From: Ignavibacteriales bacterium
GTDB lineage: Bacteria; Bacteroidota; Ignavibacteria; Ignavibacteriales; Melioribacteraceae
Reading direction: 5' to 3'
NCBI GenBank assembly: GCA_021740915.1
Contig: JAIOYW010000006.1
Location: forward strand, 62,001 to 126,000
DNA length: 64,000 nucleotides
In this document: positions 1 through 64,000 of the stretch, one piece after another
Position numbering within the stretch: position 1 is the first letter of the stretch
How the letters are laid out: each line of letters opens with the position of its first letter
Program-made: the position numbers and the translations under genes
The notes under the pieces: generated by a model
Databases searched by the model: none
What the model was told of the DNA's origin: nothing
Seen by the model: only the letters and a program-made list of their open reading frames with translations

Positions 1-230
1 AACGCCCGGAATTAAAAACATATTTTTCTTATTCAGGTTATCCTGGCGGTGCAAAGTTTAAATCATACAAAGAAGTTGCAGCTACTCACCCTGAAAATAT
101 TATTCAGTCGGCTGTTAAAGGTATGCTTCCTAAAACCCGTTTGGGCAGGAAATTAGTTAAGAAGTTAAAAGTTTATGCAGGTGCGGAGCATCCACATACA
201 GCTCAGAAACCTGAAGTTTTAAGTTTTTAA
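1..230 (+). CDS. rplM: 50S ribosomal protein L13, C-terminal part
   Basis: This is the 3' end of a gene cut by the window start. Reading from base 3 gives about 75 residues up to the TAA at 228-230. The sequence contains the YPGGAKF stretch, the [16 protein letters not shown] segment and the [11 protein letters not shown] ending that are characteristic of L13, a large-subunit protein that binds 23S rRNA early in assembly. rpsI follows after 12 bases, which is the conserved rplM-rpsI operon order. The N-terminal half lies outside the window. The identification is firm from the motif and the neighbour. Confidence 0.95.
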
Positions 231-242
231 ATTGGAGTATTA

Positions 243-629
243 ATGGCTGATAAAATATTTGTCGGAAGAAGAAAAAACGCTATAGCCAGAGTTTTATTAA
301 GGAACGGTTCAGGAAAAATTGTTATTAACAACAAACCTCTTGAAACATATTTTCCTATTCTTTTCCATCAGGAAGACATCCTTTTACCTTTTCAGTTGAC
401 AGAGACTGTTGGTAAATATGATGTGCATGTGACTGCAGACGGCGGCGGAATATCAGGACAATCAGAAGCAATACGGCTTGGAATCTCCAGGGCGCTTGTT
501 GATATTAATCCTGAATATCGTCCTATGTTAAAGAAAGACGGTTTATTGAGCCGCGACCCCAGAATGGTGGAAAGAAAGAAATACGGAAGACCGAAAGCTC
601 GTAAGAGATTCCAGTTCTCCAAGAGATAA
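243..629 (+). CDS. rpsI: 30S ribosomal protein S9
   Basis: 128 residues, the normal S9 length. The N-terminal FVGRRKNAIARV segment, the central GGGISGQSEAIRLGISRAL segment and the basic tail ending KKYGRPKARKRFQFSKR are S9 signatures; the tail reaches the decoding-centre P site. A GGAG ribosome binding site lies just before the ATG. It is cotranscribed with rplM upstream. It is followed by a 106-base gap before rpsB, so rpsB may have its own promoter or a processed leader. Confidence 0.97.
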   Translation: MADKIFVGRRKNAIARVLLRNGSGKIVINNKPLETYFPILFHQEDILLPFQLTETVGKYDVHVTADGGGISGQSEAIRLGISRALVDINPEYRPMLKKDGLLSRDPRMVERKKYGRPKARKRFQFSKR

Positions 630-661
630 TTTTTTAATTAACCAATATTCATACTTTCCGA

Positions 662-701
662 TTTGCTGCCTGTGTCCCGGAATAATGGGATCGTAAGCAA
701 A
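662..701 (+). promoter_or_regulatory. possible rpsB leader stem-loop
   Basis: In the 106-base gap between rpsI and rpsB, TTTGCT (662-667) can pair with AGCAAA (696-701), and inside it TCCC (675-678) can pair with GGGA (687-690). This gives a two-part stem-loop ending about 35 bases before the rpsB ATG. There is no U-tract after it, so it is not a simple terminator. A ribosomal-protein autoregulatory leader is one reading; chance folding is another. Confidence 0.3.
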
Positions 702-735
702 GCTGAAGAAAGTAGAAGTTAAACAGGAGCAAACA

Positions 736-1632
736 ATGTCAAAAGTAGAGTTGACGACTCTTATTGAAGCCGGTGCGCATTTCGGGCACCTCACACGCAG
801 ATGGAACCCAAAGATGAGACCATATATTTTTATGGAAAAAAATGGGATCCATATCATTGACCTCAAAAAAACTCAAAAAGCAATTGAAGATGCTGCCAAA
901 GTAATGCGTGAACTCGCAGGCGAAGGCAGAAGGGTGCTTTTTGTCGGGACAAAGAAACAAGCTAAAGGAATAATTGCTCAGGAAGCATCCCGCTGTGAAA
1001 GCAACTGGGTTTCAGAGAGATGGCTTGGTGGGATGTTAACAAATTTTGCGACTATACGCAGAAGCGTTAAAAGATTGCAGAATATTGACAAAATGGAAAG
1101 AGACGGCACCTTTGATAAAATCACAAAGAAAGAAATTCTCTTTTTCAACCGTGAACGTGACAAACTCCGTAAAATTCTGGAAGGTGTTGAAACAATGACA
1201 AAGATCCCCGGTGCGATCTTTGTCGTCGATATCAAAAAAGAATCAATTTCAGTGCAGGAAGCACGCAGACTAAGTATCCCGATTTTTGCAATGGTGGATA
1301 CGAACTGCGATCCTGACCAGGTTGATTATGTTATCCCTGCAAACGATGATGCTGTCAGAACTATTGAAATTGTTTCCAAAGCACTGGCTGATGCCGTTAT
1401 TGAGGGCAATGCCAAAGCCAAAGAAATGAGAGCCGAGGAATCAGCTGAAGCTGAAAGGGCAAGAAAACAGCGAGATGAAAATGATAGCGAATCCAGAGCA
1501 AAAGTAAGAAGAGTAAAATTCGAAGGCAAATCCTTCAAAAAAGATGATAAACCAGAAGCAAAAGAAGCCCAGAAACAAGCACCGGCTGAAAAGCCCGCTG
1601 ATGCTCCGGCTGCTGAAGCTAAAGGTGAGTAA
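736..1632 (+). CDS. rpsB: 30S ribosomal protein S2 with extended C-terminal tail
   Basis: S2 is a small-subunit protein that helps recruit S1 and mRNA. The N-terminus with [17 protein letters not shown], the [12 protein letters not shown] segment, [14 protein letters not shown] and the [14 protein letters not shown] segment are classic S2 motifs. At 298 residues it is longer than the usual ~230-255. The extra ~55 residues (from about 240) are low-complexity, rich in Lys, Glu and Ala, and look unstructured. A good AGGAG ribosome binding site precedes the ATG. It heads the rpsB-tsf-pyrH-frr run, a very conserved order. Confidence 0.97.
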
Positions 1633-1657
1633 AATATAAATAAATTAAGGAAATACG

Positions 1658-2524
1658 ATGATATCAGCTGCTTTGGTTAAAGAGTTAAGAGATAAAACCG
1701 GCGCCGGCATGATGGACTGTAAGAGCGCCCTGACCCAGGCAAACGGTGATTTCGAAAAAGCTATCGAAATTCTCAGGAAGAAAGGCGCTTCTGTAGCTGC
1801 TAAAAGAGCCGAAAGGACAGCCAGTGAAGGAATTGTGCTTACAAAAGTAATTGATGATGGCAAAAAAGGCTATATAGTTGAAGTTAACTGTGAAACAGAT
1901 TTTGTTGCCAAGAGTGATGATTTTCTGAATTTTGCCAATGTAGTAATGGATGTTGTTCTTGAAAAAGAACCTGCAGACGTTGAAGCATTGTTAAATCTGA
2001 ACAGAGATGGTAAGACGCTTAAAGATGAACTAAATGAAACAATTGGAAAAATAGGTGAAAAAATTGAAGTATCACGTATTGCCGCTGTTCATGGTGAGGA
2101 TAGTGTATTTGCAGATTATATCCATCACGGTTCAAAACTCGGTGTGCTTGTAAAGGCAGATGGAATTGGCAATAACTATAATTCCGAACTCGAAAACATT
2201 CTGAAAGATATTGCAATGCAGGTAGCTGCAATGAAGCCGTCATTCGTGAACCGGGATGCAGTTCCAAAAGATGTAATTGAAAAAGAAATTGACATCTACA
2301 AGGAAATTGCCCGCAAAGAAGGTAAACCTGAACAAATACTTCAGAAAATTGCTGAAGGTCGTTTGAATAAGTTTTATCAGGAAAATTGCCTTATTGAACA
2401 GGCTTACATTAAAGATAATGCAAAATCTATTAATGACCTGATTGGTGAATTCAATAAAAAGTATTCGGCAAATGTAAAAGTTGATGCTTTCTATCGATTC
2501 CATGTCAGCGATGAAAATAAATAA
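1658..2524 (+). CDS. tsf: elongation factor Ts
   Basis: This is the guanine-nucleotide exchange factor that regenerates EF-Tu-GTP. The N-terminal UBA-like segment VKELRDKTGAGMMDCKSAL (about 7-25) and the signature EVNCETDFVAKSDDF (about 74-88) are both intact, and 288 residues fits the family. AAGG upstream serves as ribosome binding site. It lies 25 bases after rpsB, and a strong terminator-like hairpin follows before pyrH. Confidence 0.97.
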   Translation: MISAALVKELRDKTGAGMMDCKSALTQANGDFEKAIEILRKKGASVAAKRAERTASEGIVLTKVIDDGKKGYIVEVNCETDFVAKSDDFLNFANVVMDVVLEKEPADVEALLNLNRDGKTLKDELNETIGKIGEKIEVSRIAAVHGEDSVFADYIHHGSKLGVLVKADGIGNNYNSELENILKDIAMQVAAMKPSFVNRDAVPKDVIEKEIDIYKEIARKEGKPEQILQKIAEGRLNKFYQENCLIEQAYIKDNAKSINDLIGEFNKKYSANVKVDAFYRFHVSDENK

Positions 2525-2534
2525 TTACTTAATC

Positions 2535-2562
2535 AGGGGCAATTCAATTGCCCCTTTTTTTT
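2535..2562 (+). terminator. intrinsic terminator or attenuator between tsf and pyrH
   Basis: An 8-bp stem (AGGGGCAA at 2535-2542 with TTGCCCCT at 2548-2555) with a 5-base loop is followed by eight Ts. It ends only 11 bases before the pyrH start. It therefore either ends the rpsB-tsf transcript or lowers readthrough into pyrH-frr. Confidence 0.85.
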
Positions 2563-2573
2563 AGCGGGGATAT

Positions 2574-3299
2574 ATGGCAAAAACTGCAAAGTTTAAAAGA
2601 GTGCTCCTGAAATTGAGTGGCGAATCCCTGATGGGTAAAAAAGGATTCGGCATCGACCCGAATGTGCTTACCTTTTTCGCAGCCGAGATTAAGAAAGTTT
2701 ATGAACTCGGGACACAACTTGGGATCGTAATCGGGGGTGGAAATATTTACAGAGGACTGAGTGCAAATTCACAGGGAATTGACCGGGTCACCGGCGATAA
2801 TATGGGAATGCTCGCTACTGTTATCAATGCTCTCGCACTTCAGAATGCCTGTGAAGAACAGGGAGTTTTTACACGGGTTATGACTGCCATCAGAATGGAA
2901 CAGATTGCTGAGCCATTTATTCGCAGACGGGCAATACGACACCTGGAAAAAGGCAGGGTTGTAATTTTTGCCGCAGGAACAGGGCACCCTTATTTCTCTA
3001 CCGATACGGCTGCTTCGCTCAGGGCAGTTGAAATTGAAGCTGATGCTATCCTGAAAGGCACCAGGGTTGACGGCGTTTATGACAGCGATCCCGAAAAAAA
3101 TCCTAATGCAACATTATACAATGAAATTTCTTATATTGATGTACTCAAGAATAATCTCCGTGTAATGGATATGACGGCAATCAGTTTATGCCGTGAAAAC
3201 AGTCTTCCCCTGATAGTTTTCAAAATGGATGAGGAGGATAACCTTCTTAAGGTCATTACAGGGGAAAGTATTGGAACAACGGTTGGAAATTTCAACTAA
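2574..3299 (+). CDS. pyrH: UMP kinase
   Basis: Hexameric bacterial UMP kinase (ATP + UMP to ADP + UDP), of the amino-acid-kinase fold. Visible motifs are [11 protein letters not shown] near the N-terminus, [12 protein letters not shown] around residue 50-62, [13 protein letters not shown] (about 135-147) and DGVYDSDP (about 167-174). Length 241 is normal. It sits between tsf and frr as in most bacteria. The start lies just downstream of the terminator hairpin, with a GGGGAT ribosome binding site. Confidence 0.97.
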
Positions 3300-3326
3300 T
3301 ATTTTTGAATATTCGGAGATAATTTA

Positions 3327-3881
3327 ATGAACCCTGTAGTTAAAGACGCTCATTCCAGAATGGACAAATCTGTTGAATCCTTCCGCCAGGAAATTGCAAA
3401 GATAAGGACAGGTAAAGCCACCACTGCACTTCTTGACGGAATACGGGTCGATTACTATGGCACTTCAACACCCCTTAATCAAATAGGCAATGTATCAGTT
3501 CTGGATGCACACACACTCAGCATTACTCCCTGGGATAAGTCAGTTGTTGCCGCAGTTGAGAAAGCCATTATGGCTTCCGATCTGGGATTGAACCCGATGA
3601 GCGATGGAACAAATCTTAAAATCCCTATACCGCCCCTTACCGGTGAGAGACGAAAAGACCTTGTTAAACTTGTTAAAAAACTTGGTGAGGATGCGAAAGT
3701 TGCCATCAGGAATGTTCGGCGGGATTCTAATGATCACCTCAAGAGAGAGGAAAAAGAAAAAAAGATATCCGAGGATGAGCTCAAACATCTTGAAGGCGAA
3801 ACACAGAAGGCGACAGATCATCATATTGCCATGATTGACGAGATCATTAAACACAAAGAAAAAGAAATAATGGAAATATAA
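3327..3881 (+). CDS. frr: ribosome recycling factor
   Basis: RRF splits post-termination ribosomes together with EF-G. The 184-residue length is standard. KIRTGKATTALLDGIRVDYYG and the ISPWDK-like stretch SITPWDKS, followed by IPPLTGERRKDLVK and KVAIRNVRRD, are diagnostic. CGGAG precedes the ATG. It is the last gene of the translation block and is followed directly by a terminator hairpin. Confidence 0.97.
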   Translation: MNPVVKDAHSRMDKSVESFRQEIAKIRTGKATTALLDGIRVDYYGTSTPLNQIGNVSVLDAHTLSITPWDKSVVAAVEKAIMASDLGLNPMSDGTNLKIPIPPLTGERRKDLVKLVKKLGEDAKVAIRNVRRDSNDHLKREEKEKKISEDELKHLEGETQKATDHHIAMIDEIIKHKEKEIMEI

Positions 3882-3885
3882 TTTT

Positions 3886-3918
3886 AATGGCTGTACACGT
3901 AATAATGTACAGCCATTT
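3886..3918 (+). terminator. terminator after frr
   Basis: An inverted repeat AATGGCTGTACA / TGTACAGCCATT with an 8-base loop starts five bases after the frr stop and is followed by a T-rich stretch. It closes the rpsB-frr transcription unit. Confidence 0.75.
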
Positions 3919-3994
3919 CTATTTGCAGCATAACTAACGACTAAAAACAGATTAAAAAATCTTTAGTTCATATTTTAATCGAAGAGAGGAAAAA

Positions 3995-6247
3995 ATGAGC
4001 ATTAGAAAAGAAGAAGCCCTTAGGTATCATAGCGAAGGGCGTAAGGGAAAAATTGAAGTAGTTGCAACCAAACCTTGTTTTACTTCGAGGGATCTTTCCC
4101 TTGCTTACACTCCGGGCGTTGCTGAGCCCTGCCGCGAAATTTATAAAAACGATGACGATGTATTTAAGTACACTGCCAAAGGTAATCTCGTTGCTGTAGT
4201 ATCAAACGGTACCGCCGTTTTAGGTCTTGGTGATATCGGACCTCATGCAGGTAAACCGGTTATGGAAGGAAAGGGGATCCTGTTCAAAAGATTTGCTGAT
4301 ATTGATGTTTTCGATATTGAATTGAAAACACATGATGCTAAAGAAATAATCAAAACATGTCAGTTTCTGGAACCAACATTCGGTGGTATAAACTTAGAAG
4401 ATATTAAGGCTCCGGAATGTTTCGAAATCGAAGAAGAACTTAAACGGACTATGAACATCCCGGTTTTCCATGATGATCAGCACGGTACTGCAATTATATC
4501 ATGTGCAGCCCTTCTTAATGCCGCTGAAGTAACGGGAAAAAAACTGTCCGATTTGCGGTTGGTTGTAAGCGGAGCTGGTGCTGCAGCAATAGCCTGCTGT
4601 AATATTTATGTTCAGGCTGGTGTTAAAAGAGAAAATATCTCAATATTTGACTCTAAAGGACTCGTTCATAAAGACCGCACAGATCTGAATAAGTATAAAC
4701 TCGCATACGCAATTGATAATCTTTATCCTTCGCTGCTTGATGGAATGAGAGGTGCAGATGTATTTATCGGATTATCTGTTGCTGATCTTGTTACAAAAGA
4801 AATGGTAGCTGTAATGGCGCCAAATCCAATAATATTTGCAATGGCGAACCCTGATCCTGAAATAAAGTATGAAGATGCTATTGAAGTGAGGACGGACCTC
4901 ATCATGGCTACAGGAAGAAGCGATTATCCGAATCAGGTTAACAATGTGCTTGGATTCCCTTTTATTTTCAGGGGTGCACTCGATGTAAGAGCTACTGCCA
5001 TTAATGATGAGATGAAGATGGCAGCAGTTAAAGCTCTCGCGCAGCTCGCCAAAGAAAAAGTGCCGGAAGTGGTTATTTCAGCCTATGGGGGTAAAGAATT
5101 TAATTTTGGACCTGAATACATTATCCCAAAACCATTTGACCCGAGGGTTTTATGGAAAGTGGCTCCGGCTGTTGCCCGTGCAGCTATGGAAACTGGTGTT
5201 GCGAAAAATCCAATCCAGAACTGGCAGTCCTATGAAGAGGAATTGAAAGAAAGATTAGGGTTCTCGCAGGAGATTATTCGTTCAATGATCCATAAAGCGC
5301 AAAAAAGTCCGAAACGTATAGTTTATCCTGAAGGCGATGAGGAAAAAATTATCCGCGCTGCCAATACTGTTTCAATGGATAATATAGGCATACCCGTTCT
5401 GATTGGAAATGAAGAAATTATTAAAACCCGGATTGAAGAACTCGGATACGATTTGTCACGATTTGAGATCAGGGATCCGAAAGTTTGCCCGAAATGTGAA
5501 TCTTATGCTCTCGATTTTTATAAGGATCGACAGCGGAAAGGTATGACCCTGCGTGAAGCTAAAAAATTAATGCAGAACCATAACTATTACGGTTCTATGA
5601 TGGTTAAATCAGGAGATGCACAAGCGCTTATCGGCGGCTTGACTGCTCATTATCCAATTACAATTAAACCGGCACTGCAATGTGTTGGTGTGAGAGACGG
5701 ATTTACAGTTGCCTCAGGGCTTTATATTGTTCTAATTAACAGAAAAACATTTTTCTTCGCCGATACTACGGTCAACATCAATCCGACTGCCGAACAACTT
5801 GCTGAGATTGCTATTAGTGCAGCAGAAACAGTTAAACAGTTTGAGATCGAGCCCAAAATTGCCATGCTCTCTTTCAGTAATTTCGGAAGCGTTCATCACG
5901 AAGAAAGCATCAAAGTACAAAAAGCTGTTGCTATTCTTCATAAACTTCGTCCGGAACTTATTGTCGATGGCGAAATGCAGGCTGATACTGCTGTTGTTCC
6001 TGAGATTCTTGAACATGAATTCCCGTTCAGTTCAATTAAAGGCGGAGCGAATGTACTTATTTTCCCGAATCTTGCTGCAGGCAATATTGCTTATAAACTG
6101 TTCGAAAGGTTAACCAATTCAACGGTAATTGGCCCTATTTTGATGGGACTCAAAAAACCGATTCATGTATTGCAGAGAGATGCTACTGTTGATGATATTA
6201 TCAATATGAGCGCCATTGCAGTAGTTGAAGCAAAAATGAAAAGTTAG
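3995..6247 (+). CDS. maeB: malic enzyme-phosphotransacetylase fusion (MaeB type)
   Basis: 750 residues. The first ~425 form a malic enzyme (malate + NAD(P)+ to pyruvate + CO2 + NAD(P)H), with VSNGTAVLGLGDIGPHAGKP, the metal-site region FHDDQHGTAI (about 157-166) and a nucleotide-binding GAGAAAIACCNIYV (about 192-205). Residues ~430-750 match the phosphate acetyl/butyryl-transferase family (VYPEGDEEKI, MMVKSGDAQALIGG, VDGEMQADTAV, NVLIFPNLAAGNIAYKL). In characterised MaeB proteins this second domain is mainly an acyl-CoA-responsive regulatory module rather than an active enzyme. The gene stands alone between two terminators with a GAGAGG ribosome binding site. Cofactor preference cannot be read from sequence alone. 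Confidence 0.93.
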   Translation: MSIRKEEALRYHSEGRKGKIEVVATKPCFTSRDLSLAYTPGVAEPCREIYKNDDDVFKYTAKGNLVAVVSNGTAVLGLGDIGPHAGKPVMEGKGILFKRFADIDVFDIELKTHDAKEIIKTCQFLEPTFGGINLEDIKAPECFEIEEELKRTMNIPVFHDDQHGTAIISCAALLNAAEVTGKKLSDLRLVVSGAGAAAIACCNIYVQAGVKRENISIFDSKGLVHKDRTDLNKYKLAYAIDNLYPSLLDGMRGADVFIGLSVADLVTKEMVAVMAPNPIIFAMANPDPEIKYEDAIEVRTDLIMATGRSDYPNQVNNVLGFPFIFRGALDVRATAINDEMKMAAVKALAQLAKEKVPEVVISAYGGKEFNFGPEYIIPKPFDPRVLWKVAPAVARAAMETGVAKNPIQNWQSYEEELKERLGFSQEIIRSMIHKAQKSPKRIVYPEGDEEKIIRAANTVSMDNIGIPVLIGNEEIIKTRIEELGYDLSRFEIRDPKVCPKCESYALDFYKDRQRKGMTLREAKKLMQNHNYYGSMMVKSGDAQALIGGLTAHYPITIKPALQCVGVRDGFTVASGLYIVLINRKTFFFADTTVNINPTAEQLAEIAISAAETVKQFEIEPKIAMLSFSNFGSVHHEESIKVQKAVAILHKLRPELIVDGEMQADTAVVPEILEHEFPFSSIKGGANVLIFPNLAAGNIAYKLFERLTNSTVIGPILMGLKKPIHVLQRDATVDDIINMSAIAVVEAKMKS

Positions 6248-6270
6248 TTATAATATTTTCATGTTTCAGG

Positions 6271-6297
6271 AGCCCCGATCATCGGGGCTTTTTTTTA
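6271..6297 (+). terminator. terminator after maeB
   Basis: AGCCCCG (6271-6277) pairs with CGGGGCT (6283-6289) around a short loop and is followed by a run of eight Ts. It is a strong intrinsic terminator 24 bases after the maeB stop. Confidence 0.9.
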
Positions 6298-6396
6298 TCT
6301 GAAATTCAGGAATTATGTTTATTTTCAGACTCCCATCCGGTTGCACTAAAATTCACTAAGTTTCTTTAAGAAATATTTACTAATTGGTTGATATCC

Positions 6397-7965
6397 GTGA
6401 AACACTTTGACATGATAATAATTGGAAGTGGTCTTGCAGGATTATATGCAGCGGTGTGCTCTGATCCCGGGAGGAAAATTGCTATTATAACCAAATCTGC
6501 ATTCCAGACGAGCAACACATTCTGGGCACAGGGTGGGATAGCTGCTGTCACTTCAATCGACGATAAACCGGCATATCATTTTCGAGATACTATCATCGCC
6601 GGCAGAGGGCTCTGTGATGAAAAAGTTGTGGACTTGTTAGTAAATGAAGGCCCCCAAAGGATACAGCATCTTATCAATCTGGGAATGAATTTTGATATTG
6701 AGGATGGAGTGATAGCTCTGGGACTAGAAGGAGGGCATTCAAAAAGACGGGTTCTTCATGCAGGCGGAGATGCTACCGGAAAAGAACTTGTCAACTTTTT
6801 GATCATGAAGATCAAAGAAATGCATAATATTCACGTTTATGAGTATTCTGATGTTACTGAATTGATTTGTGAAAACGACTATTGTTACGGAGCGGAAATT
6901 TATAAATTTATTCCCGGAGAAATTGAAATCCTCTTTTCATCGGCAGTTTTACTTGCGACTGGCGGGGCTTCCGGAATTTTCGACAGAACCACAAACCCCG
7001 AGACTGCAACAGGAGACGGAATTTCTTTGGCGTATAATGCCGGAGCAGAAATTGCTGATATGGAATTTATTCAGTTTCACCCGACAGCTTTATATACAAA
7101 ATCCGGGAGAACCATGCTGATTAGTGAAGCAGTAAGAGGTGAGGGCGCATATCTTATTGATTCGGATGGCAAACGATTTATGTTCGATTATCATCCAGAT
7201 GGTGAACTTGCTCCAAGAGATATTGTAACCCGTTCAATTGTCAGGCATTTACTGAAGAGCGGGGAGAAAAAAGTTTTTTTAAAATTGGACCATCTGAATA
7301 AGAAAAAAATACTTGCACGTTTTTCAAATATCAATGATTCCCTTCGGGAATTCGGATTAAATCTTTTTGAAAACCCTATCCCTGTTTCACCAGCAGCTCA
7401 TTATATGATTGGAGGTGTATTAACGGGATTGAGCGGAGAAACTTCAGTCAGAAATTTATTTGCTGCCGGTGAAACGACCTCAAGCGGTGTCCATGGCGCA
7501 AACAGATTAGCAAGCAATTCACTGCTCGAATGTGTGGTTTTTGCCAAGAGAGCAGCTGATTTTTCATCCGGATACACATTCCCGGAACGAGCAGCCAGGG
7601 AGTCTAGAAAGGGAAAGGATTTTAATTTTGATCCGTCTGGAAGCGGGATACTCAGAAAATTCAGAACTGAAATTGGAAAAATAATGACAGATTACTCCGG
7701 CATTATCAGGAATGAAGGAAGTATTCTGCAAGCCAGGAATTTTATTAATAGCTTTTCAAATGAATTTATTTCCCAGCCGGCAGAGTATCATGGAAGGAAA
7801 ATGAGCGGGATTGCTTCTGTTGCATTGCTGATAACTGAATTTGCCTTTGCGCGCCGGGAAAGCAGGGGAGGGCATATCAGGGAGGATTTTCCGGATGAGA
7901 AAGATGAATTCAGCTATCGTGTAAAAAGAAGTATTAACAGTGAATTGACAAGGGTAAACAATTGA
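6397..7965 (+). CDS. nadB: L-aspartate oxidase
   Basis: FAD enzyme converting L-aspartate to iminoaspartate, the first step of de novo NAD synthesis. The N-terminal GSGLAGLYAA is the dinucleotide-binding motif. NTFWAQGGIAAV, QFHPTALY, a TGGASGIFDRTT segment and the C-terminal SRGGHIREDFP match the succinate dehydrogenase/aspartate oxidase flavoprotein family. NadB rather than SdhA is supported by the adjoining nadC and nadA and the lack of sdh neighbours. Length is about 522. The start is uncertain: TTG at 6388, GTG at 6397 and ATG at 6412 are in frame, and none has a strong ribosome binding site. The stop overlaps the nadC start by 4 bases, implying translational coupling. Confidence 0.92.
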   Translation: MKHFDMIIIGSGLAGLYAAVCSDPGRKIAIITKSAFQTSNTFWAQGGIAAVTSIDDKPAYHFRDTIIAGRGLCDEKVVDLLVNEGPQRIQHLINLGMNFDIEDGVIALGLEGGHSKRRVLHAGGDATGKELVNFLIMKIKEMHNIHVYEYSDVTELICENDYCYGAEIYKFIPGEIEILFSSAVLLATGGASGIFDRTTNPETATGDGISLAYNAGAEIADMEFIQFHPTALYTKSGRTMLISEAVRGEGAYLIDSDGKRFMFDYHPDGELAPRDIVTRSIVRHLLKSGEKKVFLKLDHLNKKKILARFSNINDSLREFGLNLFENPIPVSPAAHYMIGGVLTGLSGETSVRNLFAAGETTSSGVHGANRLASNSLLECVVFAKRAADFSSGYTFPERAARESRKGKDFNFDPSGSGILRKFRTEIGKIMTDYSGIIRNEGSILQARNFINSFSNEFISQPAEYHGRKMSGIASVALLITEFAFARRESRGGHIREDFPDEKDEFSYRVKRSINSELTRVNN

Positions 7966-8813
7966 ATCCGAAAATTTCAAACGAACTCAGGAACTCAGTG
8001 AGTTCACTTATTAGTCTGGCACTTTCAGAAGATATTGGCGCCGGAGATATCACGACTAATGCAACAGTGCCGGTCGGGGACAATTCGTTTGCAGAATTTA
8101 TAAGTAAAGCGGATGGTTTAGCAGCGGGTTTGTGGGTTGCAGAGATGGTTTTCAGTAAGCTTGACCAGGCATCTGAATTTATACCATTGGTTGCTGAAGG
8201 TGAAATTGTTAAACCGGGACAAAAAATTGCACAGATCAAAGGCAAAACCCGTGCTATTTTAACCGGAGAAAGGACAGCTCTTAATTTTTTACAGAGGATT
8301 TCAGGGGTTGCAACTCAAACAGCTCTCTTTGTTAAGGCTCTTAGAGACACAAAAACAAAAATACTTGATACTAGAAAAACAATTCCCGGATTCAGGCTTC
8401 TCGATAAATATGCCGTTTCCGCCGGGGGTGGAACCAATCACAGAATAGGTCTGTACGATTTAGTGATGATTAAAGATAATCATATTAAGGCAGCGGGTGG
8501 TATCGGGAAGGCAGTTAACCTTGTTCGGATCAGTTATGGAAATAAATTCAAAATTGAAGTGGAAGTGACAAATTTCGAGGAATTGGATGAGGCACTAAAA
8601 AGTAAAGTTGATATTATTATGCTTGATAATATGTCTCCTGACATAATTCGGAATGCAGTAAATATTATTGGTGGAAGGGCAAAAACAGAAGCCAGCGGTA
8701 ATGTCACAATTGAAAATATCTCACGAGTAGCAGAAACAGGTGTTGACTTTATTTCTACAGGCAGCATAACACACTCTGTTAAGGCGCTTGATATCAGTAT
8801 GAAATTTTGTTAG
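7962..8813 (+). CDS. nadC: nicotinate-nucleotide pyrophosphorylase (carboxylating)
   Basis: Quinolinate phosphoribosyltransferase: quinolinate + PRPP to nicotinate mononucleotide + CO2. SEDIGAGDITT near the N-terminus, ERTALNFLQRISGVAT, the substrate-binding DTRKTIPGFRLLDKYAV (about 136-152) and IMLDNMSP plus EASGNVT near the C-terminus are all present. At 283 residues it is full length. It starts at a TTG overlapping the nadB TGA, and nadA follows 24 bases later. The three genes form a complete aspartate-to-NaMN operon. Confidence 0.96.
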   Translation: MNPKISNELRNSVSSLISLALSEDIGAGDITTNATVPVGDNSFAEFISKADGLAAGLWVAEMVFSKLDQASEFIPLVAEGEIVKPGQKIAQIKGKTRAILTGERTALNFLQRISGVATQTALFVKALRDTKTKILDTRKTIPGFRLLDKYAVSAGGGTNHRIGLYDLVMIKDNHIKAAGGIGKAVNLVRISYGNKFKIEVEVTNFEELDEALKSKVDIIMLDNMSPDIIRNAVNIIGGRAKTEASGNVTIENISRVAETGVDFISTGSITHSVKALDISMKFC

Positions 8814-8837
8814 TTAAAGATTTTTTAAGGCAAAAAG

Positions 8838-9779
8838 ATGTCGAAAAATGAAATTATAGATGCAATAAACACTTTACGCAAAGAAAAAAAAGCTGTAATC
8901 CTCGCTCATAATTATGTGATTCCCGAAGTGCAGGATATAGCTGATTTCGTGGGGGATTCCCTCGGGCTTTCACAACAGGCAGCACTCACAGAATCCGAAA
9001 CTATAATTTTCTGTGGCGTTCATTTTATGGCAGAAACCGCATCGATTATTTCACCTGAAAAAAAGGTGCTTATTCCTGATACTGATGCCGGCTGCTCGCT
9101 TGCAGCAAGTATTACCGCGGATCAACTTCGTGCATGGAAAGCAGATCATCCGGGGGCGGTTGTAGTTTCATATGTCAACACAACTGCTGCTGTAAAGGCG
9201 GAAACAGACTATTGTGTGACCTCAACAAATGCAGTTAGAGTTGTTCAATCTATTCCTGCCGGACTCAAAATTCTTTTTCTGCCCGATAAATTTTTAGGGA
9301 GTTACGTCAGGCAGGTGACAGGACGGGATATCGAGATTTGGGATGGAGCTTGCCATGTACATGAAAAAATCGGGGAGGAGGAGATGCAGGCGGCGGTGGT
9401 ACGGCACCCGGGAGCCGAAGTCCTTGTGCATCCTGAATGCGGATGCTCGACTTCATGTATGTTGAAGTCAATCCATTATGGCGGTAATGAAAAAATTGAA
9501 ATATTTTCGACTGAGGGAATGGTGAATTATGTGAGGAAATCGGATAATGAAGAATTCCTGATCGCAACGGAGACTGGAATAATACATAGAATGCAGAAAT
9601 TCAATCCGGGGAAAACATTCTATCCGGTGAGCGAAAAATCCGTCTGTGAGTACATGAAAATGATCACACTCGAAAATCTTATGGATTCGCTTCGCAATGA
9701 CCAGTATGAGGTTAAAGTTGAAAAATCGCTCGCTGAGCGGGCGCGTTTGCCTATTGAAAGAATGCTTGCGATTAAGTAA
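8838..9779 (+). CDS. nadA: quinolinate synthase A
   Basis: [4Fe-4S] enzyme condensing iminoaspartate with dihydroxyacetone phosphate to quinolinate. 313 residues. ILAHNYVIPEVQDIADFVGDS at the N-terminus, GVHFMAETA, and HPECGCSTSC (about 198-207) are family motifs. By position, Cys86, Cys172 and Cys270 are the probable cluster ligands. The sequence also has a local Cys-rich patch (201, 203, 207). It is the last gene of nadBCA. Confidence 0.96.
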   Translation: MSKNEIIDAINTLRKEKKAVILAHNYVIPEVQDIADFVGDSLGLSQQAALTESETIIFCGVHFMAETASIISPEKKVLIPDTDAGCSLAASITADQLRAWKADHPGAVVVSYVNTTAAVKAETDYCVTSTNAVRVVQSIPAGLKILFLPDKFLGSYVRQVTGRDIEIWDGACHVHEKIGEEEMQAAVVRHPGAEVLVHPECGCSTSCMLKSIHYGGNEKIEIFSTEGMVNYVRKSDNEEFLIATETGIIHRMQKFNPGKTFYPVSEKSVCEYMKMITLENLMDSLRNDQYEVKVEKSLAERARLPIERMLAIK

Positions 9780-9976
9780 AGAGATTCTCTCCATATAATT
9801 TTTTACATATGGAAGTGAGAGACCGCTTTAATTATTTTAAGTCTGAATTGATCATTTGTGGAATAGCAGAATATACACGGGTTACGCAAAGAACTTTTTA
9901 GTTAGCCCGGAGCTTATCTTCAAATTCTGATAAAATTGCGAAAAGCAGTTTAGACCGATTATTATGAAAGTTATTG

Positions 9977-10025
9977 CAAAAAAAAAGCAGATAAAGATTT
10001 GAGAAGTCTTTATCTGCTTTTTCAA
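9977..10025. terminator. bidirectional terminator between nadA and the M28 peptidase
   Basis: A 13-bp perfect stem (AAGCAGATAAAGA at 9985-9997 with TCTTTATCTGCTT at 10007-10019) is flanked by an A-run on the left and a T-run on the right. It can therefore end transcription from both convergent operons. The rest of the 9780-10045 gap shows nothing recognisable. Confidence 0.85.
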
Positions 10026-10045
10026 TTTTAATTTGAGAGTCGGTT

Positions 10046-11839
10046 TTACTTCACGCCCATCACCAGGTCAAAAGTTAATTCCTCCTCACCGCGTTTCACA
10101 GTGACGGCCACTTTGTCCCCCGGAACATGTTCCTGAAGTGCATATACATAATCGTAAATATTATTTATCTTCTTTTCACCAAATCTGAGCATGATATCTC
10201 CGCCTTTCATCCCGGCTTTTTGTGCAGGTCCTCCTTCAGATACGCCTGAAATCTTAAAGCCTTCGCCGCTATATCCATAATCGGGAATAGTGCCGACATA
10301 GACTTTCCAACCACCCATCCTTCCGGTGTTTTCACTTTTCACAAGCACATAATCCGGCTTATCATTAATTTCATCAATAGCTTCAACAACTGATGAAACA
10401 TAATTAAGAATCATTGCTTCACCTTCGGTGTTGATAAGCTCAACGTCATCTGAAGGACGGTGGTAATCGGAATGTGTTCCCGTGAAAAAGAACAGTACGG
10501 GAATTTCCTTACCATAGTATGAAGAGTTATCGCTTGGGCTGAATCCCTCTTTTTGCAGAGATAACTTAAAATCAAATCCGGCATTTTTCTCATTCAGCAA
10601 TTTTTCCCAACCGGGAGAACTGCCAACTCCAAAAACGGTAAGAGAACTATCAGCGAGACGCCCAATCATATCCATATTCAACATCGCATCGATATTTTTT
10701 AGCGGAATTGGTGAATTTGCAACAACGTAAGCAGAGCCTAACAACCCAAGTTCCTCGCCCGAAAATGCAATAAACACAATGTTCTTTTTGATTTTATCTT
10801 TAATTGCGGCAAATTTTTCAGCTATCTCAAGCACCCCTGTTGTACCGGAAGCGTTATCGTCGGCGCCATTGTGAATCATTGCCTCCTTTCCGCGATAGAG
10901 TGATCCGTGTTTGCCAAGTCCGAGATGATCATAATGTGCACCAATAACAATATATCTGTCTTTCTGCTCAGGGTCATTGCCCGGGAGCAAGCCGGCAACG
11001 TTTCTTCCTGTTTTTTCGACTTCTTTGACTCCTGCTGAAAAAGAAACTGCAACATTCTTAAAAATAAAAGATGAAGGCGATTTTGAGGTGTCAATTTTTA
11101 CTTGTTCTGAGGCAAAATCGAGGTTTTCAGATTCGAACATTTTATCAATAAATGTTCTTTTTATGTGAACAGCAGGAAAACCGGTCAATCCCGGCGCTCT
11201 GTCATAACGAAAATCAACAAGTTTATCATCTTCGTTCAAGGGTTTATGCCCATTAACAAAAATAATTCCGGCGGCTCCTTTTTCTTTTGCAAGCGATGCC
11301 TTTTGTCTCAGCGCAGAATATCTCTCAAATTCAGAATGCGGATTATCGGCATCGGGGCTGAACCTCAGAACAACGACAATTTTACCGGTGACATCAAGAT
11401 CGGCATAGTCATCATATTTCAAATCGGGAGCTGAGATACCATATCCGGCGAAAACCAATTCTCCGTCAGCCGAAGCTGTACCGGAAAATGGATTGGTCAC
11501 AAATTCTTTCTCAATTTCCAATGCAAACGTTTCTGATCCTAAAGAGAGAGTAACTTTATTCTCTCCGCTTAGTTCGATATCCTCAATGAATGGAAAACTC
11601 TGAAAGTAACTGTTGCCGAAGAAAGGCAGAAGCCCTAAGGATTCGAACTGTTCTTTTATATAATTGCCGGCAAGGATTTCACCTTCACTGCCGGTGAATC
11701 TTCCCCCGAGTTCATCTGAGGCAAGATACTTTATATGGTCAAAAATTTCCTGTGCTGAAATTGCAGGGTCATTATTTTTGTCCTGACTAAAAACCAGTCC
11801 TGCAAAAATTAAAAATACTACCAATGTCTTTCTGAACAT
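10046..11839 (-). CDS. secreted M28-family zinc aminopeptidase with PA and PDZ domains
   Basis: 597 residues with a signal peptide (KTLVVFLIFAGLVFS, about 4-18), so exported. A PA (protease-associated) domain spans about 110-240. The M28 catalytic domain follows with the two-zinc ligand set in order: GAHYDHLG (about 300), NGADDNASGT (about 325), FSGEELGLLGS, NMDMIGR and HSDYHRPSDD. The C-terminal ~85 residues form a PDZ domain (SEGGPAQKAGMKGGDIMLRFG). Family members remove N-terminal residues from peptides in the periplasm or outside the cell. A GGAGA ribosome binding site precedes the ATG. It lies 12 bases after the MBL-fold gene and is probably cotranscribed with it. The specific substrate is unknown. 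Confidence 0.92.
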   Translation of the reverse strand: MFRKTLVVFLIFAGLVFSQDKNNDPAISAQEIFDHIKYLASDELGGRFTGSEGEILAGNYIKEQFESLGLLPFFGNSYFQSFPFIEDIELSGENKVTLSLGSETFALEIEKEFVTNPFSGTASADGELVFAGYGISAPDLKYDDYADLDVTGKIVVVLRFSPDADNPHSEFERYSALRQKASLAKEKGAAGIIFVNGHKPLNEDDKLVDFRYDRAPGLTGFPAVHIKRTFIDKMFESENLDFASEQVKIDTSKSPSSFIFKNVAVSFSAGVKEVEKTGRNVAGLLPGNDPEQKDRYIVIGAHYDHLGLGKHGSLYRGKEAMIHNGADDNASGTTGVLEIAEKFAAIKDKIKKNIVFIAFSGEELGLLGSAYVVANSPIPLKNIDAMLNMDMIGRLADSSLTVFGVGSSPGWEKLLNEKNAGFDFKLSLQKEGFSPSDNSSYYGKEIPVLFFFTGTHSDYHRPSDDVELINTEGEAMILNYVSSVVEAIDEINDKPDYVLVKSENTGRMGGWKVYVGTIPDYGYSGEGFKISGVSEGGPAQKAGMKGGDIMLRFGEKKINNIYDYVYALQEHVPGDKVAVTVKRGEEELTFDLVMGVK

Positions 11840-11851
11840 TATATTCTCCTA

Positions 11852-12580
11852 TTATTCAGGTACGTGTACTAAAAAAAATTCTTTGGCTGTTTTTCCTACG
11901 GAAATTGCCTGCTTAAAAGTCATGTGAAGTTCAGATTCTTCCTCATCGAGAGCCCCGGCTTCGATCACAGCAAGGTCGGAATCTTTTGCCATTTGCACTA
12001 ATGAATCACAATAAGCAGTGTCACCACCGTAGCATATATTTAGTTTATTGTAAGCGAAATTAAATCCAATTGAAGGAACCTCAACACTCCGTTTACTTCC
12101 AGGGACAGCTTCACGGTGATTTACTTTAAAAGGCTTAACGCTTACTCCTTCAGTAACAATTGTTTCTGCCTTATTCAGAGGAAACAAACAAATCTCATAA
12201 GAAAGTTCTCTGCCGTAAACCTCATTGAAGGCACGGAATATACTTTCGATCTCAATGCATCCTTCGGGATAATAAAGATTGAGAGGTGTACTTTTATTCA
12301 TTACCGAAAGATAAGTGAGAAATGACCATAAGCCTCCAACATGATCATGGTGTCCATGACTGATAAACACGTTGGATATTTTTAAAATATCCGGAGTTTT
12401 CAGTTCGCGCTTCAGGTCTCTGAGAATACCATCACCCGGATCAATGATGAATATTGAATTTTGAGTGCGCAGGATTATTCCGGTTGCAACATTGGGTATT
12501 GAGCAGAAAACCTTAAAATACAAATCATCCTTCTGCCAGATTAATGGATATTTGGGTAAATAATTTTTATAGTCTTTCAC
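11852..12580 (-). CDS. MBL-fold metallohydrolase (RNase Z-like)
   Basis: 242 residues with the metal-binding HGHHDHVGG motif (about 75-83), IIDPGDG before it and CYGGDTAY after it, as in the RNase Z/ElaC-like branch of metallo-beta-lactamase folds. The protein ends LVHVPE, so the terminal conserved histidine lies only a few residues from the stop. No flexible-arm exosite typical of true RNase Z is evident, so tRNA 3' processing should not be assumed. It is upstream of and close to the M28 peptidase gene. Confidence 0.75.
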   Translation of the reverse strand: MKDYKNYLPKYPLIWQKDDLYFKVFCSIPNVATGIILRTQNSIFIIDPGDGILRDLKRELKTPDILKISNVFISHGHHDHVGGLWSFLTYLSVMNKSTPLNLYYPEGCIEIESIFRAFNEVYGRELSYEICLFPLNKAETIVTEGVSVKPFKVNHREAVPGSKRSVEVPSIGFNFAYNKLNICYGGDTAYCDSLVQMAKDSDLAVIEAGALDEEESELHMTFKQAISVGKTAKEFFLVHVPE

Positions 12581-12625
12581 TTTAAGATAAGTTTAATTAA
12601 AAAACATGGAAGAGAATGACGTATA

Positions 12626-13096
12626 TCAATTCTCTTTTTCTTTCAGGATATCGCAATTATCAGCGTCCTTACATCTGCCAAATATAGTGAACGAATAACC
12701 CTCCACTTCGTATCCTAATTCTTCAGATACTTCATCCACTATTTTCTGAATTTTATCGTTACCAAATTCTATTATTTCTCCGCAATTAATACACACCAGG
12801 TGATCATGATTTTTACGGTTAAAACTTGATTCGTACCTTGTTTTATTATCGCCGAAATGTCTTTTGGCGAGTAAATCACAATCTGCAAGAAGTTCAAGGG
12901 TATTATATATAGTTGCCCTTGAAACATTTCTTTTTGCTGATATCATTTTGACGTAGAGATCATCGGCTCCAAAATGACCTTTGTAATCCAGAGCCGCATC
13001 AAGAACATCAAATCTTTCAGGAGTGATACGATGACTTCCATTTTTCAGGTAAGCCCTGAAATGTTCATGAGCCTTTGGGTATTTTACTTTTTCCAT
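12626..13096 (-). CDS. Fur-family transcriptional regulator
   Basis: 156 residues from the ATG at 13096; an in-frame TTG at 13120 would add eight residues. An N-terminal winged helix (RITPERFDVLDAAL ... NVSRATIYNTLELL) is followed by the Fur metal-binding signature HDHLVCINCGEII (His97, His99, Cys102, Cys105) and a second pair Cys142/Cys148. Because it is divergent from dodecin and two peroxiredoxins, a PerR-like peroxide sensor is a reasonable guess, but Fur or Zur cannot be excluded from sequence. Confidence 0.88.
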   Translation of the reverse strand: MEKVKYPKAHEHFRAYLKNGSHRITPERFDVLDAALDYKGHFGADDLYVKMISAKRNVSRATIYNTLELLADCDLLAKRHFGDNKTRYESSFNRKNHDHLVCINCGEIIEFGNDKIQKIVDEVSEELGYEVEGYSFTIFGRCKDADNCDILKEKEN

Positions 13097-13131
13097 TACA
13101 CTTATTTTTTTGCTGAGCAAAAGATATAAAT

Positions 13132-13146
13132 ATTATAATGAATAAT
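13132..13146. promoter_or_regulatory. possible Fur-family operator
   Basis: ATTATAATGAATAAT is an imperfect 7-1-7 palindrome located 36 bases upstream of the regulator ATG, in the 207-base divergent gap before dodecin. Five of seven positions in each arm are complementary. Fur-family operators commonly have this size and AT content, so autoregulation is plausible. The region is AT-rich, so a chance match is possible. Confidence 0.3.
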
Positions 13147-13327
13147 CAAAGAATGATACCAGGTAATGAACTTGTAATTTTTGCATCACTGGAAGGTGTT
13201 TAGTGAATTAATCTTCATTGGAAGCTGTTTCATAATTTTTGAAAACCTGATTTTTCTGTAAAAATATTTAACTTTATCTTACTGCAATTTATTTAAATGA
13301 AACTTAATTTATTAAACGGGAGTTATT

Positions 13328-13528
13328 ATGAGTACAGTGTTCGAAGTTATTGAACTAGTTGGTCTTTCTTGTGAATCAATAAGCGATGCGGTAACAGCCG
13401 CAGTTAAAGAAGCCGCGAAAAACTCAAAAGTTGCATGGTTTGAGGTTATCGAGCAGAGAGGAAGAGTAACTCAGGACGGTAAAATTGAATTTCAGGTCAA
13501 AGTAAAAATCGGAAAAAAAAATAATTAA
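13328..13528 (+). CDS. dodecin (flavin-binding)
   Basis: 66 residues, the size of dodecins, which assemble as hollow dodecamers that store riboflavin/FMN and quench their photoreactivity. The beta-alpha-beta-beta pattern is seen as VFEVIELVGLS, a helix SISDAVTAAVKEAAKNS, then AWFEVIEQRG and EFQVKVKIG. The tryptophan in AWFEV corresponds to the flavin-stacking residue. A GGGAG ribosome binding site precedes the ATG. The peroxiredoxin gene follows 15 bases later, which suggests a small oxidative-stress operon. Confidence 0.9.
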   Translation: MSTVFEVIELVGLSCESISDAVTAAVKEAAKNSKVAWFEVIEQRGRVTQDGKIEFQVKVKIGKKNN

Positions 13529-13543
13529 ATACGGAGTACAAAA

Positions 13544-14026
13544 ATGAGTGTTAAAGTTGGAGATAAGGCCCCTGATTTCACAATCAAGAATCATAATCTT
13601 GAGAACGTTACATTAAGTGAGCAGATCGGCAAAAAGAATATAGTCCTGTTGTTTTTCCCGATGGTCAATACATCAGTTTGTGAAAAAGAACTTTGTTCTT
13701 TCCGCGATGGAATGAAAGAATATGAAAATCTGGATGCACAGATATATGGTATCAGCGTTGATGGGCCTTTTCCTCAGAAAATGTGGGTCGAAAAACACAA
13801 TTTTAATTTTCCTCTTTTAAGCGATTTTAATAAAGAAGTGAGCCCGATGTATGGCGCTTTCTATGATATTTGGGTTCCCGGAAAATTTGATCTGAAGGGT
13901 GTATCCAAAAGGGCAGCTTTTGTTATTGATAAACAAGGCATTGTCCGATATGCTGAAGTTCTTGAAAGCGCTGGCAATGAACCAGATTATGACAAGATTA
14001 AGGCTACTCTTAGTTCATTAAACTGA
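13544..14026 (+). CDS. peroxiredoxin, AhpE/TSA-like
   Basis: 160 residues with a thioredoxin fold. The peroxidatic motif is PMVNTSVC, matching PxxxTxxC, with Cys46; a second cysteine at 51 could act as resolving residue. Such proteins reduce H2O2 and organic hydroperoxides. It lacks the PKDxTPGC motif of BCP, unlike the next gene. It lies directly after dodecin and is closed by a terminator at 14035. Confidence 0.88.
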   Translation: MSVKVGDKAPDFTIKNHNLENVTLSEQIGKKNIVLLFFPMVNTSVCEKELCSFRDGMKEYENLDAQIYGISVDGPFPQKMWVEKHNFNFPLLSDFNKEVSPMYGAFYDIWVPGKFDLKGVSKRAAFVIDKQGIVRYAEVLESAGNEPDYDKIKATLSSLN

Positions 14027-14034
14027 TCTTTAAA

Positions 14035-14066
14035 CCGCCCTGTTAATACAGGGCGGCTTTGTTTTC
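14035..14066 (+). terminator. terminator after the dodecin-peroxiredoxin pair
   Basis: CCGCCCTGT (14035-14043) pairs with ACAGGGCGG (14048-14056) across a 4-base loop and is followed by CTTTGTTTTC. It separates the dodecin unit from the bcp-pterin operon. Confidence 0.85.
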
Positions 14067-14170
14067 ACAGATCATCATACGACTTAAATGGTTTGAATAA
14101 TAACTTTAATTCTGGAACTATTATTTTCTTTCCAAATGTTTTATGTTAAATCAATAAATTTTGAGGAATT

Positions 14171-14626
14171 ATGTTAGCAGTCGGCGATAAAGCTCCGCTT
14201 TTCACACTACCTGACGGAAATGGAAAAAATGTTTCTTTGACAGATTATGCCGGGAAAAAGGTGGTTCTTTATTTTTATCCCAAGGACATGACTTCGGGAT
14301 GTACAACTGAAGCATGTGAATTCAGGGATGCGCATCCGGATTTCGCAAAGCTAAATGTTGTAATATTGGGGGTCAGTGCTGATTCAGTGAGCTCACACAA
14401 AAAATTCAGTGATAAGTATGATTTGCCCTTTACCCTGCTCAGTGATGAAACTAAAGAGACTATTCAGGCATATGGAGTATGGGTTGAAAAAAGTATGTAT
14501 GGCAGGAAATATATGGGAATCGAAAGATCAACCTTTATAATTGATGAGAGCGGGAAAATTCAAAAAATATTTCTAAAAGTTAAAGTCAACGGTCATATTG
14601 AAGAGGTTCGAAACAGTTTATTATGA
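14171..14626 (+). CDS. bcp: thiol peroxidase, BCP/PrxQ type
   Basis: 151 residues. The motif FYPKDMTSGCTTEACEFRD places the peroxidatic cysteine at 44 and the resolving one at 49, the typical C-x4-C of BCP/PrxQ. It reduces hydroperoxides using thioredoxin. GAGGAATT upstream gives a ribosome binding site. Its stop overlaps the next gene (PTPS) by 4 bases. It therefore heads the pterin operon, possibly protecting easily oxidised tetrahydropterins (inference). Confidence 0.94.
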   Translation: MLAVGDKAPLFTLPDGNGKNVSLTDYAGKKVVLYFYPKDMTSGCTTEACEFRDAHPDFAKLNVVILGVSADSVSSHKKFSDKYDLPFTLLSDETKETIQAYGVWVEKSMYGRKYMGIERSTFIIDESGKIQKIFLKVKVNGHIEEVRNSLL

Positions 14627-15030
14627 TCTATGTAACAAGAAGAGAAGTATTCAGCGCTGCTCACAGACTCCATAATGATAATTTAAGTGCTGAGGAGAAC
14701 TGGAATCTGTTCGGAAAGTGCAATAATCCAAACGGACACGGACATAATTATGTTCTGGAAGTGGTTGTTGCAGGTGAAATTGATTGTATTACCGGTTATG
14801 TGATTGATCTGAAAATCTTAAAAGAGATAATTCGTAAGAACGTAATTGCAAAAGTTGATCATAAAAATTTGAATTACGATGTGGATTTTTTAAGCGGGAA
14901 AAATCCTACTGCTGAAAATATAGCCCTCGGCATCTGGCAGCAGTTGGAAGGAAAAATTCCATCGGGCACTTTATTTTCTGTAAAATTATACGAGACTGAA
15001 AATAATTACGTTGAGTACAGAGGAGAATAG
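14623..15030 (+). CDS. 6-pyruvoyl-tetrahydropterin synthase-like protein
   Basis: 135 residues. The zinc ligands His14, His39 and His41 are present. The segment [13 protein letters not shown] (32-44) has the catalytic Cys33 with the C-x5-HGH spacing of animal-type PTPS rather than the C-x3-HGH of typical QueD. Asp79-His80 of the catalytic relay (KVDHKNLN) is also present. PTPS converts dihydroneopterin triphosphate to 6-pyruvoyl-tetrahydropterin. No queC, queE or queF is nearby. It is overlapped by bcp and lies 2 bases before folE, which makes the same substrate. A QueD role in queuosine synthesis remains possible. Confidence 0.85.
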
Positions 15031-15032
15031 TT

Positions 15033-15599
15033 TTGAATATAGATAACATTGCTCAGAATATCAGTAATATTTTAACTGAGATTGGGGAAAATACAGGCAG
15101 ACAGGGACTTTTAAAAACTCCTGAAAGAGTTGCAAAAGCATACGAATTTTTGACCCAGGGCTATTCAAAGAATATAAACGAAGTTGTTAACGGTGCAATT
15201 TTTAACGAGAAGCATGATGAAATGGTAATTGTTAAGGAGATTGACTTTTACAGTCTTTGTGAACATCATATTCTGCCTTTTTATGGCAAAATGCATGTCG
15301 CTTATATTCCCGACGGTAAGATCATTGGTCTCAGCAAAATACCAAGAATAGTTGATGTTTTTGCGAGGAGACTCCAGGTGCAGGAGAGACTTACAAATGA
15401 GGTTGCCGATACTTTAATGGATATTCTGAAACCGGTCGGCGTTGCCGTGGTTGCAGAAGGTCTTCATATGTGTATGATGATGAGAGGGGTTGAAAAACAA
15501 AATTCCATCACTACAACAAGCGCTATGAGGGGAGTATTTAAAGAAGATGCCAGAACCCGGTCTGAATTTCTGAATCTAATTTCCAGGAGCAGAATTTGA
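15033..15599 (+). CDS. folE: GTP cyclohydrolase I
   Basis: GTP + H2O to 7,8-dihydroneopterin triphosphate + formate, the shared entry to folate and biopterin. 188 residues. The zinc ligands are Cys76, His79 (LCEHHILPF) and Cys147 ([10 protein letters not shown]), and the C-terminal SEFLNL is typical. The start is TTG at 15033 with a GGAG ribosome binding site 7 bases upstream. The stop overlaps the next SDR start by 4 bases. Its position between PTPS and two reductases points to a pterin pathway beyond folate. Confidence 0.96.
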
Positions 15600-16306
15600 G
15601 CGCTGCTCGTGAAAAAGTTGTGTGGATAACCGGAGCAAGCACTGGAATAGGACTTTCAATCGCATCTGCTTTTGCAGGTGCCGGATATAAAACAATTCTT
15701 TCATCTAGAAGACAATTTTCCAACATTAAAGATTTACCGGAATATATTTCACAGAATATTATTGACCATCCGCTTGATTTAAGAGACAGCGATTCCATAC
15801 GAAGTGCTATTAAAAGTATTTCAGAGAATTTTGAAATTGAATGCCTTGTTAATAATGCAGGAGTAACGGCTTTCAAACCCTCAATCAGCACTTCTCATGA
15901 AGAGATAAATGAGATTATCGCAGTAAACCTTAAAGCTCCTATTCACCTTATCACTGAACTGCTTCCTGAAATGAAAAAGTCTGGGGGCGGAACAATCGTT
16001 AATATACTCTCGGTTGCCGCAAAAAAGATCTTTATCAATTCAAGCGTTTATGCGGCATCCAAAGCAGGGTTTGCAGCTTACTCGAATGTGTTAAGGGAAG
16101 AGATACGATCATTTGGGATAAGAGTGATCAATGTCTTTCCCGGTGCAACAGCAACGCCAATCTGGCCTGAGGAAGTGCTCCGGAAAAATAAAAACAGAAT
16201 GATGAACACAGATGACCTTGCGTCTATTATTCTTCAATTATTTATGAACAGAACCACTGCAGTGCCGGAAGAGATCACTATTCGCCCAATTTCAGGTGAT
16301 TTATGA
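15596..16306 (+). CDS. short-chain dehydrogenase/reductase (candidate sepiapterin-type reductase)
   Basis: 236 residues with the classical SDR motifs: TGASTGIG near residue 13-20 (NAD(P) binding), NNAG (about 85-88), and the catalytic Tyr-Ala-Ala-Ser-Lys (YxxxK) around 150. The SRR after the cofactor motif suggests NADPH. It starts at TTG overlapping the folE stop by 4 bases and overlaps the next SDR by 4. SDRs cannot be assigned substrates by sequence reading. The context with folE and PTPS suggests reduction of 6-pyruvoyl-tetrahydropterin side-chain ketones. Confidence 0.82.
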
Positions 16307-17022
16307 ATAAACTTAAAGACGATATAGCAGTTATCACAGGAGCGAGCCGGGGTATAGGCAGAGCAATTGCATTGGCTTTTTCCGAAAAAGGAATAAACCT
16401 TGCCCTCTTTGGCAGGGACAAAACTAAACTTTCAGAAGTTAAGGAAGATTGCGAAAAGTTTGGATCAAATGTCCTTATTTTTTCCGGCGATGTCGGCAAT
16501 GAGCAGTTTGTCAATTCCTCAATCGATGAAGTGATGAATATATTTGGGAAAATCGATCATCTTATCAATAATGCAGGGATAGCTCACTTCGGGAAATTCA
16601 CAGATTCATCACTAACTGAATTCAAGGAACAAGTCAATACGAATCTATACGGAGTATATAATTTTACAAAGGCTGTTCTTCCTGATATGATAAGAAAAAG
16701 AAGCGGATCAATAATTAATATTTCTTCACTTGCAGGCAAAAATGGGTTTGTTGGCGGTTCTTTATATGCTGCCACCAAACATGGACTCATGGGTATGACA
16801 AAGTGTCTTATGCTTGAAGTCCGGGAACATAATATCCGGGTAGCCTCAGTTTGCCCGGGAAGTGTTGGTACCGATCTGATACTGAACACTGCCCTATCTC
16901 CGCTTAATCCTGAAAAAATCCTTTCTCCTTCCGATGTCGCTGAAGTAGTGCTTTCCATTCTGAATTTACCTCCGAGAGCTCTCATCAGTGAAGTTGAGGT
17001 CAGACCAACTAATCCCAAGTAA
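16303..17022 (+). CDS. short-chain dehydrogenase/reductase (second of pair)
   Basis: 239 residues. TGASRGIG (about 13-20), NNAG (about 90-93), and the YAATK catalytic motif (about 155-159) are intact. CPGSVGTDL follows as in FabG-like SDRs. It starts at ATGA, overlapping the preceding SDR stop, and is the last gene of the bcp-PTPS-folE-SDR-SDR run. It could be a second pterin side-chain reductase or a 3-oxoacyl-ACP-reductase-like enzyme carried along in the operon. Confidence 0.82.
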   Translation: MNKLKDDIAVITGASRGIGRAIALAFSEKGINLALFGRDKTKLSEVKEDCEKFGSNVLIFSGDVGNEQFVNSSIDEVMNIFGKIDHLINNAGIAHFGKFTDSSLTEFKEQVNTNLYGVYNFTKAVLPDMIRKRSGSIINISSLAGKNGFVGGSLYAATKHGLMGMTKCLMLEVREHNIRVASVCPGSVGTDLILNTALSPLNPEKILSPSDVAEVVLSILNLPPRALISEVEVRPTNPK

Positions 17023-17354
17023 CTTTTTCTTATAAAATTCAAAAAGTGTTTCCTGGATCTTTTTAATTGAAAGGGGACTATTCCGATCCTACTTTTTATG
17101 AAGATTAACCTTGTATGATTGAGGCAGAGCCAAAGATATAATAAAATTAGTACTTTTATGTGATTTGTTGATGATTTCAATATCTCTGGCCAAACTAATT
17201 TATTATAGCGGGCTTTGTAAAAAAGTGAACAAGATTTGGATTATCCGAATCTCATGGGGGAAATTGAAATGAATTCAGGATAAAGTTGAATTTTAGGCAT
17301 AAAAAAAGGCTGCCCTTTCGAGACAGCCTAAACAACAACTAGGAGATTTGGGGA
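17023..17354. other. intergenic stretch with no gene seen
   Basis: This is the gap between the convergent second SDR and the Spy-like gene. Apart from the minus-strand terminator at 17301-17329 I see nothing in it; it is AT-rich with stops in all frames. Confidence 0.6.
17301..17329 (-). terminator. terminator of the Spy-like gene
   Basis: Read on the minus strand, AGGCTG ... CAGCCT (17324-17329 with 17307-17312) forms a hairpin followed by seven Ts. It lies 25 bases past the stop of the minus-strand gene at 17355. Confidence 0.8.
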
Positions 17355-17915
17355 TCAATTATCATTCTGGTCAGGTCTGTCATAACCAAAGCGCGGACAG
17401 TCAGGATAATAATATCCGCGTCCTCCGCGACCATGTCCAAAACTCTTTCCATTATTAAATCCTCTGCCAGCTCCGAATCCCGGTTTGCCATCAAAACCGT
17501 GCATTCTGCCTCTGAAATTATTTTTCCAGATCACTTTCTGATCTTTATCAAGGATTTTATTTGCTTCAAGCCAGAACTCTGTGTTTACTTTCTGCATTTT
17601 TGCATGTAATTCAGATTGTTTTTCAGTGAGTTTTCTGAAAGCAGATTCATCAAGATTTTCTTCTGCGGATAATTTTGAAAGCTCAAGTCTGTTCATTTCC
17701 ATTTGGTTACGAATCTCAATGCGTTCTTTTTCACGAGCAAAATTCATCTCGTCGAATTTTTTCTGTTGATCTTCAGTTAAATTTAATCTATAATACATCC
17801 CTTTCCCGGATTTGATTCCGCCTGGTCCGCCCGGATATCCTTTCTGGGCGAAGGTTGCTCCTGTTAATAGTCCAAAGACTGTCAACGCTATCATCAGATT
17901 CTGTATTTTTTTCAT
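17355..17915 (-). CDS. Spy/CpxP-like periplasmic protein
   Basis: 186 residues from the ATG at 17915, chosen because GGAGG sits 6 bases before it; an upstream in-frame ATG at 17930 overlaps that site. A signal peptide (IQNLMIALTVFGLLTGATFA) is followed by a helical region with LNLTEDQQKKFDEM, the LTxxQ-type motif of Spy/CpxP/zinc-resistance-like proteins. The region is rich in Glu, Arg and Met. The tail is Gly/Phe/Arg-rich (GFGAGRGFNNGKSFGHGRGGRG-like). Spy-family proteins are ATP-independent chaperones or stress sensors. It is divergent from the ECF sigma gene, which may control it. Confidence 0.78.
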   Translation of the reverse strand: MKKIQNLMIALTVFGLLTGATFAQKGYPGGPGGIKSGKGMYYRLNLTEDQQKKFDEMNFAREKERIEIRNQMEMNRLELSKLSAEENLDESAFRKLTEKQSELHAKMQKVNTEFWLEANKILDKDQKVIWKNNFRGRMHGFDGKPGFGAGRGFNNGKSFGHGRGGRGYYYPDCPRFGYDRPDQNDN

Positions 17916-18051
17916 TTTTGCCTCCGGCATTTATTATTAATTGAATATCTTTACCCTTTGGACATAATGAATCGGGGCAGAGGTTTAATTTTGAAAACAT
18001 TTAAACCAATTTTATCAGAGTCGTGTCTAATGTTTACAAGCATTTAAGCGC

Positions 18052-18600
18052 ATGGAACCGGAAAAAGATATTGATTTAGTAAAAGCGTTTATAGATGGTG
18101 ATGAATCAGCTTTTAACAGGTTAGTTTTCATGTACCAGAAAAAAATATATCATATAGCACGAAATATTACCGGCAATCATCTTGATGCCGATGAGGTTAC
18201 TCAGGAGGTGCTTATTGTGATGTATTCAAAACTGAAAGATTTCCGTTTTGAGGCAGGACTTTATACCTGGATATACAGAATTACCTACACGCGCGCAATT
18301 AATCAGGTAAGGAAAAACTCAGTCAGAAAGTTTTTTTCTCTTGATGATGAAAGCGCACAGGAATTAACCTCCTCAGGCAATTTTGTACATGAATATGAAA
18401 ACCGGGAAAAGATCGACCGGATCAGAACGGTCATGGATGAGTTGCCGGTCAAACAAAGAGAAGTTTTTACTCTGCGGAATTTCGAAAACCTGACGTATGA
18501 GGAAATATCTTCTATTACCGGAAAAACTGTCGGCGCATTAAAAGCCAATTATTTTCACGCGCTAAAAAAAGTTACGGAGCTAATGAATGAAAACAGATGA
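18052..18600 (+). CDS. ECF RNA polymerase sigma factor
   Basis: 182 residues, sigma-70 family, ECF group. Region 2 contains NRLVFMYQKKIYHIARNITGN and DADEVTQEVLIVMY (about 40-60), and FEAGLYTWIYRITYTRAIN. Region 4 has LPVKQREVFTLRNFENLTYEEISSITG with a helix-turn-helix ending KTVGALKANYFHALKK. It overlaps the next gene by 14 bases, the usual arrangement with a cognate anti-sigma factor. No clear ribosome binding site is seen before the ATG. Confidence 0.94.
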   Translation: MEPEKDIDLVKAFIDGDESAFNRLVFMYQKKIYHIARNITGNHLDADEVTQEVLIVMYSKLKDFRFEAGLYTWIYRITYTRAINQVRKNSVRKFFSLDDESAQELTSSGNFVHEYENREKIDRIRTVMDELPVKQREVFTLRNFENLTYEEISSITGKTVGALKANYFHALKKVTELMNENR

Positions 18601-19201
18601 TAAAATTTTAAAATATCTCGCGGGAATTCTTGAAGGCGAGGAATTGATTAAATTCGAAAAAGAACTCAGTGAAGATTCCGGGCGCAGGGAACAGGTAAAT
18701 CAGTATAATTTTTTCCTGGCAGATGTGAATAAGGATCTGAAGCAGACAGTAAGTGATCATTACTTTACTTCATTATTGCCGAAAGTTCGGGAAAAGATAA
18801 GTGCCAAGGATAGAAGTAATTCCCTCTATGGCTACTTCAGGTATGCAGCCGGTATGGCAATGATAGTCCTTGCGTTTTTTACCGGAAGATCGTTTATCCC
18901 CGATTTTCAGGAAATGGATTCATCGCTGCTTACTGCTTTTGAAATTCAGGAGATTATGAATTCAAATGGCAATGAATTTTCATTATATTTAAACGAGAGA
19001 GATTTAACTGACTTCAGCCAATATTCAGCAGATTTCTCACACTATGATGAATCGTTACTTGATGAGTTTATGGCTTCAGAGAATTCTTTCGATGAAACTA
19101 ATGTATTAGGAATTTTAGATGATATTGTTTATACGGAACAACTTTCTGATTCTGTATTTAACAATATTTACGACCAGTTAAAGGGAAAAGAGATTTTTTA
19201 G
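18587..19201 (+). CDS. probable membrane anti-sigma factor
   Basis: 204 residues. The N-terminal ~80 are cytoplasmic and helical. One membrane segment lies at about 84-103 (FRYAAGMAMIVLAFFTGRSF), followed by an acidic periplasmic domain rich in Ser, Asp and Glu. No HxxxCxxC zinc motif is present. Assignment rests on the 14-base overlap with the ECF sigma gene and the one-TM topology. Domain family was not recognised. Confidence 0.65.
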   Translation: MKTDDKILKYLAGILEGEELIKFEKELSEDSGRREQVNQYNFFLADVNKDLKQTVSDHYFTSLLPKVREKISAKDRSNSLYGYFRYAAGMAMIVLAFFTGRSFIPDFQEMDSSLLTAFEIQEIMNSNGNEFSLYLNERDLTDFSQYSADFSHYDESLLDEFMASENSFDETNVLGILDDIVYTEQLSDSVFNNIYDQLKGKEIF

Positions 19202-19209
19202 GTGATATT

Positions 19210-19698
19210 ATGAAAAAATATACATACATCATTTTATTTGCTTTGTTTTTCTATGTGAATACTAATGCCCAATTAGGGCCACCACATCAGTACGGTCAGG
19301 AAAATGGAAGGATCGAGCAGTTAGCAAGAGTTAAACTGATAGAGATTCTTAAACTTGATGAGCAGGATATGCTGCGTTTCTTCAACCGGCGGACGACATA
19401 TCTAGATAAGCAGCGAGAACTTGCACTTAAAAGAGATGAAATATTAGACCGTCTGACTGTGAAAGTTAAAAAGAATGAGGAAGACAAAAAGAATGAAATT
19501 GCTTTAAAGGGCGATCTCGACCAGATTTTCCAACTCGAAAAACAAATCATAGATGAACGGGCAACATATATGAATTCTTTAAAAGATATTCTTAGCGAGG
19601 TCCAGCTTGCCAACTATATTTTGTTCGAGATCAAATTTAAGCGGGAATTAAGAGATGCAGTCATGGAGAATCGTCCAAGAGGAAGAGGACGGAAGTGA
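19210..19698 (+). CDS. exported Spy-like/coiled-coil protein
   Basis: 162 residues with a signal peptide (YTYIILFALFFYVNTNAQ). The rest is helical and highly charged: ARVKLIEILKLDEQDMLRFFNRR, then a Lys/Glu-rich coiled coil, ending RPRGRGRK. The arrangement resembles LTxxQ-type periplasmic proteins but the motif itself is not clear. It lies 8 bases after the anti-sigma gene, so it belongs to the ECF operon and is a likely sensor or target of that stress response. Confidence 0.6.
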   Translation: MKKYTYIILFALFFYVNTNAQLGPPHQYGQENGRIEQLARVKLIEILKLDEQDMLRFFNRRTTYLDKQRELALKRDEILDRLTVKVKKNEEDKKNEIALKGDLDQIFQLEKQIIDERATYMNSLKDILSEVQLANYILFEIKFKRELRDAVMENRPRGRGRK

Positions 19699-19790
19699 AA
19701 CTTTCTGACGGGAAGATTGTAAAAAAAATAATAAATTTGTGACCGGTTGATTTTAAATCAATATACCATTAAATTTGTTACCTGTTTTTT

Positions 19791-19874
19791 GCGGAAGTGG
19801 TGAAATTGGTATACACGCTATCTTGAGGGGGTAGTGCCCGTTAGGGCGTGCGGGTTCAAGTCCCGCCTTCCGCA
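19791..19874 (+). tRNA. tRNA-Leu (anticodon GAG)
   Basis: GCGGAAG (19791-19797) pairs with CTTCCGC (19867-19873), and A19874 is the discriminator. The anticodon stem CTATC/GGTAG encloses the loop TTGAGGG, giving anticodon GAG (reads CUC/CUU). A long variable arm (TGCCCGTTAGGGCG) and the T-arm GCGGGTTCAAGTCCCGC confirm a class II leucine tRNA. The 3' CCA is not encoded. Confidence 0.95.
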
Positions 19875-19914
19875 CAACCGGTTTTTTGTTAACCCCCAAA
19901 ACAAAGGTTCAATA

Positions 19915-20679
19915 ATGATCAAAAAGCTTTTATTATTCGCGGGAATAGTACTATTTGCCGCTTCAATGGCTAATGCACAAAAACTCGAAGAAAATGCAGA
20001 GGCTGGAAAGTCATATAACGAAGGAAATAAACTTCGTAATCAGGGTAACTATGCCGGGGCAGTTGAAAAATATGATGAAGCCCTTAAATCCTCTAAAGAT
20101 TACCGCATCTATTACCAGAAAGGCGTTACGCTTAAATCGCTTAATAAATATGAAGATGCCGAAAAAACTTTGCTTGAATGTGCTAAACAAAAACCGGATT
20201 TCGATTTAGTTTACAATGCACTTGGCAGCACATATTACGCTGACAATAAATTTTTGGAAGCTGTTGAAAATTTCAAAAAATTTGGTGAATTAACTAAGAA
20301 GAAAGACCTGAAGAAAAAAGCTGACGAGAATATTTCACGTTCATATGCAAAGCTTGGTCTTAATGCAAAAAATGATGGTAACTACGAAAAATCTATTGAG
20401 TACCTTTCCGAAGCTGTGAAATTTATGGATTACGATGCTGCTTATCTCGCCCTTGCACAGGTTTATATTGAGAGCGGTAAATATGATCAGGGACTCGAAG
20501 CTGCTGATAAGGCTATTAATTACCGTAAGAGCATTAGCAAAGGCGGCCCCTATTATTTCAAGGGTCTCGCTTTTAAGAATAAGAACGATAAAACAAAAGC
20601 TATCGAGAATTTTGAACTGGCTAAAGCCGACCCTCAGTATAAAGCAACTTCAGAATACGAGCTCAAACTTTTAAAGTAA
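19915..20679 (+). CDS. exported tetratricopeptide-repeat protein
   Basis: 254 residues from the ATG at 19915; the reading frame extends upstream into the tRNA, so earlier starts are unreal. A signal peptide (KKLLLFAGIVLFAASMANAQ) is followed by several TPR units, for example YNEGNKLRNQGNYAGAVEKYDEAL and YNALGSTYYADNKFLEAVENFKKF. TPR proteins are binding scaffolds; the partner is unknown. It is monocistronic between the tRNA gene and a terminator at 20703. Confidence 0.85.
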   Translation: MIKKLLLFAGIVLFAASMANAQKLEENAEAGKSYNEGNKLRNQGNYAGAVEKYDEALKSSKDYRIYYQKGVTLKSLNKYEDAEKTLLECAKQKPDFDLVYNALGSTYYADNKFLEAVENFKKFGELTKKKDLKKKADENISRSYAKLGLNAKNDGNYEKSIEYLSEAVKFMDYDAAYLALAQVYIESGKYDQGLEAADKAINYRKSISKGGPYYFKGLAFKNKNDKTKAIENFELAKADPQYKATSEYELKLLK

Positions 20680-20990
20680 ATATTAGCGTAAAAAGATTTT
20701 GAAAATCCGTCCCAATACCAGGACGGATTTTTTTTACCCTTCTCTATCCACGACCTCAGTTAGGTATGAAATTTAATCCATTCCATAGGAAATAATGAAT
20801 AATCTATTTTAATTTGCCCGTTATTTCCGATGATCAAAAAATAATTTTAATTATTAGGGCGTTCGTCTATTAAATTGCTCCCAAAATAATCTTTATATTT
20901 TCGCGAATATTATTTTTCATTTATATAAGCTTTAATCCTTCTCCTGTGCGCGAATTGGTTTATCAAATAATAAGAAGTTTTTGAGTAAAT
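20680..20990. other. intergenic stretch with only a terminator
   Basis: After the terminator at 20703-20737 the remaining ~250 bases are AT-rich. They probably hold the promoter of the next gene, but I cannot name a clear -35/-10 pair. No coding frame is seen. Confidence 0.5.
20703..20737 (+). terminator. terminator after the TPR gene
   Basis: AAATCCGTCC (20703-20712) pairs perfectly with GGACGGATTT (20721-20730), followed by more Ts. It is a strong intrinsic terminator. Confidence 0.9.
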
Positions 20991-21519
20991 ATGATCAGCG
21001 AGCTAAAAAATGTGCTGCTAAATTGTCATAAATCGGAAATGATATTATATCTCAGGACAAATCCCGATTCCATTAAGGAAGCAGTGGCATTAGCTCTGTC
21101 AGAAGAGCAGCCTCTTGCCTGGAGGGCAGCCTGGTTGCTGAGCGGCTCCATGGCGGAAAATGATAGCCGGTTTTCATACTTATACCGGGGCTATCCTTAG
21201 TTCATTAAAAAACAGGAAGGATGGACATCAAAGGGAACTTATCAAGATACTGTTAAATTTAGATATCAATGAAGAATATGAAGGTTTGCTTTTTGATATA
21301 TGTATGAATATCTGGGAACAGATTGGAAAGAATCCGTCTGTTCGGGTAATGGCATTCCGGTTTATACTCAAAATGGCTGAAAAGTATCCGGAAATATCAA
21401 ATGAAATACAATTCATCACTCAGAAGCATTACCTTGAGACGCTTTCACCGGGAGTGCAACGTTCTGTCGAGAAATTGCTGCAAAAACATAAAATCACATC
21501 CAAAACAGCAAGAAAATAA
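20991..21519 (+). pseudogene. conserved helical-repeat-like protein, split by a +1 frameshift
   Basis: Two overlapping frames make one coherent protein. Frame one (20991-21200) reads MISELKNVLLNCHKSE to WLLSGSMAENDSRF; frame two continues HTYTGAILSSLKNRKDGHQ to a stop at 21519. The shift point is the TTTT at 21171-21174; removing one T would join them into about 175 residues. The helical content and the phrases AWRAAWLL and PSVRVMAFRFILKMA recall HEAT-like repeats. It may be a real frameshift mutation, an assembly error in a homopolymer, or recoding. Function is unknown. Confidence 0.65.
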
Positions 21520-21666
21520 TAACTTATTTCGCATATTCAAATCATTAATCACGGGATGGCTCTATTCCATCTTTCTATTAATTATCTGACTTATTTATTG
21601 CATTTCCGTTTAGTATTTATCTTTCGTAATTTTACAAGTTTAATTTGAAAATACTTTATTCAAAAT

Positions 21667-23142
21667 TTGGTGAATATAATTATCTCAACTTTATTAATTC
21701 TTGTTTCAGTAATAGTAATTACGGCTTTGCTTACTGAAAGTCTTGCAGCGAAAGGAATTATCCATAAGGAGATTGCCCGGAAAATTCTTCACCTCACTGC
21801 CGGGGTCTGTGCCGCTCTGAGTCTTACTTTTGAGGGTGTTGAAATATTTCTCTATAGTGCAGGGATTTTAGCCGCTATTTTCAATTTTATTGCCGTGAGA
21901 AAAAATATATTCAAGGGAATCCACAATGGTAACAGAAAAAGCTTCGGGATCTTTTATTTGCCCCTGTCATTTCTTTTTCTTGTTTATATAAGGCAGTTCT
22001 TTCCTTCTGAAGCATTTTATGCAATGCTTATCCTGGCTCTCTCAGATTCACTCGCTGCGCTTGCAGGATTATTTATCCCCGGAAAAAAATTCAACCTGAC
22101 CGGAGATGCTAAGTCTTTCCCCGGTTCCTCTGCGTTTTTTATCACTACTTTCCTCATCCTTTTCATTGGGAATATTTCACAGGGTGTAAATTCGGTCTTT
22201 ATACATTATAACGAATTCGAAAAAATAATTGCCTTCTTCTCGATTGGCATTATTCTTACCGCTTTTGAGGCAATTTCTTCAAGGGGTACTGATAACCTAA
22301 CCGTCCCGGTTGCTTCTGTTTTTCTGCTTATTGTATTTGCCAATGGTCAGGCAGGACTTCCACTCAATTTCTTCACCGGTATATTTTTATCTGCAATTGT
22401 TGCTACAATTTCTTTCAGGGTTGGTTTCCTCACGTCTGATGGTTCTGTTGCCACATTTTTGCTTGCGGGATTTATTTTTGGACTCGGCGGATGGAAATGG
22501 AGTATGCCGATACTGACTTTTTTTATTCTTTCAAGTCTGCTTTCCAAATTCAGAAAAAAAAGAAACCAGAAAGTCGAACTTTATTTCGAAAAGACCGGTA
22601 CGAGGGATTGGCTTCAGGTGGCAGCTAATGGCGGTTTAGGAGGTGTTATCATCTGTTTTGCCCAGATATACCCGGGCGATTTCTGGTATCTTATATATAT
22701 TGCCTCTCTTGCCGCAGTTTGTGCTGACACGTGGGGAACTGAGATTGGAACACTTTGGAAAACTAAAACTATCAGTGTTCTTAATTTTAGAGTAGTCGAA
22801 CAGGGTGTTTCCGGTGGTATTTCTCTTCCCGGGACTTTGGGTGTGCTGACCGGAGCTTTTATTGTGGCACTTTCCGGACTTCACTGGAGTACTATGCCAG
22901 CTGGCCCATATTTACTTCTAATGCTTTTTTCCGGTGTACTTGGAAGTTTTTTTGACAGTGTCCTCGGAGCAACCCTGCAGGTACAATATAAGTGCAATGT
23001 CTGCGGTAAACAAACAGAAAGGGAAATACACTGTAGTGACCGGACTATGCAATCATCCGGAATAAGCTGGATTAATAATGATGTGGTTAATCTGCTCGCG
23101 GGTATTTGCGGCTCCATTGCTGTAGGGCTCATTATATTATGA
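21667..23142 (+). CDS. membrane protein: phytol/dolichol-kinase-like domain fused to DUF92
   Basis: 491 residues and a dozen or so membrane segments. Residues ~1-210 resemble the phytol/dolichol kinase and CDP-diglyceride synthetase-like group (KEIARKILHLTAGV early, ALSDSLAALAGLF about 125-137, GDAKSFPGSSAFF). Residues ~225-491 are a DUF92 domain (TMEM19/VTE6 group): SDGSVATFLLAGFIFGLGG, RDWLQVAANGGLGG, ADTWGTEIG and SLPGTLGVLTGAF. In plants VTE5 phosphorylates phytol and VTE6 phosphorylates phytyl phosphate, so a single protein making an isoprenyl diphosphate from the alcohol is plausible. It overlaps the following TPR gene by 4 bases. The start appears to be GTG or TTG. Confidence 0.8.
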   Translation: MVNIIISTLLILVSVIVITALLTESLAAKGIIHKEIARKILHLTAGVCAALSLTFEGVEIFLYSAGILAAIFNFIAVRKNIFKGIHNGNRKSFGIFYLPLSFLFLVYIRQFFPSEAFYAMLILALSDSLAALAGLFIPGKKFNLTGDAKSFPGSSAFFITTFLILFIGNISQGVNSVFIHYNEFEKIIAFFSIGIILTAFEAISSRGTDNLTVPVASVFLLIVFANGQAGLPLNFFTGIFLSAIVATISFRVGFLTSDGSVATFLLAGFIFGLGGWKWSMPILTFFILSSLLSKFRKKRNQKVELYFEKTGTRDWLQVAANGGLGGVIICFAQIYPGDFWYLIYIASLAAVCADTWGTEIGTLWKTKTISVLNFRVVEQGVSGGISLPGTLGVLTGAFIVALSGLHWSTMPAGPYLLLMLFSGVLGSFFDSVLGATLQVQYKCNVCGKQTEREIHCSDRTMQSSGISWINNDVVNLLAGICGSIAVGLIIL

Positions 23143-26117
23143 TTATTATGATTAGAAAACTATTCTTTATCCTTTTTATTCTTAGCATAAATAAAGCTGT
23201 TTATGCGGGTCCTGCCAAGTATTTTGAGGCGATGTCGCATTATAGGTCTGCAGACTACGCTATTGCCTACGAAATATTTTCAAAGGTTGCTCTATCCGGT
23301 GATATTGATGAGCAGTTACGCGCTTCCGCAGAATTTTATAAAGGAGAATGCCTCCTTGGGCTGAGAGATGCAGACGGCGCTATTATTGCATTTGAAAATT
23401 TTATTGACAAATATTCTTCTTCAGCATTTACTGATTTGGTATATTACAAATTAGGAACATTGTACTATAAGAACACTCAGTATTTTTGGGCAAGACATTA
23501 TCTTACAATGTTGATCAGGAATTATCCGGAGAGCTATTATGCCGGAACAGCTTATTATTGGATAGGACAAGCTTTTCTTAATGAGAATAAGACTGCGGAA
23601 GCAGAAAAATTTTTTCGGGAAGCAATTTCTTCAAGAATAAATAACCGGTTCATCGACTATAGTATTTATAGTCTTGCGAACCTTTACGAAAAAACCGGCG
23701 AACTTGAGAATGCGATTTCGTATTATGACGAACTATTGACATATTATCAAACCAGCAGTCTTGCTCCTTTTGCCCAACTTCGAATTGGTATATGTTATTT
23801 TATACTCAAGGATTACGATAGTGCAGTACTTGAACTTTCTGATCCGCTTATAGGTAAATTACCGTTCGAAGCTATCGGCGAAGCTAAATCGATGCTTGCA
23901 ACATCATTTTTCAGATTGAAAGAATACGAAAATGCCTCGAATACTTTCAGGGAAATGCTTGATCGTTATTCATCCATTGAGATGAATCCCGCTGTTTTAT
24001 TCGGGCTTGCCTGGGTAAATTTCCAGCTCGAAAACTATGGTGAATCACAGAAAATATTCGAACAGCTTTCTGAATCGCCGATTGATTCGATATCTTCAAA
24101 ATCCAAATTCTGGCTTGGTGAAAATTATCGCTATTCTGGCAATTCGGTAAAGGCACTAGAGAAATACGAAAATTTTATTAATAAATATCCATCTCATTAT
24201 CTCACTCCAATCGCCCGGTTTAATATCGGGGTGATTTATTTTAATGATTCTCAGACTGAAAAGGCTGCTGCCTATCTTCGTTCGGTTGTAAAATCAAATG
24301 ACGATAACACTAATGGAAGAGCGCTTACTCTGCTGGGAGAGATAAGCCTTTTTAACAGTGATTTTCCGACAGCCGAAGGATATTTCCGCGAATGTCTCAG
24401 AATAAGGAACCTGCGTGACGACAGCGCGAACCGTTCTACTCTTGGGTTGGCTGTTGCACAGTACTATAAGGGTGAGTATAACGATGCTATTGTCAATCTG
24501 AATTACCTTTCCGATAAGTTTAAAAGATTCGAAAAAGACAGGGTCGCTTATTATTTGGGAGAGTCTTTTTTTGCTCTTAGGGATTATGGAAATGCATTAC
24601 GGGCATTCAGCCGTGTCGGTATCGAAGATAATTCTATATATCTTAAAGCATTATACGGCAGGGCGTATTCACTGTTTAATCTTAAAGATTTTGCAAATGC
24701 ATCATATTATTTTAGTGAATTTCTAAAAATTGAATCTGACCGGAAATACAAAATTGATGCAACCTTAAGGTTGGCAGATAGTTATTACGGAACAAAGAAT
24801 TTTGATAAATCCACCTCTGTATATACTGATGCTTTCCGGAATTACAAAATGAATGAACTCGGTGATTTCGCAGCTTTTCAATACGGTCAGTCACTTTTTA
24901 ACTCTGGTAAGGGCAGCGAAGCGCTCTCAGTTTTTCAAAAACTTCAACGTGATTTTCCTCGATCAGCATATTCGGATGATTCGCAGTATTTCCTTGGCTG
25001 GATTAATTTCAAACTCCGGAATTATGAGACGGCGATCTCGGAGTATCGCAGGCTCGTAAGGTTATATCCTTCATCGAACCTCAGACCAATAGTTTATTAT
25101 TCAATAGGGGATGCTTACTACAATAAAGCAGAATATGATTCTGCGATTGCTTCATATCAGAAGCTGCTCGACGAATTCCCCCGTTCAGAATATGTTATTG
25201 ATGCAGTTAACGGTATCCAGTATAGCTGCATTGCTAAAGAGAATCCCGATCAGGCAGTGTCAATAATAGACAGGTTTGTCTCGTCCTATCCAATGGGTGA
25301 ACTTTCCGATAGAATTCTTTTTAAAAAAGGAGAGATCTATTATGCAGCCGGAGAATACTCTAAGGCTCAGACTGGATATAAGGAGCTGATAGCCACATAT
25401 CCCAGCAGCCTTCTAATACCCGATGCATACTATTGGATTGGTAAATCTGCACTTAGTGAAGGATATGAAGATAAAGCAATTTATAATTTTGAGATTGTGG
25501 TCAATTCTTATCTTTATACAAATATTGCCATTTCTGCTGCAATTGATCTCGGAACAATTTATGCAGGCAGAAAAGAGTATCAGAAAATAATTGAACTTTC
25601 AGATAGGACTATTGAAAATCTTAGGGAATCAGATCGGATTCCCGAAGTATATTTTTTAAAGGGTAAAGCCGAATTAAAGCTGAACGATAAATCACAGGCT
25701 TATAAGACTTTTGCTTTTCTTTCAACAAAATATGAATCGAGCATTTTTGCTTCCAAATCCAAAATTGAGGTCGGCAAATTTGAAATTGAGACCGGAAATC
25801 CCGCAAGAGCCGAGGAAATATTTGGGGAGATCACCCTCCTTCGTTCTGACGATATCGGAGCCGAGGCACAATATTATCTGGGAGTTTCTCTTCTGGAACA
25901 AAAAAAAATAGATGAAGCTATCAGTGCATTCGTCCGGGTTAGAACAGTTTATGCGCGATATGATGAATGGTATTCGCGTTCCTTACTAAAACTGGGTGAC
26001 TGTTATATTGAGAGAAAAGAAAAATTGAAAGCAAAAGAAATGTTCAGGGCTGTTGCTGAGAAACATAAAGACGATGAGATAGGCAAAGAAGCAAGAAAAA
26101 AACTGAGGAATTTATGA
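23139..26117 (+). CDS. giant exported TPR-repeat protein (YbgF/CpoB/BamD-like repeats)
   Basis: About 992 residues. The ATG at 23139 overlaps the DUF92 stop (ATGA); another ATG is at 23148. A signal peptide (KLFFILFILSINKAVYAG) is followed by TPR units along almost the whole length. Many have the spacing Y-x3-G-x2-Y-x6-A-x3-Y/F-x4-YP-x-S, such as FAAFQYGQSLFNSGKGSEAL and DAYYWIGKSALSEGYEDKAI. This is the TPR type of YbgF/CpoB and BamD, which act in the periplasm. It starts a coupled series with the barrel, HU/SPOR and ExbB/ExbD/TonB genes. Confidence 0.85.
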   Translation: MIIMIRKLFFILFILSINKAVYAGPAKYFEAMSHYRSADYAIAYEIFSKVALSGDIDEQLRASAEFYKGECLLGLRDADGAIIAFENFIDKYSSSAFTDLVYYKLGTLYYKNTQYFWARHYLTMLIRNYPESYYAGTAYYWIGQAFLNENKTAEAEKFFREAISSRINNRFIDYSIYSLANLYEKTGELENAISYYDELLTYYQTSSLAPFAQLRIGICYFILKDYDSAVLELSDPLIGKLPFEAIGEAKSMLATSFFRLKEYENASNTFREMLDRYSSIEMNPAVLFGLAWVNFQLENYGESQKIFEQLSESPIDSISSKSKFWLGENYRYSGNSVKALEKYENFINKYPSHYLTPIARFNIGVIYFNDSQTEKAAAYLRSVVKSNDDNTNGRALTLLGEISLFNSDFPTAEGYFRECLRIRNLRDDSANRSTLGLAVAQYYKGEYNDAIVNLNYLSDKFKRFEKDRVAYYLGESFFALRDYGNALRAFSRVGIEDNSIYLKALYGRAYSLFNLKDFANASYYFSEFLKIESDRKYKIDATLRLADSYYGTKNFDKSTSVYTDAFRNYKMNELGDFAAFQYGQSLFNSGKGSEALSVFQKLQRDFPRSAYSDDSQYFLGWINFKLRNYETAISEYRRLVRLYPSSNLRPIVYYSIGDAYYNKAEYDSAIASYQKLLDEFPRSEYVIDAVNGIQYSCIAKENPDQAVSIIDRFVSSYPMGELSDRILFKKGEIYYAAGEYSKAQTGYKELIATYPSSLLIPDAYYWIGKSALSEGYEDKAIYNFEIVVNSYLYTNIAISAAIDLGTIYAGRKEYQKIIELSDRTIENLRESDRIPEVYFLKGKAELKLNDKSQAYKTFAFLSTKYESSIFASKSKIEVGKFEIETGNPARAEEIFGEITLLRSDDIGAEAQYYLGVSLLEQKKIDEAISAFVRVRTVYARYDEWYSRSLLKLGDCYIERKEKLKAKEMFRAVAEKHKDDEIGKEARKKLRNL

Positions 26118-27724
26118 AAAATTATTTTTTGCTTTTTCTTGCGGCCATTTTAACTTTTTCCGGAAAACACCTTTCTCAGGAAAAACCGAGGGGAGTGGAA
26201 CTTCCGGAATTCGTGATAACCGGTGTCCAGAAAATCAATATTCCGCAAATGGATAAATTAAAACCGGATTTTTTACCGACTCTCGGAAAAGATTTTTTCA
26301 GTCCTCCGATTTCGCCCGAAGATTTCAAACTGGCTGAGATATCTAATCCCATAAACCTGAATGCAGATTTATACGAAAAAAAAGATCCGGTCAATTTTCT
26401 GCTTAGAGCGGAAGGCGGGAAAGAAACGATGCCCGGCGGGCTGATCCGCGCATCCGGGGCACTTGCCGGAATTCTCTTCGATGGAGGCTTTGAATATTCC
26501 CGGATCAGGGATTACAAGGTTAATGCCGGTTCGAGGGATTATCTCGGTAAATTAGCGCTGAATTATTTTACCGGGAATAATTCGGGATTCTTCAGTAAAA
26601 ATACTCTTTCAGTTGAAGCGTCTTTAGGTAGCGGCGAGTATTACCTTTTTGGATCAGATTTCTATGATACGAAGAGAGAATACGATTCCCGGAGATTAAA
26701 ACTCAGCTATAACAATTCAAATTATAGTTTTCTGAGTTTCGGAGGGGATGCAGATTTTTCCAGCCTGGATTTGGAAGAAACTCAGATAACCAGTTCGACC
26801 TACGGTATGCAGGAAATGAACGCTCATGGCGGATTCGACCTCATTTTCCCGGATGTAAAATTTTCAGGTAATACAAATTTCAGCAGATATATAAATCGAA
26901 TTGATTTCCTCAATAGCGGTAGTTCTGATTTAATAAGTTTGTCAGGTGTTTTGAAATTGACGCCGTCAGTTGGTTTCCAAATCGGCGGCGGAGCAAATTA
27001 TTACCAATCTGCAACTAAATCATCTATTTACCCTTACGCTCTTATCTCGCTGAAAATGGGGAATTCGATCACAATACTGGGCGAATATACACCTGGTTTC
27101 ACAAGGCTTTCTCCAGTGTCTTTCCAAACGAAGAATCCTTATACTGATCTGCTGCAACTGACAGGGAATCTTGAAGAAAGGACGCTTGACATTAAGGGTG
27201 CACTGAAATTTGAATATGATAAATACTTTGAGATTAATGCAGGTGTCCGGTATGCAAAAAGTGATAACCGGGCATATTTTGAGGATATCAATGCTGACGG
27301 GATTTTTAATATTGCAGCGATATCCGGAGTAAGTACTTTTGAATTAAACACAAATTTTTTGTTTTATAATGGTCCTTCGGGGGAGTTTTATGCAAATGCA
27401 GCATATTTAGAAACTAAATCCGGAGATTTTTACCTGCCCTATATTCCCCAAATATTCGGGGAAGCTTATTACAGATTTAATATGCTCAGTTTTCTACGCC
27501 TCGAACCCGGGATTGAAATAAAATTAAAATCATATGAATCAATCGTTAATGACAGTGAATTGCCGGCTTATTATGACCTTAAACTAAATATGTGTGTGGA
27601 AATATATGAGAGCTTTTTAATCGATTTCCGATTCTCAAATATTTTAAACAGGGAAAATTTTATTTTTAGAAATTATCCCGGAAAACCTTCCGATCTTATT
27701 GTTCGCGCAGAATTTCGTTTTTGA
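26114..27724 (+). CDS. predicted outer-membrane beta-barrel protein
   Basis: 536 residues with a signal peptide (FLLFLAAILTFSGKHLSQ). After a Pro-rich N-terminus (about 25-95) the sequence shows alternating aromatic/polar strands (GGFEYSRIRDYKVNAG, LKLSYNNSNYSFLSFGGDADF). The C-terminal strand ends in FRF, typical of outer-membrane barrels. The last part (LRLEPGIEIKLKSY to LIVRAEFRF) resembles the end of TonB-dependent receptors, but no plug domain is present. The ATG overlaps the TPR gene stop by 4 bases, so the two are translationally coupled and probably partners. Confidence 0.72.
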   Translation: MKNYFLLFLAAILTFSGKHLSQEKPRGVELPEFVITGVQKINIPQMDKLKPDFLPTLGKDFFSPPISPEDFKLAEISNPINLNADLYEKKDPVNFLLRAEGGKETMPGGLIRASGALAGILFDGGFEYSRIRDYKVNAGSRDYLGKLALNYFTGNNSGFFSKNTLSVEASLGSGEYYLFGSDFYDTKREYDSRRLKLSYNNSNYSFLSFGGDADFSSLDLEETQITSSTYGMQEMNAHGGFDLIFPDVKFSGNTNFSRYINRIDFLNSGSSDLISLSGVLKLTPSVGFQIGGGANYYQSATKSSIYPYALISLKMGNSITILGEYTPGFTRLSPVSFQTKNPYTDLLQLTGNLEERTLDIKGALKFEYDKYFEINAGVRYAKSDNRAYFEDINADGIFNIAAISGVSTFELNTNFLFYNGPSGEFYANAAYLETKSGDFYLPYIPQIFGEAYYRFNMLSFLRLEPGIEIKLKSYESIVNDSELPAYYDLKLNMCVEIYESFLIDFRFSNILNRENFIFRNYPGKPSDLIVRAEFRF

Positions 27725-27781
27725 TATCTGTTCCATTGGCGAAAACACTACATTATTCGTATATTGAGGTAAACTATATGA

Positions 27782-29821
27782 ATGAATATAATGGTACAAG
27801 AATACTTAAAAGAAAAGCTTAAAAGTCTTCTCGATATTAATTCATACGAAAAAGAACTCGGCTTCTCATTATTTATTGATGAGCTAAAGGGAATTTTCGA
27901 GAATTATGCAGCCGTAAGAATTGCGGGTTTAGGTACTTTTACGTCTAAAAAGGAATCTTCAGAAAGTGGAATCGGTAAACTTGAGCAGATTCTTTTCGTC
28001 CCTGAAAAACCAGGAGAAATTTTAAGTGTTAAGCCGTCATACTACTACATTATCAAAGAATTTGTTGCCGGGAAAGACCAAATAGCAGGTGAGGATTTGT
28101 TTTCTCCTGCCGTTGGGGGCGCTTTTAATTCTATAATATTAGGTGATACATCCAATGATTCAGTAAGGAAAGTAATACGGGATAAAATTGCAAATCTGAT
28201 TCTGAATGAAGAATATCTGGATAGTTATGACCTGTGGCAGGATTATACAGCGCCTCAGATTGAATTACATTCGGGGGCAGTAACAGCAAAAAAAGCAGAT
28301 AGTTCGGAAAATGAAGATTTGATGAATCTTCTGGAAGATGCTGATCTTGAGGACGATTCAAGCCCTGATGAAACGGAAGAAGCAGGGGCGGAACCTATTG
28401 ATGAAGGCATTATAGTTGATGACTTTAATAATGCAGAACAGCCTGACCTCTATAAAGATTCAGATGTTCCTGAAGATGAAGAAACAGCTAAATTTGTACA
28501 AGATGAAATGCAGGAAGATTTCCGGATTGAGGATGAGATACCGGAGAAAATAGAAAGCGCTGAAGCACCTGATGAGGAATTAACAGAGCCTCAGGATGCT
28601 GAGACCGACCAGGCTGAAGAGGATTTCTGGAAGCTTTTTTCATTGGAAACAGGGACAGAGATGAGAAAGGATTCTGTGAATTTACGCACGGATGAACCTT
28701 CAGATCCTAAGGATGAAACTTCTATTGCCGATGAAGGGCAAGATGAGTTATCTGATGAACAAGCAGATAGTTCCTGGACCTGGGACGGAAGTGAACATGA
28801 ATCCTTAAGAGATTCGGACGAAGAAGAAGACTTGCAGGAAGATGGCGCAGAATTTTCAGATGATACAGAAGATTCAGAAGCTACAGACGATAGACCTAGC
28901 TCCCCCGATATACATGATGAAATCGAATTGCCTGAACTTCCTGAGATGATTGATGAAGAACCCGAAGATGCAGATGAACTGGAAGTAGATCATTCACGCT
29001 TTGAAATCTTTTCACCTGAAGAGCCAGAGGAAGAAAAGGAAGAACCGCGGAAGGATATTTACCAGCCAGATGAAGAATTACCGGCAACTCCTGTAAAACA
29101 CGAAGATGCTGTTTCAACCACTTTTGAAAAGCAGCACGTTCTCCACCCACCAATTGATAAGGAATGGGCTGATATTTATTCTGATTTTGATATGCCCGGT
29201 GATTCAAGTCCCCAAAGTGAAGCGTTATTAACTGAAAAAGAAGATACAGGCGTAGATGAACTAGACGAAGAACCAAAATCTAATCGTTTTTACTGGATTC
29301 TGGGAGGCATTCTTCTTGCAGTAATATTTTTATTTGCTATTTATTTCCTGTTTATCAAACCGGGAGAAAATCCTGAGGAACCGCAATCCTCAGCGCAGGA
29401 AACAATTTTCGAAGACGAAACTCCCGCAAAGGATAAACCTGTTTTTGAACAAACCCCAAAAATTTCCGGAACTGATGAGGGGGAAAAGGTTGTAAAAGAA
29501 AAGTCAATTGCTTCTGCTGAGAAAGTGACTGCACGACCTAATGCACCGGAAACACAATCAGGATTATTTAGAAATATTTATGATGCAGTTCCTTATTCAA
29601 GAACGGATATGGTTTATACAGATCAAGGTCGATTTTACGTACAGATTATGGCTATTGGAGATAAAGCCCGAGCTGAAAAGGAAGCTGACAAACTGATCAA
29701 AAAGGGGTACAAAAGTTTTATAACTTATTTTAACTCGCCGAAGGGATTACTCTATAGGGTGAATATAGGATATTTTAATTCATCCGAAGAAGCTAAATCT
29801 GCGGGAGTTTCCGCAAGATAA
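27782..29821 (+). CDS. inner-membrane protein with HU-like N-terminus, acidic linker and SPOR domain
   Basis: 679 residues (ATG at 27782, or 27791). Residues ~1-95 match the bacterial CCDC81-type HU domain: LKSLLDINSYEKELGFSLF, AVRIAGLGTFTSKK and VKPSYYYIIKEF. Residues ~105-150 may be a second small domain. About 150-490 is very acidic, rich in Glu, Asp, Pro and Ser, and probably disordered. One membrane helix lies at ~502-522 (FYWILGGILLAVIFLFAIYF). The C-terminal ~75 residues are a SPOR domain (YVQIMAIGDKARAEKEADKL ... YRVNIGYFNSSEEA). SPOR binds septal peptidoglycan denuded of stem peptides. The topology puts the HU-like part in the cytoplasm and SPOR in the periplasm. Confidence 0.85.
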   Translation: MNIMVQEYLKEKLKSLLDINSYEKELGFSLFIDELKGIFENYAAVRIAGLGTFTSKKESSESGIGKLEQILFVPEKPGEILSVKPSYYYIIKEFVAGKDQIAGEDLFSPAVGGAFNSIILGDTSNDSVRKVIRDKIANLILNEEYLDSYDLWQDYTAPQIELHSGAVTAKKADSSENEDLMNLLEDADLEDDSSPDETEEAGAEPIDEGIIVDDFNNAEQPDLYKDSDVPEDEETAKFVQDEMQEDFRIEDEIPEKIESAEAPDEELTEPQDAETDQAEEDFWKLFSLETGTEMRKDSVNLRTDEPSDPKDETSIADEGQDELSDEQADSSWTWDGSEHESLRDSDEEEDLQEDGAEFSDDTEDSEATDDRPSSPDIHDEIELPELPEMIDEEPEDADELEVDHSRFEIFSPEEPEEEKEEPRKDIYQPDEELPATPVKHEDAVSTTFEKQHVLHPPIDKEWADIYSDFDMPGDSSPQSEALLTEKEDTGVDELDEEPKSNRFYWILGGILLAVIFLFAIYFLFIKPGENPEEPQSSAQETIFEDETPAKDKPVFEQTPKISGTDEGEKVVKEKSIASAEKVTARPNAPETQSGLFRNIYDAVPYSRTDMVYTDQGRFYVQIMAIGDKARAEKEADKLIKKGYKSFITYFNSPKGLLYRVNIGYFNSSEEAKSAGVSAR

Positions 29822-29842
29822 TTATTACAGGATAGTTTTTTT

Positions 29843-30475
29843 ATGAATCTGGTTTCAATATTGCTTAAGGGCGGCTGGCTTATGCTGCCCATTTTTTTGT
29901 CGTCAATTGTTGCGGTTGCGATCATTATTGACAGGTACCTTGTCCTTAGAAGAGCCTCGATGAATGTCCCGGCATTTCTTCTGAAAATCCGCAGCCTCAT
30001 TAAGAATCGGGATATTGATGGCGCAATGAATTATTGTGTCGAGGAAAAGTCACCAGCGGCAAATATAGTGAGGAAAGGTCTTAAGAAGATAAATTTGGGC
30101 CACGAGCGTGTAAAAGAGGCTATTGAAGCTGCAGGCAGACAAGAGGTGAGCCGGCTGGAAAAAGGCTTATCAATTCTGGCTACTATTTCCGGAGTCGCAC
30201 CGCTTCTTGGATTTTTAGGAACTGTTACAGGTATGATCTCGGCATTTATGAGAATAGAAACTCTGCAAGGTTCAGCAAATCCGAGCGATCTTGCCGGCGG
30301 AATATGGGAAGCCCTTATAACAACGGCATTTGGACTTGCGGTGGGTATTATTGCATTGACATTCTATAATATGCTGATAAGTTCAATAAGCAAACTTGTG
30401 CTTGACATGGAAGTGGTTTCTAACGACGTAATAGACATCATTGAAGAAGCTTCCAGGGCGAAAACCCAGAACTGA
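29843..30475 (+). CDS. MotA/TolQ/ExbB proton channel protein
   Basis: 210 residues. Three membrane segments: about 10-30 (WLMLPIFLSSIVAVAIIID), about 108-130 around LSILATISGVAPLLGFLGTVTGMISAF, and about 150-175 (ALITTAFGLAVGIIALTFYNM). The GVAPLLGFLGTVTGM and ALITTAFGLAVGI motifs are those of the ExbB/TolQ family, which with ExbD/TolR forms a proton-driven motor. It is 21 bases after the HU/SPOR gene and 1 base before exbD. Confidence 0.93.
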   Translation: MNLVSILLKGGWLMLPIFLSSIVAVAIIIDRYLVLRRASMNVPAFLLKIRSLIKNRDIDGAMNYCVEEKSPAANIVRKGLKKINLGHERVKEAIEAAGRQEVSRLEKGLSILATISGVAPLLGFLGTVTGMISAFMRIETLQGSANPSDLAGGIWEALITTAFGLAVGIIALTFYNMLISSISKLVLDMEVVSNDVIDIIEEASRAKTQN

Positions 30476-30476
30476 T

Positions 30477-30878
30477 ATGAAATTCGAAACATCTAATAAA
30501 CCCCTGAGCATATTTAGTTTTTCATCACTTACGGATATCGTGATGTTGTTGTTGATCTTTTTCCTTTTAACTTCACAATTTGTTATTCAAACAGGCGTTA
30601 AAGTCAGACTTCCGGGAGCTGAAAATAATGAGCAGACTTCGCCTTCAAGATTGATTATTTCGATCACTGAAGACAACAGGTTTTATTTCGGTAATACCGA
30701 GATTGGAATGGATGAAATTGGTATAAGGCTTTCACAGGCTGCGGCCAGCGAAAACGAGAAGGCACTTATTATCAGAGCCGATAAATCTGTAAAGATTGAT
30801 ATTGTAATAAAAATAATTGATACTGCGAAGGGACTTGGAATCGATAAATTTACTATTGAGACGGAAAAAGTCGAATAA
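30477..30878 (+). CDS. ExbD/TolR biopolymer transport protein
   Basis: 133 residues from the ATG at 30477; a longer reading frame begins inside exbB. A short cytoplasmic N-terminus is followed by one membrane segment, LTDIVMLLLIFFLLTSQF (about 19-36), including the conserved membrane Asp (residue 21) that carries protons. A periplasmic domain (IIRADKSVKIDIVIKIIDTAKGLGI) follows. It starts one base after the exbB stop. Confidence 0.93.
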   Translation: MKFETSNKPLSIFSFSSLTDIVMLLLIFFLLTSQFVIQTGVKVRLPGAENNEQTSPSRLIISITEDNRFYFGNTEIGMDEIGIRLSQAAASENEKALIIRADKSVKIDIVIKIIDTAKGLGIDKFTIETEKVE

Positions 30879-30880
30879 TA

Positions 30881-31513
30881 ATGAACAAAGAGAAAATTAA
30901 TCTCAGTTCTTATCTTCTTTCTTTTGCATTTCATCTGGTTATAACTCTGTTGTTCCTTCTTTTCCATTTCTCACCTAATGCAATTGATGAGGACTATGTT
31001 ATTATTGGATTTGGAACTGGCTCCGGTATTCCATCAGCTATGCCACCCCAAAATCAGGTTCAAAAATCTGATGAGAAAGAAAAGATGGAATTACCAGTGG
31101 CAAAAAATCCTTTTGATAATGAGTCTGTAATCAGTGAAAAGAAAAAAAATGACGGAAAATCCCGCCGGGATGAAGAACTTAAAAATGAAAAACAATCTTT
31201 GGTCAGCGAATATTATGGTGATGGTTCTGCCGGCTATAATATTGATTTTGGTGCCGGTGGAGTCAGAAAAATTTATAGTTTTATTATTCCTCCTTACCCG
31301 GAAGGAGTTGAGAAAGAAATTGATGTCAAACTTAGGTTTACTATTATGCCTGATGGTTCAGTCGGAAGAATTTTCCCATTAATAAAGGCGGATTCGAGGT
31401 TGGAAGAATCTGCGATCACTGCGCTCAGGCAATGGAGATTTGAACCGCAATCACCCGCCAAAAAACAGTCAGAGCAGACTGCCACTATTATTTTCCCTTT
31501 CCGGCTCCGCTGA
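30881..31513 (+). CDS. TonB-family energy-transducing protein
   Basis: 210 residues. One N-terminal membrane anchor (about 6-27, YLLSFAFHLVITLLFLLFHF) includes the conserved His of TonB/TolA anchors. A Lys/Glu-rich linker (60-105) precedes a C-terminal TonB domain (about 125-210: PPYPEGVEKEIDVKLRFTIMPDG, ALRQWRFEPQ, IIFPFRLR). It completes an ExbB-ExbD-TonB trio. The stop overlaps by 26 bases with the 3' end of the convergent minus-strand gene. Its target may be the barrel protein encoded upstream. Confidence 0.88.
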   Translation: MNKEKINLSSYLLSFAFHLVITLLFLLFHFSPNAIDEDYVIIGFGTGSGIPSAMPPQNQVQKSDEKEKMELPVAKNPFDNESVISEKKKNDGKSRRDEELKNEKQSLVSEYYGDGSAGYNIDFGAGGVRKIYSFIIPPYPEGVEKEIDVKLRFTIMPDGSVGRIFPLIKADSRLEESAITALRQWRFEPQSPAKKQSEQTATIIFPFRLR

Positions 31514-31787
31514 CAAAAACATCGGAATAATATCCTTTGTAAAAAAAATATTCTCCGATACTCAGGAGACTCAGAGTAATTGTGTCCCGGTCAAAATGCT
31601 TACCTAATCCCTCCGGTTCAACGAATGCATTGATCACCCAGGCGGTAAGCGACCAGCCAACAGCGAATAAAACTATGATGAATGCCAGATCAATAAATGC
31701 ATCTTTAACAGACCTGTTTTTAATCCGGTTTCTCATCACCAGATAAATAAAAATTGCATGCAGCAGAAAAATAAAAACATTAATCAT
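31488..31787 (-). CDS. small membrane protein, unknown
   Basis: 99 residues with two membrane segments (about 2-17 and about 30-53, including LAFIIVLFAVGWSLTAWVINA). I do not recognise a family. It is the last gene of a four-gene minus-strand run, with only a 4-base gap to the preceding gene. Its last 26 bases overlap the end of tonB, so the two transcripts are antisense at their tails. Confidence 0.55.
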   Translation of the reverse strand: MINVFIFLLHAIFIYLVMRNRIKNRSVKDAFIDLAFIIVLFAVGWSLTAWVINAFVEPEGLGKHFDRDTITLSLLSIGEYFFYKGYYSDVFVSGAGKGK

Positions 31788-31791
31788 TCGT

Positions 31792-32304
31792 TTATCCGGC
31801 TCTTTTATTCTGCGATTTAATAATTTGTGAACCTATCAGTCCCCCGACTAAACCAAAAATTGTAAACGAAATAAGATTATTCATAAAAATCAGGACAGTA
31901 TATAGCGCTGAAAAGCCATCATCCATAATGTCTTTTCTTAAAGATTCAAAGACTGTCATAATCTCCTCCTTAATTTTCACATCGAGAGGAAGTCCAGAGA
32001 GTATATTCGGTAATTGCCCGATAGCCTGCATTAACTCATTTGATCTGGTGATCAAAGTGACAAAAATATCGAATCCAGTTGCAAACAAAGCTGCAATGAG
32101 TCCGGTCAGCAAGCCAAATAATGCGCCCTTTCCGGCACTGATCATAAAAGGGGGTGTATGATTAAGTTTTACATCAAGGAAAAGAGATAGATAGGCTGCC
32201 GCTGGTATAACTAAGCAACAAGCCATGCTGTTAAGAAACGGGACAATAGCAATTACTCCGGCTCCAAAACCGCTTACGATTACTGGCAGATATTTTGTCT
32301 TCAA
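31792..32304 (-). CDS. polytopic membrane protein, DUF4199-like
   Basis: 170 residues with about four membrane helices (VIVSGFGAGVIAIVPFLNSMACCLVIPAAAY at the start, LFGLLTGLIAALFATGFDIFV, and a Gly-rich LVGGLIGSQI at the end). It resembles the DUF4199 type common in Bacteroidota, but I hold that loosely. The start overlaps the DUF2085 stop by 4 bases. Confidence 0.6.
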   Translation of the reverse strand: MKTKYLPVIVSGFGAGVIAIVPFLNSMACCLVIPAAAYLSLFLDVKLNHTPPFMISAGKGALFGLLTGLIAALFATGFDIFVTLITRSNELMQAIGQLPNILSGLPLDVKIKEEIMTVFESLRKDIMDDGFSALYTVLIFMNNLISFTIFGLVGGLIGSQIIKSQNKRAG

Positions 32305-32756
32305 TTTTTATTAACTATTAACTCTATTAAACCGTCGTAAAAATATAAAAATATAACAGAACCGAAAAACAAACCTGTCGTAAAGGCTATTGGGTGTGAA
32401 TATTTATAAATACCAAGGTTACATGCTAAAACGTCTGCCAGCATAAAAATTGAGGTGAATATTAATAATCGGAATTTTGCGCCTATCGTTTTAGAAATAA
32501 ATAAAATTGAAATAGAAGTGATAAATGCCCCGAAATAAATACCGGTACACCTTGCACAAGTCATAGTTGGCAAATCGCCAATAAAAAGCAGCTTTTCAGT
32601 TTCCATGTGGCATACTGTTGATGTAAGCAAATAAGAGAATGGAAATAATTTTACGGCTTCAGGAATGATATGAACTATATGATTGGTAAGAATAATTAAA
32701 AGCCAAAAAATCCCAAATACTACAAGTGTAGTTTTTACTTTTTGATCGTTTTTCAC
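32301..32756 (-). CDS. DUF2085 membrane protein
   Basis: 151 residues with four predicted helices. The stretch TSTVCHMETEKLLFIGDLPTMTCARCTGIYFG, with its Cys-His and CARCTGIY motifs, is characteristic of DUF2085, a family of unknown function that may bind a metal or form disulfides. It overlaps the NHL gene stop by 4 bases and the downstream gene start by 4, so it sits in a coupled operon. Confidence 0.8.
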   Translation of the reverse strand: MKNDQKVKTTLVVFGIFWLLIILTNHIVHIIPEAVKLFPFSYLLTSTVCHMETEKLLFIGDLPTMTCARCTGIYFGAFITSISILFISKTIGAKFRLLIFTSIFMLADVLACNLGIYKYSHPIAFTTGLFFGSVIFLYFYDGLIELIVNKN

Positions 32757-33604
32757 TCTGCTAAGGATTTGATAATTAGCTGATTTTCTGTCAGGATATA
32801 GATTGATTTTTTTACAATTTCAGCAGAGACAATTCTGAGATCGGAACTGAAAATGACCTTGCGGGTGGTAGCCTCATCGTCGTCAGAAAAATACCATATA
32901 TCCGTTTCATTGTAAACTATTACATCGCGATTGGCAATGGCAAAACCTGTTGTGTTAATGCCGGTCTCAATTATTTTCATACCATTCCCGAATTCATCAA
33001 ACTGGTATATTTTGTTCTCAGAAAGAACAAAAAGTAAATTTTGCCTGTTGAGTTGTAGTTTTATGGGTTTCGAGAGAGAAAATCTGCCGTCATCAAAATT
33101 CCCGATTTGCCTTATATAATTTCCTCTTGAGTCGTATTTGAGTATTCGAAGATTATCTGAATCGAGTATGTAAATATCCCCAAGTGAAGAAACTGCAACG
33201 TCGGTCGGATAGCCGAAGGAAACTGAAAATTGTCCGGAGCCGGATGATGTGAATTGTGAAATATAGTTCAGATCTTTGTCGAGGAGTTGAATTCTATTGT
33301 TGTTTTTATCAGCGACATAAATTGTCAGGATATCTGAGAAAATTCCTGCCGGGTTATCGAATTCAAGATTATTCCAGCCAAAACCTCCTGCATCCATTAC
33401 TCTGTTGCAATTGAGATCGAGTTTAACTATTTCATTCTTTCCGGCATCACAAACGAAAATAAAGCCTGCCGGTGACACAGAAAGAGCGGCAGCTTTTTCA
33501 AATTCGTTTTTTTTCTGAGCATTTAAACTTAGCACCGTAAAAAGAACACCCATTAGAATAACCCGAAGGAAAAAAAAGAAATTGCATTTGGGTGGGATAT
33601 TCAT
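32753..33604 (-). CDS. exported NHL-repeat beta-propeller protein
   Basis: 283 residues. An N-terminal hydrophobic export signal (FFFFLRVILMGVLFTVLSLNAQ) is followed by NHL-type repeats of about 42 residues: GFIFVCDAGKNEIVKLDLN, LTIYVADKNNNRIQLLDKD, GDIYILDSDNLRILKYDSRG. A six-blade-like propeller is likely and usually serves for binding. AGGA precedes the ATG. It is the first gene of the four-gene minus-strand operon ending at tonB. Confidence 0.8.
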   Translation of the reverse strand: MNIPPKCNFFFFLRVILMGVLFTVLSLNAQKKNEFEKAAALSVSPAGFIFVCDAGKNEIVKLDLNCNRVMDAGGFGWNNLEFDNPAGIFSDILTIYVADKNNNRIQLLDKDLNYISQFTSSGSGQFSVSFGYPTDVAVSSLGDIYILDSDNLRILKYDSRGNYIRQIGNFDDGRFSLSKPIKLQLNRQNLLFVLSENKIYQFDEFGNGMKIIETGINTTGFAIANRDVIVYNETDIWYFSDDDEATTRKVIFSSDLRIVSAEIVKKSIYILTENQLIIKSLAE

Positions 33605-33909
33605 CTTTGTTCCTGTTGTTCATTTATTTAAGGGAATAATTTAATAAATCGATTAATTAAATGCCCGATAATAATAATGTTAAAATTTCTGACGGATTTG
33701 AAAAAATCCTTCTATATGAAGTTAGAACCGGATGGATTATTCTTAAATGTTTCCCGCCTGAAAAAAGAATAGCAAAAACAGCTTTATGATTGTAAATTAT
33801 AATAAACAGGGAACATTAAGAATTTTTATCGGTATCAATCTATCTCTGAAATAGTAGAATACTTAAATTTTTCGTTGCAAAAAGCAGAGTTTAGAAGTAA
33901 ATTAAGAAA
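33605..33909. other. divergent promoter region, no convincing gene
   Basis: This is 305 bases between the divergent NHL and dapF genes. A 42-codon frame (33661-33789, MPDNNNVKISDGF...) exists but has no ribosome binding site and no recognisable similarity. The region should hold promoters for both directions. I cannot name specific boxes. Confidence 0.45.
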
Positions 33910-34764
33910 ATGAAAAAAATATCCTTTAAAAAATACTCAGGTGCAGGAAACGATTTTGTCCTTTTCGATCAGAGGACGAATGACGGAATATTGCTTACTA
34001 CGGAGGATATACGGAAACTTTGTGACAGGCATTTTGGTATAGGTGCGGATGGTTTGCTTTTAATTTCAGAGTCCGAGAATGCCGATTTCAATATGAAATA
34101 CTTTAATGCTGATGGGAATGAAGGCTCACTTTGCGGGAACGGATCCCGCTGTGCGCTTCAATACCATTTTAATCATTTTGGGCAGGAATCGGAACGTGCT
34201 GTTTTTTATAATAAGGGGGACATTTATTCTGGTGAGAAAAGAAGTGATCATCAGGTGAGTTTTTTTCTTAAGCCTCCCGGTAAGATGAAGTTTAACTTCA
34301 AGGTAAAAGCTTTCGGGCAGATGCTTAACTGTTCATTTGTTGATACAGGGTCACCTCACTGCATTATTAATGCGCGAGATATTTTAAGGGATCCCCGTGA
34401 TAATTTTTCGTCGTATTCAACGATTAATAATTTACCCGTCCTTGAGTTGGGAAAGGAGATCCGGTATTTAAAAGATTTCGCTCCGGATGGAGTAAATGTG
34501 AACTTTATTGATATAAGAAACGACAAAATATTTATCCGCACATATGAACGGGGAGTTGAAAATGAAACTCTTGCCTGCGGAACAGGCTCTACCGCAGCGG
34601 CAATCATGGCGTTTAAGAATTACGGACTTAAGCCGCCGGTTGAAATTGTTACGGTTAGGAATTTTTCGATGAAAATTAATTTTATGTATAAGGACGGTGT
34701 TTTTTCAGATGTTTCATTAACAGGTCCGGCAGAAGAAATTTTTAGTGGAAACATAATTTTATAA
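33910..34764 (+). CDS. dapF: diaminopimelate epimerase
   Basis: Interconverts LL- and meso-diaminopimelate for lysine and peptidoglycan. 284 residues. The two active-site cysteines are in LCGNGSRC (Cys75) and ACGTGSTA (about 223). The N-terminal KYSGAGNDFV motif is present. Length and motif spacing are normal. It is not linked to other dap genes in the window. Confidence 0.95.
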   Translation: MKKISFKKYSGAGNDFVLFDQRTNDGILLTTEDIRKLCDRHFGIGADGLLLISESENADFNMKYFNADGNEGSLCGNGSRCALQYHFNHFGQESERAVFYNKGDIYSGEKRSDHQVSFFLKPPGKMKFNFKVKAFGQMLNCSFVDTGSPHCIINARDILRDPRDNFSSYSTINNLPVLELGKEIRYLKDFAPDGVNVNFIDIRNDKIFIRTYERGVENETLACGTGSTAAAIMAFKNYGLKPPVEIVTVRNFSMKINFMYKDGVFSDVSLTGPAEEIFSGNIIL

Positions 34765-34777
34765 GAAAGGTGAATTA

Positions 34778-35083
34778 ATGGGAAAAGTTATTTTTACGGT
34801 GAAATATGATATTTATCCTGAAAAACGGGATGAGTATCTTAATATTGTCAAAGAGATGAAAAATCTTGTTAAAGCAGAAGGATTAGAGAGTTATTGTGTT
34901 TATCAGTTGAGAAATAAACCTGAGAAATTTGAAGAAGTATATGTCTTCGAGAACGAGCAGGCATACGATGATTTTGATGACAAACCTGATGAAAGACTTG
35001 AACTTCTGATGGGCAAACTCACAAATCTTATTAAGGAACAGACAACTGAATACTCAACTCTGCTTGAGATTCACGGCAACTGA
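34778..35083 (+). CDS. ABM-like dimeric alpha/beta-barrel protein
   Basis: 101 residues with the pattern of antibiotic-biosynthesis-monooxygenase-fold proteins: an initial strand (VIFTVKYDIYPEKRDEYL), a helix, YCVYQLRNKPEKFEEVYVFE, then a helical end. Members are small dimers, often quinol monooxygenases or stress proteins. No catalytic residue can be pinned down by reading. AAAGG precedes the ATG, and it is 13 bases after dapF. Confidence 0.6.
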   Translation: MGKVIFTVKYDIYPEKRDEYLNIVKEMKNLVKAEGLESYCVYQLRNKPEKFEEVYVFENEQAYDDFDDKPDERLELLMGKLTNLIKEQTTEYSTLLEIHGN

Positions 35084-35106
35084 GAAATCGAATTAAGGAT
35101 TCTGCT

Positions 35107-36159
35107 TTGCACGAACTTATCGGTGCTATTCATATTCATTCCATCTTTTCTGATGGTTCCGGTGAAATACCGGATATTGCTTCTGCAGCGGGAGAGGTGG
35201 GTCTCGATTTTATTATGATCACCGATCATAATACGATGAGAGGACTTTCGGAAGGGTATGAGAAATGGTATGGCGAGACACTTGTTCTTATTGGTTGTGA
35301 GATAAACGACAAATTTAATCAGAACCACTATCTTGCTTTTGGCATTGATGAAGCTTTTTCAACAAGAATGCCGGCAAAGGAATACGTTGAAAAAGTTAAG
35401 AGAGCAGGCGGCATCGGATTTCTGGCTCACCCCCATGAAAAACGAAATTCAATGAAAGAGCATCCTCCATATCCATGGACAGCCTGGGATGCCGAAGGAT
35501 TTACAGGTATTGAGATTTGGAATCATATGTCCGAATGGATGGAGGGGCTGACTGAACAGAATAAATTCAATTATTTTATTCATCCGCTGAAATCAATTTT
35601 ATCTCCTAATCCGGATTCTGTCCGGGTATGGGATAAAATTGCCCTCACAAGACCTGTAACAGCTATTGGCGGAGTTGATGCTCATGCACATAAAGTAAAT
35701 CTCCTGGGCTTTTTTGAGGTTGAGGTCTTTCCGTATAAAGTTTTATTCAAATCTGTCCGTACCCACATTCTTGTTAAAAATGACATAAAAAAGCACGCAG
35801 AAGAAGGGGTAGTAAGTAATTCTTTAAAAGCCGAAATATATGGAGCCTTAGCAGCAGGTTCCTGCTATATCTCAAATTTTTATTATGGTGATGCGAAGGG
35901 CTTTCGTTTTTTTGGAAGTAATGATTACAAAAGAATAGAAATGGGCTCCTCAACAGAACTATCCGAAGGATTATTTTTACATGCCGAGATTCCCTCAGAA
36001 GGAGCTGCTGTCAGATTTATCCGCAATGGAAGTATTGTTTTTGAAACGGAATCACAAATATCGGAATACAAAGTGAAAGACCAGGGTGTTTACCGGGTTG
36101 AGGTTTACAAGAATCAACATTGCTGGATTTTTTCGAATCACATACGTATTGGCTTATAA
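35107..36159 (+). CDS. PHP-domain phosphoesterase-like protein
   Basis: 350 residues starting at TTG (35107) with AAGGA 7 bases upstream. The first PHP motif HIHSIFSDG (about 8-16), ITDHNTM (about 37-43), GIGFLAHPHE (about 99-108) and GGVDAHAHK (about 194-202) supply the metal ligands of the polymerase-and-histidinol-phosphatase fold. The C-terminal ~100 residues form an extra beta domain. Substrate is unknown; the family includes nucleoside 3',5'-phosphatases and others. It is 23 bases after the ABM-like gene. Confidence 0.82.
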   Translation: MHELIGAIHIHSIFSDGSGEIPDIASAAGEVGLDFIMITDHNTMRGLSEGYEKWYGETLVLIGCEINDKFNQNHYLAFGIDEAFSTRMPAKEYVEKVKRAGGIGFLAHPHEKRNSMKEHPPYPWTAWDAEGFTGIEIWNHMSEWMEGLTEQNKFNYFIHPLKSILSPNPDSVRVWDKIALTRPVTAIGGVDAHAHKVNLLGFFEVEVFPYKVLFKSVRTHILVKNDIKKHAEEGVVSNSLKAEIYGALAAGSCYISNFYYGDAKGFRFFGSNDYKRIEMGSSTELSEGLFLHAEIPSEGAAVRFIRNGSIVFETESQISEYKVKDQGVYRVEVYKNQHCWIFSNHIRIGL

Positions 36160-36215
36160 GCTATTTTATTTTTATATTTTAAGTCTGTATATATTTTAAC
36201 TCGGAGAACTGTGCT

Positions 36216-36905
36216 GTGTTAGTAAAACCTAAAAAATTCAGTAAAAAACAAATAAAAGAAGACAGTCTTATTAAGAGTGTTTATTCCGCAAGAGTTTTTT
36301 ATGAAGAAAATCAGAAGAATATTTTGATTGTTGCGGGATCTGTAATAGTTGTCGCTTTATTAATGTATTTCTATTACAGCAATAAGAGCGAGAACAATAT
36401 CGCTGCTTCTGCTGAATTAGCAAAAGTTATGCCGCTTTACCGCTCCGGAGCTTTCCAGGAAGCAATTGACGGAAGGCCTGGCACCGATATTACCGGTTTG
36501 CTCAGCATTTCCGATAAATACAGCGGCTCTGAAAACGGAGAAATTGCGCGTGTACTGCTCGGCAATTGTTACCTTAACCTTGGCAAATTTGAAGAGGCGT
36601 ATGACGCCTTCGATGACTATTCCGGCGATAATGAAATTTACAAAGCCACTGCGCTTGCCGGTGTTGCAATGTATTATGAAAATCAGGGCGAATTCGGCGA
36701 TGCAGCTAAAAATTATGAAAAAGCAGCAAAAATTTCCAAAGCTAATGCATCAGTTCCTGAATATCTTTTGAATGCCGGTATTAATTATATCAAATCCGGT
36801 TCAAATGATAAAGCAGAAAAACTTCTTACTTTGGTGAAGGAAGAGTATAAAACATCGCAGATAATCCGCGAAGTTGAAAAATATCTTGCCCTCGTCAGAA
36901 ACTAA
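36216..36905 (+). CDS. membrane-anchored TPR protein
   Basis: 229 residues starting at GTG (36216), with GGAG nine bases upstream. One membrane segment (about 28-50, NILIVAGSVIVVALLMYFYY) is followed by TPR-like repeats (GNCYLNLGKFEEAYDAFDDY, AGVAMYYENQGEFGDAAKNYEKAA) in the periplasm. This organisation resembles YfgM-type ancillary proteins. It lies upstream of efp but 65 bases apart. Confidence 0.78.
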   Translation: MLVKPKKFSKKQIKEDSLIKSVYSARVFYEENQKNILIVAGSVIVVALLMYFYYSNKSENNIAASAELAKVMPLYRSGAFQEAIDGRPGTDITGLLSISDKYSGSENGEIARVLLGNCYLNLGKFEEAYDAFDDYSGDNEIYKATALAGVAMYYENQGEFGDAAKNYEKAAKISKANASVPEYLLNAGINYIKSGSNDKAEKLLTLVKEEYKTSQIIREVEKYLALVRN

Positions 36906-36970
36906 GCATTTTGCTTTATTATTTAATTATTATCTTTAAGTGTGATTTAATTTTAATAGCAGGATAATTT

Positions 36971-37537
36971 ATGTCAGATACATCAGATTTCAGGAATGGA
37001 CTAATTTTAAGATTTAAGAATGATTTATACGCTATTGTTGAGTTTCAACATGTTAAACCAGGAAAGGGAGGAGCTTTTGTCAGAACCTCTCTGAAGAATC
37101 TCAAAACTGGCAGGGTGCTTGACAATACTTTTCGTTCAGGCGAGTCTGTTGAAATTGTGAGAGTTGAGAGAAGAAAATATCAGTATCTATATAAAGAATC
37201 TTCCGGACTGGTTCTTATGGATAATGAAACTTACGATCAGATTACCGTTGCCGAAAGTTATTTCGGAGATGGGCAGTATTTTCTTAAGGAAAGTGATATT
37301 GTGGATGTTCTTCTCGATGACAATGAGCAGATTATTACCGTTGAAATTCCTATATTTGTTAATCTTATGGTTGAGGAAACTGAACCAGGATTCAAGGGTG
37401 ATACAGCAACAAACACTTTGAAACCTGCAAAGATGGAAACAGGGGCAACAGTGAATGTCCCGCTTTTTGTGGACACGGGTGATTTTATTAAAGTTGATAC
37501 CCGTACTGGGACTTACGTCGAACGAGTTAAAAACTAA
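36971..37537 (+). CDS. efp: elongation factor P
   Basis: 188 residues, three beta-barrel domains. The N-terminal domain has the loop HVKPGKGGAFVRTSLKN with Lys32 at the tip, the residue that is post-translationally modified in many bacteria. C-terminal VPLFVDTGDFIKVDTRTGTYVERV is the family signature. EF-P relieves stalling at polyproline. The modification enzymes EpmA/EpmB are not in the window. Unlike proline-loop EF-Ps, the tip residue is lysine. It is followed by accB 12 bases later, an arrangement seen in many bacteria. Confidence 0.96.
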   Translation: MSDTSDFRNGLILRFKNDLYAIVEFQHVKPGKGGAFVRTSLKNLKTGRVLDNTFRSGESVEIVRVERRKYQYLYKESSGLVLMDNETYDQITVAESYFGDGQYFLKESDIVDVLLDDNEQIITVEIPIFVNLMVEETEPGFKGDTATNTLKPAKMETGATVNVPLFVDTGDFIKVDTRTGTYVERVKN

Positions 37538-37549
37538 AAAGCTAAAATC

Positions 37550-38011
37550 ATGGATATAAATCTTTTAAAAAGACTGGTCAGGATGGTTGAGACCAGCAAT
37601 ATTGCCGAGTTTTCGGTTCAGGAAGGCGATCTTAGAGTTAAAATCGCCAAATATTCTTCTAATCCTGCTCCTGTAATCACTATGCCTGCAAATGCTGTTC
37701 CAGCTGCTCCGGCAGCCGCGGCGCCAGTTGTTCCATCTGAACCAAAGCCTGCTGAAAACCTTCAAAATCTATATGAAGTTAAATCCCCAATTGTCGGCAC
37801 ATTCTACCGTGCACCTGCACCCGATGCTGACCCCTATATAAAAGTCGGAGACCAGGTTTCGCCAGGAACTGTGCTTTGTATAATTGAAGCCATGAAACTG
37901 ATGAACGAAATAGAGTCTGATGTATCTGGTACTGTCGTGAAAATTCTTGTTGAAAATTCATCGCCGGTCGAATACAATCAACCTTTATTTCTCATTGAGC
38001 TGAATAAATAA
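37550..38011 (+). CDS. accB: biotin carboxyl carrier protein of acetyl-CoA carboxylase
   Basis: 153 residues. An N-terminal helix segment, a Pro/Ala linker (about 40-65) and a C-terminal biotinyl domain with [12 protein letters not shown]; Lys116 is the biotin attachment site. [17 protein letters not shown] is the BCCP 'thumb' region. It forms the carrier of acetyl-CoA carboxylase with AccC encoded 12 bases downstream. The carboxyltransferase genes accA and accD are not here. Confidence 0.96.
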
Positions 38012-38023
38012 CCGGGAGTCCGA

Positions 38024-39364
38024 TTGTTTAAGAAAATTCTTATTGCCAACCGTGGAGAAATTGCACTCAGAATAATACGCACTTGCAAAGAAATGGGCAT
38101 TGCCACAGTTGCTGTTTATTCAGTTCCCGATGAAGATTCTCTTCATGTTGTGTTTGCAGATGAAGCTGTATGTATTGGTCCGGCTCCAAGCCGGGACAGC
38201 TATCTCAAAATTCCAAGTATTATGTCTGCCGCCCAGATAACAGGTGCCGATGCGATTCATCCTGGTTATGGTTTTCTTGCTGAGAATGCTGAATTTTCGG
38301 AGATATGCGAAGAAGCCGGAATTAAATTTATTGGGCCTTCTCCTGATATGATCAGAAGAATGGGCGACAAAGCCCTTGCCAAAGAAACAATGAAAGGTGT
38401 GGATGTTCCCGTTGTTCCGGGAAGCGACGGAGCTTTAAAAGACGCTAAGGAAGCAAAAGAAATAGCATTGAAAGTTGGTTATCCTGTTATGCTTAAAGCG
38501 TCAGCCGGTGGCGGCGGTAAAGGCATGAGGATCGTATATAGCGAAGATCAGATTGAAAAAGCTTTCCAAACCGCAAGCAATGAAGCCGAAGCTGCATTTG
38601 GCAATCCGGAATTATACCTTGAGAAGTTTATTGAAAATCCCAGACATATTGAAATTCAGGTCATGGGAGATCAGTTTGGAAATGTGTATTGTTATGGTGA
38701 AAGAGATTGCACTGTCCAGCGTCGTCACCAGAAACTCGTTGAGGAAGCACCTTCACCGTTTATCACCCCTGCAATTCGGCAAAAAATGATAGAAGCCGCT
38801 ACCAAGGGCGCCAAAGCAGTAAATTACGAAGGGGCAGGGACTATCGAATTTATTGCCGATAAAAATAAAAATTTTTACTTCATCGAAATGAATACCCGGA
38901 TACAGGTTGAACATCCCGTAACCGAGATGGTATTCAATACTGATTTGATCAAACAGCAGATACTGGCTGCGGCAGGTGAACAAATTGCAGTTCCGCCAAT
39001 GAATCCGATCGGACATGCTTTCGAGTTCAGGATTAATGCCGAAGACCCAGATAATAATTTCAGACCCTCACCAGGCAAACTTGAATACCTTCATTTCCCG
39101 GGAGGATTTGGTATTAGGGTCGATTCTCATGTATATAATGACTATAAAGTGCCGCCTTATTACGATTCTCTTATTGCTAAACTTATCGTTTGGGGAACAG
39201 ATCGTGAGCATGCGATTAAAAGGGCTAAAAGGGCATTTGATGAATTTACAGTTGAAGGAGTTAAGACAACAATACCATTCCATAAAATGGTATTGGATAA
39301 CCCCGATTTCAACAACAATAATTATGATACCTCATTTATTGATAAATTATTAAATAAAAATTAA
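38024..39364 (+). CDS. accC: biotin carboxylase
   Basis: 446 residues: ATP-dependent carboxylation of BCCP-biotin. The N-terminal [22 protein letters not shown], the ATP-grasp glycine loop [10 protein letters not shown] (about 160-169), [16 protein letters not shown], and [17 protein letters not shown] are all present. It starts at TTG (38024) with GGGAG upstream. accB is immediately upstream and gcvH follows at 28 bases. Confidence 0.97.
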
Positions 39365-39391
39365 GAGTAAAATAAGGACTCAGAGGATATT

Positions 39392-39772
39392 ATGAGTATT
39401 CCAGCAAATTTGAAGTACACTGCCGAACATGAATGGATTAAAATCGAAGGAAATACCGGTATTATTGGTATTACTGAATATGCACAGGGCGAACTCGGCG
39501 ATGTTGTTTATGTTGATATTGCTGCTGACCTTGAAGGTATCAGCAAGGGTGAAACATTCGGTACTATTGAAGCTGTAAAAACAGTAAGTGATCTGTATGC
39601 TCCGTGTTCCGGTAAAGTTATTGAAGTTAATCCAAAGTTACAGGACCAGGCAGAGTTAATTAATTCAGACCCTTATGGCGAAGGCTGGCTTATTAAGGTT
39701 GAGATTGCAGATTCTTCTGAACTTGATGATCTCATGACAGACGGAGATTACGCAAAACATATAGGTCAATGA
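39392..39772 (+). CDS. gcvH: glycine cleavage system H protein (lipoyl carrier)
   Basis: 126 residues. The lipoyl domain has GTIEAVKTVSDLYAPCSG, with Lys63 as the lipoylation site, and the N-terminal YTAEHEWI of GcvH. The other glycine-cleavage genes (gcvT, gcvP) are not adjacent. It could serve either glycine decarboxylation or as a relay in lipoate assembly. Its ATGA end overlaps the next gene. Confidence 0.95.
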   Translation: MSIPANLKYTAEHEWIKIEGNTGIIGITEYAQGELGDVVYVDIAADLEGISKGETFGTIEAVKTVSDLYAPCSGKVIEVNPKLQDQAELINSDPYGEGWLIKVEIADSSELDDLMTDGDYAKHIGQ

Positions 39773-40773
39773 AAATTCTTTATATAGCCGGATATTCGCG
39801 GATGGTATTATTTAATAGACTGATACCGGATGCTCTAAGAAAAAACGGCTGCGAAGTTATCGAATTCGATTGGAATTCAGTATATAGTTTCAACAAAGCA
39901 ATAAAAATATTTTCCTCAGTAAAAGTTAAGCAGGAAATAAATATTCGAGTTATCGGGGCTGTGAAAAAACACAACCCCGATATTGTATTTATACTCAAGG
40001 GTGAGCCGTTGACCTATGATACACTGAAGGAAATAAAAGAGATAAATAACCCGGTCATGATCAACTGGTTCGGTGATGACCCCTGGGAATTTCCGGTATT
40101 CTCCGGACCCGCCTCAAAATATTATGATTTTTTCTTCACTTACGATCCGTGGTCTGTTGCCCTTTATAAAAATGCCGGACACAAAAATGCATGGCATCTG
40201 CCTTACGGTTATGTACCTGCTGCGGCAGACAGAGCTGATTTAAGCAGTTCGGACGTAAAAAAATACTCCTGCGACATTTCTTTTATCGGCAGTCATTATC
40301 CCAAAAGAGAAGAAATTCTTAAGGAACTGATGAATAAGTATAACCTCAGGATATGGGGACGCGGATGGAAAAATACATCCTGCGGTTCCGCTTATCAGGG
40401 ACACGCTCTTTACGGTTATGAAATGCTGAAAGCTATGAAATGCAGTAAAATACTGCTCAATATTCACAAAGGCTTTGAAGAGGGAGTTGAAAATTCCGGA
40501 GAGGGTCTTAATCTCCGGGTTGCTGAAGGCGCCGCATGTGCTTCATTTCAGATGTCAAACTTTCAGGCTGATATTCCCAACAGATTTTTACCGGATAAAG
40601 AGATCGTTCTGTTTTCTGACCGCCAGGAAATGTATCAAAAAATTGAATTCTACCTGAGTAATGATGAAGCCAGAAAAATGATTGCTCAAAATGGCAGAAA
40701 CCGTCTTGAAAAAGATCATCTTCTCGAGATACGGATGAAAGAAATGCTCGAAATTATTTCGGAAAATAATTAA
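39769..40773 (+). CDS. glycosyltransferase, CgeB-like
   Basis: 334 residues. The N-terminal half is Rossmann-like (KILYIAGYSRMVLFNRLIPDAL). The segment NPVMINWFGDDPWEFP and DFFFTYDPWSVALYKNAG are typical of the CgeB/DUF3880 glycosyltransferase group, and the C-terminal third has GEGLNLRVAEGAACASFQMSNF (GT-B-like donor-binding region). The donor and acceptor are unknown. The start overlaps gcvH by 4 bases and the stop overlaps guaA by 1. Confidence 0.75.
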   Translation: MKILYIAGYSRMVLFNRLIPDALRKNGCEVIEFDWNSVYSFNKAIKIFSSVKVKQEINIRVIGAVKKHNPDIVFILKGEPLTYDTLKEIKEINNPVMINWFGDDPWEFPVFSGPASKYYDFFFTYDPWSVALYKNAGHKNAWHLPYGYVPAAADRADLSSSDVKKYSCDISFIGSHYPKREEILKELMNKYNLRIWGRGWKNTSCGSAYQGHALYGYEMLKAMKCSKILLNIHKGFEEGVENSGEGLNLRVAEGAACASFQMSNFQADIPNRFLPDKEIVLFSDRQEMYQKIEFYLSNDEARKMIAQNGRNRLEKDHLLEIRMKEMLEIISENN

Positions 40774-42314
40774 TGATCCATGATCAGTGGTTCCTGATAC
40801 TTGATTTCGGTTCTCAGTTTACTCAGTTAATAGCGAGAAGACTGCGCGAAAAAAATGTTTATTGTGAAATCCACCCGCATACATTTAGTTTAGATGATAT
40901 TAAGGGAGAATTGCCCGCAGGAATAATTCTATCGGGCGGGCCTATGAGCGTTTATGAGGAGGATTCTCCCGATTTCGACCAGCGGTTTCTCCTTATTAAA
41001 AAACCGGTTCTGGGAATCTGTTATGGACTACAGCTTCTTGCAAAACAGTTCGGGGCCAAAACTGAACCTGCAAAAGACCGTGAATACGGCAGAACCCAAT
41101 TGGATATTAAAAATTTCAATGGCATACTCTCAGGCGTCCGGCAGCATTCAATTGTCTGGATGAGTCACGGTGATTTGGTTTCTGCGGCGCCTAAAGGATT
41201 TGATATCACTGCCGTATCCGAGAATACGCCTGTTGCTGTTATAGAGAATCCTGGTAACAGGATTTACGGCTTGCAGTTCCATCCTGAAGTTATCCACACT
41301 CAGGAAGGATCGGTTATCCTCGATAATTTTATTTTCAAAATATGTGCTGCAAAACCGGATTGGAAGCCTGGACATATCATTTCAGGAATGATCGAAGATA
41401 TCCGCAGGAAAACCAATAATGGAAATGTTCTTTGTGCCCTGAGCGGGGGTGTGGACTCCTCAGTCGCAGCCGTGCTTGTGCATAAAAGTATTGGCAGCCG
41501 GCTCAAATGTGTGCACATCGATACCGGGATGATGCGTAAAAATGAAAGCTCAGACTTTGTTAGAATTTTCAGGGAAAAATTTTCGATTGAAGTAATACAC
41601 ATTAATGCAGAAGATATTTTTCTTGCCAGATTAAAAGACGTTGCCGACCCTGAGCATAAGCGGAAAATAATCGGCAATACTTTTATCGAATTATTTGAAG
41701 AAGAAGCCGGGAAACTCGGGAATGTGGATTTTCTTGTGCAAGGAACTTTATACCCGGATGTTATTGAATCAGTCAGCGTGAAAGGCAAGTCTGTAACAAT
41801 TAAAACTCATCATAATGTCGGGGGATTACCGGATAAGATGAACCTTAAACTGATAGAACCATTCAGGGAACTTTTCAAAGATGAGGTCAGGGAAATTGGA
41901 CGAGAACTTGGCATCCCGGAATCTTTTATTTCCCGGCATCCTTTTCCTGGACCCGGACTTGCAGTAAGAGTACTCGGAGCAGTTACACCCGAAAGGCTGA
42001 ATATACTGCGTGAAGCTGACGATATTTACATTTCAGCGTTGCATAAGTATGGAATTTACGATGAGATATGGCAGGCATTCGGCGTTCTATTACCGGTGCA
42101 GTCGGTTGGAGTAATGGGTGATGCCCGGACATATGAAAATGTGCTGGCTTTACGTGCCGTAACTTCTGTTGACGGAATGACAGCGGATTGGTATCATTTC
42201 GGACATGATTTTCTTGCTGAGGTATCGAACCTGATAATACGTTCAGTGCGCGGCATAAACCGTGTAGTTTACGATATTAGTTCCAAACCCCCTTCGACAA
42301 TAGAATGGGAATAG
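40773..42314 (+). CDS. guaA: GMP synthase (glutamine-hydrolysing)
   Basis: XMP + Gln + ATP to GMP. 513 residues. The class I amidotransferase has Cys83 in VLGICYGLQ and the FHPEV histidine (about 170). The ATP pyrophosphatase loop is ALSGGVDSS (about 223-231). The C-terminal dimerisation domain with RPFPGPGLAVR-like HPFPGPGLAVRVLG and the YDISSKPPSTIEWE end are intact. Its ATG overlaps the previous stop by one base (TAATG). Confidence 0.97.
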   Translation: MIHDQWFLILDFGSQFTQLIARRLREKNVYCEIHPHTFSLDDIKGELPAGIILSGGPMSVYEEDSPDFDQRFLLIKKPVLGICYGLQLLAKQFGAKTEPAKDREYGRTQLDIKNFNGILSGVRQHSIVWMSHGDLVSAAPKGFDITAVSENTPVAVIENPGNRIYGLQFHPEVIHTQEGSVILDNFIFKICAAKPDWKPGHIISGMIEDIRRKTNNGNVLCALSGGVDSSVAAVLVHKSIGSRLKCVHIDTGMMRKNESSDFVRIFREKFSIEVIHINAEDIFLARLKDVADPEHKRKIIGNTFIELFEEEAGKLGNVDFLVQGTLYPDVIESVSVKGKSVTIKTHHNVGGLPDKMNLKLIEPFRELFKDEVREIGRELGIPESFISRHPFPGPGLAVRVLGAVTPERLNILREADDIYISALHKYGIYDEIWQAFGVLLPVQSVGVMGDARTYENVLALRAVTSVDGMTADWYHFGHDFLAEVSNLIIRSVRGINRVVYDISSKPPSTIEWE

Positions 42315-42340
42315 ATTTTGACTATGAGACAATGTGAATA

Positions 42341-43021
42341 ATGCCGGATATTGTCAAAGACCTTCCGGAATCTGACCGTCCAAGAGAAAAACTTATTGCA
42401 AAAGGTCCACAAGCATTGACTGAAAGAGAACTGATTGCAATTTTGCTTAGAACAGGGACAAAAGGGAAATCGGTTTTAACTATTGCCGGCGAATTGATAT
42501 CAAAAGCGGGCGGTTTATCACAACTTGCTTTATATTCGATTGCAAAGCTTATTAAAGAAAATGGAATAAAAAATGATAAAGCTGCAACCCTTGCCGCAGC
42601 ATTCGAGATCGGCAGGAGAATTGATGCCGGAGCGCTTACTAAAAATGCTGTGATTTCCGGATCGAAAAGTGTAGCAGATTATTTTATTCCAATTTTAAGG
42701 GATGATCTGCAGGAAAAATTCTTTGTGGTAAGTTTAACAACGGCACATCGTATAATAAGATCTGATGAAATCACAAAAGGGACATTGAATGCATCCCTGG
42801 TTCATGCGCGGGAAGTTTTTCGGAATGCAATTGAGAATAGCGCCGCAGCCATTATTTTGCTCCACAATCATCCAAGCGGCAATATTGAACCGAGTCCGGA
42901 AGATAAGCGTGTAACAAATAAACTCGCGGAAGCGGGCAAAATTATCGATATCCAGGTTCTTGATCATCTTATTATCGGGAAGGAACGATACTTTAGTTTC
43001 AGCGATGCCGGGCTTCTCTGA
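42341..43021 (+). CDS. radC: RadC/JAB-domain protein
   Basis: 226 residues. The N-terminal helix-hairpin-helix region (GPQALTERELIAILLRTG) and a C-terminal JAMM metalloprotease-like motif, HNHPSGNIEPSPEDK (about 172-186), are present. The historical DNA-repair role of RadC is disputed. It lies 26 bases after guaA and ends a co-directional run. Confidence 0.93.
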   Translation: MPDIVKDLPESDRPREKLIAKGPQALTERELIAILLRTGTKGKSVLTIAGELISKAGGLSQLALYSIAKLIKENGIKNDKAATLAAAFEIGRRIDAGALTKNAVISGSKSVADYFIPILRDDLQEKFFVVSLTTAHRIIRSDEITKGTLNASLVHAREVFRNAIENSAAAIILLHNHPSGNIEPSPEDKRVTNKLAEAGKIIDIQVLDHLIIGKERYFSFSDAGLL

Positions 43022-43126
43022 GATATAAAAATACTTTTTTAAAGATAATATTGAGAAAACAAAAGATTTTTATTTATATTTAAAGATCATATTGTATATC
43101 ATTTAGAACTATAATTCGGAGGAAAA

Positions 43127-43402
43127 ATGAAGAATCTCAAAACCCTTGTGCGTTCTGCTGTTTTTGCAGGTCTGCTCGTTGGTTTTATCGGTTTGACTGG
43201 TTGTAGTGGTGTTTCGCCGGAACAAATGGCTGAATTAGAAAACCTTAGAACCGAAGTAAGTGAAATGACAAAACAGATCAACACCCTGAAGAGCGAGAAA
43301 TCAAAGCTCGAAAGAGATCTGGCTGAAAGAAAAGCTAAACTCGATCAGTGCGAAAAAGACAAAGCTGCAACCAAAGCAAATCTTCAGAAAATGGGTAATT
43401 AA
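43127..43402 (+). CDS. small coiled-coil lipoprotein
   Basis: 91 residues. The lipobox LTGC places the lipidated cysteine at about residue 26, after a hydrophobic signal (VFAGLLVGFIGLTG). The rest is a single heptad-rich coiled coil (LENLRTEVSEMTKQINTLKSEKSKLERDL). Size and design recall Lpp-like envelope lipoproteins, without evident sequence homology. A GGAGG ribosome binding site is present. It pairs with the LysM gene 32 bases downstream. Confidence 0.78.
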   Translation: MKNLKTLVRSAVFAGLLVGFIGLTGCSGVSPEQMAELENLRTEVSEMTKQINTLKSEKSKLERDLAERKAKLDQCEKDKAATKANLQKMGN

Positions 43403-43434
43403 AAAAGTTAACTAATAAGGAATCGGAGGAATTA

Positions 43435-44130
43435 ATGAAATTCACCAAAATATTTACAGTTGTATATCTTGTCCTCATTGCTACGGTTACTTTTGCTCAG
43501 GAAATGACCGAAGATGAATGGCAGGGTGAAATGAACAGACTCACTGAGAAAAAAGTGTCTCTGACAAAAGAATTGACTGATCTGCAGAATGATGTAAATA
43601 AAACAAAAGCTGAACTTGATGCTCTTGCTTCTTATGATGACTGCATGAGTGAATTATATGCATTAGTTGGCGGAACCAAAGCTGATATCGACGCTTTCAG
43701 AAAAAAAGTAAACGCACTTGAAGCGAAAATTGACCGCAAAGAAGGTCCAAAAGCTGATCGTCAGGCTGAACTTGATGCTCTCAAAGCAAATAAACTGAGC
43801 GCGCTTCCTGAATTTTACAATAAAGTTCATAATGAATTGCAGAGAAAACTTGATGCATGGGTTGACGTTCAGGCTGAAATAGTCAAACAAGATATTGATT
43901 ATGAAGTTGTAAAAGGCGACCACCTCTGGGGTATTGCTAAAAAAGATCAGCATTTCGGCAACGCTTTTGCTTGGCCAATGATCTACAAAGCTAACAGAGA
44001 CAAAATTAAGAATCCTGATCTTATCTATCCAAAACAGGTCTTCAGAATCCCGAACCTTACTGAAGAAGAAAAAGCTAAATATGACAAGATCAGAAGAAAT
44101 TATAAACCAGCTCCGGCTCCGGCACAATAA
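43435..44130 (+). CDS. exported coiled-coil protein with LysM domain
   Basis: 231 residues with a signal peptide (TVVYLVLIATVTFAQ). Residues ~25-145 form a charged coiled coil (MNRLTEKKVSLTKELTDLQNDVNKTK). The C-terminal ~70 residues are a LysM-like peptidoglycan-binding domain (YEVVKGDHLWGIAKK, WPMIYKANRDKIKNPDLIYPKQVFRIP). Together with the lipoprotein upstream it may link the outer membrane and cell wall (inference). A good ribosome binding site GGAGG is present. Confidence 0.88.
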   Translation: MKFTKIFTVVYLVLIATVTFAQEMTEDEWQGEMNRLTEKKVSLTKELTDLQNDVNKTKAELDALASYDDCMSELYALVGGTKADIDAFRKKVNALEAKIDRKEGPKADRQAELDALKANKLSALPEFYNKVHNELQRKLDAWVDVQAEIVKQDIDYEVVKGDHLWGIAKKDQHFGNAFAWPMIYKANRDKIKNPDLIYPKQVFRIPNLTEEEKAKYDKIRRNYKPAPAPAQ

Positions 44131-44160
44131 TTTCCTTTGTGATTTATTGATTTAAGATTG

Positions 44161-44197
44161 AATGCCCTTTTCGCTTCTGCGGAAAGGGCATTTTGTT
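44161..44197 (+). terminator. terminator after the LysM gene
   Basis: AATGCCCTTTTC pairs with GGAAAGGGCATT (one G-U pair) around a short loop and is followed by TTTGTTT. It ends 17 bases before the probable phoH start. Confidence 0.8.
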
Positions 44198-44213
44198 TAT
44201 TGGAGGAATAAAA

Positions 44214-45170
44214 CTGGCTGAAAAAATAATCAAACTGGAAAATGTTGATCTAATCAACCTGCTCGGATTTCAGGATTCAAATCTAAAACCAATTGAAGAA
44301 AGATTTTCTGCATCCTTTAACGTAAGAGGCGATAACGTTTATATTAAAGGCGTACAGGAGGAAGTGGAAGTCGTTGAAAAAATATTCAGAGAAATGGTAT
44401 ATGTTTTGAACACTTCGGGTAAACTGAGATCGCAGGATGTTGAAACAATTATAGATCTTTCAATCCAGGGAAGGGATATTGTCTCTAATAAGGAGTTAGA
44501 GAGCGTAATTCTTTATTCGAAGAAGGACGTAATTAAAGCTAAGAATCCTAATCAGGAAAAATACATGGATATCGTCCAGAAAAACGATATCTGTTTTTCA
44601 ATCGGACCTGCCGGAACAGGAAAAACCTATCTCGCGGTTGCTTTTGCAGTTTCAGCGCTCAAAAAGGGAATTGTGCAAAAAATAATTCTTGCCCGTCCCG
44701 CTGTTGAAGCAGGAGAATCTCTCGGTTTCCTCCCTGGGGATTTCAGGGAAAAGATTGATCCATATCTCCGCCCTCTGTATGATGCCTTGCAGGATATGCT
44801 GCCCGGTGAACAGCTTCGGGCATATATGGATAAAGGTGTAATTGAAATTGTTCCTCTCGCTTATATGCGGGGACGTACACTCAACAATGCATATGTAATT
44901 CTTGATGAAGCTCAGAATGCCACAGGAATGCAGATGAAAATGTTTCTTACTCGCCTTGGTCCCAATTCAAAGTCGATAATTACCGGAGATATAACCCAGA
45001 TTGATCTGCCTTCATCTGCACAGAGCGGACTTTTACAGGCAAAGGATATTCTTAAAGGCATTGACGGAGTCGGGTTTATCTATTTCGATAAAGGCGATGT
45101 GGTAAGACACCGGCTTGTTAAGGATATTATTAATGCCTATGAAAAATACAGTAACGGGAAAAATCAGTAA
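44214..45170 (+). CDS. PhoH-family ATPase, probable CTG start
   Basis: 318 residues from CTG at 44214. A perfect GGAGG at 44202-44206 leaves a 7-base spacer to this CTG (then GCT GAA AAA). The only other in-frame start is TTG at 44193, inside the terminator U-tract and upstream of the ribosome binding site. Walker A is GPAGTGKTYLA (about 130-140); ILARPAVEAGESLGFLPGD and AYVILDEAQNAT (Walker B) are family signatures. An N-terminal KH-like region precedes it. PhoH-family proteins are often linked to ribosome or RNA metabolism. The end overlaps mazG by 7 bases, convergently. Confidence 0.9.
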   Translation: MAEKIIKLENVDLINLLGFQDSNLKPIEERFSASFNVRGDNVYIKGVQEEVEVVEKIFREMVYVLNTSGKLRSQDVETIIDLSIQGRDIVSNKELESVILYSKKDVIKAKNPNQEKYMDIVQKNDICFSIGPAGTGKTYLAVAFAVSALKKGIVQKIILARPAVEAGESLGFLPGDFREKIDPYLRPLYDALQDMLPGEQLRAYMDKGVIEIVPLAYMRGRTLNNAYVILDEAQNATGMQMKMFLTRLGPNSKSIITGDITQIDLPSSAQSGLLQAKDILKGIDGVGFIYFDKGDVVRHRLVKDIINAYEKYSNGKNQ

Positions 45171-45925
45171 TACTTTTTGCTTTCCTCCCAATACTTATCC
45201 ATTTCCTCAAGTGTAGATTCTAATAATGATCCGCCATTATCTGCGATTTTCTTTTCTACGAACTGAAACCGCCGAATAAATTTCTCATTTGTAATTCTAA
45301 TGGCGTCTTCAGGATTGATCCCAATAAATCTTGAATAATTTACGAGCGAAAAGAACAGATCACCCATCTCTTTTTCCATATGCTCCTTATCGCCGGTTTC
45401 TTCTGCCTCATGCAGTTCGTTAATTTCTTCAAGAACTTTTGCCCAGACATCTTTTTTATTTTTCCAGTCGAAACCCACCTTCGAGACTTTCTGCTGAATG
45501 CGGAATGAACGATATAAACCATGAAGGTTTTTAGGCACTCCTTCAAGAACTGATGATCTTCCCTCTGCGAGTTTTATCTTTTCCCAATTTCTCTCAATAT
45601 CTTTTGAGCCGTTGACCTCAGTATCCCCAAAAACATGCGGATGTCTGCGGATCAGTTTTGCACTTATCGATTCGATTACGTCATCTATCGTGAATTTGGC
45701 GTTATCTTCAGCAATTACGGAGTGAAAAACTATATGCAGAAGCAGGTCGCCGAGTTCCTCTTTAAGTTTATCGTACTGCTTTTCATCTATTGCTTCAACT
45801 GTTTCATATGCTTCTTCTAAGGTGGCGGCTTTTATTGAATCGTGTGTCTGTTCTTTGTCCCAGGGGCAATCGGTGCGGAGTTTTCGCATTATTGCCATCA
45901 GTTCTGTAAAATTTTCGCCTGTCAT
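45164..45925 (-). CDS. mazG: nucleoside triphosphate pyrophosphohydrolase
   Basis: 253 residues, two MazG domains. The motif CPWDKEQTHDSI near the N-terminus, LEEAYETVEAID and EELGDLLLHIVFH (metal-binding EExxE/ExxD) are present, and the second half repeats EEINELHEAE and EKEMGDLFFSLVN. It hydrolyses NTPs to NMP and PPi, including ppGpp precursors in some bacteria. It is convergent with phoH, with a 7-base tail overlap. Confidence 0.95.
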   Translation of the reverse strand: MTGENFTELMAIMRKLRTDCPWDKEQTHDSIKAATLEEAYETVEAIDEKQYDKLKEELGDLLLHIVFHSVIAEDNAKFTIDDVIESISAKLIRRHPHVFGDTEVNGSKDIERNWEKIKLAEGRSSVLEGVPKNLHGLYRSFRIQQKVSKVGFDWKNKKDVWAKVLEEINELHEAEETGDKEHMEKEMGDLFFSLVNYSRFIGINPEDAIRITNEKFIRRFQFVEKKIADNGGSLLESTLEEMDKYWEESKKYY

Positions 45926-46061
45926 ATATTCCCGGATTAAAACTGTGAAAATACGAAAATGATAATTGAAAAGCGGAGAGAGAAATCAAAAGAATGGGTA
46001 AACTGAAGTTCAGCTTATACATTGCTTCCAGCTGAATAGGCAAAGAGCGTTGAAAGAATTA

Positions 46062-46149
46062 TTCACCGCAAAGGCGCAAAGAACTAAGATTAATTTCTTA
46101 TTGTCTCCCTTGTTGTTCATTTTGCACTCTTTGAGTCTTACGTGGTTAA
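46062..46149. repeat. degenerate inverted repeat with a CGCAAAGGCGCAAAG-like arm
   Basis: The left arm TTCACCGCAAAGGCGCAAAGAACT (46062-46085; 24 bases) resembles the reverse complement of the right arm at 46126-46149 (TTAACCACGTAAGACTCAAAGAGT read backward). About 14 or more of 24 positions match, allowing one indel. Arms of this type, ACCGCAAAGGCGCAAAG and variants, commonly flank small mobile-like units in environmental genomes, such as those with GxxExxY genes. Here no gene lies between them. Confidence 0.45.
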
Positions 46150-46181
46150 GGTTTTTCGCCGACAGGAAGATATTTTAATTC

Positions 46182-46210
46182 TTGTTGATATTTTGTATTT
46201 ATGTTATCAT
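46182..46210 (+). promoter_or_regulatory. candidate promoter of the ATPase gene
   Basis: TTGTTG (46182-46187) and TATCAT (46205-46210) are separated by 17 bases, 34 bases before the start codon. The pair is close to a sigma-70 consensus. The region is AT-rich, so this is a weak call. Confidence 0.35.
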
Positions 46211-46244
46211 AATACAGCAAAAATAACAAGAATTGATGTAGCAC

Positions 46245-47477
46245 ATGATAGAAGATGTAATTTATCAGCAAAAATCGGAACGTGACAGGTTTATATCATC
46301 GGAATATATTCCAAGGGATGCGCAATTGGACTTGCACTCCGGCTTCATAAATGTAATTATCGGACCAAGGCGTGCCGGTAAATCTTTCTTTGCTCTGCAT
46401 TCACTCGCTGACAAGAAATTTGGATATGCAAATTTTGATGATGAAAGACTTATTAAAACAGAAAATTACGACCAGATAATCAGAGCAATAGACAGATTAT
46501 ATGCCCGACCGGACATATTACTTTTTGATGAGATTCAGAACCTTCAGGACTGGGAATTATTTGTCAACAGGCTGCAAAGGCAGGGGCGAATTGTCGTAAT
46601 AACAGGCAGCAATTCAAATCTGCTATCGGGAGAACTCTTAACACATTTAACGGGCAGAAACTATCCGGTTTATATTTTTCCATTTTCGTACAGAGAATTA
46701 TCAAAATCAGTTATAAAAAATACAATAGAAGAACGCAGGATTTTATTGCATGAAATGCTTGAAAACAGCGGATATCCGGAAGTTGTTATTAAAAGATCGG
46801 ATTCCCGGGAATATCTGCGCATGATACTGCGGGATACAATATATAAAGATATAATTGCTCGTTATAAGCCGCGGGATCCGGTAATGGTCAATAAAATCGT
46901 AGATATGCTCATAAACGGCATTGGATCGCATTATTCTTTAAGAAATATCTCAGACATTACAGGGTATAATGAAAGAACAGTATCAAAATATGTCTCTTAC
47001 ATTTTAAACATAATGATCTTTTTTCAAATACCGCGTTTTTCGTACAAAGTAAGGGAACAGCATAGATCATTAAAAAAAATCTATGCTATTGATAATGGCA
47101 TTATTAACAGCGGCGGATTCAATCCTTCAGTAAACCGGAAAAAAAAACTCGAAAACCTTGTGGCATCTGAGCTTTACAAACGATCTTTAAAATTGGGTGA
47201 TCAATTGTTTTACTGGAAGAGAGATTATGAATGTGATTTTGTCATTCAAAAAGCCAATAAAATAACAGAAATAGTGCAAGTGTCAGCAGATGTGCGTAAT
47301 CCAAAAACACTAAGCAGAGAAATGCGGGCAATAACCGAAGCCTCATCATTCACTAATTGTGAAGAACTCACAATTGTGACAATAGACGATAGTTCAATTA
47401 GACAGTTTGAATGGTATGGTAAGAAAAAAGAGATCAGACTTGTCCCGTTTACTGAATGGGTCGATAAGCTCGATTGA
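46245..47477 (+). CDS. AAA-family ATPase with C-terminal DUF4143
   Basis: 410 residues. Walker A is GPRRAGKSFFALHSL (about 41-55) and Walker B ILLFDEIQNLQDWELFVNRL (about 89-108). TGSNSNLLSGELLTHLTGRNYPV is the typical sensor stretch. The C-terminal half is DUF4143, with YWKRDYECDFVIQK, a PD-(D/E)xK-nuclease-like motif. These genes are common in many genomes, often patchily distributed, and of unknown role; toxin-antitoxin and defence roles have been suggested. It has no ribosome binding site and stands alone, next to the inverted repeat. Confidence 0.85.
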   Translation: MIEDVIYQQKSERDRFISSEYIPRDAQLDLHSGFINVIIGPRRAGKSFFALHSLADKKFGYANFDDERLIKTENYDQIIRAIDRLYARPDILLFDEIQNLQDWELFVNRLQRQGRIVVITGSNSNLLSGELLTHLTGRNYPVYIFPFSYRELSKSVIKNTIEERRILLHEMLENSGYPEVVIKRSDSREYLRMILRDTIYKDIIARYKPRDPVMVNKIVDMLINGIGSHYSLRNISDITGYNERTVSKYVSYILNIMIFFQIPRFSYKVREQHRSLKKIYAIDNGIINSGGFNPSVNRKKKLENLVASELYKRSLKLGDQLFYWKRDYECDFVIQKANKITEIVQVSADVRNPKTLSREMRAITEASSFTNCEELTIVTIDDSSIRQFEWYGKKKEIRLVPFTEWVDKLD

Positions 47478-47972
47478 TCATTTAAATCTTTAGCTTTTTC
47501 ACTACTGGAGGCTTGAAGCAATCCTAATCTTGATGCGGATACTGGCTCAGAGCACATCCTGATAAGGTTTTATTTTCCTTCAGCGGCAGGCTCATCGAAA
47601 TCGTTCAAAACCTGAATTCAGTTCCTTTTCCTGCCAAAATTAGCGAAAATATAGTTTGATGTATAAAAATATCAATTAATTTTCACTTGTTTTTCCGCAA
47701 AAACTGACATCCTATGACCTGAATCCGGAATACTTACACATTAAAATAGGCGCTCTTCTTATTGTCGGGAAAGAAAATGGCAGCATTTCCACATTCCCCG
47801 GCACACAACCCGGAATATAAATCCGTTAATAAGATTGAAAATCAATTGGAAATTTTTCAGTGTGAAAGGCTAGTATTTCTTCCGAGGTTCCCTGATTCTA
47901 ACTAATGTAACGATAAAAAAGAGGCTGCCTTTTAGGGGGCAGCCTCTCTTTTATTGCTCAATGATTCAAATA
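47478..47972. other. long gene-free stretch with a terminator
   Basis: 495 bases with stops in all frames. The only structure I can support is the bidirectional terminator at 47921-47946. The first 150 bases follow the ATPase gene and could be remains of inserted DNA, but I see no recognisable sequence. Confidence 0.5.
47915..47953. terminator. bidirectional terminator
   Basis: GAGGCTGCC (47921-47929) pairs with GGCAGCCTC (47938-47946). An A-run lies on the left and TCTTTTATT on the right. It ends the minus-strand propeller gene and any transcript from the ATPase gene. Confidence 0.85.
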
Positions 47973-50900
47973 TTATTTCAACTGCGGGATCCTTCCTGGA
48001 GTCCATGGCGCTTTAAGATTCTCCAGCTCTCTTTCTATCACAGGAATATCCGTCATGGAAAGATTTGTGATATCGGAAATTATTTCCGGAAGTTCCTCTC
48101 TCAGGATTTCGTAGGCGACCTTCTGGTTTTTTGTAATATTACCGGAGGAGCTCCAGGTTGGACCGAGTAAGTCACCAAGACGACCGTTCAATGGAACGAT
48201 TGCCGGTGGCACTTCTTCCTGGCTTGCTTTGGCTGGTTCTCCCTTGAATCTGAATAAGATATCGTCTAAGGATGCCTGTACTTTCTCGATAATGCCGAAA
48301 AGTTCCGCTGATACGCCGGGGAGAGTTGCTGCTGTCTGCCGGATAGCAAGCATCCGGGAATTAATTTCCTCAGTCTGGCGAATTGTTCCAACCGCAACAC
48401 GGGCAAGATCCATAGCTTCTCTTTCCCATTTAACCTTTGCCGCTCTGTCTGCGGCAGGAAGAGTCACATTATTAAGAATGTCCGCCTTGAATTCAACAGG
48501 TCCAAATAACTTATTTGTCATTCCTTTGGCAGTCATGTACATAGTAACACCATATTTTCCCGGAAGTGCGAGGAGGCTACCGCGTGTTTTAGCTGTCGGC
48601 TCATATTTACCCTTCGAAGTATTTACGGGGTAATAATGATCATAACGTAAATCCCAGTTGATCCTGCCGATGCCCTTTCCGGCTGATGTATTTAATCTTC
48701 TGACTTCTGAGCCTGTTTCGTCTGTTATAACGAATGTAAGATAAGGAGCAATTTCGGCTTCCTCAGCTTTTCTTTGCTCATAAGCAGGCTGTGGAATCGG
48801 TTCACCTTTTTTGAAAAGCTCTTTTTCCTTCTCCTTTCTTTCTGCTTTCAGAGTTTTCGGAACATCTTTAAGGTAATAAGTAAAAGTTGCACCGAAGTCA
48901 GGATTATCAGCTTTGAAGTAAGTAGCACCCTGTCCATACTTGCCGTCGGATTTATGGAACATAGCTGCATCATTTACAGGGAAGATATAAGAATCTTTAT
49001 CGAAAAATTCCCTGGAAACTTCGCGTAAAGGTGAATAATCGTCAAGAATATAGAATCCACGTCCAAAAGTTGCAATAACGAGATCTTTTTCCCCCTCATG
49101 AATTACAATATCAGGCACCTTAACTTTAGGCAGTCCGGCTTTTAACTGAATCCATTTATTGCCGCCGTCAACAGTGAAAAACACACCCCATTCCGTGCCG
49201 ACGAACAGCAGATTTTTATTTACCGGGTCTTCAACAATTGTATTAACGGCGCCATTTGATGGTAAATTGCCCGCGATGGATTCCCATGATTTGCCTTTGT
49301 TATTACTTTTTAGGACGTAGGGTTTAAAATCATCTTGTTTATGATTATTAAAAGTGGCATAAACAACGTTTTCATCAAAACGGGAGGGGAGTATATCGCT
49401 CACCAATGTGAATTTAGGAACGTCCGGAAAATCACTGATTTTTCGCCAAGTCACAAGATCTTCAGTAACCTGGATAAGCCCGTCATCCGTTCCGGCAAAA
49501 ATCATATTTTCTTTCAGAGGGGATTCGATAAGTGAAACGATAAGTCCGAATTGTGAAGTGCTGACATCTTTTGCAACTGCATCAGAGCTCCAGTATTTAT
49601 CCATAACTTTAAACGAATTGCGGTCAGTTCCGGTAGTAAGATCACCGCTGACAGCCTGCCAGCTTTCACCCCGGTCATCGCTTTTGAAAACTCTTTCAGC
49701 AGCAATATATAGCCTTGTATGGGAGAAAGGGCTGATAAAAAAAGGAGTATCCCAGTACCATCTGAATGATTTTTCACCTTTCAGCGGCTCGGGTCTTATC
49801 GAAACAGTTTCGCCGCTGCGTCTGTCGAAACGAATAATATTGCCATACTGCCATTCAGAGTAAACAATATTCTTATCAGTCGGATCAATTGCCTGGAAGA
49901 AGCCGTCGCCTCCGACAGTCATAAACCAGTCGCTGTTCACAATCCCATCTTCGTTAATTGTTTGTGAAGGACCACCCATACTTTGATTATCCTGTGTGCC
50001 CCCGTAAACGTAATAGAATGGTTTTGAATTATCAACATTTACACGGTAGAACTGTGTAACAGGAAGATTTGCCTTAAATTCCCAGTTAATACCGCTATCC
50101 ATGGATTCATAAATCCCGCCGTCGCCGCCGATCAGCAGATGTTCAGTATCCTTTGGATTAATCCAGAATGCATGATCGTCAACATGTCTTCCACTTGTGC
50201 TAAGGGGTTTCCAGGTTTTTCCTGCATCCAAAGTAAATTTCGATACGACATCCATTATGTAAATCTTGTCAATATTTACCGGGTCGCAGAAAATTTCATT
50301 AAAATATTGACCGGATGCATACTCATCACTCATTTTATCCCAGGAAGCGCCCCGGTTTGTTGACCGGAAAAATCCGCCTTTGTTCTCCGCGGCTTCCATA
50401 CTTAGGTAAATAACATCGGGATTTACAGGAGAAACAGCAATTCCCATTCCTCCGATATCGCCGCCAGGGAGACCGCTCATTATCTTATCCCAGGTGGCTC
50501 CGGCATTTGTGGATTTATAGACAGCCGATTCGGGTCCTCCGCCAATTTTTGTATAGATATGCCTTCTACGCTGTTCGGAAGTTGCAAAAAGAATATCCGG
50601 GTTTCGGGGATCACAGATAATATTATTGACTCCTGTATTTTCGCTGATATTCAAAGATTTGTTCCATGACTTTCCGCCATCTGTAGTTTTATATAGTCCT
50701 CGATCACCGCCAGGTCCCCATACTGAACCTTCAGCCGCAACATATACTATATCAGAATTTTTCGGATCAACCAGAATTCCTCCGATTTGCCTGGATTCCC
50801 GCAGTCCCATGTTTTTCCATGACTTTCCGCCATCGGTCGATTTATAAACACCGTCACCATATCCAAGCGCGCGCTGGTGATTGTTCTCTCCTGATCCGAC

Positions 50901-51215
50901 CCAGACAACAAATGGATTATTCGGATCTATAACAACACATCCGAGTGAATAGGGGAGAGTATCGGCAACAGCGTCGTATGTAATCCCGCCATTTGTTGTT
51001 TTCCAAAGATTACCGCTTGCCGTGGCAACGTAATATTCTTTAAAGTTATTAGGATTTACAGCAAAATCAGAGATTCTGCCTGAATTCCATGCCGGACCTA
51101 TACTTCGGAATTTTAGCGAGCCGAAAGAAGATGAGGATAATTTGTCATCCTCCTTTTTATCCTGGGCTATTATAATGGAACTGACAAGAAATAGAATCAG
51201 AATTAGTTTGCGCAT
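47973..51215 (-). CDS. exported VPS10/sortilin-like BNR beta-propeller protein
   Basis: 1080 residues from the ATG at 51215, chosen because GGAGA lies just before it; an earlier in-frame ATG at 51233 has no ribosome binding site. A signal peptide (KLILILFLVSSIIIAQ) is followed by many BNR/Asp-box repeats of the type Y-K-S-T-D-G-G-K-S-W (KSTDGGKSWKNMG, KTTDGGKSWNKSL, KSNNKGKSWESIAG), which make two beta-propellers of VPS10/xyloglucanase-like fold (about 30-700). A C-terminal region with a FITDETGSEVRRLNT-like beta sandwich follows. Bacterial relatives are annotated as glycosyl hydrolases or receptors, but no catalytic residues can be pinned down here, so a hydrolase activity is not claimed. 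Confidence 0.82.
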   Translation of the reverse strand: MRKLILILFLVSSIIIAQDKKEDDKLSSSSFGSLKFRSIGPAWNSGRISDFAVNPNNFKEYYVATASGNLWKTTNGGITYDAVADTLPYSLGCVVIDPNNPFVVWVGSGENNHQRALGYGDGVYKSTDGGKSWKNMGLRESRQIGGILVDPKNSDIVYVAAEGSVWGPGGDRGLYKTTDGGKSWNKSLNISENTGVNNIICDPRNPDILFATSEQRRRHIYTKIGGGPESAVYKSTNAGATWDKIMSGLPGGDIGGMGIAVSPVNPDVIYLSMEAAENKGGFFRSTNRGASWDKMSDEYASGQYFNEIFCDPVNIDKIYIMDVVSKFTLDAGKTWKPLSTSGRHVDDHAFWINPKDTEHLLIGGDGGIYESMDSGINWEFKANLPVTQFYRVNVDNSKPFYYVYGGTQDNQSMGGPSQTINEDGIVNSDWFMTVGGDGFFQAIDPTDKNIVYSEWQYGNIIRFDRRSGETVSIRPEPLKGEKSFRWYWDTPFFISPFSHTRLYIAAERVFKSDDRGESWQAVSGDLTTGTDRNSFKVMDKYWSSDAVAKDVSTSQFGLIVSLIESPLKENMIFAGTDDGLIQVTEDLVTWRKISDFPDVPKFTLVSDILPSRFDENVVYATFNNHKQDDFKPYVLKSNNKGKSWESIAGNLPSNGAVNTIVEDPVNKNLLFVGTEWGVFFTVDGGNKWIQLKAGLPKVKVPDIVIHEGEKDLVIATFGRGFYILDDYSPLREVSREFFDKDSYIFPVNDAAMFHKSDGKYGQGATYFKADNPDFGATFTYYLKDVPKTLKAERKEKEKELFKKGEPIPQPAYEQRKAEEAEIAPYLTFVITDETGSEVRRLNTSAGKGIGRINWDLRYDHYYPVNTSKGKYEPTAKTRGSLLALPGKYGVTMYMTAKGMTNKLFGPVEFKADILNNVTLPAADRAAKVKWEREAMDLARVAVGTIRQTEEINSRMLAIRQTAATLPGVSAELFGIIEKVQASLDDILFRFKGEPAKASQEEVPPAIVPLNGRLGDLLGPTWSSSGNITKNQKVAYEILREELPEIISDITNLSMTDIPVIERELENLKAPWTPGRIPQLK

Positions 51216-51411
51216 ATTTTCTCCTGTTTTCATTATTTACATCTGCATAAAATTAATTATTAATTCAATTTAATGATCTTTTCCAAATTAGAAAATACAT
51301 CAATCTATCTTAGACGAATTGAAACGTAATTGGTTTATAGTTAATAATAAATCGAGGTTCAACAGCCTATTAAGAGTAAGGACATATTGATAAATGGATA
51401 TGTCTTTTTAT

Positions 51412-51795
51412 TCAGAAGACGTATCCGGTGTTGTTCGCTTTTATACTTTCAGCATAATCAGGATTTGTAAACAGATTCTTAAGACTGTAAATATTTTCTT
51501 TTGGAATCAATCCGGATGCACCGGATAAGCGGGCTTCTTCAATTAATTCCGGATCAGTGTAATTTGTTACGAAAAAAACCGGAATTTCAGGGTAAGAAAG
51601 TTTTACTTCCTTTGTGGTCTGGAAACCGTTTTTTCTTTTCATGCGGATATCCATCAATATTAGATCCGGTTTACTTGAGATTATCTGAGCAAGAACCTGA
51701 TCACCATCATTACACTCGGATAATTCATCTCCCTGCATAATATCCCGGAGCATATTTCTGATCTTCGGATTGTCATCTACAATCAGGATTTTCAT
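51412..51795 (-). CDS. stand-alone response regulator receiver
   Basis: 127 residues from the ATG at 51795; an upstream in-frame ATG at 51825 would overlap the small gene. A receiver domain only: phosphorylatable Asp49 (LILMDI), an acidic pair near DD7-8, Thr77 and Lys99 (GLIPKE) are in place. There is no output domain, so it must act through protein partners. It is preceded by the 57-residue membrane protein on the same strand, 16 bases away. Confidence 0.85.
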   Translation of the reverse strand: MKILIVDDNPKIRNMLRDIMQGDELSECNDGDQVLAQIISSKPDLILMDIRMKRKNGFQTTKEVKLSYPEIPVFFVTNYTDPELIEEARLSGASGLIPKENIYSLKNLFTNPDYAESIKANNTGYVF

Positions 51796-51811
51796 TCTTA
51801 AACCGGATTCG

Positions 51812-51985
51812 CTAAATTTTCGCAAGAATATGCAGCACGACGAAAATCAGCGCCAGGGAAATCGTCAGGGAAGCAAAATTAATTGCGATTGTTTTTAATT
51901 GCCGTCGTCGTTGTTCCTGATTAAAAAGGAAGCTTATTATTTCGACAGTTGGGGAATCAGTTCTCACAAAATATTTCTTTCTCAT
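51812..51985 (-). CDS. 57-residue single-pass membrane protein
   Basis: ATG at 51985 to TAG at 51812. The N-terminal half is basic and polar (FLFNQEQRRRQLKTIA), and the C-terminal 20 are one membrane helix (FASLTISLALIFVVLHILAKI). The reading frame runs straight into the receiver gene region, with a 16-base gap. AGAAAG upstream is a weak ribosome binding site. No family was recognised. The cytoplasmic N-terminus could dock the receiver protein to the membrane. Confidence 0.55.
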   Translation of the reverse strand: MRKKYFVRTDSPTVEIISFLFNQEQRRRQLKTIAINFASLTISLALIFVVLHILAKI

Positions 51986-52025
51986 GTTCTTTCTGTTTTA
52001 TGTTTTAGAGTATTCTGAGTACGGG

Positions 52026-55000
52026 TCACTTCATATAGATTAATTTTTTAATAGTTGAATAGTTAGTGCCTTCAGAATCAGAGAACAAAATCTGGCAGAA
52101 ATAAACTCCGCTTGATATATTACCAGGGTTAATCGTAATTGTATAATAGCCGGGATAATATTCAGACTCATTAATCCTGGAAATCAATTCCCCTGAAGCC
52201 GAAAATATATTAAGTGAGACCCTGCATTTCGTTGGAACCTGAAAATCGATGCTGGTCGCCGGATTAAATGGATTGGGATAATTCTGCGAGACAGCAAAAT
52301 CTTTCGGATTCTCAATTTCGGTCTCAACAATGCTGCTGTAAGTGTAGCTTCCGTCATTGTCAAGCATTTTCAGGCGATACATATATAATCCCGAATTCAG
52401 ATTTTCATCAAAATAAATGTAATTTTTAAGCGAATTGCTTGTCCCGGCAGCCATTTTTTCTGCAATTTTTACCCATTGTTCTACCACAGAATTATTACCG
52501 GATGAACATCTTTCAATTTCAAAAACCGCTGTATTGAACTCGGTAATTGTCTGCCAATTAAGTGTAACATCGCGATTTATATTTGTGCAGTTGAAGAAAT
52601 TCAGTTCCAGCGGAAGCGGATTGTCCTCTCCGCCCCCAACACCAAATTCAGAGAAGCCGGTCAGCCCTCCTCGATGAAGAGTTGGTGTGGAATTGCTTCC
52701 GGTCGTTGTCAGATGATAACCGCTCAAACTCCAATCGGAGGAAGAATTTTCTCTTTTTAATATCCTGAGAGTCTGATAATCCGAAACTCCACCAAAACCG
52801 GAAGCGGTAAGGTCGATTTTGTATGTTCCGCCTGAAAGGCTGTTGCCTTCTTCTATCTGCCAGTAACCATCCTGTGAGCAGTTAGTTACAGTTGTATCGC
52901 CCGCGCTCAGGGGTAATCCTGAATCTCCGGGATCCATATCTATAAACTGAACGGTAAGGGTTCCACCGTTCCCGGGAGCGCCGGTGAATGAGATATTGAC
53001 CGGTCGGTAAAAATTATCAGTACCTGTCGGGAAGAGGATGTTATCGACAGTTTGAGCTGCAAACCATCTTTTTACTTTCCCGATAACCCTGCCGCCGAAG
53101 TAGTTTAGAGAGCCCCTGTTTCCGATTCCGGTCCCAATCGTGAGTATGTTTTCGCCGGTATTTACAATTCCTGACTCAAGCTGAAGTGTCCCGCTGATAT
53201 TTACATCCCCGAGCAATTCAATACCTGCAGGATTATTAATTGTAATATCTGAAAAATTACCTTCAATGTGTTGGAGAGATGTGCCTTCCAGAACAACAGA
53301 AACCGGGTCGCCAATCGGATTCGAAAAATCACCACGGACATAAACGTTGGCGCCATTGCATTCATCGCATCCAAGCCAGATACCGCAGAACCTGCCGCCG
53401 TTCATTGTCAGAGAATTATAAAACGTCGCTGTACCCAAATAAGGCTGAGATACGCAGCATTTCATAACAAAGGAACCCGAGATTATTGCCGGTCCATGTG
53501 TTACTATATCCAGGTCGCCTATTCCTACGGCACATCCGGCAGGCACTTCAAATGTTGTTTCGGAGGCTGTAATATCAGATACGATAAAATTCGTAAGATC
53601 ACAATTATTGCTTTGCTCCTGCCCGACCTGAAATAAACCTGAACCGTTAACAGGCGTTCCGTACAATTCAACAGTCCCAAGGCACAGCCATAGCTTGTTA
53701 TTGACTGTCAGCTGACCATTTTTAGTGAACAAGCCGCAACGCTGATTACCTATTGATGAACACCCTTCCAGGCCATAGATTACAAGATCCCCATTGACAG
53801 TAAGGGTAGCGCCTGATTCAATTGTCATTGACTGGCTTGTACCAATTGTCAGAGTATCCGTATTGTTAACAACGAGATTTGTACCATCCTTTACTTTTAT
53901 ATCGCAGGGAGATATGTTCCTCAGTCCGGTTACTGACTGTGTGCCGCTTCTGGCGAAATTGATCTGGTTAACTGATAGCGTTCCATTGATAGTCATTGAT
54001 GAGGATTTATCAGTTAATTGCGTGCCGACATCTCCTGAAAGTGTGCCATTCAGAATCAAACCACCTTCAAGGGTCAGGTTTAACCAGCTCAGCATCGCAA
54101 ACGTCGCTCCCTCGTCGATTGTCAGTAGTCCGCCTATTATTGACTGGTTCGGATCGCCTCTGTCAAAAGCACACGTCCCGGACTGAACATTGATGTCAAC
54201 GGATGAATCCGTCAGTCTGTCGCCTTGCGGAGACCTTAAGTAACTGCTTCCGGTTGTAACTATTGTGCCGCCGCCGGTTATCGGTGTATTATAATTATTG
54301 ATCCCCGCATTGTTAATAGTTAATATTCCGCTTTCACCAATTTCAAGAGCCGAAAGACAATTTATATAACCATTATTGAGAGTTAACGTCCCGTTGATCG
54401 TCAGTAATCCGCCATCCTCTATGCTTATAAATCTTCCACCCGGGAAATTTACAATTTCTGCTGAATTTACAACTGCATTGGCTTCGTTTCCGATAAGTAT
54501 CCCAGGGCTGCCAAACGTAACCCCTGTCAATCCGCTTATAGTCTGCTGTCCGATACCAGTGAACTGCAATTTACCTGTTTCAACCGTGCCGTTATTCGTA
54601 AATGAACTGCCGTTAATTATTAGTATCTGCCAGTCAGACTGTGCCGATATTTTTGCGCCTGTTTCAACCGTCAGGGAGCCATTGATAGTAATAGTAGAAC
54701 CATTATGCAAGCGGCTGTTATTATTCAAAGTAACATCGCCATTAACAGTTTTTCCATCAGCAACAACTGCAGCCGTATTTGTAAAACTCAGATCGGCATT
54801 TAATGGGTCAGGCCATTCGTCACTGGGCGAAATACCAGAGTTCCCGTTTTCATAGGAAAGAATTGCATCAGGCCCATATGACAATGTTTTCCCGTTCTTG
54901 TTGATGATACCGGATTTTCTTATATAACTTCCATTAACAGTGAGATTGTCTGTAAGGAAAACAGTGCTGTAGCCAGAATTATCTTTATCCTGAAGCGTGA

Positions 55001-56417
55001 AGTTGTTCACTGTGGTTGGCAGTCCATCGCCTGTGTATTGGATTCCATCGCGGTTATAAATATAATTTGCACTGCTGGAATAAGATCTTACTCCGGAAAC
55101 CTGAATGTTACCTGAGGCTGCAGATTCGGTAATCCCGTTTTCAGCCCCGACCCCAAGACTTGCCCCGGAATTAAGATAAAAATTTCCAGTTCCGGAAATC
55201 TCAAACTCAGCGCACATCAGAGTGCCATTCACAGTAAGGTTCGACGAATTTATTGTTTTACCGGCATTTAGAGTAACAATTTTATTTGAATTAATAGTGA
55301 CAGGAATATTTATAGCGTCATTCCATTCGATAGAGGTGGTTCTGGAGTAATTATAAATAAGAGCGGAATTTTCACCATAGGAAATACTATAGCCGTTTGC
55401 GGTAAAACCGGCCGAACCGGAGAGTGTGAAATTTCCGTTAACAGTGACATTCCCGTTTAGTGCAATATTTCCGCCAATTTGATTAATTGTCAGGTTATGA
55501 TACGCCCCTGTGAATAATTCAGAATTTGAATGAATAATTGTAGAATTAGTTTTTGCATCGAGAATATTATTTGTCGGGTCGTAAAGCGTATTCCAGGGAA
55601 CAGTAAAACTTTTATTGCTTTCAATTAATAATGTGGAATTTGCTGAACTGGCGCTCCAGTTAAAAAATTCCGAACAATTAACTGTTCCTTTTATTTCAAG
55701 TTTTGTTTGAGCAGAAGAGTTGTTATTATTCAGTATAATGTTGCTGGCATTTAATGTTCCCCATACAGTCAGCGTCCCACCGGATTCAGACCCGCCGGGT
55801 GAATCTCCTGAACCGTCAAGATTTATTCCGGAACTTGTGCCATAATTTGCATTTATGGTGCCAAATGCGATTGTTACATTGAGAATTCCGTTAGAAATAT
55901 TATAAATATTCTTTGTATTGTGAACAAAATTAATATTTCTGTTAATTGTTACATCTGTTGTGGAATTGGTGCTGGTGTTTTTTCTTATCGATCCAACATC
56001 AAACTGATAAACATTGCTTCCCCCGATAGTGCATGATGGTCCTTCAACTGCAATCTTAAATATAGCCGATTGCCCAGGGAAATAAGATGTTGAGCCGTTC
56101 CAGGTAATATTGCCGTAAACAGAAATTGTATAACTCGTCTGATAAGAATAGATACGTCCGGATACACTAAAATCCTTGCATGAGACATTAGCTGTCGGTT
56201 TGATCTGGTGTCCGGTTAGGATTGTTACACTCTTTGTTGCATCATTAGGGTAACTTCCTGCTGCAACCCACGAAGTGCCATTCCATGTCTGCCAGGAAGA
56301 ATTTGATGTCCAGTCTCCGCTTGCAGTGTTTGATCTGTAATCACCAGTCTGCTGTCCATAGGATTCTACCACAATTAGTAAAACCATCAGAAAAATTTTA
56401 ATTCTGTTGAATCGCAT
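52026..56417 (-). CDS. giant T9SS-secreted repeat protein
   Basis: 1463 residues. A signal peptide (FNRIKIFLMVLLIVVESYGQQ) is followed by ~1200 residues of low-complexity Asn/Ser/Thr/Gly-rich beta repeats (units such as LTINGTLTLNNGYIN and ATLTVNGDLVIYG) that look like parallel beta-helix or filamentous adhesin folds. From about 1370 a T9SS type-A sorting domain appears: FAVSQNYPNPFNPATSIDF, then ISRINESEYYPGYYTITINPGNISSGVYF and a final IKKLIYMK. The protein should be exported by the type IX system and attached to the cell surface or released. The function is unknown; adhesion or matrix is likely. Confidence 0.85.
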   Translation of the reverse strand: MRFNRIKIFLMVLLIVVESYGQQTGDYRSNTASGDWTSNSSWQTWNGTSWVAAGSYPNDATKSVTILTGHQIKPTANVSCKDFSVSGRIYSYQTSYTISVYGNITWNGSTSYFPGQSAIFKIAVEGPSCTIGGSNVYQFDVGSIRKNTSTNSTTDVTINRNINFVHNTKNIYNISNGILNVTIAFGTINANYGTSSGINLDGSGDSPGGSESGGTLTVWGTLNASNIILNNNNSSAQTKLEIKGTVNCSEFFNWSASSANSTLLIESNKSFTVPWNTLYDPTNNILDAKTNSTIIHSNSELFTGAYHNLTINQIGGNIALNGNVTVNGNFTLSGSAGFTANGYSISYGENSALIYNYSRTTSIEWNDAINIPVTINSNKIVTLNAGKTINSSNLTVNGTLMCAEFEISGTGNFYLNSGASLGVGAENGITESAASGNIQVSGVRSYSSSANYIYNRDGIQYTGDGLPTTVNNFTLQDKDNSGYSTVFLTDNLTVNGSYIRKSGIINKNGKTLSYGPDAILSYENGNSGISPSDEWPDPLNADLSFTNTAAVVADGKTVNGDVTLNNNSRLHNGSTITINGSLTVETGAKISAQSDWQILIINGSSFTNNGTVETGKLQFTGIGQQTISGLTGVTFGSPGILIGNEANAVVNSAEIVNFPGGRFISIEDGGLLTINGTLTLNNGYINCLSALEIGESGILTINNAGINNYNTPITGGGTIVTTGSSYLRSPQGDRLTDSSVDINVQSGTCAFDRGDPNQSIIGGLLTIDEGATFAMLSWLNLTLEGGLILNGTLSGDVGTQLTDKSSSMTINGTLSVNQINFARSGTQSVTGLRNISPCDIKVKDGTNLVVNNTDTLTIGTSQSMTIESGATLTVNGDLVIYGLEGCSSIGNQRCGLFTKNGQLTVNNKLWLCLGTVELYGTPVNGSGLFQVGQEQSNNCDLTNFIVSDITASETTFEVPAGCAVGIGDLDIVTHGPAIISGSFVMKCCVSQPYLGTATFYNSLTMNGGRFCGIWLGCDECNGANVYVRGDFSNPIGDPVSVVLEGTSLQHIEGNFSDITINNPAGIELLGDVNISGTLQLESGIVNTGENILTIGTGIGNRGSLNYFGGRVIGKVKRWFAAQTVDNILFPTGTDNFYRPVNISFTGAPGNGGTLTVQFIDMDPGDSGLPLSAGDTTVTNCSQDGYWQIEEGNSLSGGTYKIDLTASGFGGVSDYQTLRILKRENSSSDWSLSGYHLTTTGSNSTPTLHRGGLTGFSEFGVGGGEDNPLPLELNFFNCTNINRDVTLNWQTITEFNTAVFEIERCSSGNNSVVEQWVKIAEKMAAGTSNSLKNYIYFDENLNSGLYMYRLKMLDNDGSYTYSSIVETEIENPKDFAVSQNYPNPFNPATSIDFQVPTKCRVSLNIFSASGELISRINESEYYPGYYTITINPGNISSGVYFCQILFSDSEGTNYSTIKKLIYMK

Positions 56418-56548
56418 TGTAACCTCAGGAGCTTAATATTTTTTATTCCGAGGAATAACTTATTAAAGCTGGCAGGCACTTAAAATAGAAAGAGGTACGT
56501 ATATTTATAAGGGGGAGTCCTTAGAGAAATTAAGAGATAATGTCCCTT

Positions 56549-57205
56549 TTACAGCACGTCTTTCATTTCCAGGGCGAATTTGATCAGATTATTCGGACCT
56601 TTCAAATTTAATTTTTCGGAAATATGCGAGCGGTGTGTTTCAACGGTCTTTGGACTGATAAATAGTAATTGGCTTATTTCACAAGTGCTTTTTTTGTCAC
56701 CTATCAGTTTTAATATTTTGTATTCCGCGGGTGTAAGAAGTTCAAGTTTTAGTTTTATAGAGCGGGCTTTCTCGGAATAGGGAGTTTTAAGAAGAAGAAA
56801 TTCTGAGAGTTCGGGACTTATAAAGTAATTCCCATCGTGAACAAGTCTGATTGCTTTGATAATGTCGATCAGTGCTGAATCTTTAAGCAGATAACCCTTA
56901 ACTCTCAAACTCATTGCCTCATCAAAAATATCTTTTTCTTTATGCATTGAAAGAATAATAATTTTAACATTATCAAAGGAATGAGATTTCCTAAGTTCTC
57001 TAATTACTGTTAATCCGCTTTTCTTCGGCATCTCAAGATCGAGAATTGCGATATCAGGGTTCTCTGAATTGACCATTTTTGCTGCTTCTTCTCCATCGGA
57101 AGCCTCCCCGACAATCACAATATCCCTTTCTGAACTCACTACCTGTGCCAGTCCAGCTCTTAGTAAAGGATGGTCGTCTGCAATTACAACTCTAATCAGA
57201 TTCAC
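56549..57205 (-). CDS. NarL/LuxR-family response regulator
   Basis: 218 residues starting at GTG. The receiver domain has Asp56 in DIAILDLEMPKKSGL and Lys in KGYLLKDSALIDII. A C-terminal LuxR-type helix-turn-helix includes LTPAEYKILKLIGDKKSTCEISQLLFISPKTVETHRSHI. It is overlapped by 14 bases with the sensor gene upstream, so the two are a translationally coupled two-component pair. Its nearest downstream target in sequence is the giant T9SS protein, 131 bases away. Confidence 0.94.
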   Translation of the reverse strand: MNLIRVVIADDHPLLRAGLAQVVSSERDIVIVGEASDGEEAAKMVNSENPDIAILDLEMPKKSGLTVIRELRKSHSFDNVKIIILSMHKEKDIFDEAMSLRVKGYLLKDSALIDIIKAIRLVHDGNYFISPELSEFLLLKTPYSEKARSIKLKLELLTPAEYKILKLIGDKKSTCEISQLLFISPKTVETHRSHISEKLNLKGPNNLIKFALEMKDVL

Positions 57206-60200
57206 GGCTATCTCTCTTTGAATATGGAATTATTATCCGATATTTAACGCCTTGTCCCGGCTGAGAACTCAATTCGAGTTTTCCCCCAAGTATAAGAATT
57301 CTTTCATTCAGGTCTATCATGCCCAATCCTGATTTCAATTCAGAGTCAGCAGGATTAAAGCCGCAGCCATTATCAAAAAAGGAAAACTCGAGTTCATTAG
57401 ATTTAATATTTAATTCTATTTCTATTCTTGTTGCACCTGAATGTTTCAAAGTGTTTGATAATAGTTCCTGTAAAATTCTGAAAAAATGAATTTCATTTTC
57501 AACAGATACGTAACCATCAATATTACCGATATCCGAGATTATTTCTCCCTGAAATACCAAACGGGTTTTATTGATAAGCGACCTGAGGGTTCTGCTTAAT
57601 CCTAACTGCGAAAGCTGGTATGGTCTTAAGTTATATGATATCTGCCTTACTTCATCAAGAACACCGGAAGTAATTTCCGAAATCTCATTAAATTTCTTAG
57701 TAAAGGGTGATTCTTCCGCGCTCACATTTGCAAGTTGTGCCAGATTTTTAATGATAATCAGGTTTTGTCCAACACTATCGTGGAGTTCGGAAGCGATTCT
57801 GCTGCGTTCAGTTTCCTGTGATGCAAGTATTTGTTTGAGGATATTTTTCTTTGATTCAAGTTCATTTTTAATCTGGCTGCGTTTTATAACAATCAGGTAA
57901 CTTAGAATTATCACGAGAAGAATAATTAATATTAATTTAAACCACCAGGTAAGCCAAAAAGGCGGCAAAATATTTAATTGCAGTATTAGCCTTTTGGCTG
58001 ATCTGACTCCATCACTGTTTGTTGACGTTAAAACAAATTTGTATGAACCTGGATCAAGGTCCGTAAATGAAGCATAACGAAGACGCCCTTCATATTTTGC
58101 GGGATTTTTTAATCCTGTAAATTCCCAATTGTAAAATATTTTTCCCGGATCTGCATAATCAAAAGCCGCATACTCAAAAGAAACAGTATTCTGAGTATAT
58201 TCTAAATCATGAATTGTGTTATCCTTTAGATACTCAAATTTTGTTAATCGGTTATTGATATAAAATCTTGTGATAATGCAGTTGGGTGAAAAATTGCGGG
58301 GGGTGATTTCATCTGGTCTGAAATAAACTACTCCGCCAATTCCTCCGAAAATGAAATACCCATTCAGCAATCTTGCCGCAGCTCCTGCATTGAATTCGGC
58401 AACAGGAAGTCCGTCGCTTTTGTTATAATTAATAATTCTTCTATCGACAGAATTAATCTTTGAGATTCCGGCATTTGTGCTAACCCAAATATTCCCGGAG
58501 TCATCGGCGATGGCAGAATAAACAACATTATTCTGAAGTCCCTCATTTTCGGTAACCGAATAAATAACGCCCGATTCAGGTGAAAAAAATGCTAATCCGC
58601 CATGGGTTGAAATAAGATATCCATCTTTAAATTCAGAGATTGAATAAATAATATTTGAAGGAAGACTGCCCCTGTCTTTTGGATCATGAAAATATTTAAC
58701 AAAACTGCCTTCATTTTCTTTAAACAGGTTCAGACCGCGGGAGGTACAAATCCAAAAATTCTGTTTTGAATCCTTCATAATATAAAAAACAATGTCATCG
58801 CTGATTGATTCAGGATTGGTAACGGAATGATTATACTGGCGATATTCCTTTTTGACGGGATTATAAGAGAAAAGACCCTGCCCGAAAGTGCCGAACCAAA
58901 TTAAGCCTGAATCATCCGGGTAAATATATCTAATAACATTATAAGGAAGCGAAGCGGGATCGGATGGATTATTTCTTAAATGGACGAAGGTGTTTGATCC
59001 GCTTATTTTATAAAATATTCCTTCCTGTGAAGCGCACCATAAGGTGCCTGCCTTATCTTTTACAGAATGCCAGAACTTAACGCCTTCACCAGGTGAGATC
59101 AGCTCAAAAGAAAAAGTATTTTTATCATAATCGGGACGATTTTCGGAAAACAAACCATCATCAGTGCCTAAATAAAGAGCGCCATTAGTATCTTCAAATA
59201 CCGATCTGATAACCAGACTGCCCGGCAAATCTGTTTCTTTGATATGATGAAATTTTTTCGTGGAAGCGCTCAACTTATCCAGTCCTTTCGCATGAGTCCC
59301 GATCCACAGGCAATTGCCCGAATCCATTGTCAGAGATACGATATCGTTTTCACTAAGTGAAGAAGTATTGAACGGTGAGTTGCTGAAGTTATGGAAAAAG
59401 TTCTCATGATATTTTTTCCGGAATAGTCCGGCATCCTCAGTCCCAATCCATATAGTTTTATTATCATCAACGAGCAGAGTTTTTATTCTGCCCTGGAATG
59501 GTGTAAAAGTTTTATTCAGAACAATCTTTGAAAAACGTTGTGTTGTGTCAGAATATTCATAAAGCCCAAAATTTGTTGCAATCAGCAATTGTCCCTTTCT
59601 GACTGATGAAATCCCCATAATATAACCGGAGGGAAAAGTTTCAGGTCCCGGCGGGAAATGTGTAAAAACACCACTTTCTGTGTCATATTTATCGAGACCA
59701 TTTCCAAACGTTCCTATCCACAGTGTTTTTGAATTTTGAAAAAACAACTGAATTATTGAATTGTCAGAAAGGGAGTTAGGTTCGGTTAATGAATGACGAA
59801 AATTCTTTGTGGAAAAATTCTCCGGCTCAATACGATTCAAGCCGCCAAGATAAGTGCCTGCCCAAATATTACCTTCACTATCTTCCTCCAGACTCATAAC
59901 AGCCTGACCAATGATTCCCTCAGTATTATCGGTCCGGTTTGGAATCCGATAAAATAGTCCATTTATTGGATCCATTTTATTCAGCCCGTCAACAGTTCCT
60001 ACCCATAAAAAGCCCCGTTGGTCTTCAAGCAGGCTGGTAATGAGATTATTCGAAATAGTAAGCGAGTTGAAAGGATCATTTTTATACACGACAAAATTGT
60101 AGCCATCAAATCTGTTTAATCCATCCTGTGTACCTATCCATAAAAACCCATTCCGGTCTTGCAATAAGCACCTTACTTCGCTCTGAGATAAACCTTTCTC

Positions 60201-60305
60201 AGTTGAAATGTGAGTAAAAATCTCGGACTGAGCATTAAAAACGGCAGGTGAAAGCCAAAAAAGAATTAAGATTAAGTATTTTAATACAAACACTGCACAA
60301 ACCAC
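57192..60305 (-). CDS. two-component sensor kinase with ligand-binding beta-propeller (NarX-like)
   Basis: 1037 residues; the first candidate codon is GTG and the true start is uncertain. A signal anchor (LILILFWLSPAVFNAQ) is followed by about 12 or more Reg_prop repeats of the type W-I-G-T-x-D-G-L-N-R (FLWIGTQDGLNRFD, FLWVGTVDGLNKMD, ICTSRGLNLF) that form two propellers. Then come a Y_Y_Y immunoglobulin-like domain (about 680-770), a membrane helix (TWWFKLILIILLVIILSYLIV) and a HisKA_3 dimerisation domain with IASELHDSVGQNL, whose His (about 840) is phosphorylated. The HATPase segment holds FFRILQELLSNTLKHSG. It ends after the ATPase without a receiver, unlike hybrid sensors. It partners the following NarL regulator. 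Confidence 0.93.
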   Translation of the reverse strand: MVCAVFVLKYLILILFWLSPAVFNAQSEIFTHISTEKGLSQSEVRCLLQDRNGFLWIGTQDGLNRFDGYNFVVYKNDPFNSLTISNNLITSLLEDQRGFLWVGTVDGLNKMDPINGLFYRIPNRTDNTEGIIGQAVMSLEEDSEGNIWAGTYLGGLNRIEPENFSTKNFRHSLTEPNSLSDNSIIQLFFQNSKTLWIGTFGNGLDKYDTESGVFTHFPPGPETFPSGYIMGISSVRKGQLLIATNFGLYEYSDTTQRFSKIVLNKTFTPFQGRIKTLLVDDNKTIWIGTEDAGLFRKKYHENFFHNFSNSPFNTSSLSENDIVSLTMDSGNCLWIGTHAKGLDKLSASTKKFHHIKETDLPGSLVIRSVFEDTNGALYLGTDDGLFSENRPDYDKNTFSFELISPGEGVKFWHSVKDKAGTLWCASQEGIFYKISGSNTFVHLRNNPSDPASLPYNVIRYIYPDDSGLIWFGTFGQGLFSYNPVKKEYRQYNHSVTNPESISDDIVFYIMKDSKQNFWICTSRGLNLFKENEGSFVKYFHDPKDRGSLPSNIIYSISEFKDGYLISTHGGLAFFSPESGVIYSVTENEGLQNNVVYSAIADDSGNIWVSTNAGISKINSVDRRIINYNKSDGLPVAEFNAGAAARLLNGYFIFGGIGGVVYFRPDEITPRNFSPNCIITRFYINNRLTKFEYLKDNTIHDLEYTQNTVSFEYAAFDYADPGKIFYNWEFTGLKNPAKYEGRLRYASFTDLDPGSYKFVLTSTNSDGVRSAKRLILQLNILPPFWLTWWFKLILIILLVIILSYLIVIKRSQIKNELESKKNILKQILASQETERSRIASELHDSVGQNLIIIKNLAQLANVSAEESPFTKKFNEISEITSGVLDEVRQISYNLRPYQLSQLGLSRTLRSLINKTRLVFQGEIISDIGNIDGYVSVENEIHFFRILQELLSNTLKHSGATRIEIELNIKSNELEFSFFDNGCGFNPADSELKSGLGMIDLNERILILGGKLELSSQPGQGVKYRIIIPYSKRDSRESD

Positions 60306-60686
60306 AAAAGGAACCGGGTTAATGGATAGTTTTTCAGCACTTTTAATTCATTACAAAAGTGTATTTCTAATTTTTGTGAAAGATTTGTAACAACGAAAAA
60401 AGCAAATTGCATCAGGAAAAATATCTATTTCTGAATATAAAATAAATCAGTAAGTCACTTTTTTTTCATATTACAAAAAATAATTACCGGCTTCCGAGTT
60501 GGATACTCAGAATTGAGTTTATTTATTTTGGAAAAAGTAATTTTGGTTTATCCTTTATCTATCCGGAGGCGGTTTATTACGATTTATGAATACTGGAATT
60601 TGACGGTCTTCGCCGTTTGTTATTTAGCTGAAGGAAATTATCCGGGAAATATCATGGGGAGCTAAAATAACTCCCCATGCCGAAGC
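60306..60686. other. intergenic stretch upstream of the sensor gene
   Basis: 381 bases with no gene. A hairpin at 60653-60679 lies 8 bases after the DUF1761 stop. A shorter hairpin-like stretch at ~60602-60625 (GACGG ... CCGTT) precedes a T-rich run. The promoter of the sensor kinase should lie here. Confidence 0.5.
60653..60679 (-). terminator. hairpin after DUF1761
   Basis: CATGGGGAG (60653-60661) pairs with CTCCCCATG (60671-60679) around 9 bases. It lies just past the stop of the minus-strand gene. No clear U-tract follows, so termination is not certain. Confidence 0.5.
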
Positions 60687-61091
60687 TTAATGCCAGGCGC
60701 CAAGAATTGCGCCGATAACTGTATATGAGATTGCCTGGTATCCGGCATCTATGAGGAATAGTTTGAAAGATTTCCGGGAAAACAGGTAAAGTACGCCAAT
60801 TGACGGGACTACCCAGCCGATACCGGTAAGGGCTCCGTAAAATATTCCCATCGTAACATCAACCTGATCACCGAAGAAGTATGCCATGTTTATTGTGATG
60901 ATCAACATCAGTACAAAGCTTGTGCCGAAAATTTTGATCATGTTTGCATTGCTTATATCGGCATCGCTGAGTCCGGCTTCTTTTTGCCAGGATTTTGCGA
61001 AAAGTACCGGGGAATACCATAATCCGCCAATAATAAAAGCCGACACTGCTGCGGCGATTACGGCGAGGAAATTTATATTTGTTCCTTCCAT
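60687..61091 (-). CDS. DUF1761 membrane protein
   Basis: 134 residues with four predicted membrane helices. LAVIAAAVSAFIIGGLWYSPVLFAKSWQKEAGLSD near the N-terminus and ALTGIGWVVPSIGVLYLFSRKSFKLFLIDAGYQ near the C-terminus are characteristic of DUF1761. The role is unknown. AGGAG lies before the ATG. Confidence 0.85.
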   Translation of the reverse strand: MEGTNINFLAVIAAAVSAFIIGGLWYSPVLFAKSWQKEAGLSDADISNANMIKIFGTSFVLMLIITINMAYFFGDQVDVTMGIFYGALTGIGWVVPSIGVLYLFSRKSFKLFLIDAGYQAISYTVIGAILGAWH

Positions 61092-61306
61092 GTATTTCTC
61101 CTGTGTTTTATTGGAATGACTAAAATATTTTATTTATTTACATCCTGCAAGGCTTTTCTGTTTAATTTTTATTGGATTAAATGATGATAATAAATCAGTT
61201 TTCTAAAACCAGAATAATTTTGCAGCGTCTAAAAACCTGAACGATATATATATAAATATGTACCGCAAATGAATTATTTTTATAACGGACTTTTTTAACA
61301 AACCCG

Positions 61307-61669
61307 ATGAATGAAAGTATAATCAAAATAAATGATACGGCTATGGATTCAGCGCCGGTCTGGAAGAGGATAGTCGGCAGGTTATTCAGGGAGTATGCCG
61401 AACTCGTTATCTGGGTTGCAGGATTATTTTACTTGTTTTTAATTAACCCATCCGATTCAGGTCATCTTGTTGTTTGTCCGCTTGCTCTGAGCGGTATTGA
61501 ATGGTGCCCCGGTTGCGGACTTGGGCGATCAGTATCACACATTTTTCACGGAAATCTGTACGATTCGCTGACTACACATCCGCTTGGGATTTTGGCTTTA
61601 ATAATTATCGGCTTCAGAATATTTCAATTAGTAAAAAAAGTACTTATTTATAAAAATCAGGGAGTATAG
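61307..61669 (+). CDS. DUF2752 membrane protein
   Basis: 120 residues. The segment LVVCPLALSGIEWCPGCGLGRSVSHIFHGN is the DUF2752 signature (cysteines plus GCGLGRS). Two helices flank it (LVIWVAGLFYLFLI and LGILALIIIGFRIF). The function is not known. The next gene starts 2 bases after its stop, and the two may be coupled. Confidence 0.85.
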   Translation: MNESIIKINDTAMDSAPVWKRIVGRLFREYAELVIWVAGLFYLFLINPSDSGHLVVCPLALSGIEWCPGCGLGRSVSHIFHGNLYDSLTTHPLGILALIIIGFRIFQLVKKVLIYKNQGV

Positions 61670-61671
61670 AA

Positions 61672-62022
61672 ATGGCTAATGTTTTGAAAGTATTGCCCGA
61701 ATTAATTGGTTATGAACAGGCTTTTGTTTCCAGAATTATTAAAGATATGGACGATGAAAAAGCCCAGCTTTTTGCTAACGCCTACAGAGCAAACCGCAAA
61801 GATCCGCAGACTATCCTTTTACTTACTCTTGTAGGATTTCTGGGCATCGCGGGGATTCAGCGTTTTGTTGTTGACCAGATAGGGCTTGGGATATTATATG
61901 TTCTGACAGGCGGAATCTGTTTTATCGGTACTATCATTGATCTGATCAACTATAAGAATATTGCTTATGAGTATAACGAAAAACAGGCGCAGCAAATCGC
62001 AAGTTATGTGCATAATTCATGA
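61672..62022 (+). CDS. TM2-domain-like membrane protein
   Basis: 116 residues. A soluble N-terminus (~55 residues) is followed by two helices with the TM2-like pattern: LLLTLVGFLGIAGIQRFVVDQIGLGILYVLTGGICFIGTIIDLINY, including the Gly-x-x-G-hxRFhh and Asp of the turn. Role unknown; it is commonly found beside DUF2752 genes, as here. Confidence 0.82.
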   Translation: MANVLKVLPELIGYEQAFVSRIIKDMDDEKAQLFANAYRANRKDPQTILLLTLVGFLGIAGIQRFVVDQIGLGILYVLTGGICFIGTIIDLINYKNIAYEYNEKQAQQIASYVHNS

Positions 62023-62098
62023 TTATGAATTTGAATCCGGCTTGAATTTTGGTTTATTAAGCGCTATGGGTTAACTTCGCAAATTAAAAAGAGGAAAA

Positions 62099-62830
62099 AT
62101 GCGAAGAGAGATACACAAATGGTATAGCCCGGCAATGTATAAAGAGATGGAAATTGCTGTTTACGGGCACTACGGATTTGCTTTGTTGATGTTTCCTACA
62201 GCAGGGGCGGACTTTCTTGAATATGAAAGATTCCAGATGATAGATTCATTGCGTCCATTTATTGATGCCGGGAAAATTAAAGTGTTTTCCGTAAACAGTT
62301 TTTTTAATGATTCCTGGCTTAACAAATCCATTTATCCACCGCATAAAGCTATCAGGCACGGTCAATGGAATCATTATATTGAGTCGGAAGTTGTGCCTTT
62401 TATCTATTCGCATTGCAATGGACATGTTCCGATCGTAACGACCGGCGCATCAGTGGGTGCATATCTTGCCGCAAACATATATTTCCGCAACCCATTCACA
62501 TTCCGGGGCGCCATCCCGATGAGTGGAATATACGATATAAAGTATTATTCCGGAGGCTTTTACGATGATACTTGTTATTTCAATTCACCTACTGACTTTT
62601 TACCCAACATGACCGATGAGCGGACTCTTGATGAGATGAGAAAAAATATGGGAATCGTTTTAGCTTCAGGACAGGGTTCTTTCGAAGATCCGGGAGCAAC
62701 GGTTCATCTTTCCAATATTCTCAGATCGAAGGGTATTCCGCATTACCTTGAATTGTGGGGACATGATATGCCGCACGACTGGTCCACCTGGCGCGATATG
62801 CTTCCTTATTTTATTGGCAACAGGTTTTAA
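62099..62830 (+). CDS. putative esterase (alpha/beta hydrolase)
   Basis: 243 residues. The nucleophile elbow TTGASVGAYLAAN (Ser at about 122) is in the GxSxG context Gly-Ala-Ser-Val-Gly. Asp and His of a triad are possible in ASGQGSFEDP and LWGHDMPHDWSTW (His about 222). This resembles the putative-esterase family of the D-family/PHB depolymerase-like group. There is no signal peptide, so it is probably cytoplasmic. The ribosome binding site is AGAGGAAA. The substrate is not known. Confidence 0.72.
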   Translation: MRREIHKWYSPAMYKEMEIAVYGHYGFALLMFPTAGADFLEYERFQMIDSLRPFIDAGKIKVFSVNSFFNDSWLNKSIYPPHKAIRHGQWNHYIESEVVPFIYSHCNGHVPIVTTGASVGAYLAANIYFRNPFTFRGAIPMSGIYDIKYYSGGFYDDTCYFNSPTDFLPNMTDERTLDEMRKNMGIVLASGQGSFEDPGATVHLSNILRSKGIPHYLELWGHDMPHDWSTWRDMLPYFIGNRF

Positions 62831-62850
62831 CCTGAATTAAATTTTATGAC

Positions 62851-62880
62851 AGGCTCATCTGCATTTCAGATGAGCTTAAT
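62851..62880. terminator. terminator between esterase and the TrpF-like gene
   Basis: GCTCATCTG (62853-62861) pairs with CAGATGAGC (62867-62875) across a 5-base loop, followed by TTAATCATTT. It lies between two convergent genes and probably serves both. Confidence 0.65.
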
Positions 62881-62889
62881 CATTTAAGA

Positions 62890-63561
62890 TTATACAGAAC
62901 CAAATCCCTCTGTACATTCATCAATGAATTTTTTAGTAAGGATTGGATCTTTCCTTCCGTCAGCGCCCTCAATCCCTGTATGGACATCAACTCCGGCAGG
63001 TTTTGTCATAAGGATTGCTTCCCGCACGTTTTGAGGATTCAGTCCTCCTGCAAGTATAACCGGTTTCGGTGATAATTCGATTAATGTCCTGCTGATAGTC
63101 CAGTCGTGAGTCATTCCGGTCGCGCCTGAAGCTCCGGTCTGCGGATTAAAAGTATCAGTTATATAGATATCAACCCAATCTGAAAGGGAATTAACTGTTT
63201 TTTTTAGTTCATTCAGATTATCGCCATGAACCACCAAACTTTTGAATATCTCAATATCGGGTCTGCTGTCTTTTATTAACCTTAGTTGATCCTTTTCAAT
63301 TTTGCCGTGAAGCTGTACGATTCTGACATTAAGTTTATCGCAGAAATCAATGATATCTTTCGCTTTATCAAGATAGGTTATGAGTACGGGTTTGTGTGGC
63401 TGCTTTATCTGACGGATCACATCAATAGCTTCCTCTTCGGTAATGTCTTCTCGATTTACCGGCAATCTTAATGGAAATCCCAGATATTCAACACCCATCC
63501 CCATCAGCATTTTGGCTTCTTCGGTATCAATAATACCTGCAACCTGAATTATTTTATTCAT
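62890..63561 (-). CDS. TrpF-like phosphoribosylanthranilate isomerase homologue without the catalytic Cys
   Basis: 223 residues, (beta/alpha)8-barrel. RIVQLHG, DIYITDTF (where the catalytic Asp is expected), VILAGGLNPQNV and GVDVHTGIEG match TrpF, in order. However, the N-terminal KxCGIT motif, whose Cys is the general base, reads QVAGII here: the Cys is replaced by Ala. The usual YPKSPR phosphate stretch is also changed to LRLPVNRED. It is alone, with no trp genes nearby. A related barrel function (or an isomerase using another base) is more likely than a normal TrpF. Confidence 0.72.
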   Translation of the reverse strand: MNKIIQVAGIIDTEEAKMLMGMGVEYLGFPLRLPVNREDITEEEAIDVIRQIKQPHKPVLITYLDKAKDIIDFCDKLNVRIVQLHGKIEKDQLRLIKDSRPDIEIFKSLVVHGDNLNELKKTVNSLSDWVDIYITDTFNPQTGASGATGMTHDWTISRTLIELSPKPVILAGGLNPQNVREAILMTKPAGVDVHTGIEGADGRKDPILTKKFIDECTEGFGSV

Positions 63562-63851
63562 AATATTCTATTCGGATAATTATCTTTTCTAATCCCGGGA
63601 TAGCAAAACTAATTGAAATCCGGAGTATTTATTTTGTAATTATCTTCAAAACTTTGGTATTTCTAGCTCAAATGTCAAGAAAAATATTTACGGAGTCACA
63701 AAAATAACCGGCAATTACTTAAAAATTAATGTTTAAGATGGATATTCGATCCGATGTTTGATGGTAAGGTCATTATTGAAACACAATCAGTAAAAATCCT
63801 GACGGATTTGCAAAATAAACTGGTAAAAACCCATTTTAATAATACATTACC

Positions 63852-64000
63852 TTATCTGGCAATTCCGGTCAATTTGTATCCTACTCCGTGAACATTCACA
63901 ATTTCTACTTTTGGATCGGAACGCAGATAGTTTCGAAGTTTTACAATATAGACGTCCATACTTCTCGAAGTAAAATAATTATCAGCGCCCCAGATTTCCT
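63852..64000 (-). CDS. OmpR/PhoB-family response regulator, C-terminal part
   Basis: A partial gene cut by the window end. The minus strand reads the winged-helix DNA-binding end: EIWGADNYFTSRSMDVYIVKL and LRSDPKVEIVNVHGVGYKL, then a stop (TAA at 63852-63854). VxxVRGxGYxL is the OmpR-family signature, here VHGVGYKL. The receiver domain lies outside. The 290-base gap between it and the TrpF-like gene holds no gene. Confidence 0.9.
   Translation of the reverse strand, partial: EIWGADNYFTSRSMDVYIVKLRNYLRSDPKVEIVNVHGVGYKLTGIAR

Follow-up and report, generated by a model that had tools for sequence, protein, structure and literature searches.

The Tol-Pal machine pulls the outer membrane inward at cell division, and how the outer membrane is constricted without Tol-Pal is the question at stake in Bacteroidota, a major phylum of gut, oral and soil bacteria. 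A 2025 survey could identify no tol-pal loci in Bacteroidetes and offers as a candidate stand-in PorE, a CpoB-TolB-Pal-like fusion lipoprotein proposed to tether the outer membrane to peptidoglycan (PMC12204202). PorE has neither a dedicated motor nor a barrel, unlike the gene cassette that we report; the main text of that survey mentions neither Ignavibacteria nor SPOR proteins, and the sections consulted do not describe the cassette (PMC12204202), nor did we find a description of it among the papers returned by a literature search. The cassette represents a variation on ExbBD-TonB/Tol machines, its unusual part being a plugless outer-membrane barrel with a TonB-box-like motif, and it provides a concrete, conserved and testable alternative to PorE. 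From the architecture and distribution that we observed, we infer, with somewhat better than even confidence, that it acts as a dedicated proton-driven coupler of inner membrane, wall and outer membrane, doing the job of Tol-Pal with unrelated outer-membrane parts.

The window (the whole 64,000-nucleotide stretch analysed) derives from a 4.35 Mb Ignavibacteriales genome whose closest relatives in our collection are Melioribacteraceae and other Ignavibacteria. A first-pass annotation, made from the sequence alone, had placed six genes on one strand, and we recover each where it was placed, tightly packed on the forward strand in the order TPR, barrel, HU/TM/SPOR, ExbB, ExbD and TonB. The coupling by short overlaps and gaps claimed for them is equally apparent: a DUF92/dolichol-kinase-like membrane protein gene (21667..23142, +; PF01940, E=6e-62) adjoins the TPR gene (23139..26117, +) upstream, 4-base ATGA overlaps occur at both the DUF92/TPR and TPR/barrel junctions, and the gaps from the barrel gene (26114..27724, +) through those for HU/SPOR (27782..29821, +), ExbB (29843..30475, +) and ExbD (30477..30878, +; ATG start assigned from sequence) to TonB (30881..31513, +) are 57, 21, 1 and 2 bases. 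A promoter scan of the region was uninformative (34 sites, where chance alone predicts 34.8), and the terminator scan (19 terminator-like sites against 10.8 expected) was not used because its strongest site falls inside the ExbB coding start. Downstream, a small membrane-protein gene (window 31488-31787, −) overlaps the 3′ end of tonB (31513) by ~26 bases. The same convergent arrangement is seen in most Ignavibacteriales loci, where two further membrane proteins (DUF4199-like and DUF2085) and an NHL protein come next.

Conservation of the six-gene order in related genomes had been set beforehand as a check on the grouping, which its absence from close relatives would have undermined. The order TPR-barrel-SPOR-ExbB-ExbD-TonB is in fact kept in 54 of the 55 Ignavibacteriales loci with sufficient flank (from 80 contigs in which ExbB was found), well above chance. 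The ATGA overlap between TPR and barrel genes is retained in 49 of the 54 loci, and the barrel gene is present in 56 of 58 relatives. One Ignavibacteria contig (L045:7726-8811) carries ExbB as a longer frame, with no separate ExbD found, and may represent a fusion or a frameshift.

The first gene encodes the exported TPR protein of ~990 residues that had been predicted: a signal peptide precedes YbgF/BamD-type repeats along all 992 residues, consistent with a periplasmic solenoid. It matches Pfam TPR families and, in 11 stretches, the NCBIfam model tol_pal_ybgF (294.9 bits, cut-off 90.1); the sheer number of repeats causes the YbgF/BamD cut-offs to be exceeded many times over. A lipobox is absent from 60 of 61 orthologues, the remaining one having a lipobox-like pattern. 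We rejected identity with CpoB itself (130 bits against a cut-off of 383) and with PorW/SprE of the type IX secretion system (T9SS), which is matched through the TPRs only (128.3 bits against 250); since both equivalog cut-offs are missed, the protein is CpoB-like in its repeats but is not CpoB. CpoB/YbgF proteins are small, with an N-terminal coiled coil and C-terminal TPRs, whereas here the repeats run throughout.

The second gene product (536 residues) has no match in Pfam, NCBIfam or PHROG, but AlphaFold2 (single chain, built from a 43-orthologue alignment, pLDDT 83.4) models it confidently as a barrel of TonB-receptor type. The model comprises a signal peptide, a mostly disordered stretch (residues 14-89) and a barrel over residues 91-536, for which every top-ranking structural match is a TonB-dependent transporter (FhuA, Z 23.7, rmsd 2.7 over 423 aligned residues; BtuB, Z 23.3). 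Both matches begin after the plugs of these transporters, from residue 158 of FhuA and residue 134 of BtuB, and a Plug domain (PF07715) was not found in the barrel protein, which lies outside the genome's 35 Plug-domain matches. The predicted fold is that of a 22-strand TonB-dependent transporter without its plug. Because the plug is absent, the barrel cannot be an ordinary gated transporter, and it would be a TonB target of a different kind.

The most conserved segment of the barrel family, ELP[DE]FVITG, is situated at the disordered mature N-terminus (ELPEFVITG, residues 29-37, at 26198..26224, +). Across the 43 orthologues E, P, F, I and G are invariant, while L, V and T are each retained in at least 90%. 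Ordinary receptors of the same genome present DEVVVSA, DEVVVTA or DQVVVTG at the corresponding place, and the Bacteroidia counterparts of the barrel carry EIEVVRPYKP, EIEIVKER and similar segments. We read the motif as a TonB box unaccompanied by a plug, and which, judging by its sequence, would bind TonB. The motif and the missing plug are both new with respect to the first-pass annotation.

The third protein (679 residues) spans the inner membrane, with an HU-like domain (residues 1-96; 27782..28069, +) on the cytoplasmic side, an acidic linker, a TM helix, a further linker and a periplasmic SPOR domain (29624..29803, +). The SPOR half of this earlier description, a peptidoglycan-binding family, is secure (PF05036, E=8e-12; 45.7 bits against a cut-off of 21). 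The HU half comes from orthologues: the window protein itself falls below the Pfam threshold, PF00216 is matched in 36 of 40 orthologues, and the orthologue profile recovers solved HU structures in the PDB (E=2e-12). HU also heads the structure matches of an AlphaFold2 model of the domain, weakly, the low score (best Z 4.2) possibly reflecting the intertwined dimer that HU forms. The profile matches place the domain in the HU/IHF superfamily; the model displays an arm-like hairpin, and RNPxTG, the usual DNA-binding motif of the HU arms, is absent from the alignment. In Bacteroidia the slot between barrel and ExbB is filled by HU-CCDC81_bac_1/2 + SPOR proteins (PF18174/PF18175), which have the same architecture and occupy this slot in many families, although in some (e.g. 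f31 and f28) they lie away from the barrel; the Ignavibacteriales version differs in having one HU-like domain, closer to PF00216. As HU-CCDC81 is already known to Pfam, this component is not new.

HU family membership in most orthologues, combined with a TM helix and a SPOR domain on the other side, would suit a chromosome-envelope coupler, which would hold DNA through the HU-like domain and tie septation to segregation of the nucleoid; a 2017 paper in Cell Cycle reportedly predicted a role in chromosome partition for the HU-CCDC81 proteins of Bacteroidetes. Several lineages nevertheless keep the rest of the cassette while dispensing with HU: short TM-SPOR proteins without HU are found in five of the mapped loci (L170, L171, L173, L179 and L188), and the proteins of two more (L189 and L196) have no HU match. 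The conserved core is therefore TM-SPOR, to which HU has been added or from which it has been repeatedly lost, and a domain lacking RNPxTG may instead bind protein. We regard the nucleoid link, as originally proposed, as weak on both these counts, and the chromosome-envelope coupler as distinctly improbable.

The remaining three genes encode a proton motor and its transducer, all over curated cut-offs: an ExbB/TolQ-type proton-channel subunit (PF01618, 4e-35, 120.6 bits), an ExbD/TolR-type subunit (PF02472, 2e-26, 93.0 bits) that retains the transmembrane Asp (SLTDIVMLLLIFFLL), and a TonB/TolA-type transducer (PF03544, 1e-7, 32.7 bits) in which a TM helix with SxxxH is followed by a VIIGFGTG motif and then the TonB_C domain (31322-31507). 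The GFGxG-type motif after the helix is shared among the transducers. The motor-contact motif [ST]xxxH is present in TonB from all 76 Ignavibacteriales orthologues, in 13 of 22 non-Ignavibacteriales cassettes with ExbBD and in 2 of 15 cassettes without; its absence from the other 9 of the 22 means that motor-TonB coupling may vary. Cassettes without ExbBD occur in class-level relatives (L169, L172, L174-L178 and L181-L187), where [ST]xxxH is mostly missing, and their sequences suggest a machine minus its own motor, the TPR-barrel-SPOR-TonB parts being kept. Two Porphyromonas gingivalis genes may correspond to the cassette ExbB: PGN_0806 (MotA/TolQ/ExbB family), of which an insertion mutant is viable (PMC5431200), and PG_0782 (motA), scored as essential in transposon mutagenesis and later found to be deletable (PMC10653852).

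The cassette is an old, phylum-level feature and not a peculiarity of one genome. Searching with a barrel profile gave matches in 281 of 392 phylum genomes, a count whose weak matches include ordinary TonB receptors, and we therefore mapped the genes around 59 barrels outside Ignavibacteriales (drawn from the better matches and then from added families, a non-random sample giving examples, not frequencies). All six genes stand in order at 16 of these 59 loci; only the adjacent TPR is missing at 6, while at another 6 TPR-barrel-SPOR-ExbBD are present and TonB is not recognised by the profile used. TPR-barrel-SPOR-TonB without ExbBD accounts for 15 loci, TPR-barrel-SPOR/HU for 3, barrel-SPOR-ExbBD for 1 and TPR-barrel alone for 12. 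Whole or partly dispersed, the cassette spans Ignavibacteriales to Bacteroidia.

The TPR and barrel genes, which overlap, are the most persistent cassette pair (the 12 loci that keep these alone), and the barrel is of an open, plugless TonB-dependent transporter type; TPR-barrel pairings are familiar from the polysaccharide exporters AlgK-AlgE, PgaA and BcsC. One could accordingly envisage a TonB-energised export or import channel, a large plugless pore that TonB opens and for which the TPR protein and the barrel's own N-terminal tail act as the gate, with SPOR serving only for positioning. We think such a channel unlikely, given that the SPOR protein and a dedicated motor travel with the barrel, that a 22-strand pore left permanently open would carry a high cost, and that the recognised conserved neighbours at the mapped loci (where most flanking frames are unassigned) include neither a polysaccharide synthase nor a substrate-binding lipoprotein, nor any transport gene.

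Phylogenetic analysis of ExbB groups the cassette proteins of Ignavibacteriales, Bacteroidia and the lineages between them in a single clade (support 98/95; bootstrap recovery 96%). Two further ExbB clades from these genomes fall outside it, as do the TolQ/ExbB proteins of E. coli and of family f27 (see below); long outgroup branches leave the deeper branching order unsure. In all four of the TPR-barrel-only lineages examined, a cassette-clade ExbB is located elsewhere with its ExbD, and TonB adjoins this pair in both loci whose sequence extends far enough. Most simply, a single ancestral cassette was vertically inherited and later split or trimmed.

This clade bears on whether ExbB-ExbD-TonB might be an ordinary Ton system for general nutrient uptake, with the three upstream genes as bystanders and the barrel a decayed transporter. 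The cassette shares with systems that serve TonB-dependent transporters the ExbB, ExbD and TonB_C family matches, the TM SxxxH, the TonB-box-like motif and the 22-strand fold, and 35 Plug receptors are encoded in the genome. For these receptors, however, the same genome carries a second such motor, ExbB-ExbD-ExbD, along with a further membrane TonB, hence the cassette is not its general Ton system. In addition, the barrel family lacks the plug yet retains the box-like motif, a combination that does not amount to decay, and the cassette has fixed TPR and SPOR partners to which its ExbB clade is tied phylum-wide. With the second motor, the separate ExbB clade and the plugless barrel all opposed to it, we rejected a generic Ton system as first choice and consider it highly improbable; the first-pass annotation had raised the possibility that TonB/ExbB might be a separate unit, and the motor genes prove to belong to the cassette.

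Comparison with Tol-Pal itself highlights shared logic in different parts. In each, a single operon carries a proton motor with its TonB/TolA-type transducer, a TPR protein of YbgF/CpoB type and a component that binds peptidoglycan; the cassette differs in its gene order (TPR-barrel-SPOR-ExbB-ExbD-TonB) and in having a plugless barrel of TonB-dependent transporter type and a TM-SPOR protein in place of TolB and Pal, a TPR protein ~4 times longer, and an ExbB in a clade apart from TolQ. True membership of Tol-Pal was rejected (tolQ 102.3 bits against 221, tolR 54.7 against 127.3, TolB and Pal absent): TolB_N is matched nowhere in the genome, the cassette included, and no small Pal was found among its OmpA-domain proteins, which comprise proteins of 386-937 residues and two Zorya ZorB proteins.

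Among the 392 phylum genomes, TolB_N on canonical-length TolB frames is essentially confined to f27, probably the green sulfur bacteria, which is the only sampled family with a canonical tolQRAB-pal-cpoB operon. Chlorobiota have a documented Tol-Pal, according to the 2025 survey (PMC12204202). The gene order at three f27 loci is DUF92-tolQ-tolR-tolA-tolB-pal-cpoB, L306 and L307 each having two pal-like genes, and in the one locus scanned TolQ, TolR, TolB, both Pals and YbgF surpass their curated cut-offs. A broader barrel profile found no full-length cassette barrel in five f27 genomes. Tol-Pal in f27 and the cassette both follow the same DUF92 gene: DUF92 lies directly before tolQ in all three f27 loci and directly before TPR in 24 of the 54 Ignavibacteriales loci with room for it, as well as in one class-level outgroup locus, and the f27 protein is homologous to its cassette-side counterpart (33% identity over 509 columns, E=4e-65). 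Near-complementary distribution behind a common neighbour is what functional replacement would look like, although TolB_N is present in only part of f27 and the anti-correlation is therefore clear only at family level. The proposal that the set is a functional counterpart of Tol-Pal/CpoB, as distinct from a member of it, thus gains strong circumstantial support from its conservation, the ExbB clade, the absence of TolB and small Pal, and this distribution.

For the cassette as a proton-driven envelope coupler, we would infer a contact at the TonB box, a TPR-barrel complex, a septal location and constriction of the outer membrane, in the following manner. ExbB-ExbD would use proton flow to drive movement within the inner membrane, acting on the cassette's own TonB, whose C-terminal domain would capture the TonB-box-like motif in the N-terminal tail of the mature, plugless barrel. 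The force would thus be applied to a barrel anchored in the outer membrane instead of to the plug of a nutrient transporter. The TPR protein, translationally coupled to the barrel, may be bound to it as a scaffold, perhaps capping the open lumen, and may recruit wall enzymes in the manner of CpoB. The TM-SPOR protein would bind denuded septal glycan strands and bring the machine to the division site, such that the outer membrane is drawn in along with the constricting wall. The wider proposition is that Tol-Pal has been replaced in most Bacteroidota by this vertically inherited, phylum-wide constriction system, in which TonB pulls a plugless TonB-box barrel on a giant TPR scaffold (a new, non-transporter TonB target) and a SPOR protein, often bearing an HU-like domain, serves as septal locator; we put this forward as a serious possibility that falls a little short of probable.

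Against the coupler reading stand the loci outside Ignavibacteriales where the cassette is trimmed, and tethering of the outer membrane to the wall could also be supplied by the genome's other OmpA-domain proteins. One of these, an exported VWA/TPR/OmpA protein of 937 residues (G000 C29; L130:3887-6697, −), is a possible PorE-like tether. The same genome encodes two Zorya defence loci, one type I-like (ZorA/ZorB/ZorC; G000 C18, L132:2420-6298) and one type II (ZorA2/ZorB2/ZorE; G000 C35, L133:4187-7165), which account for its extra MotA- and OmpA-family matches.
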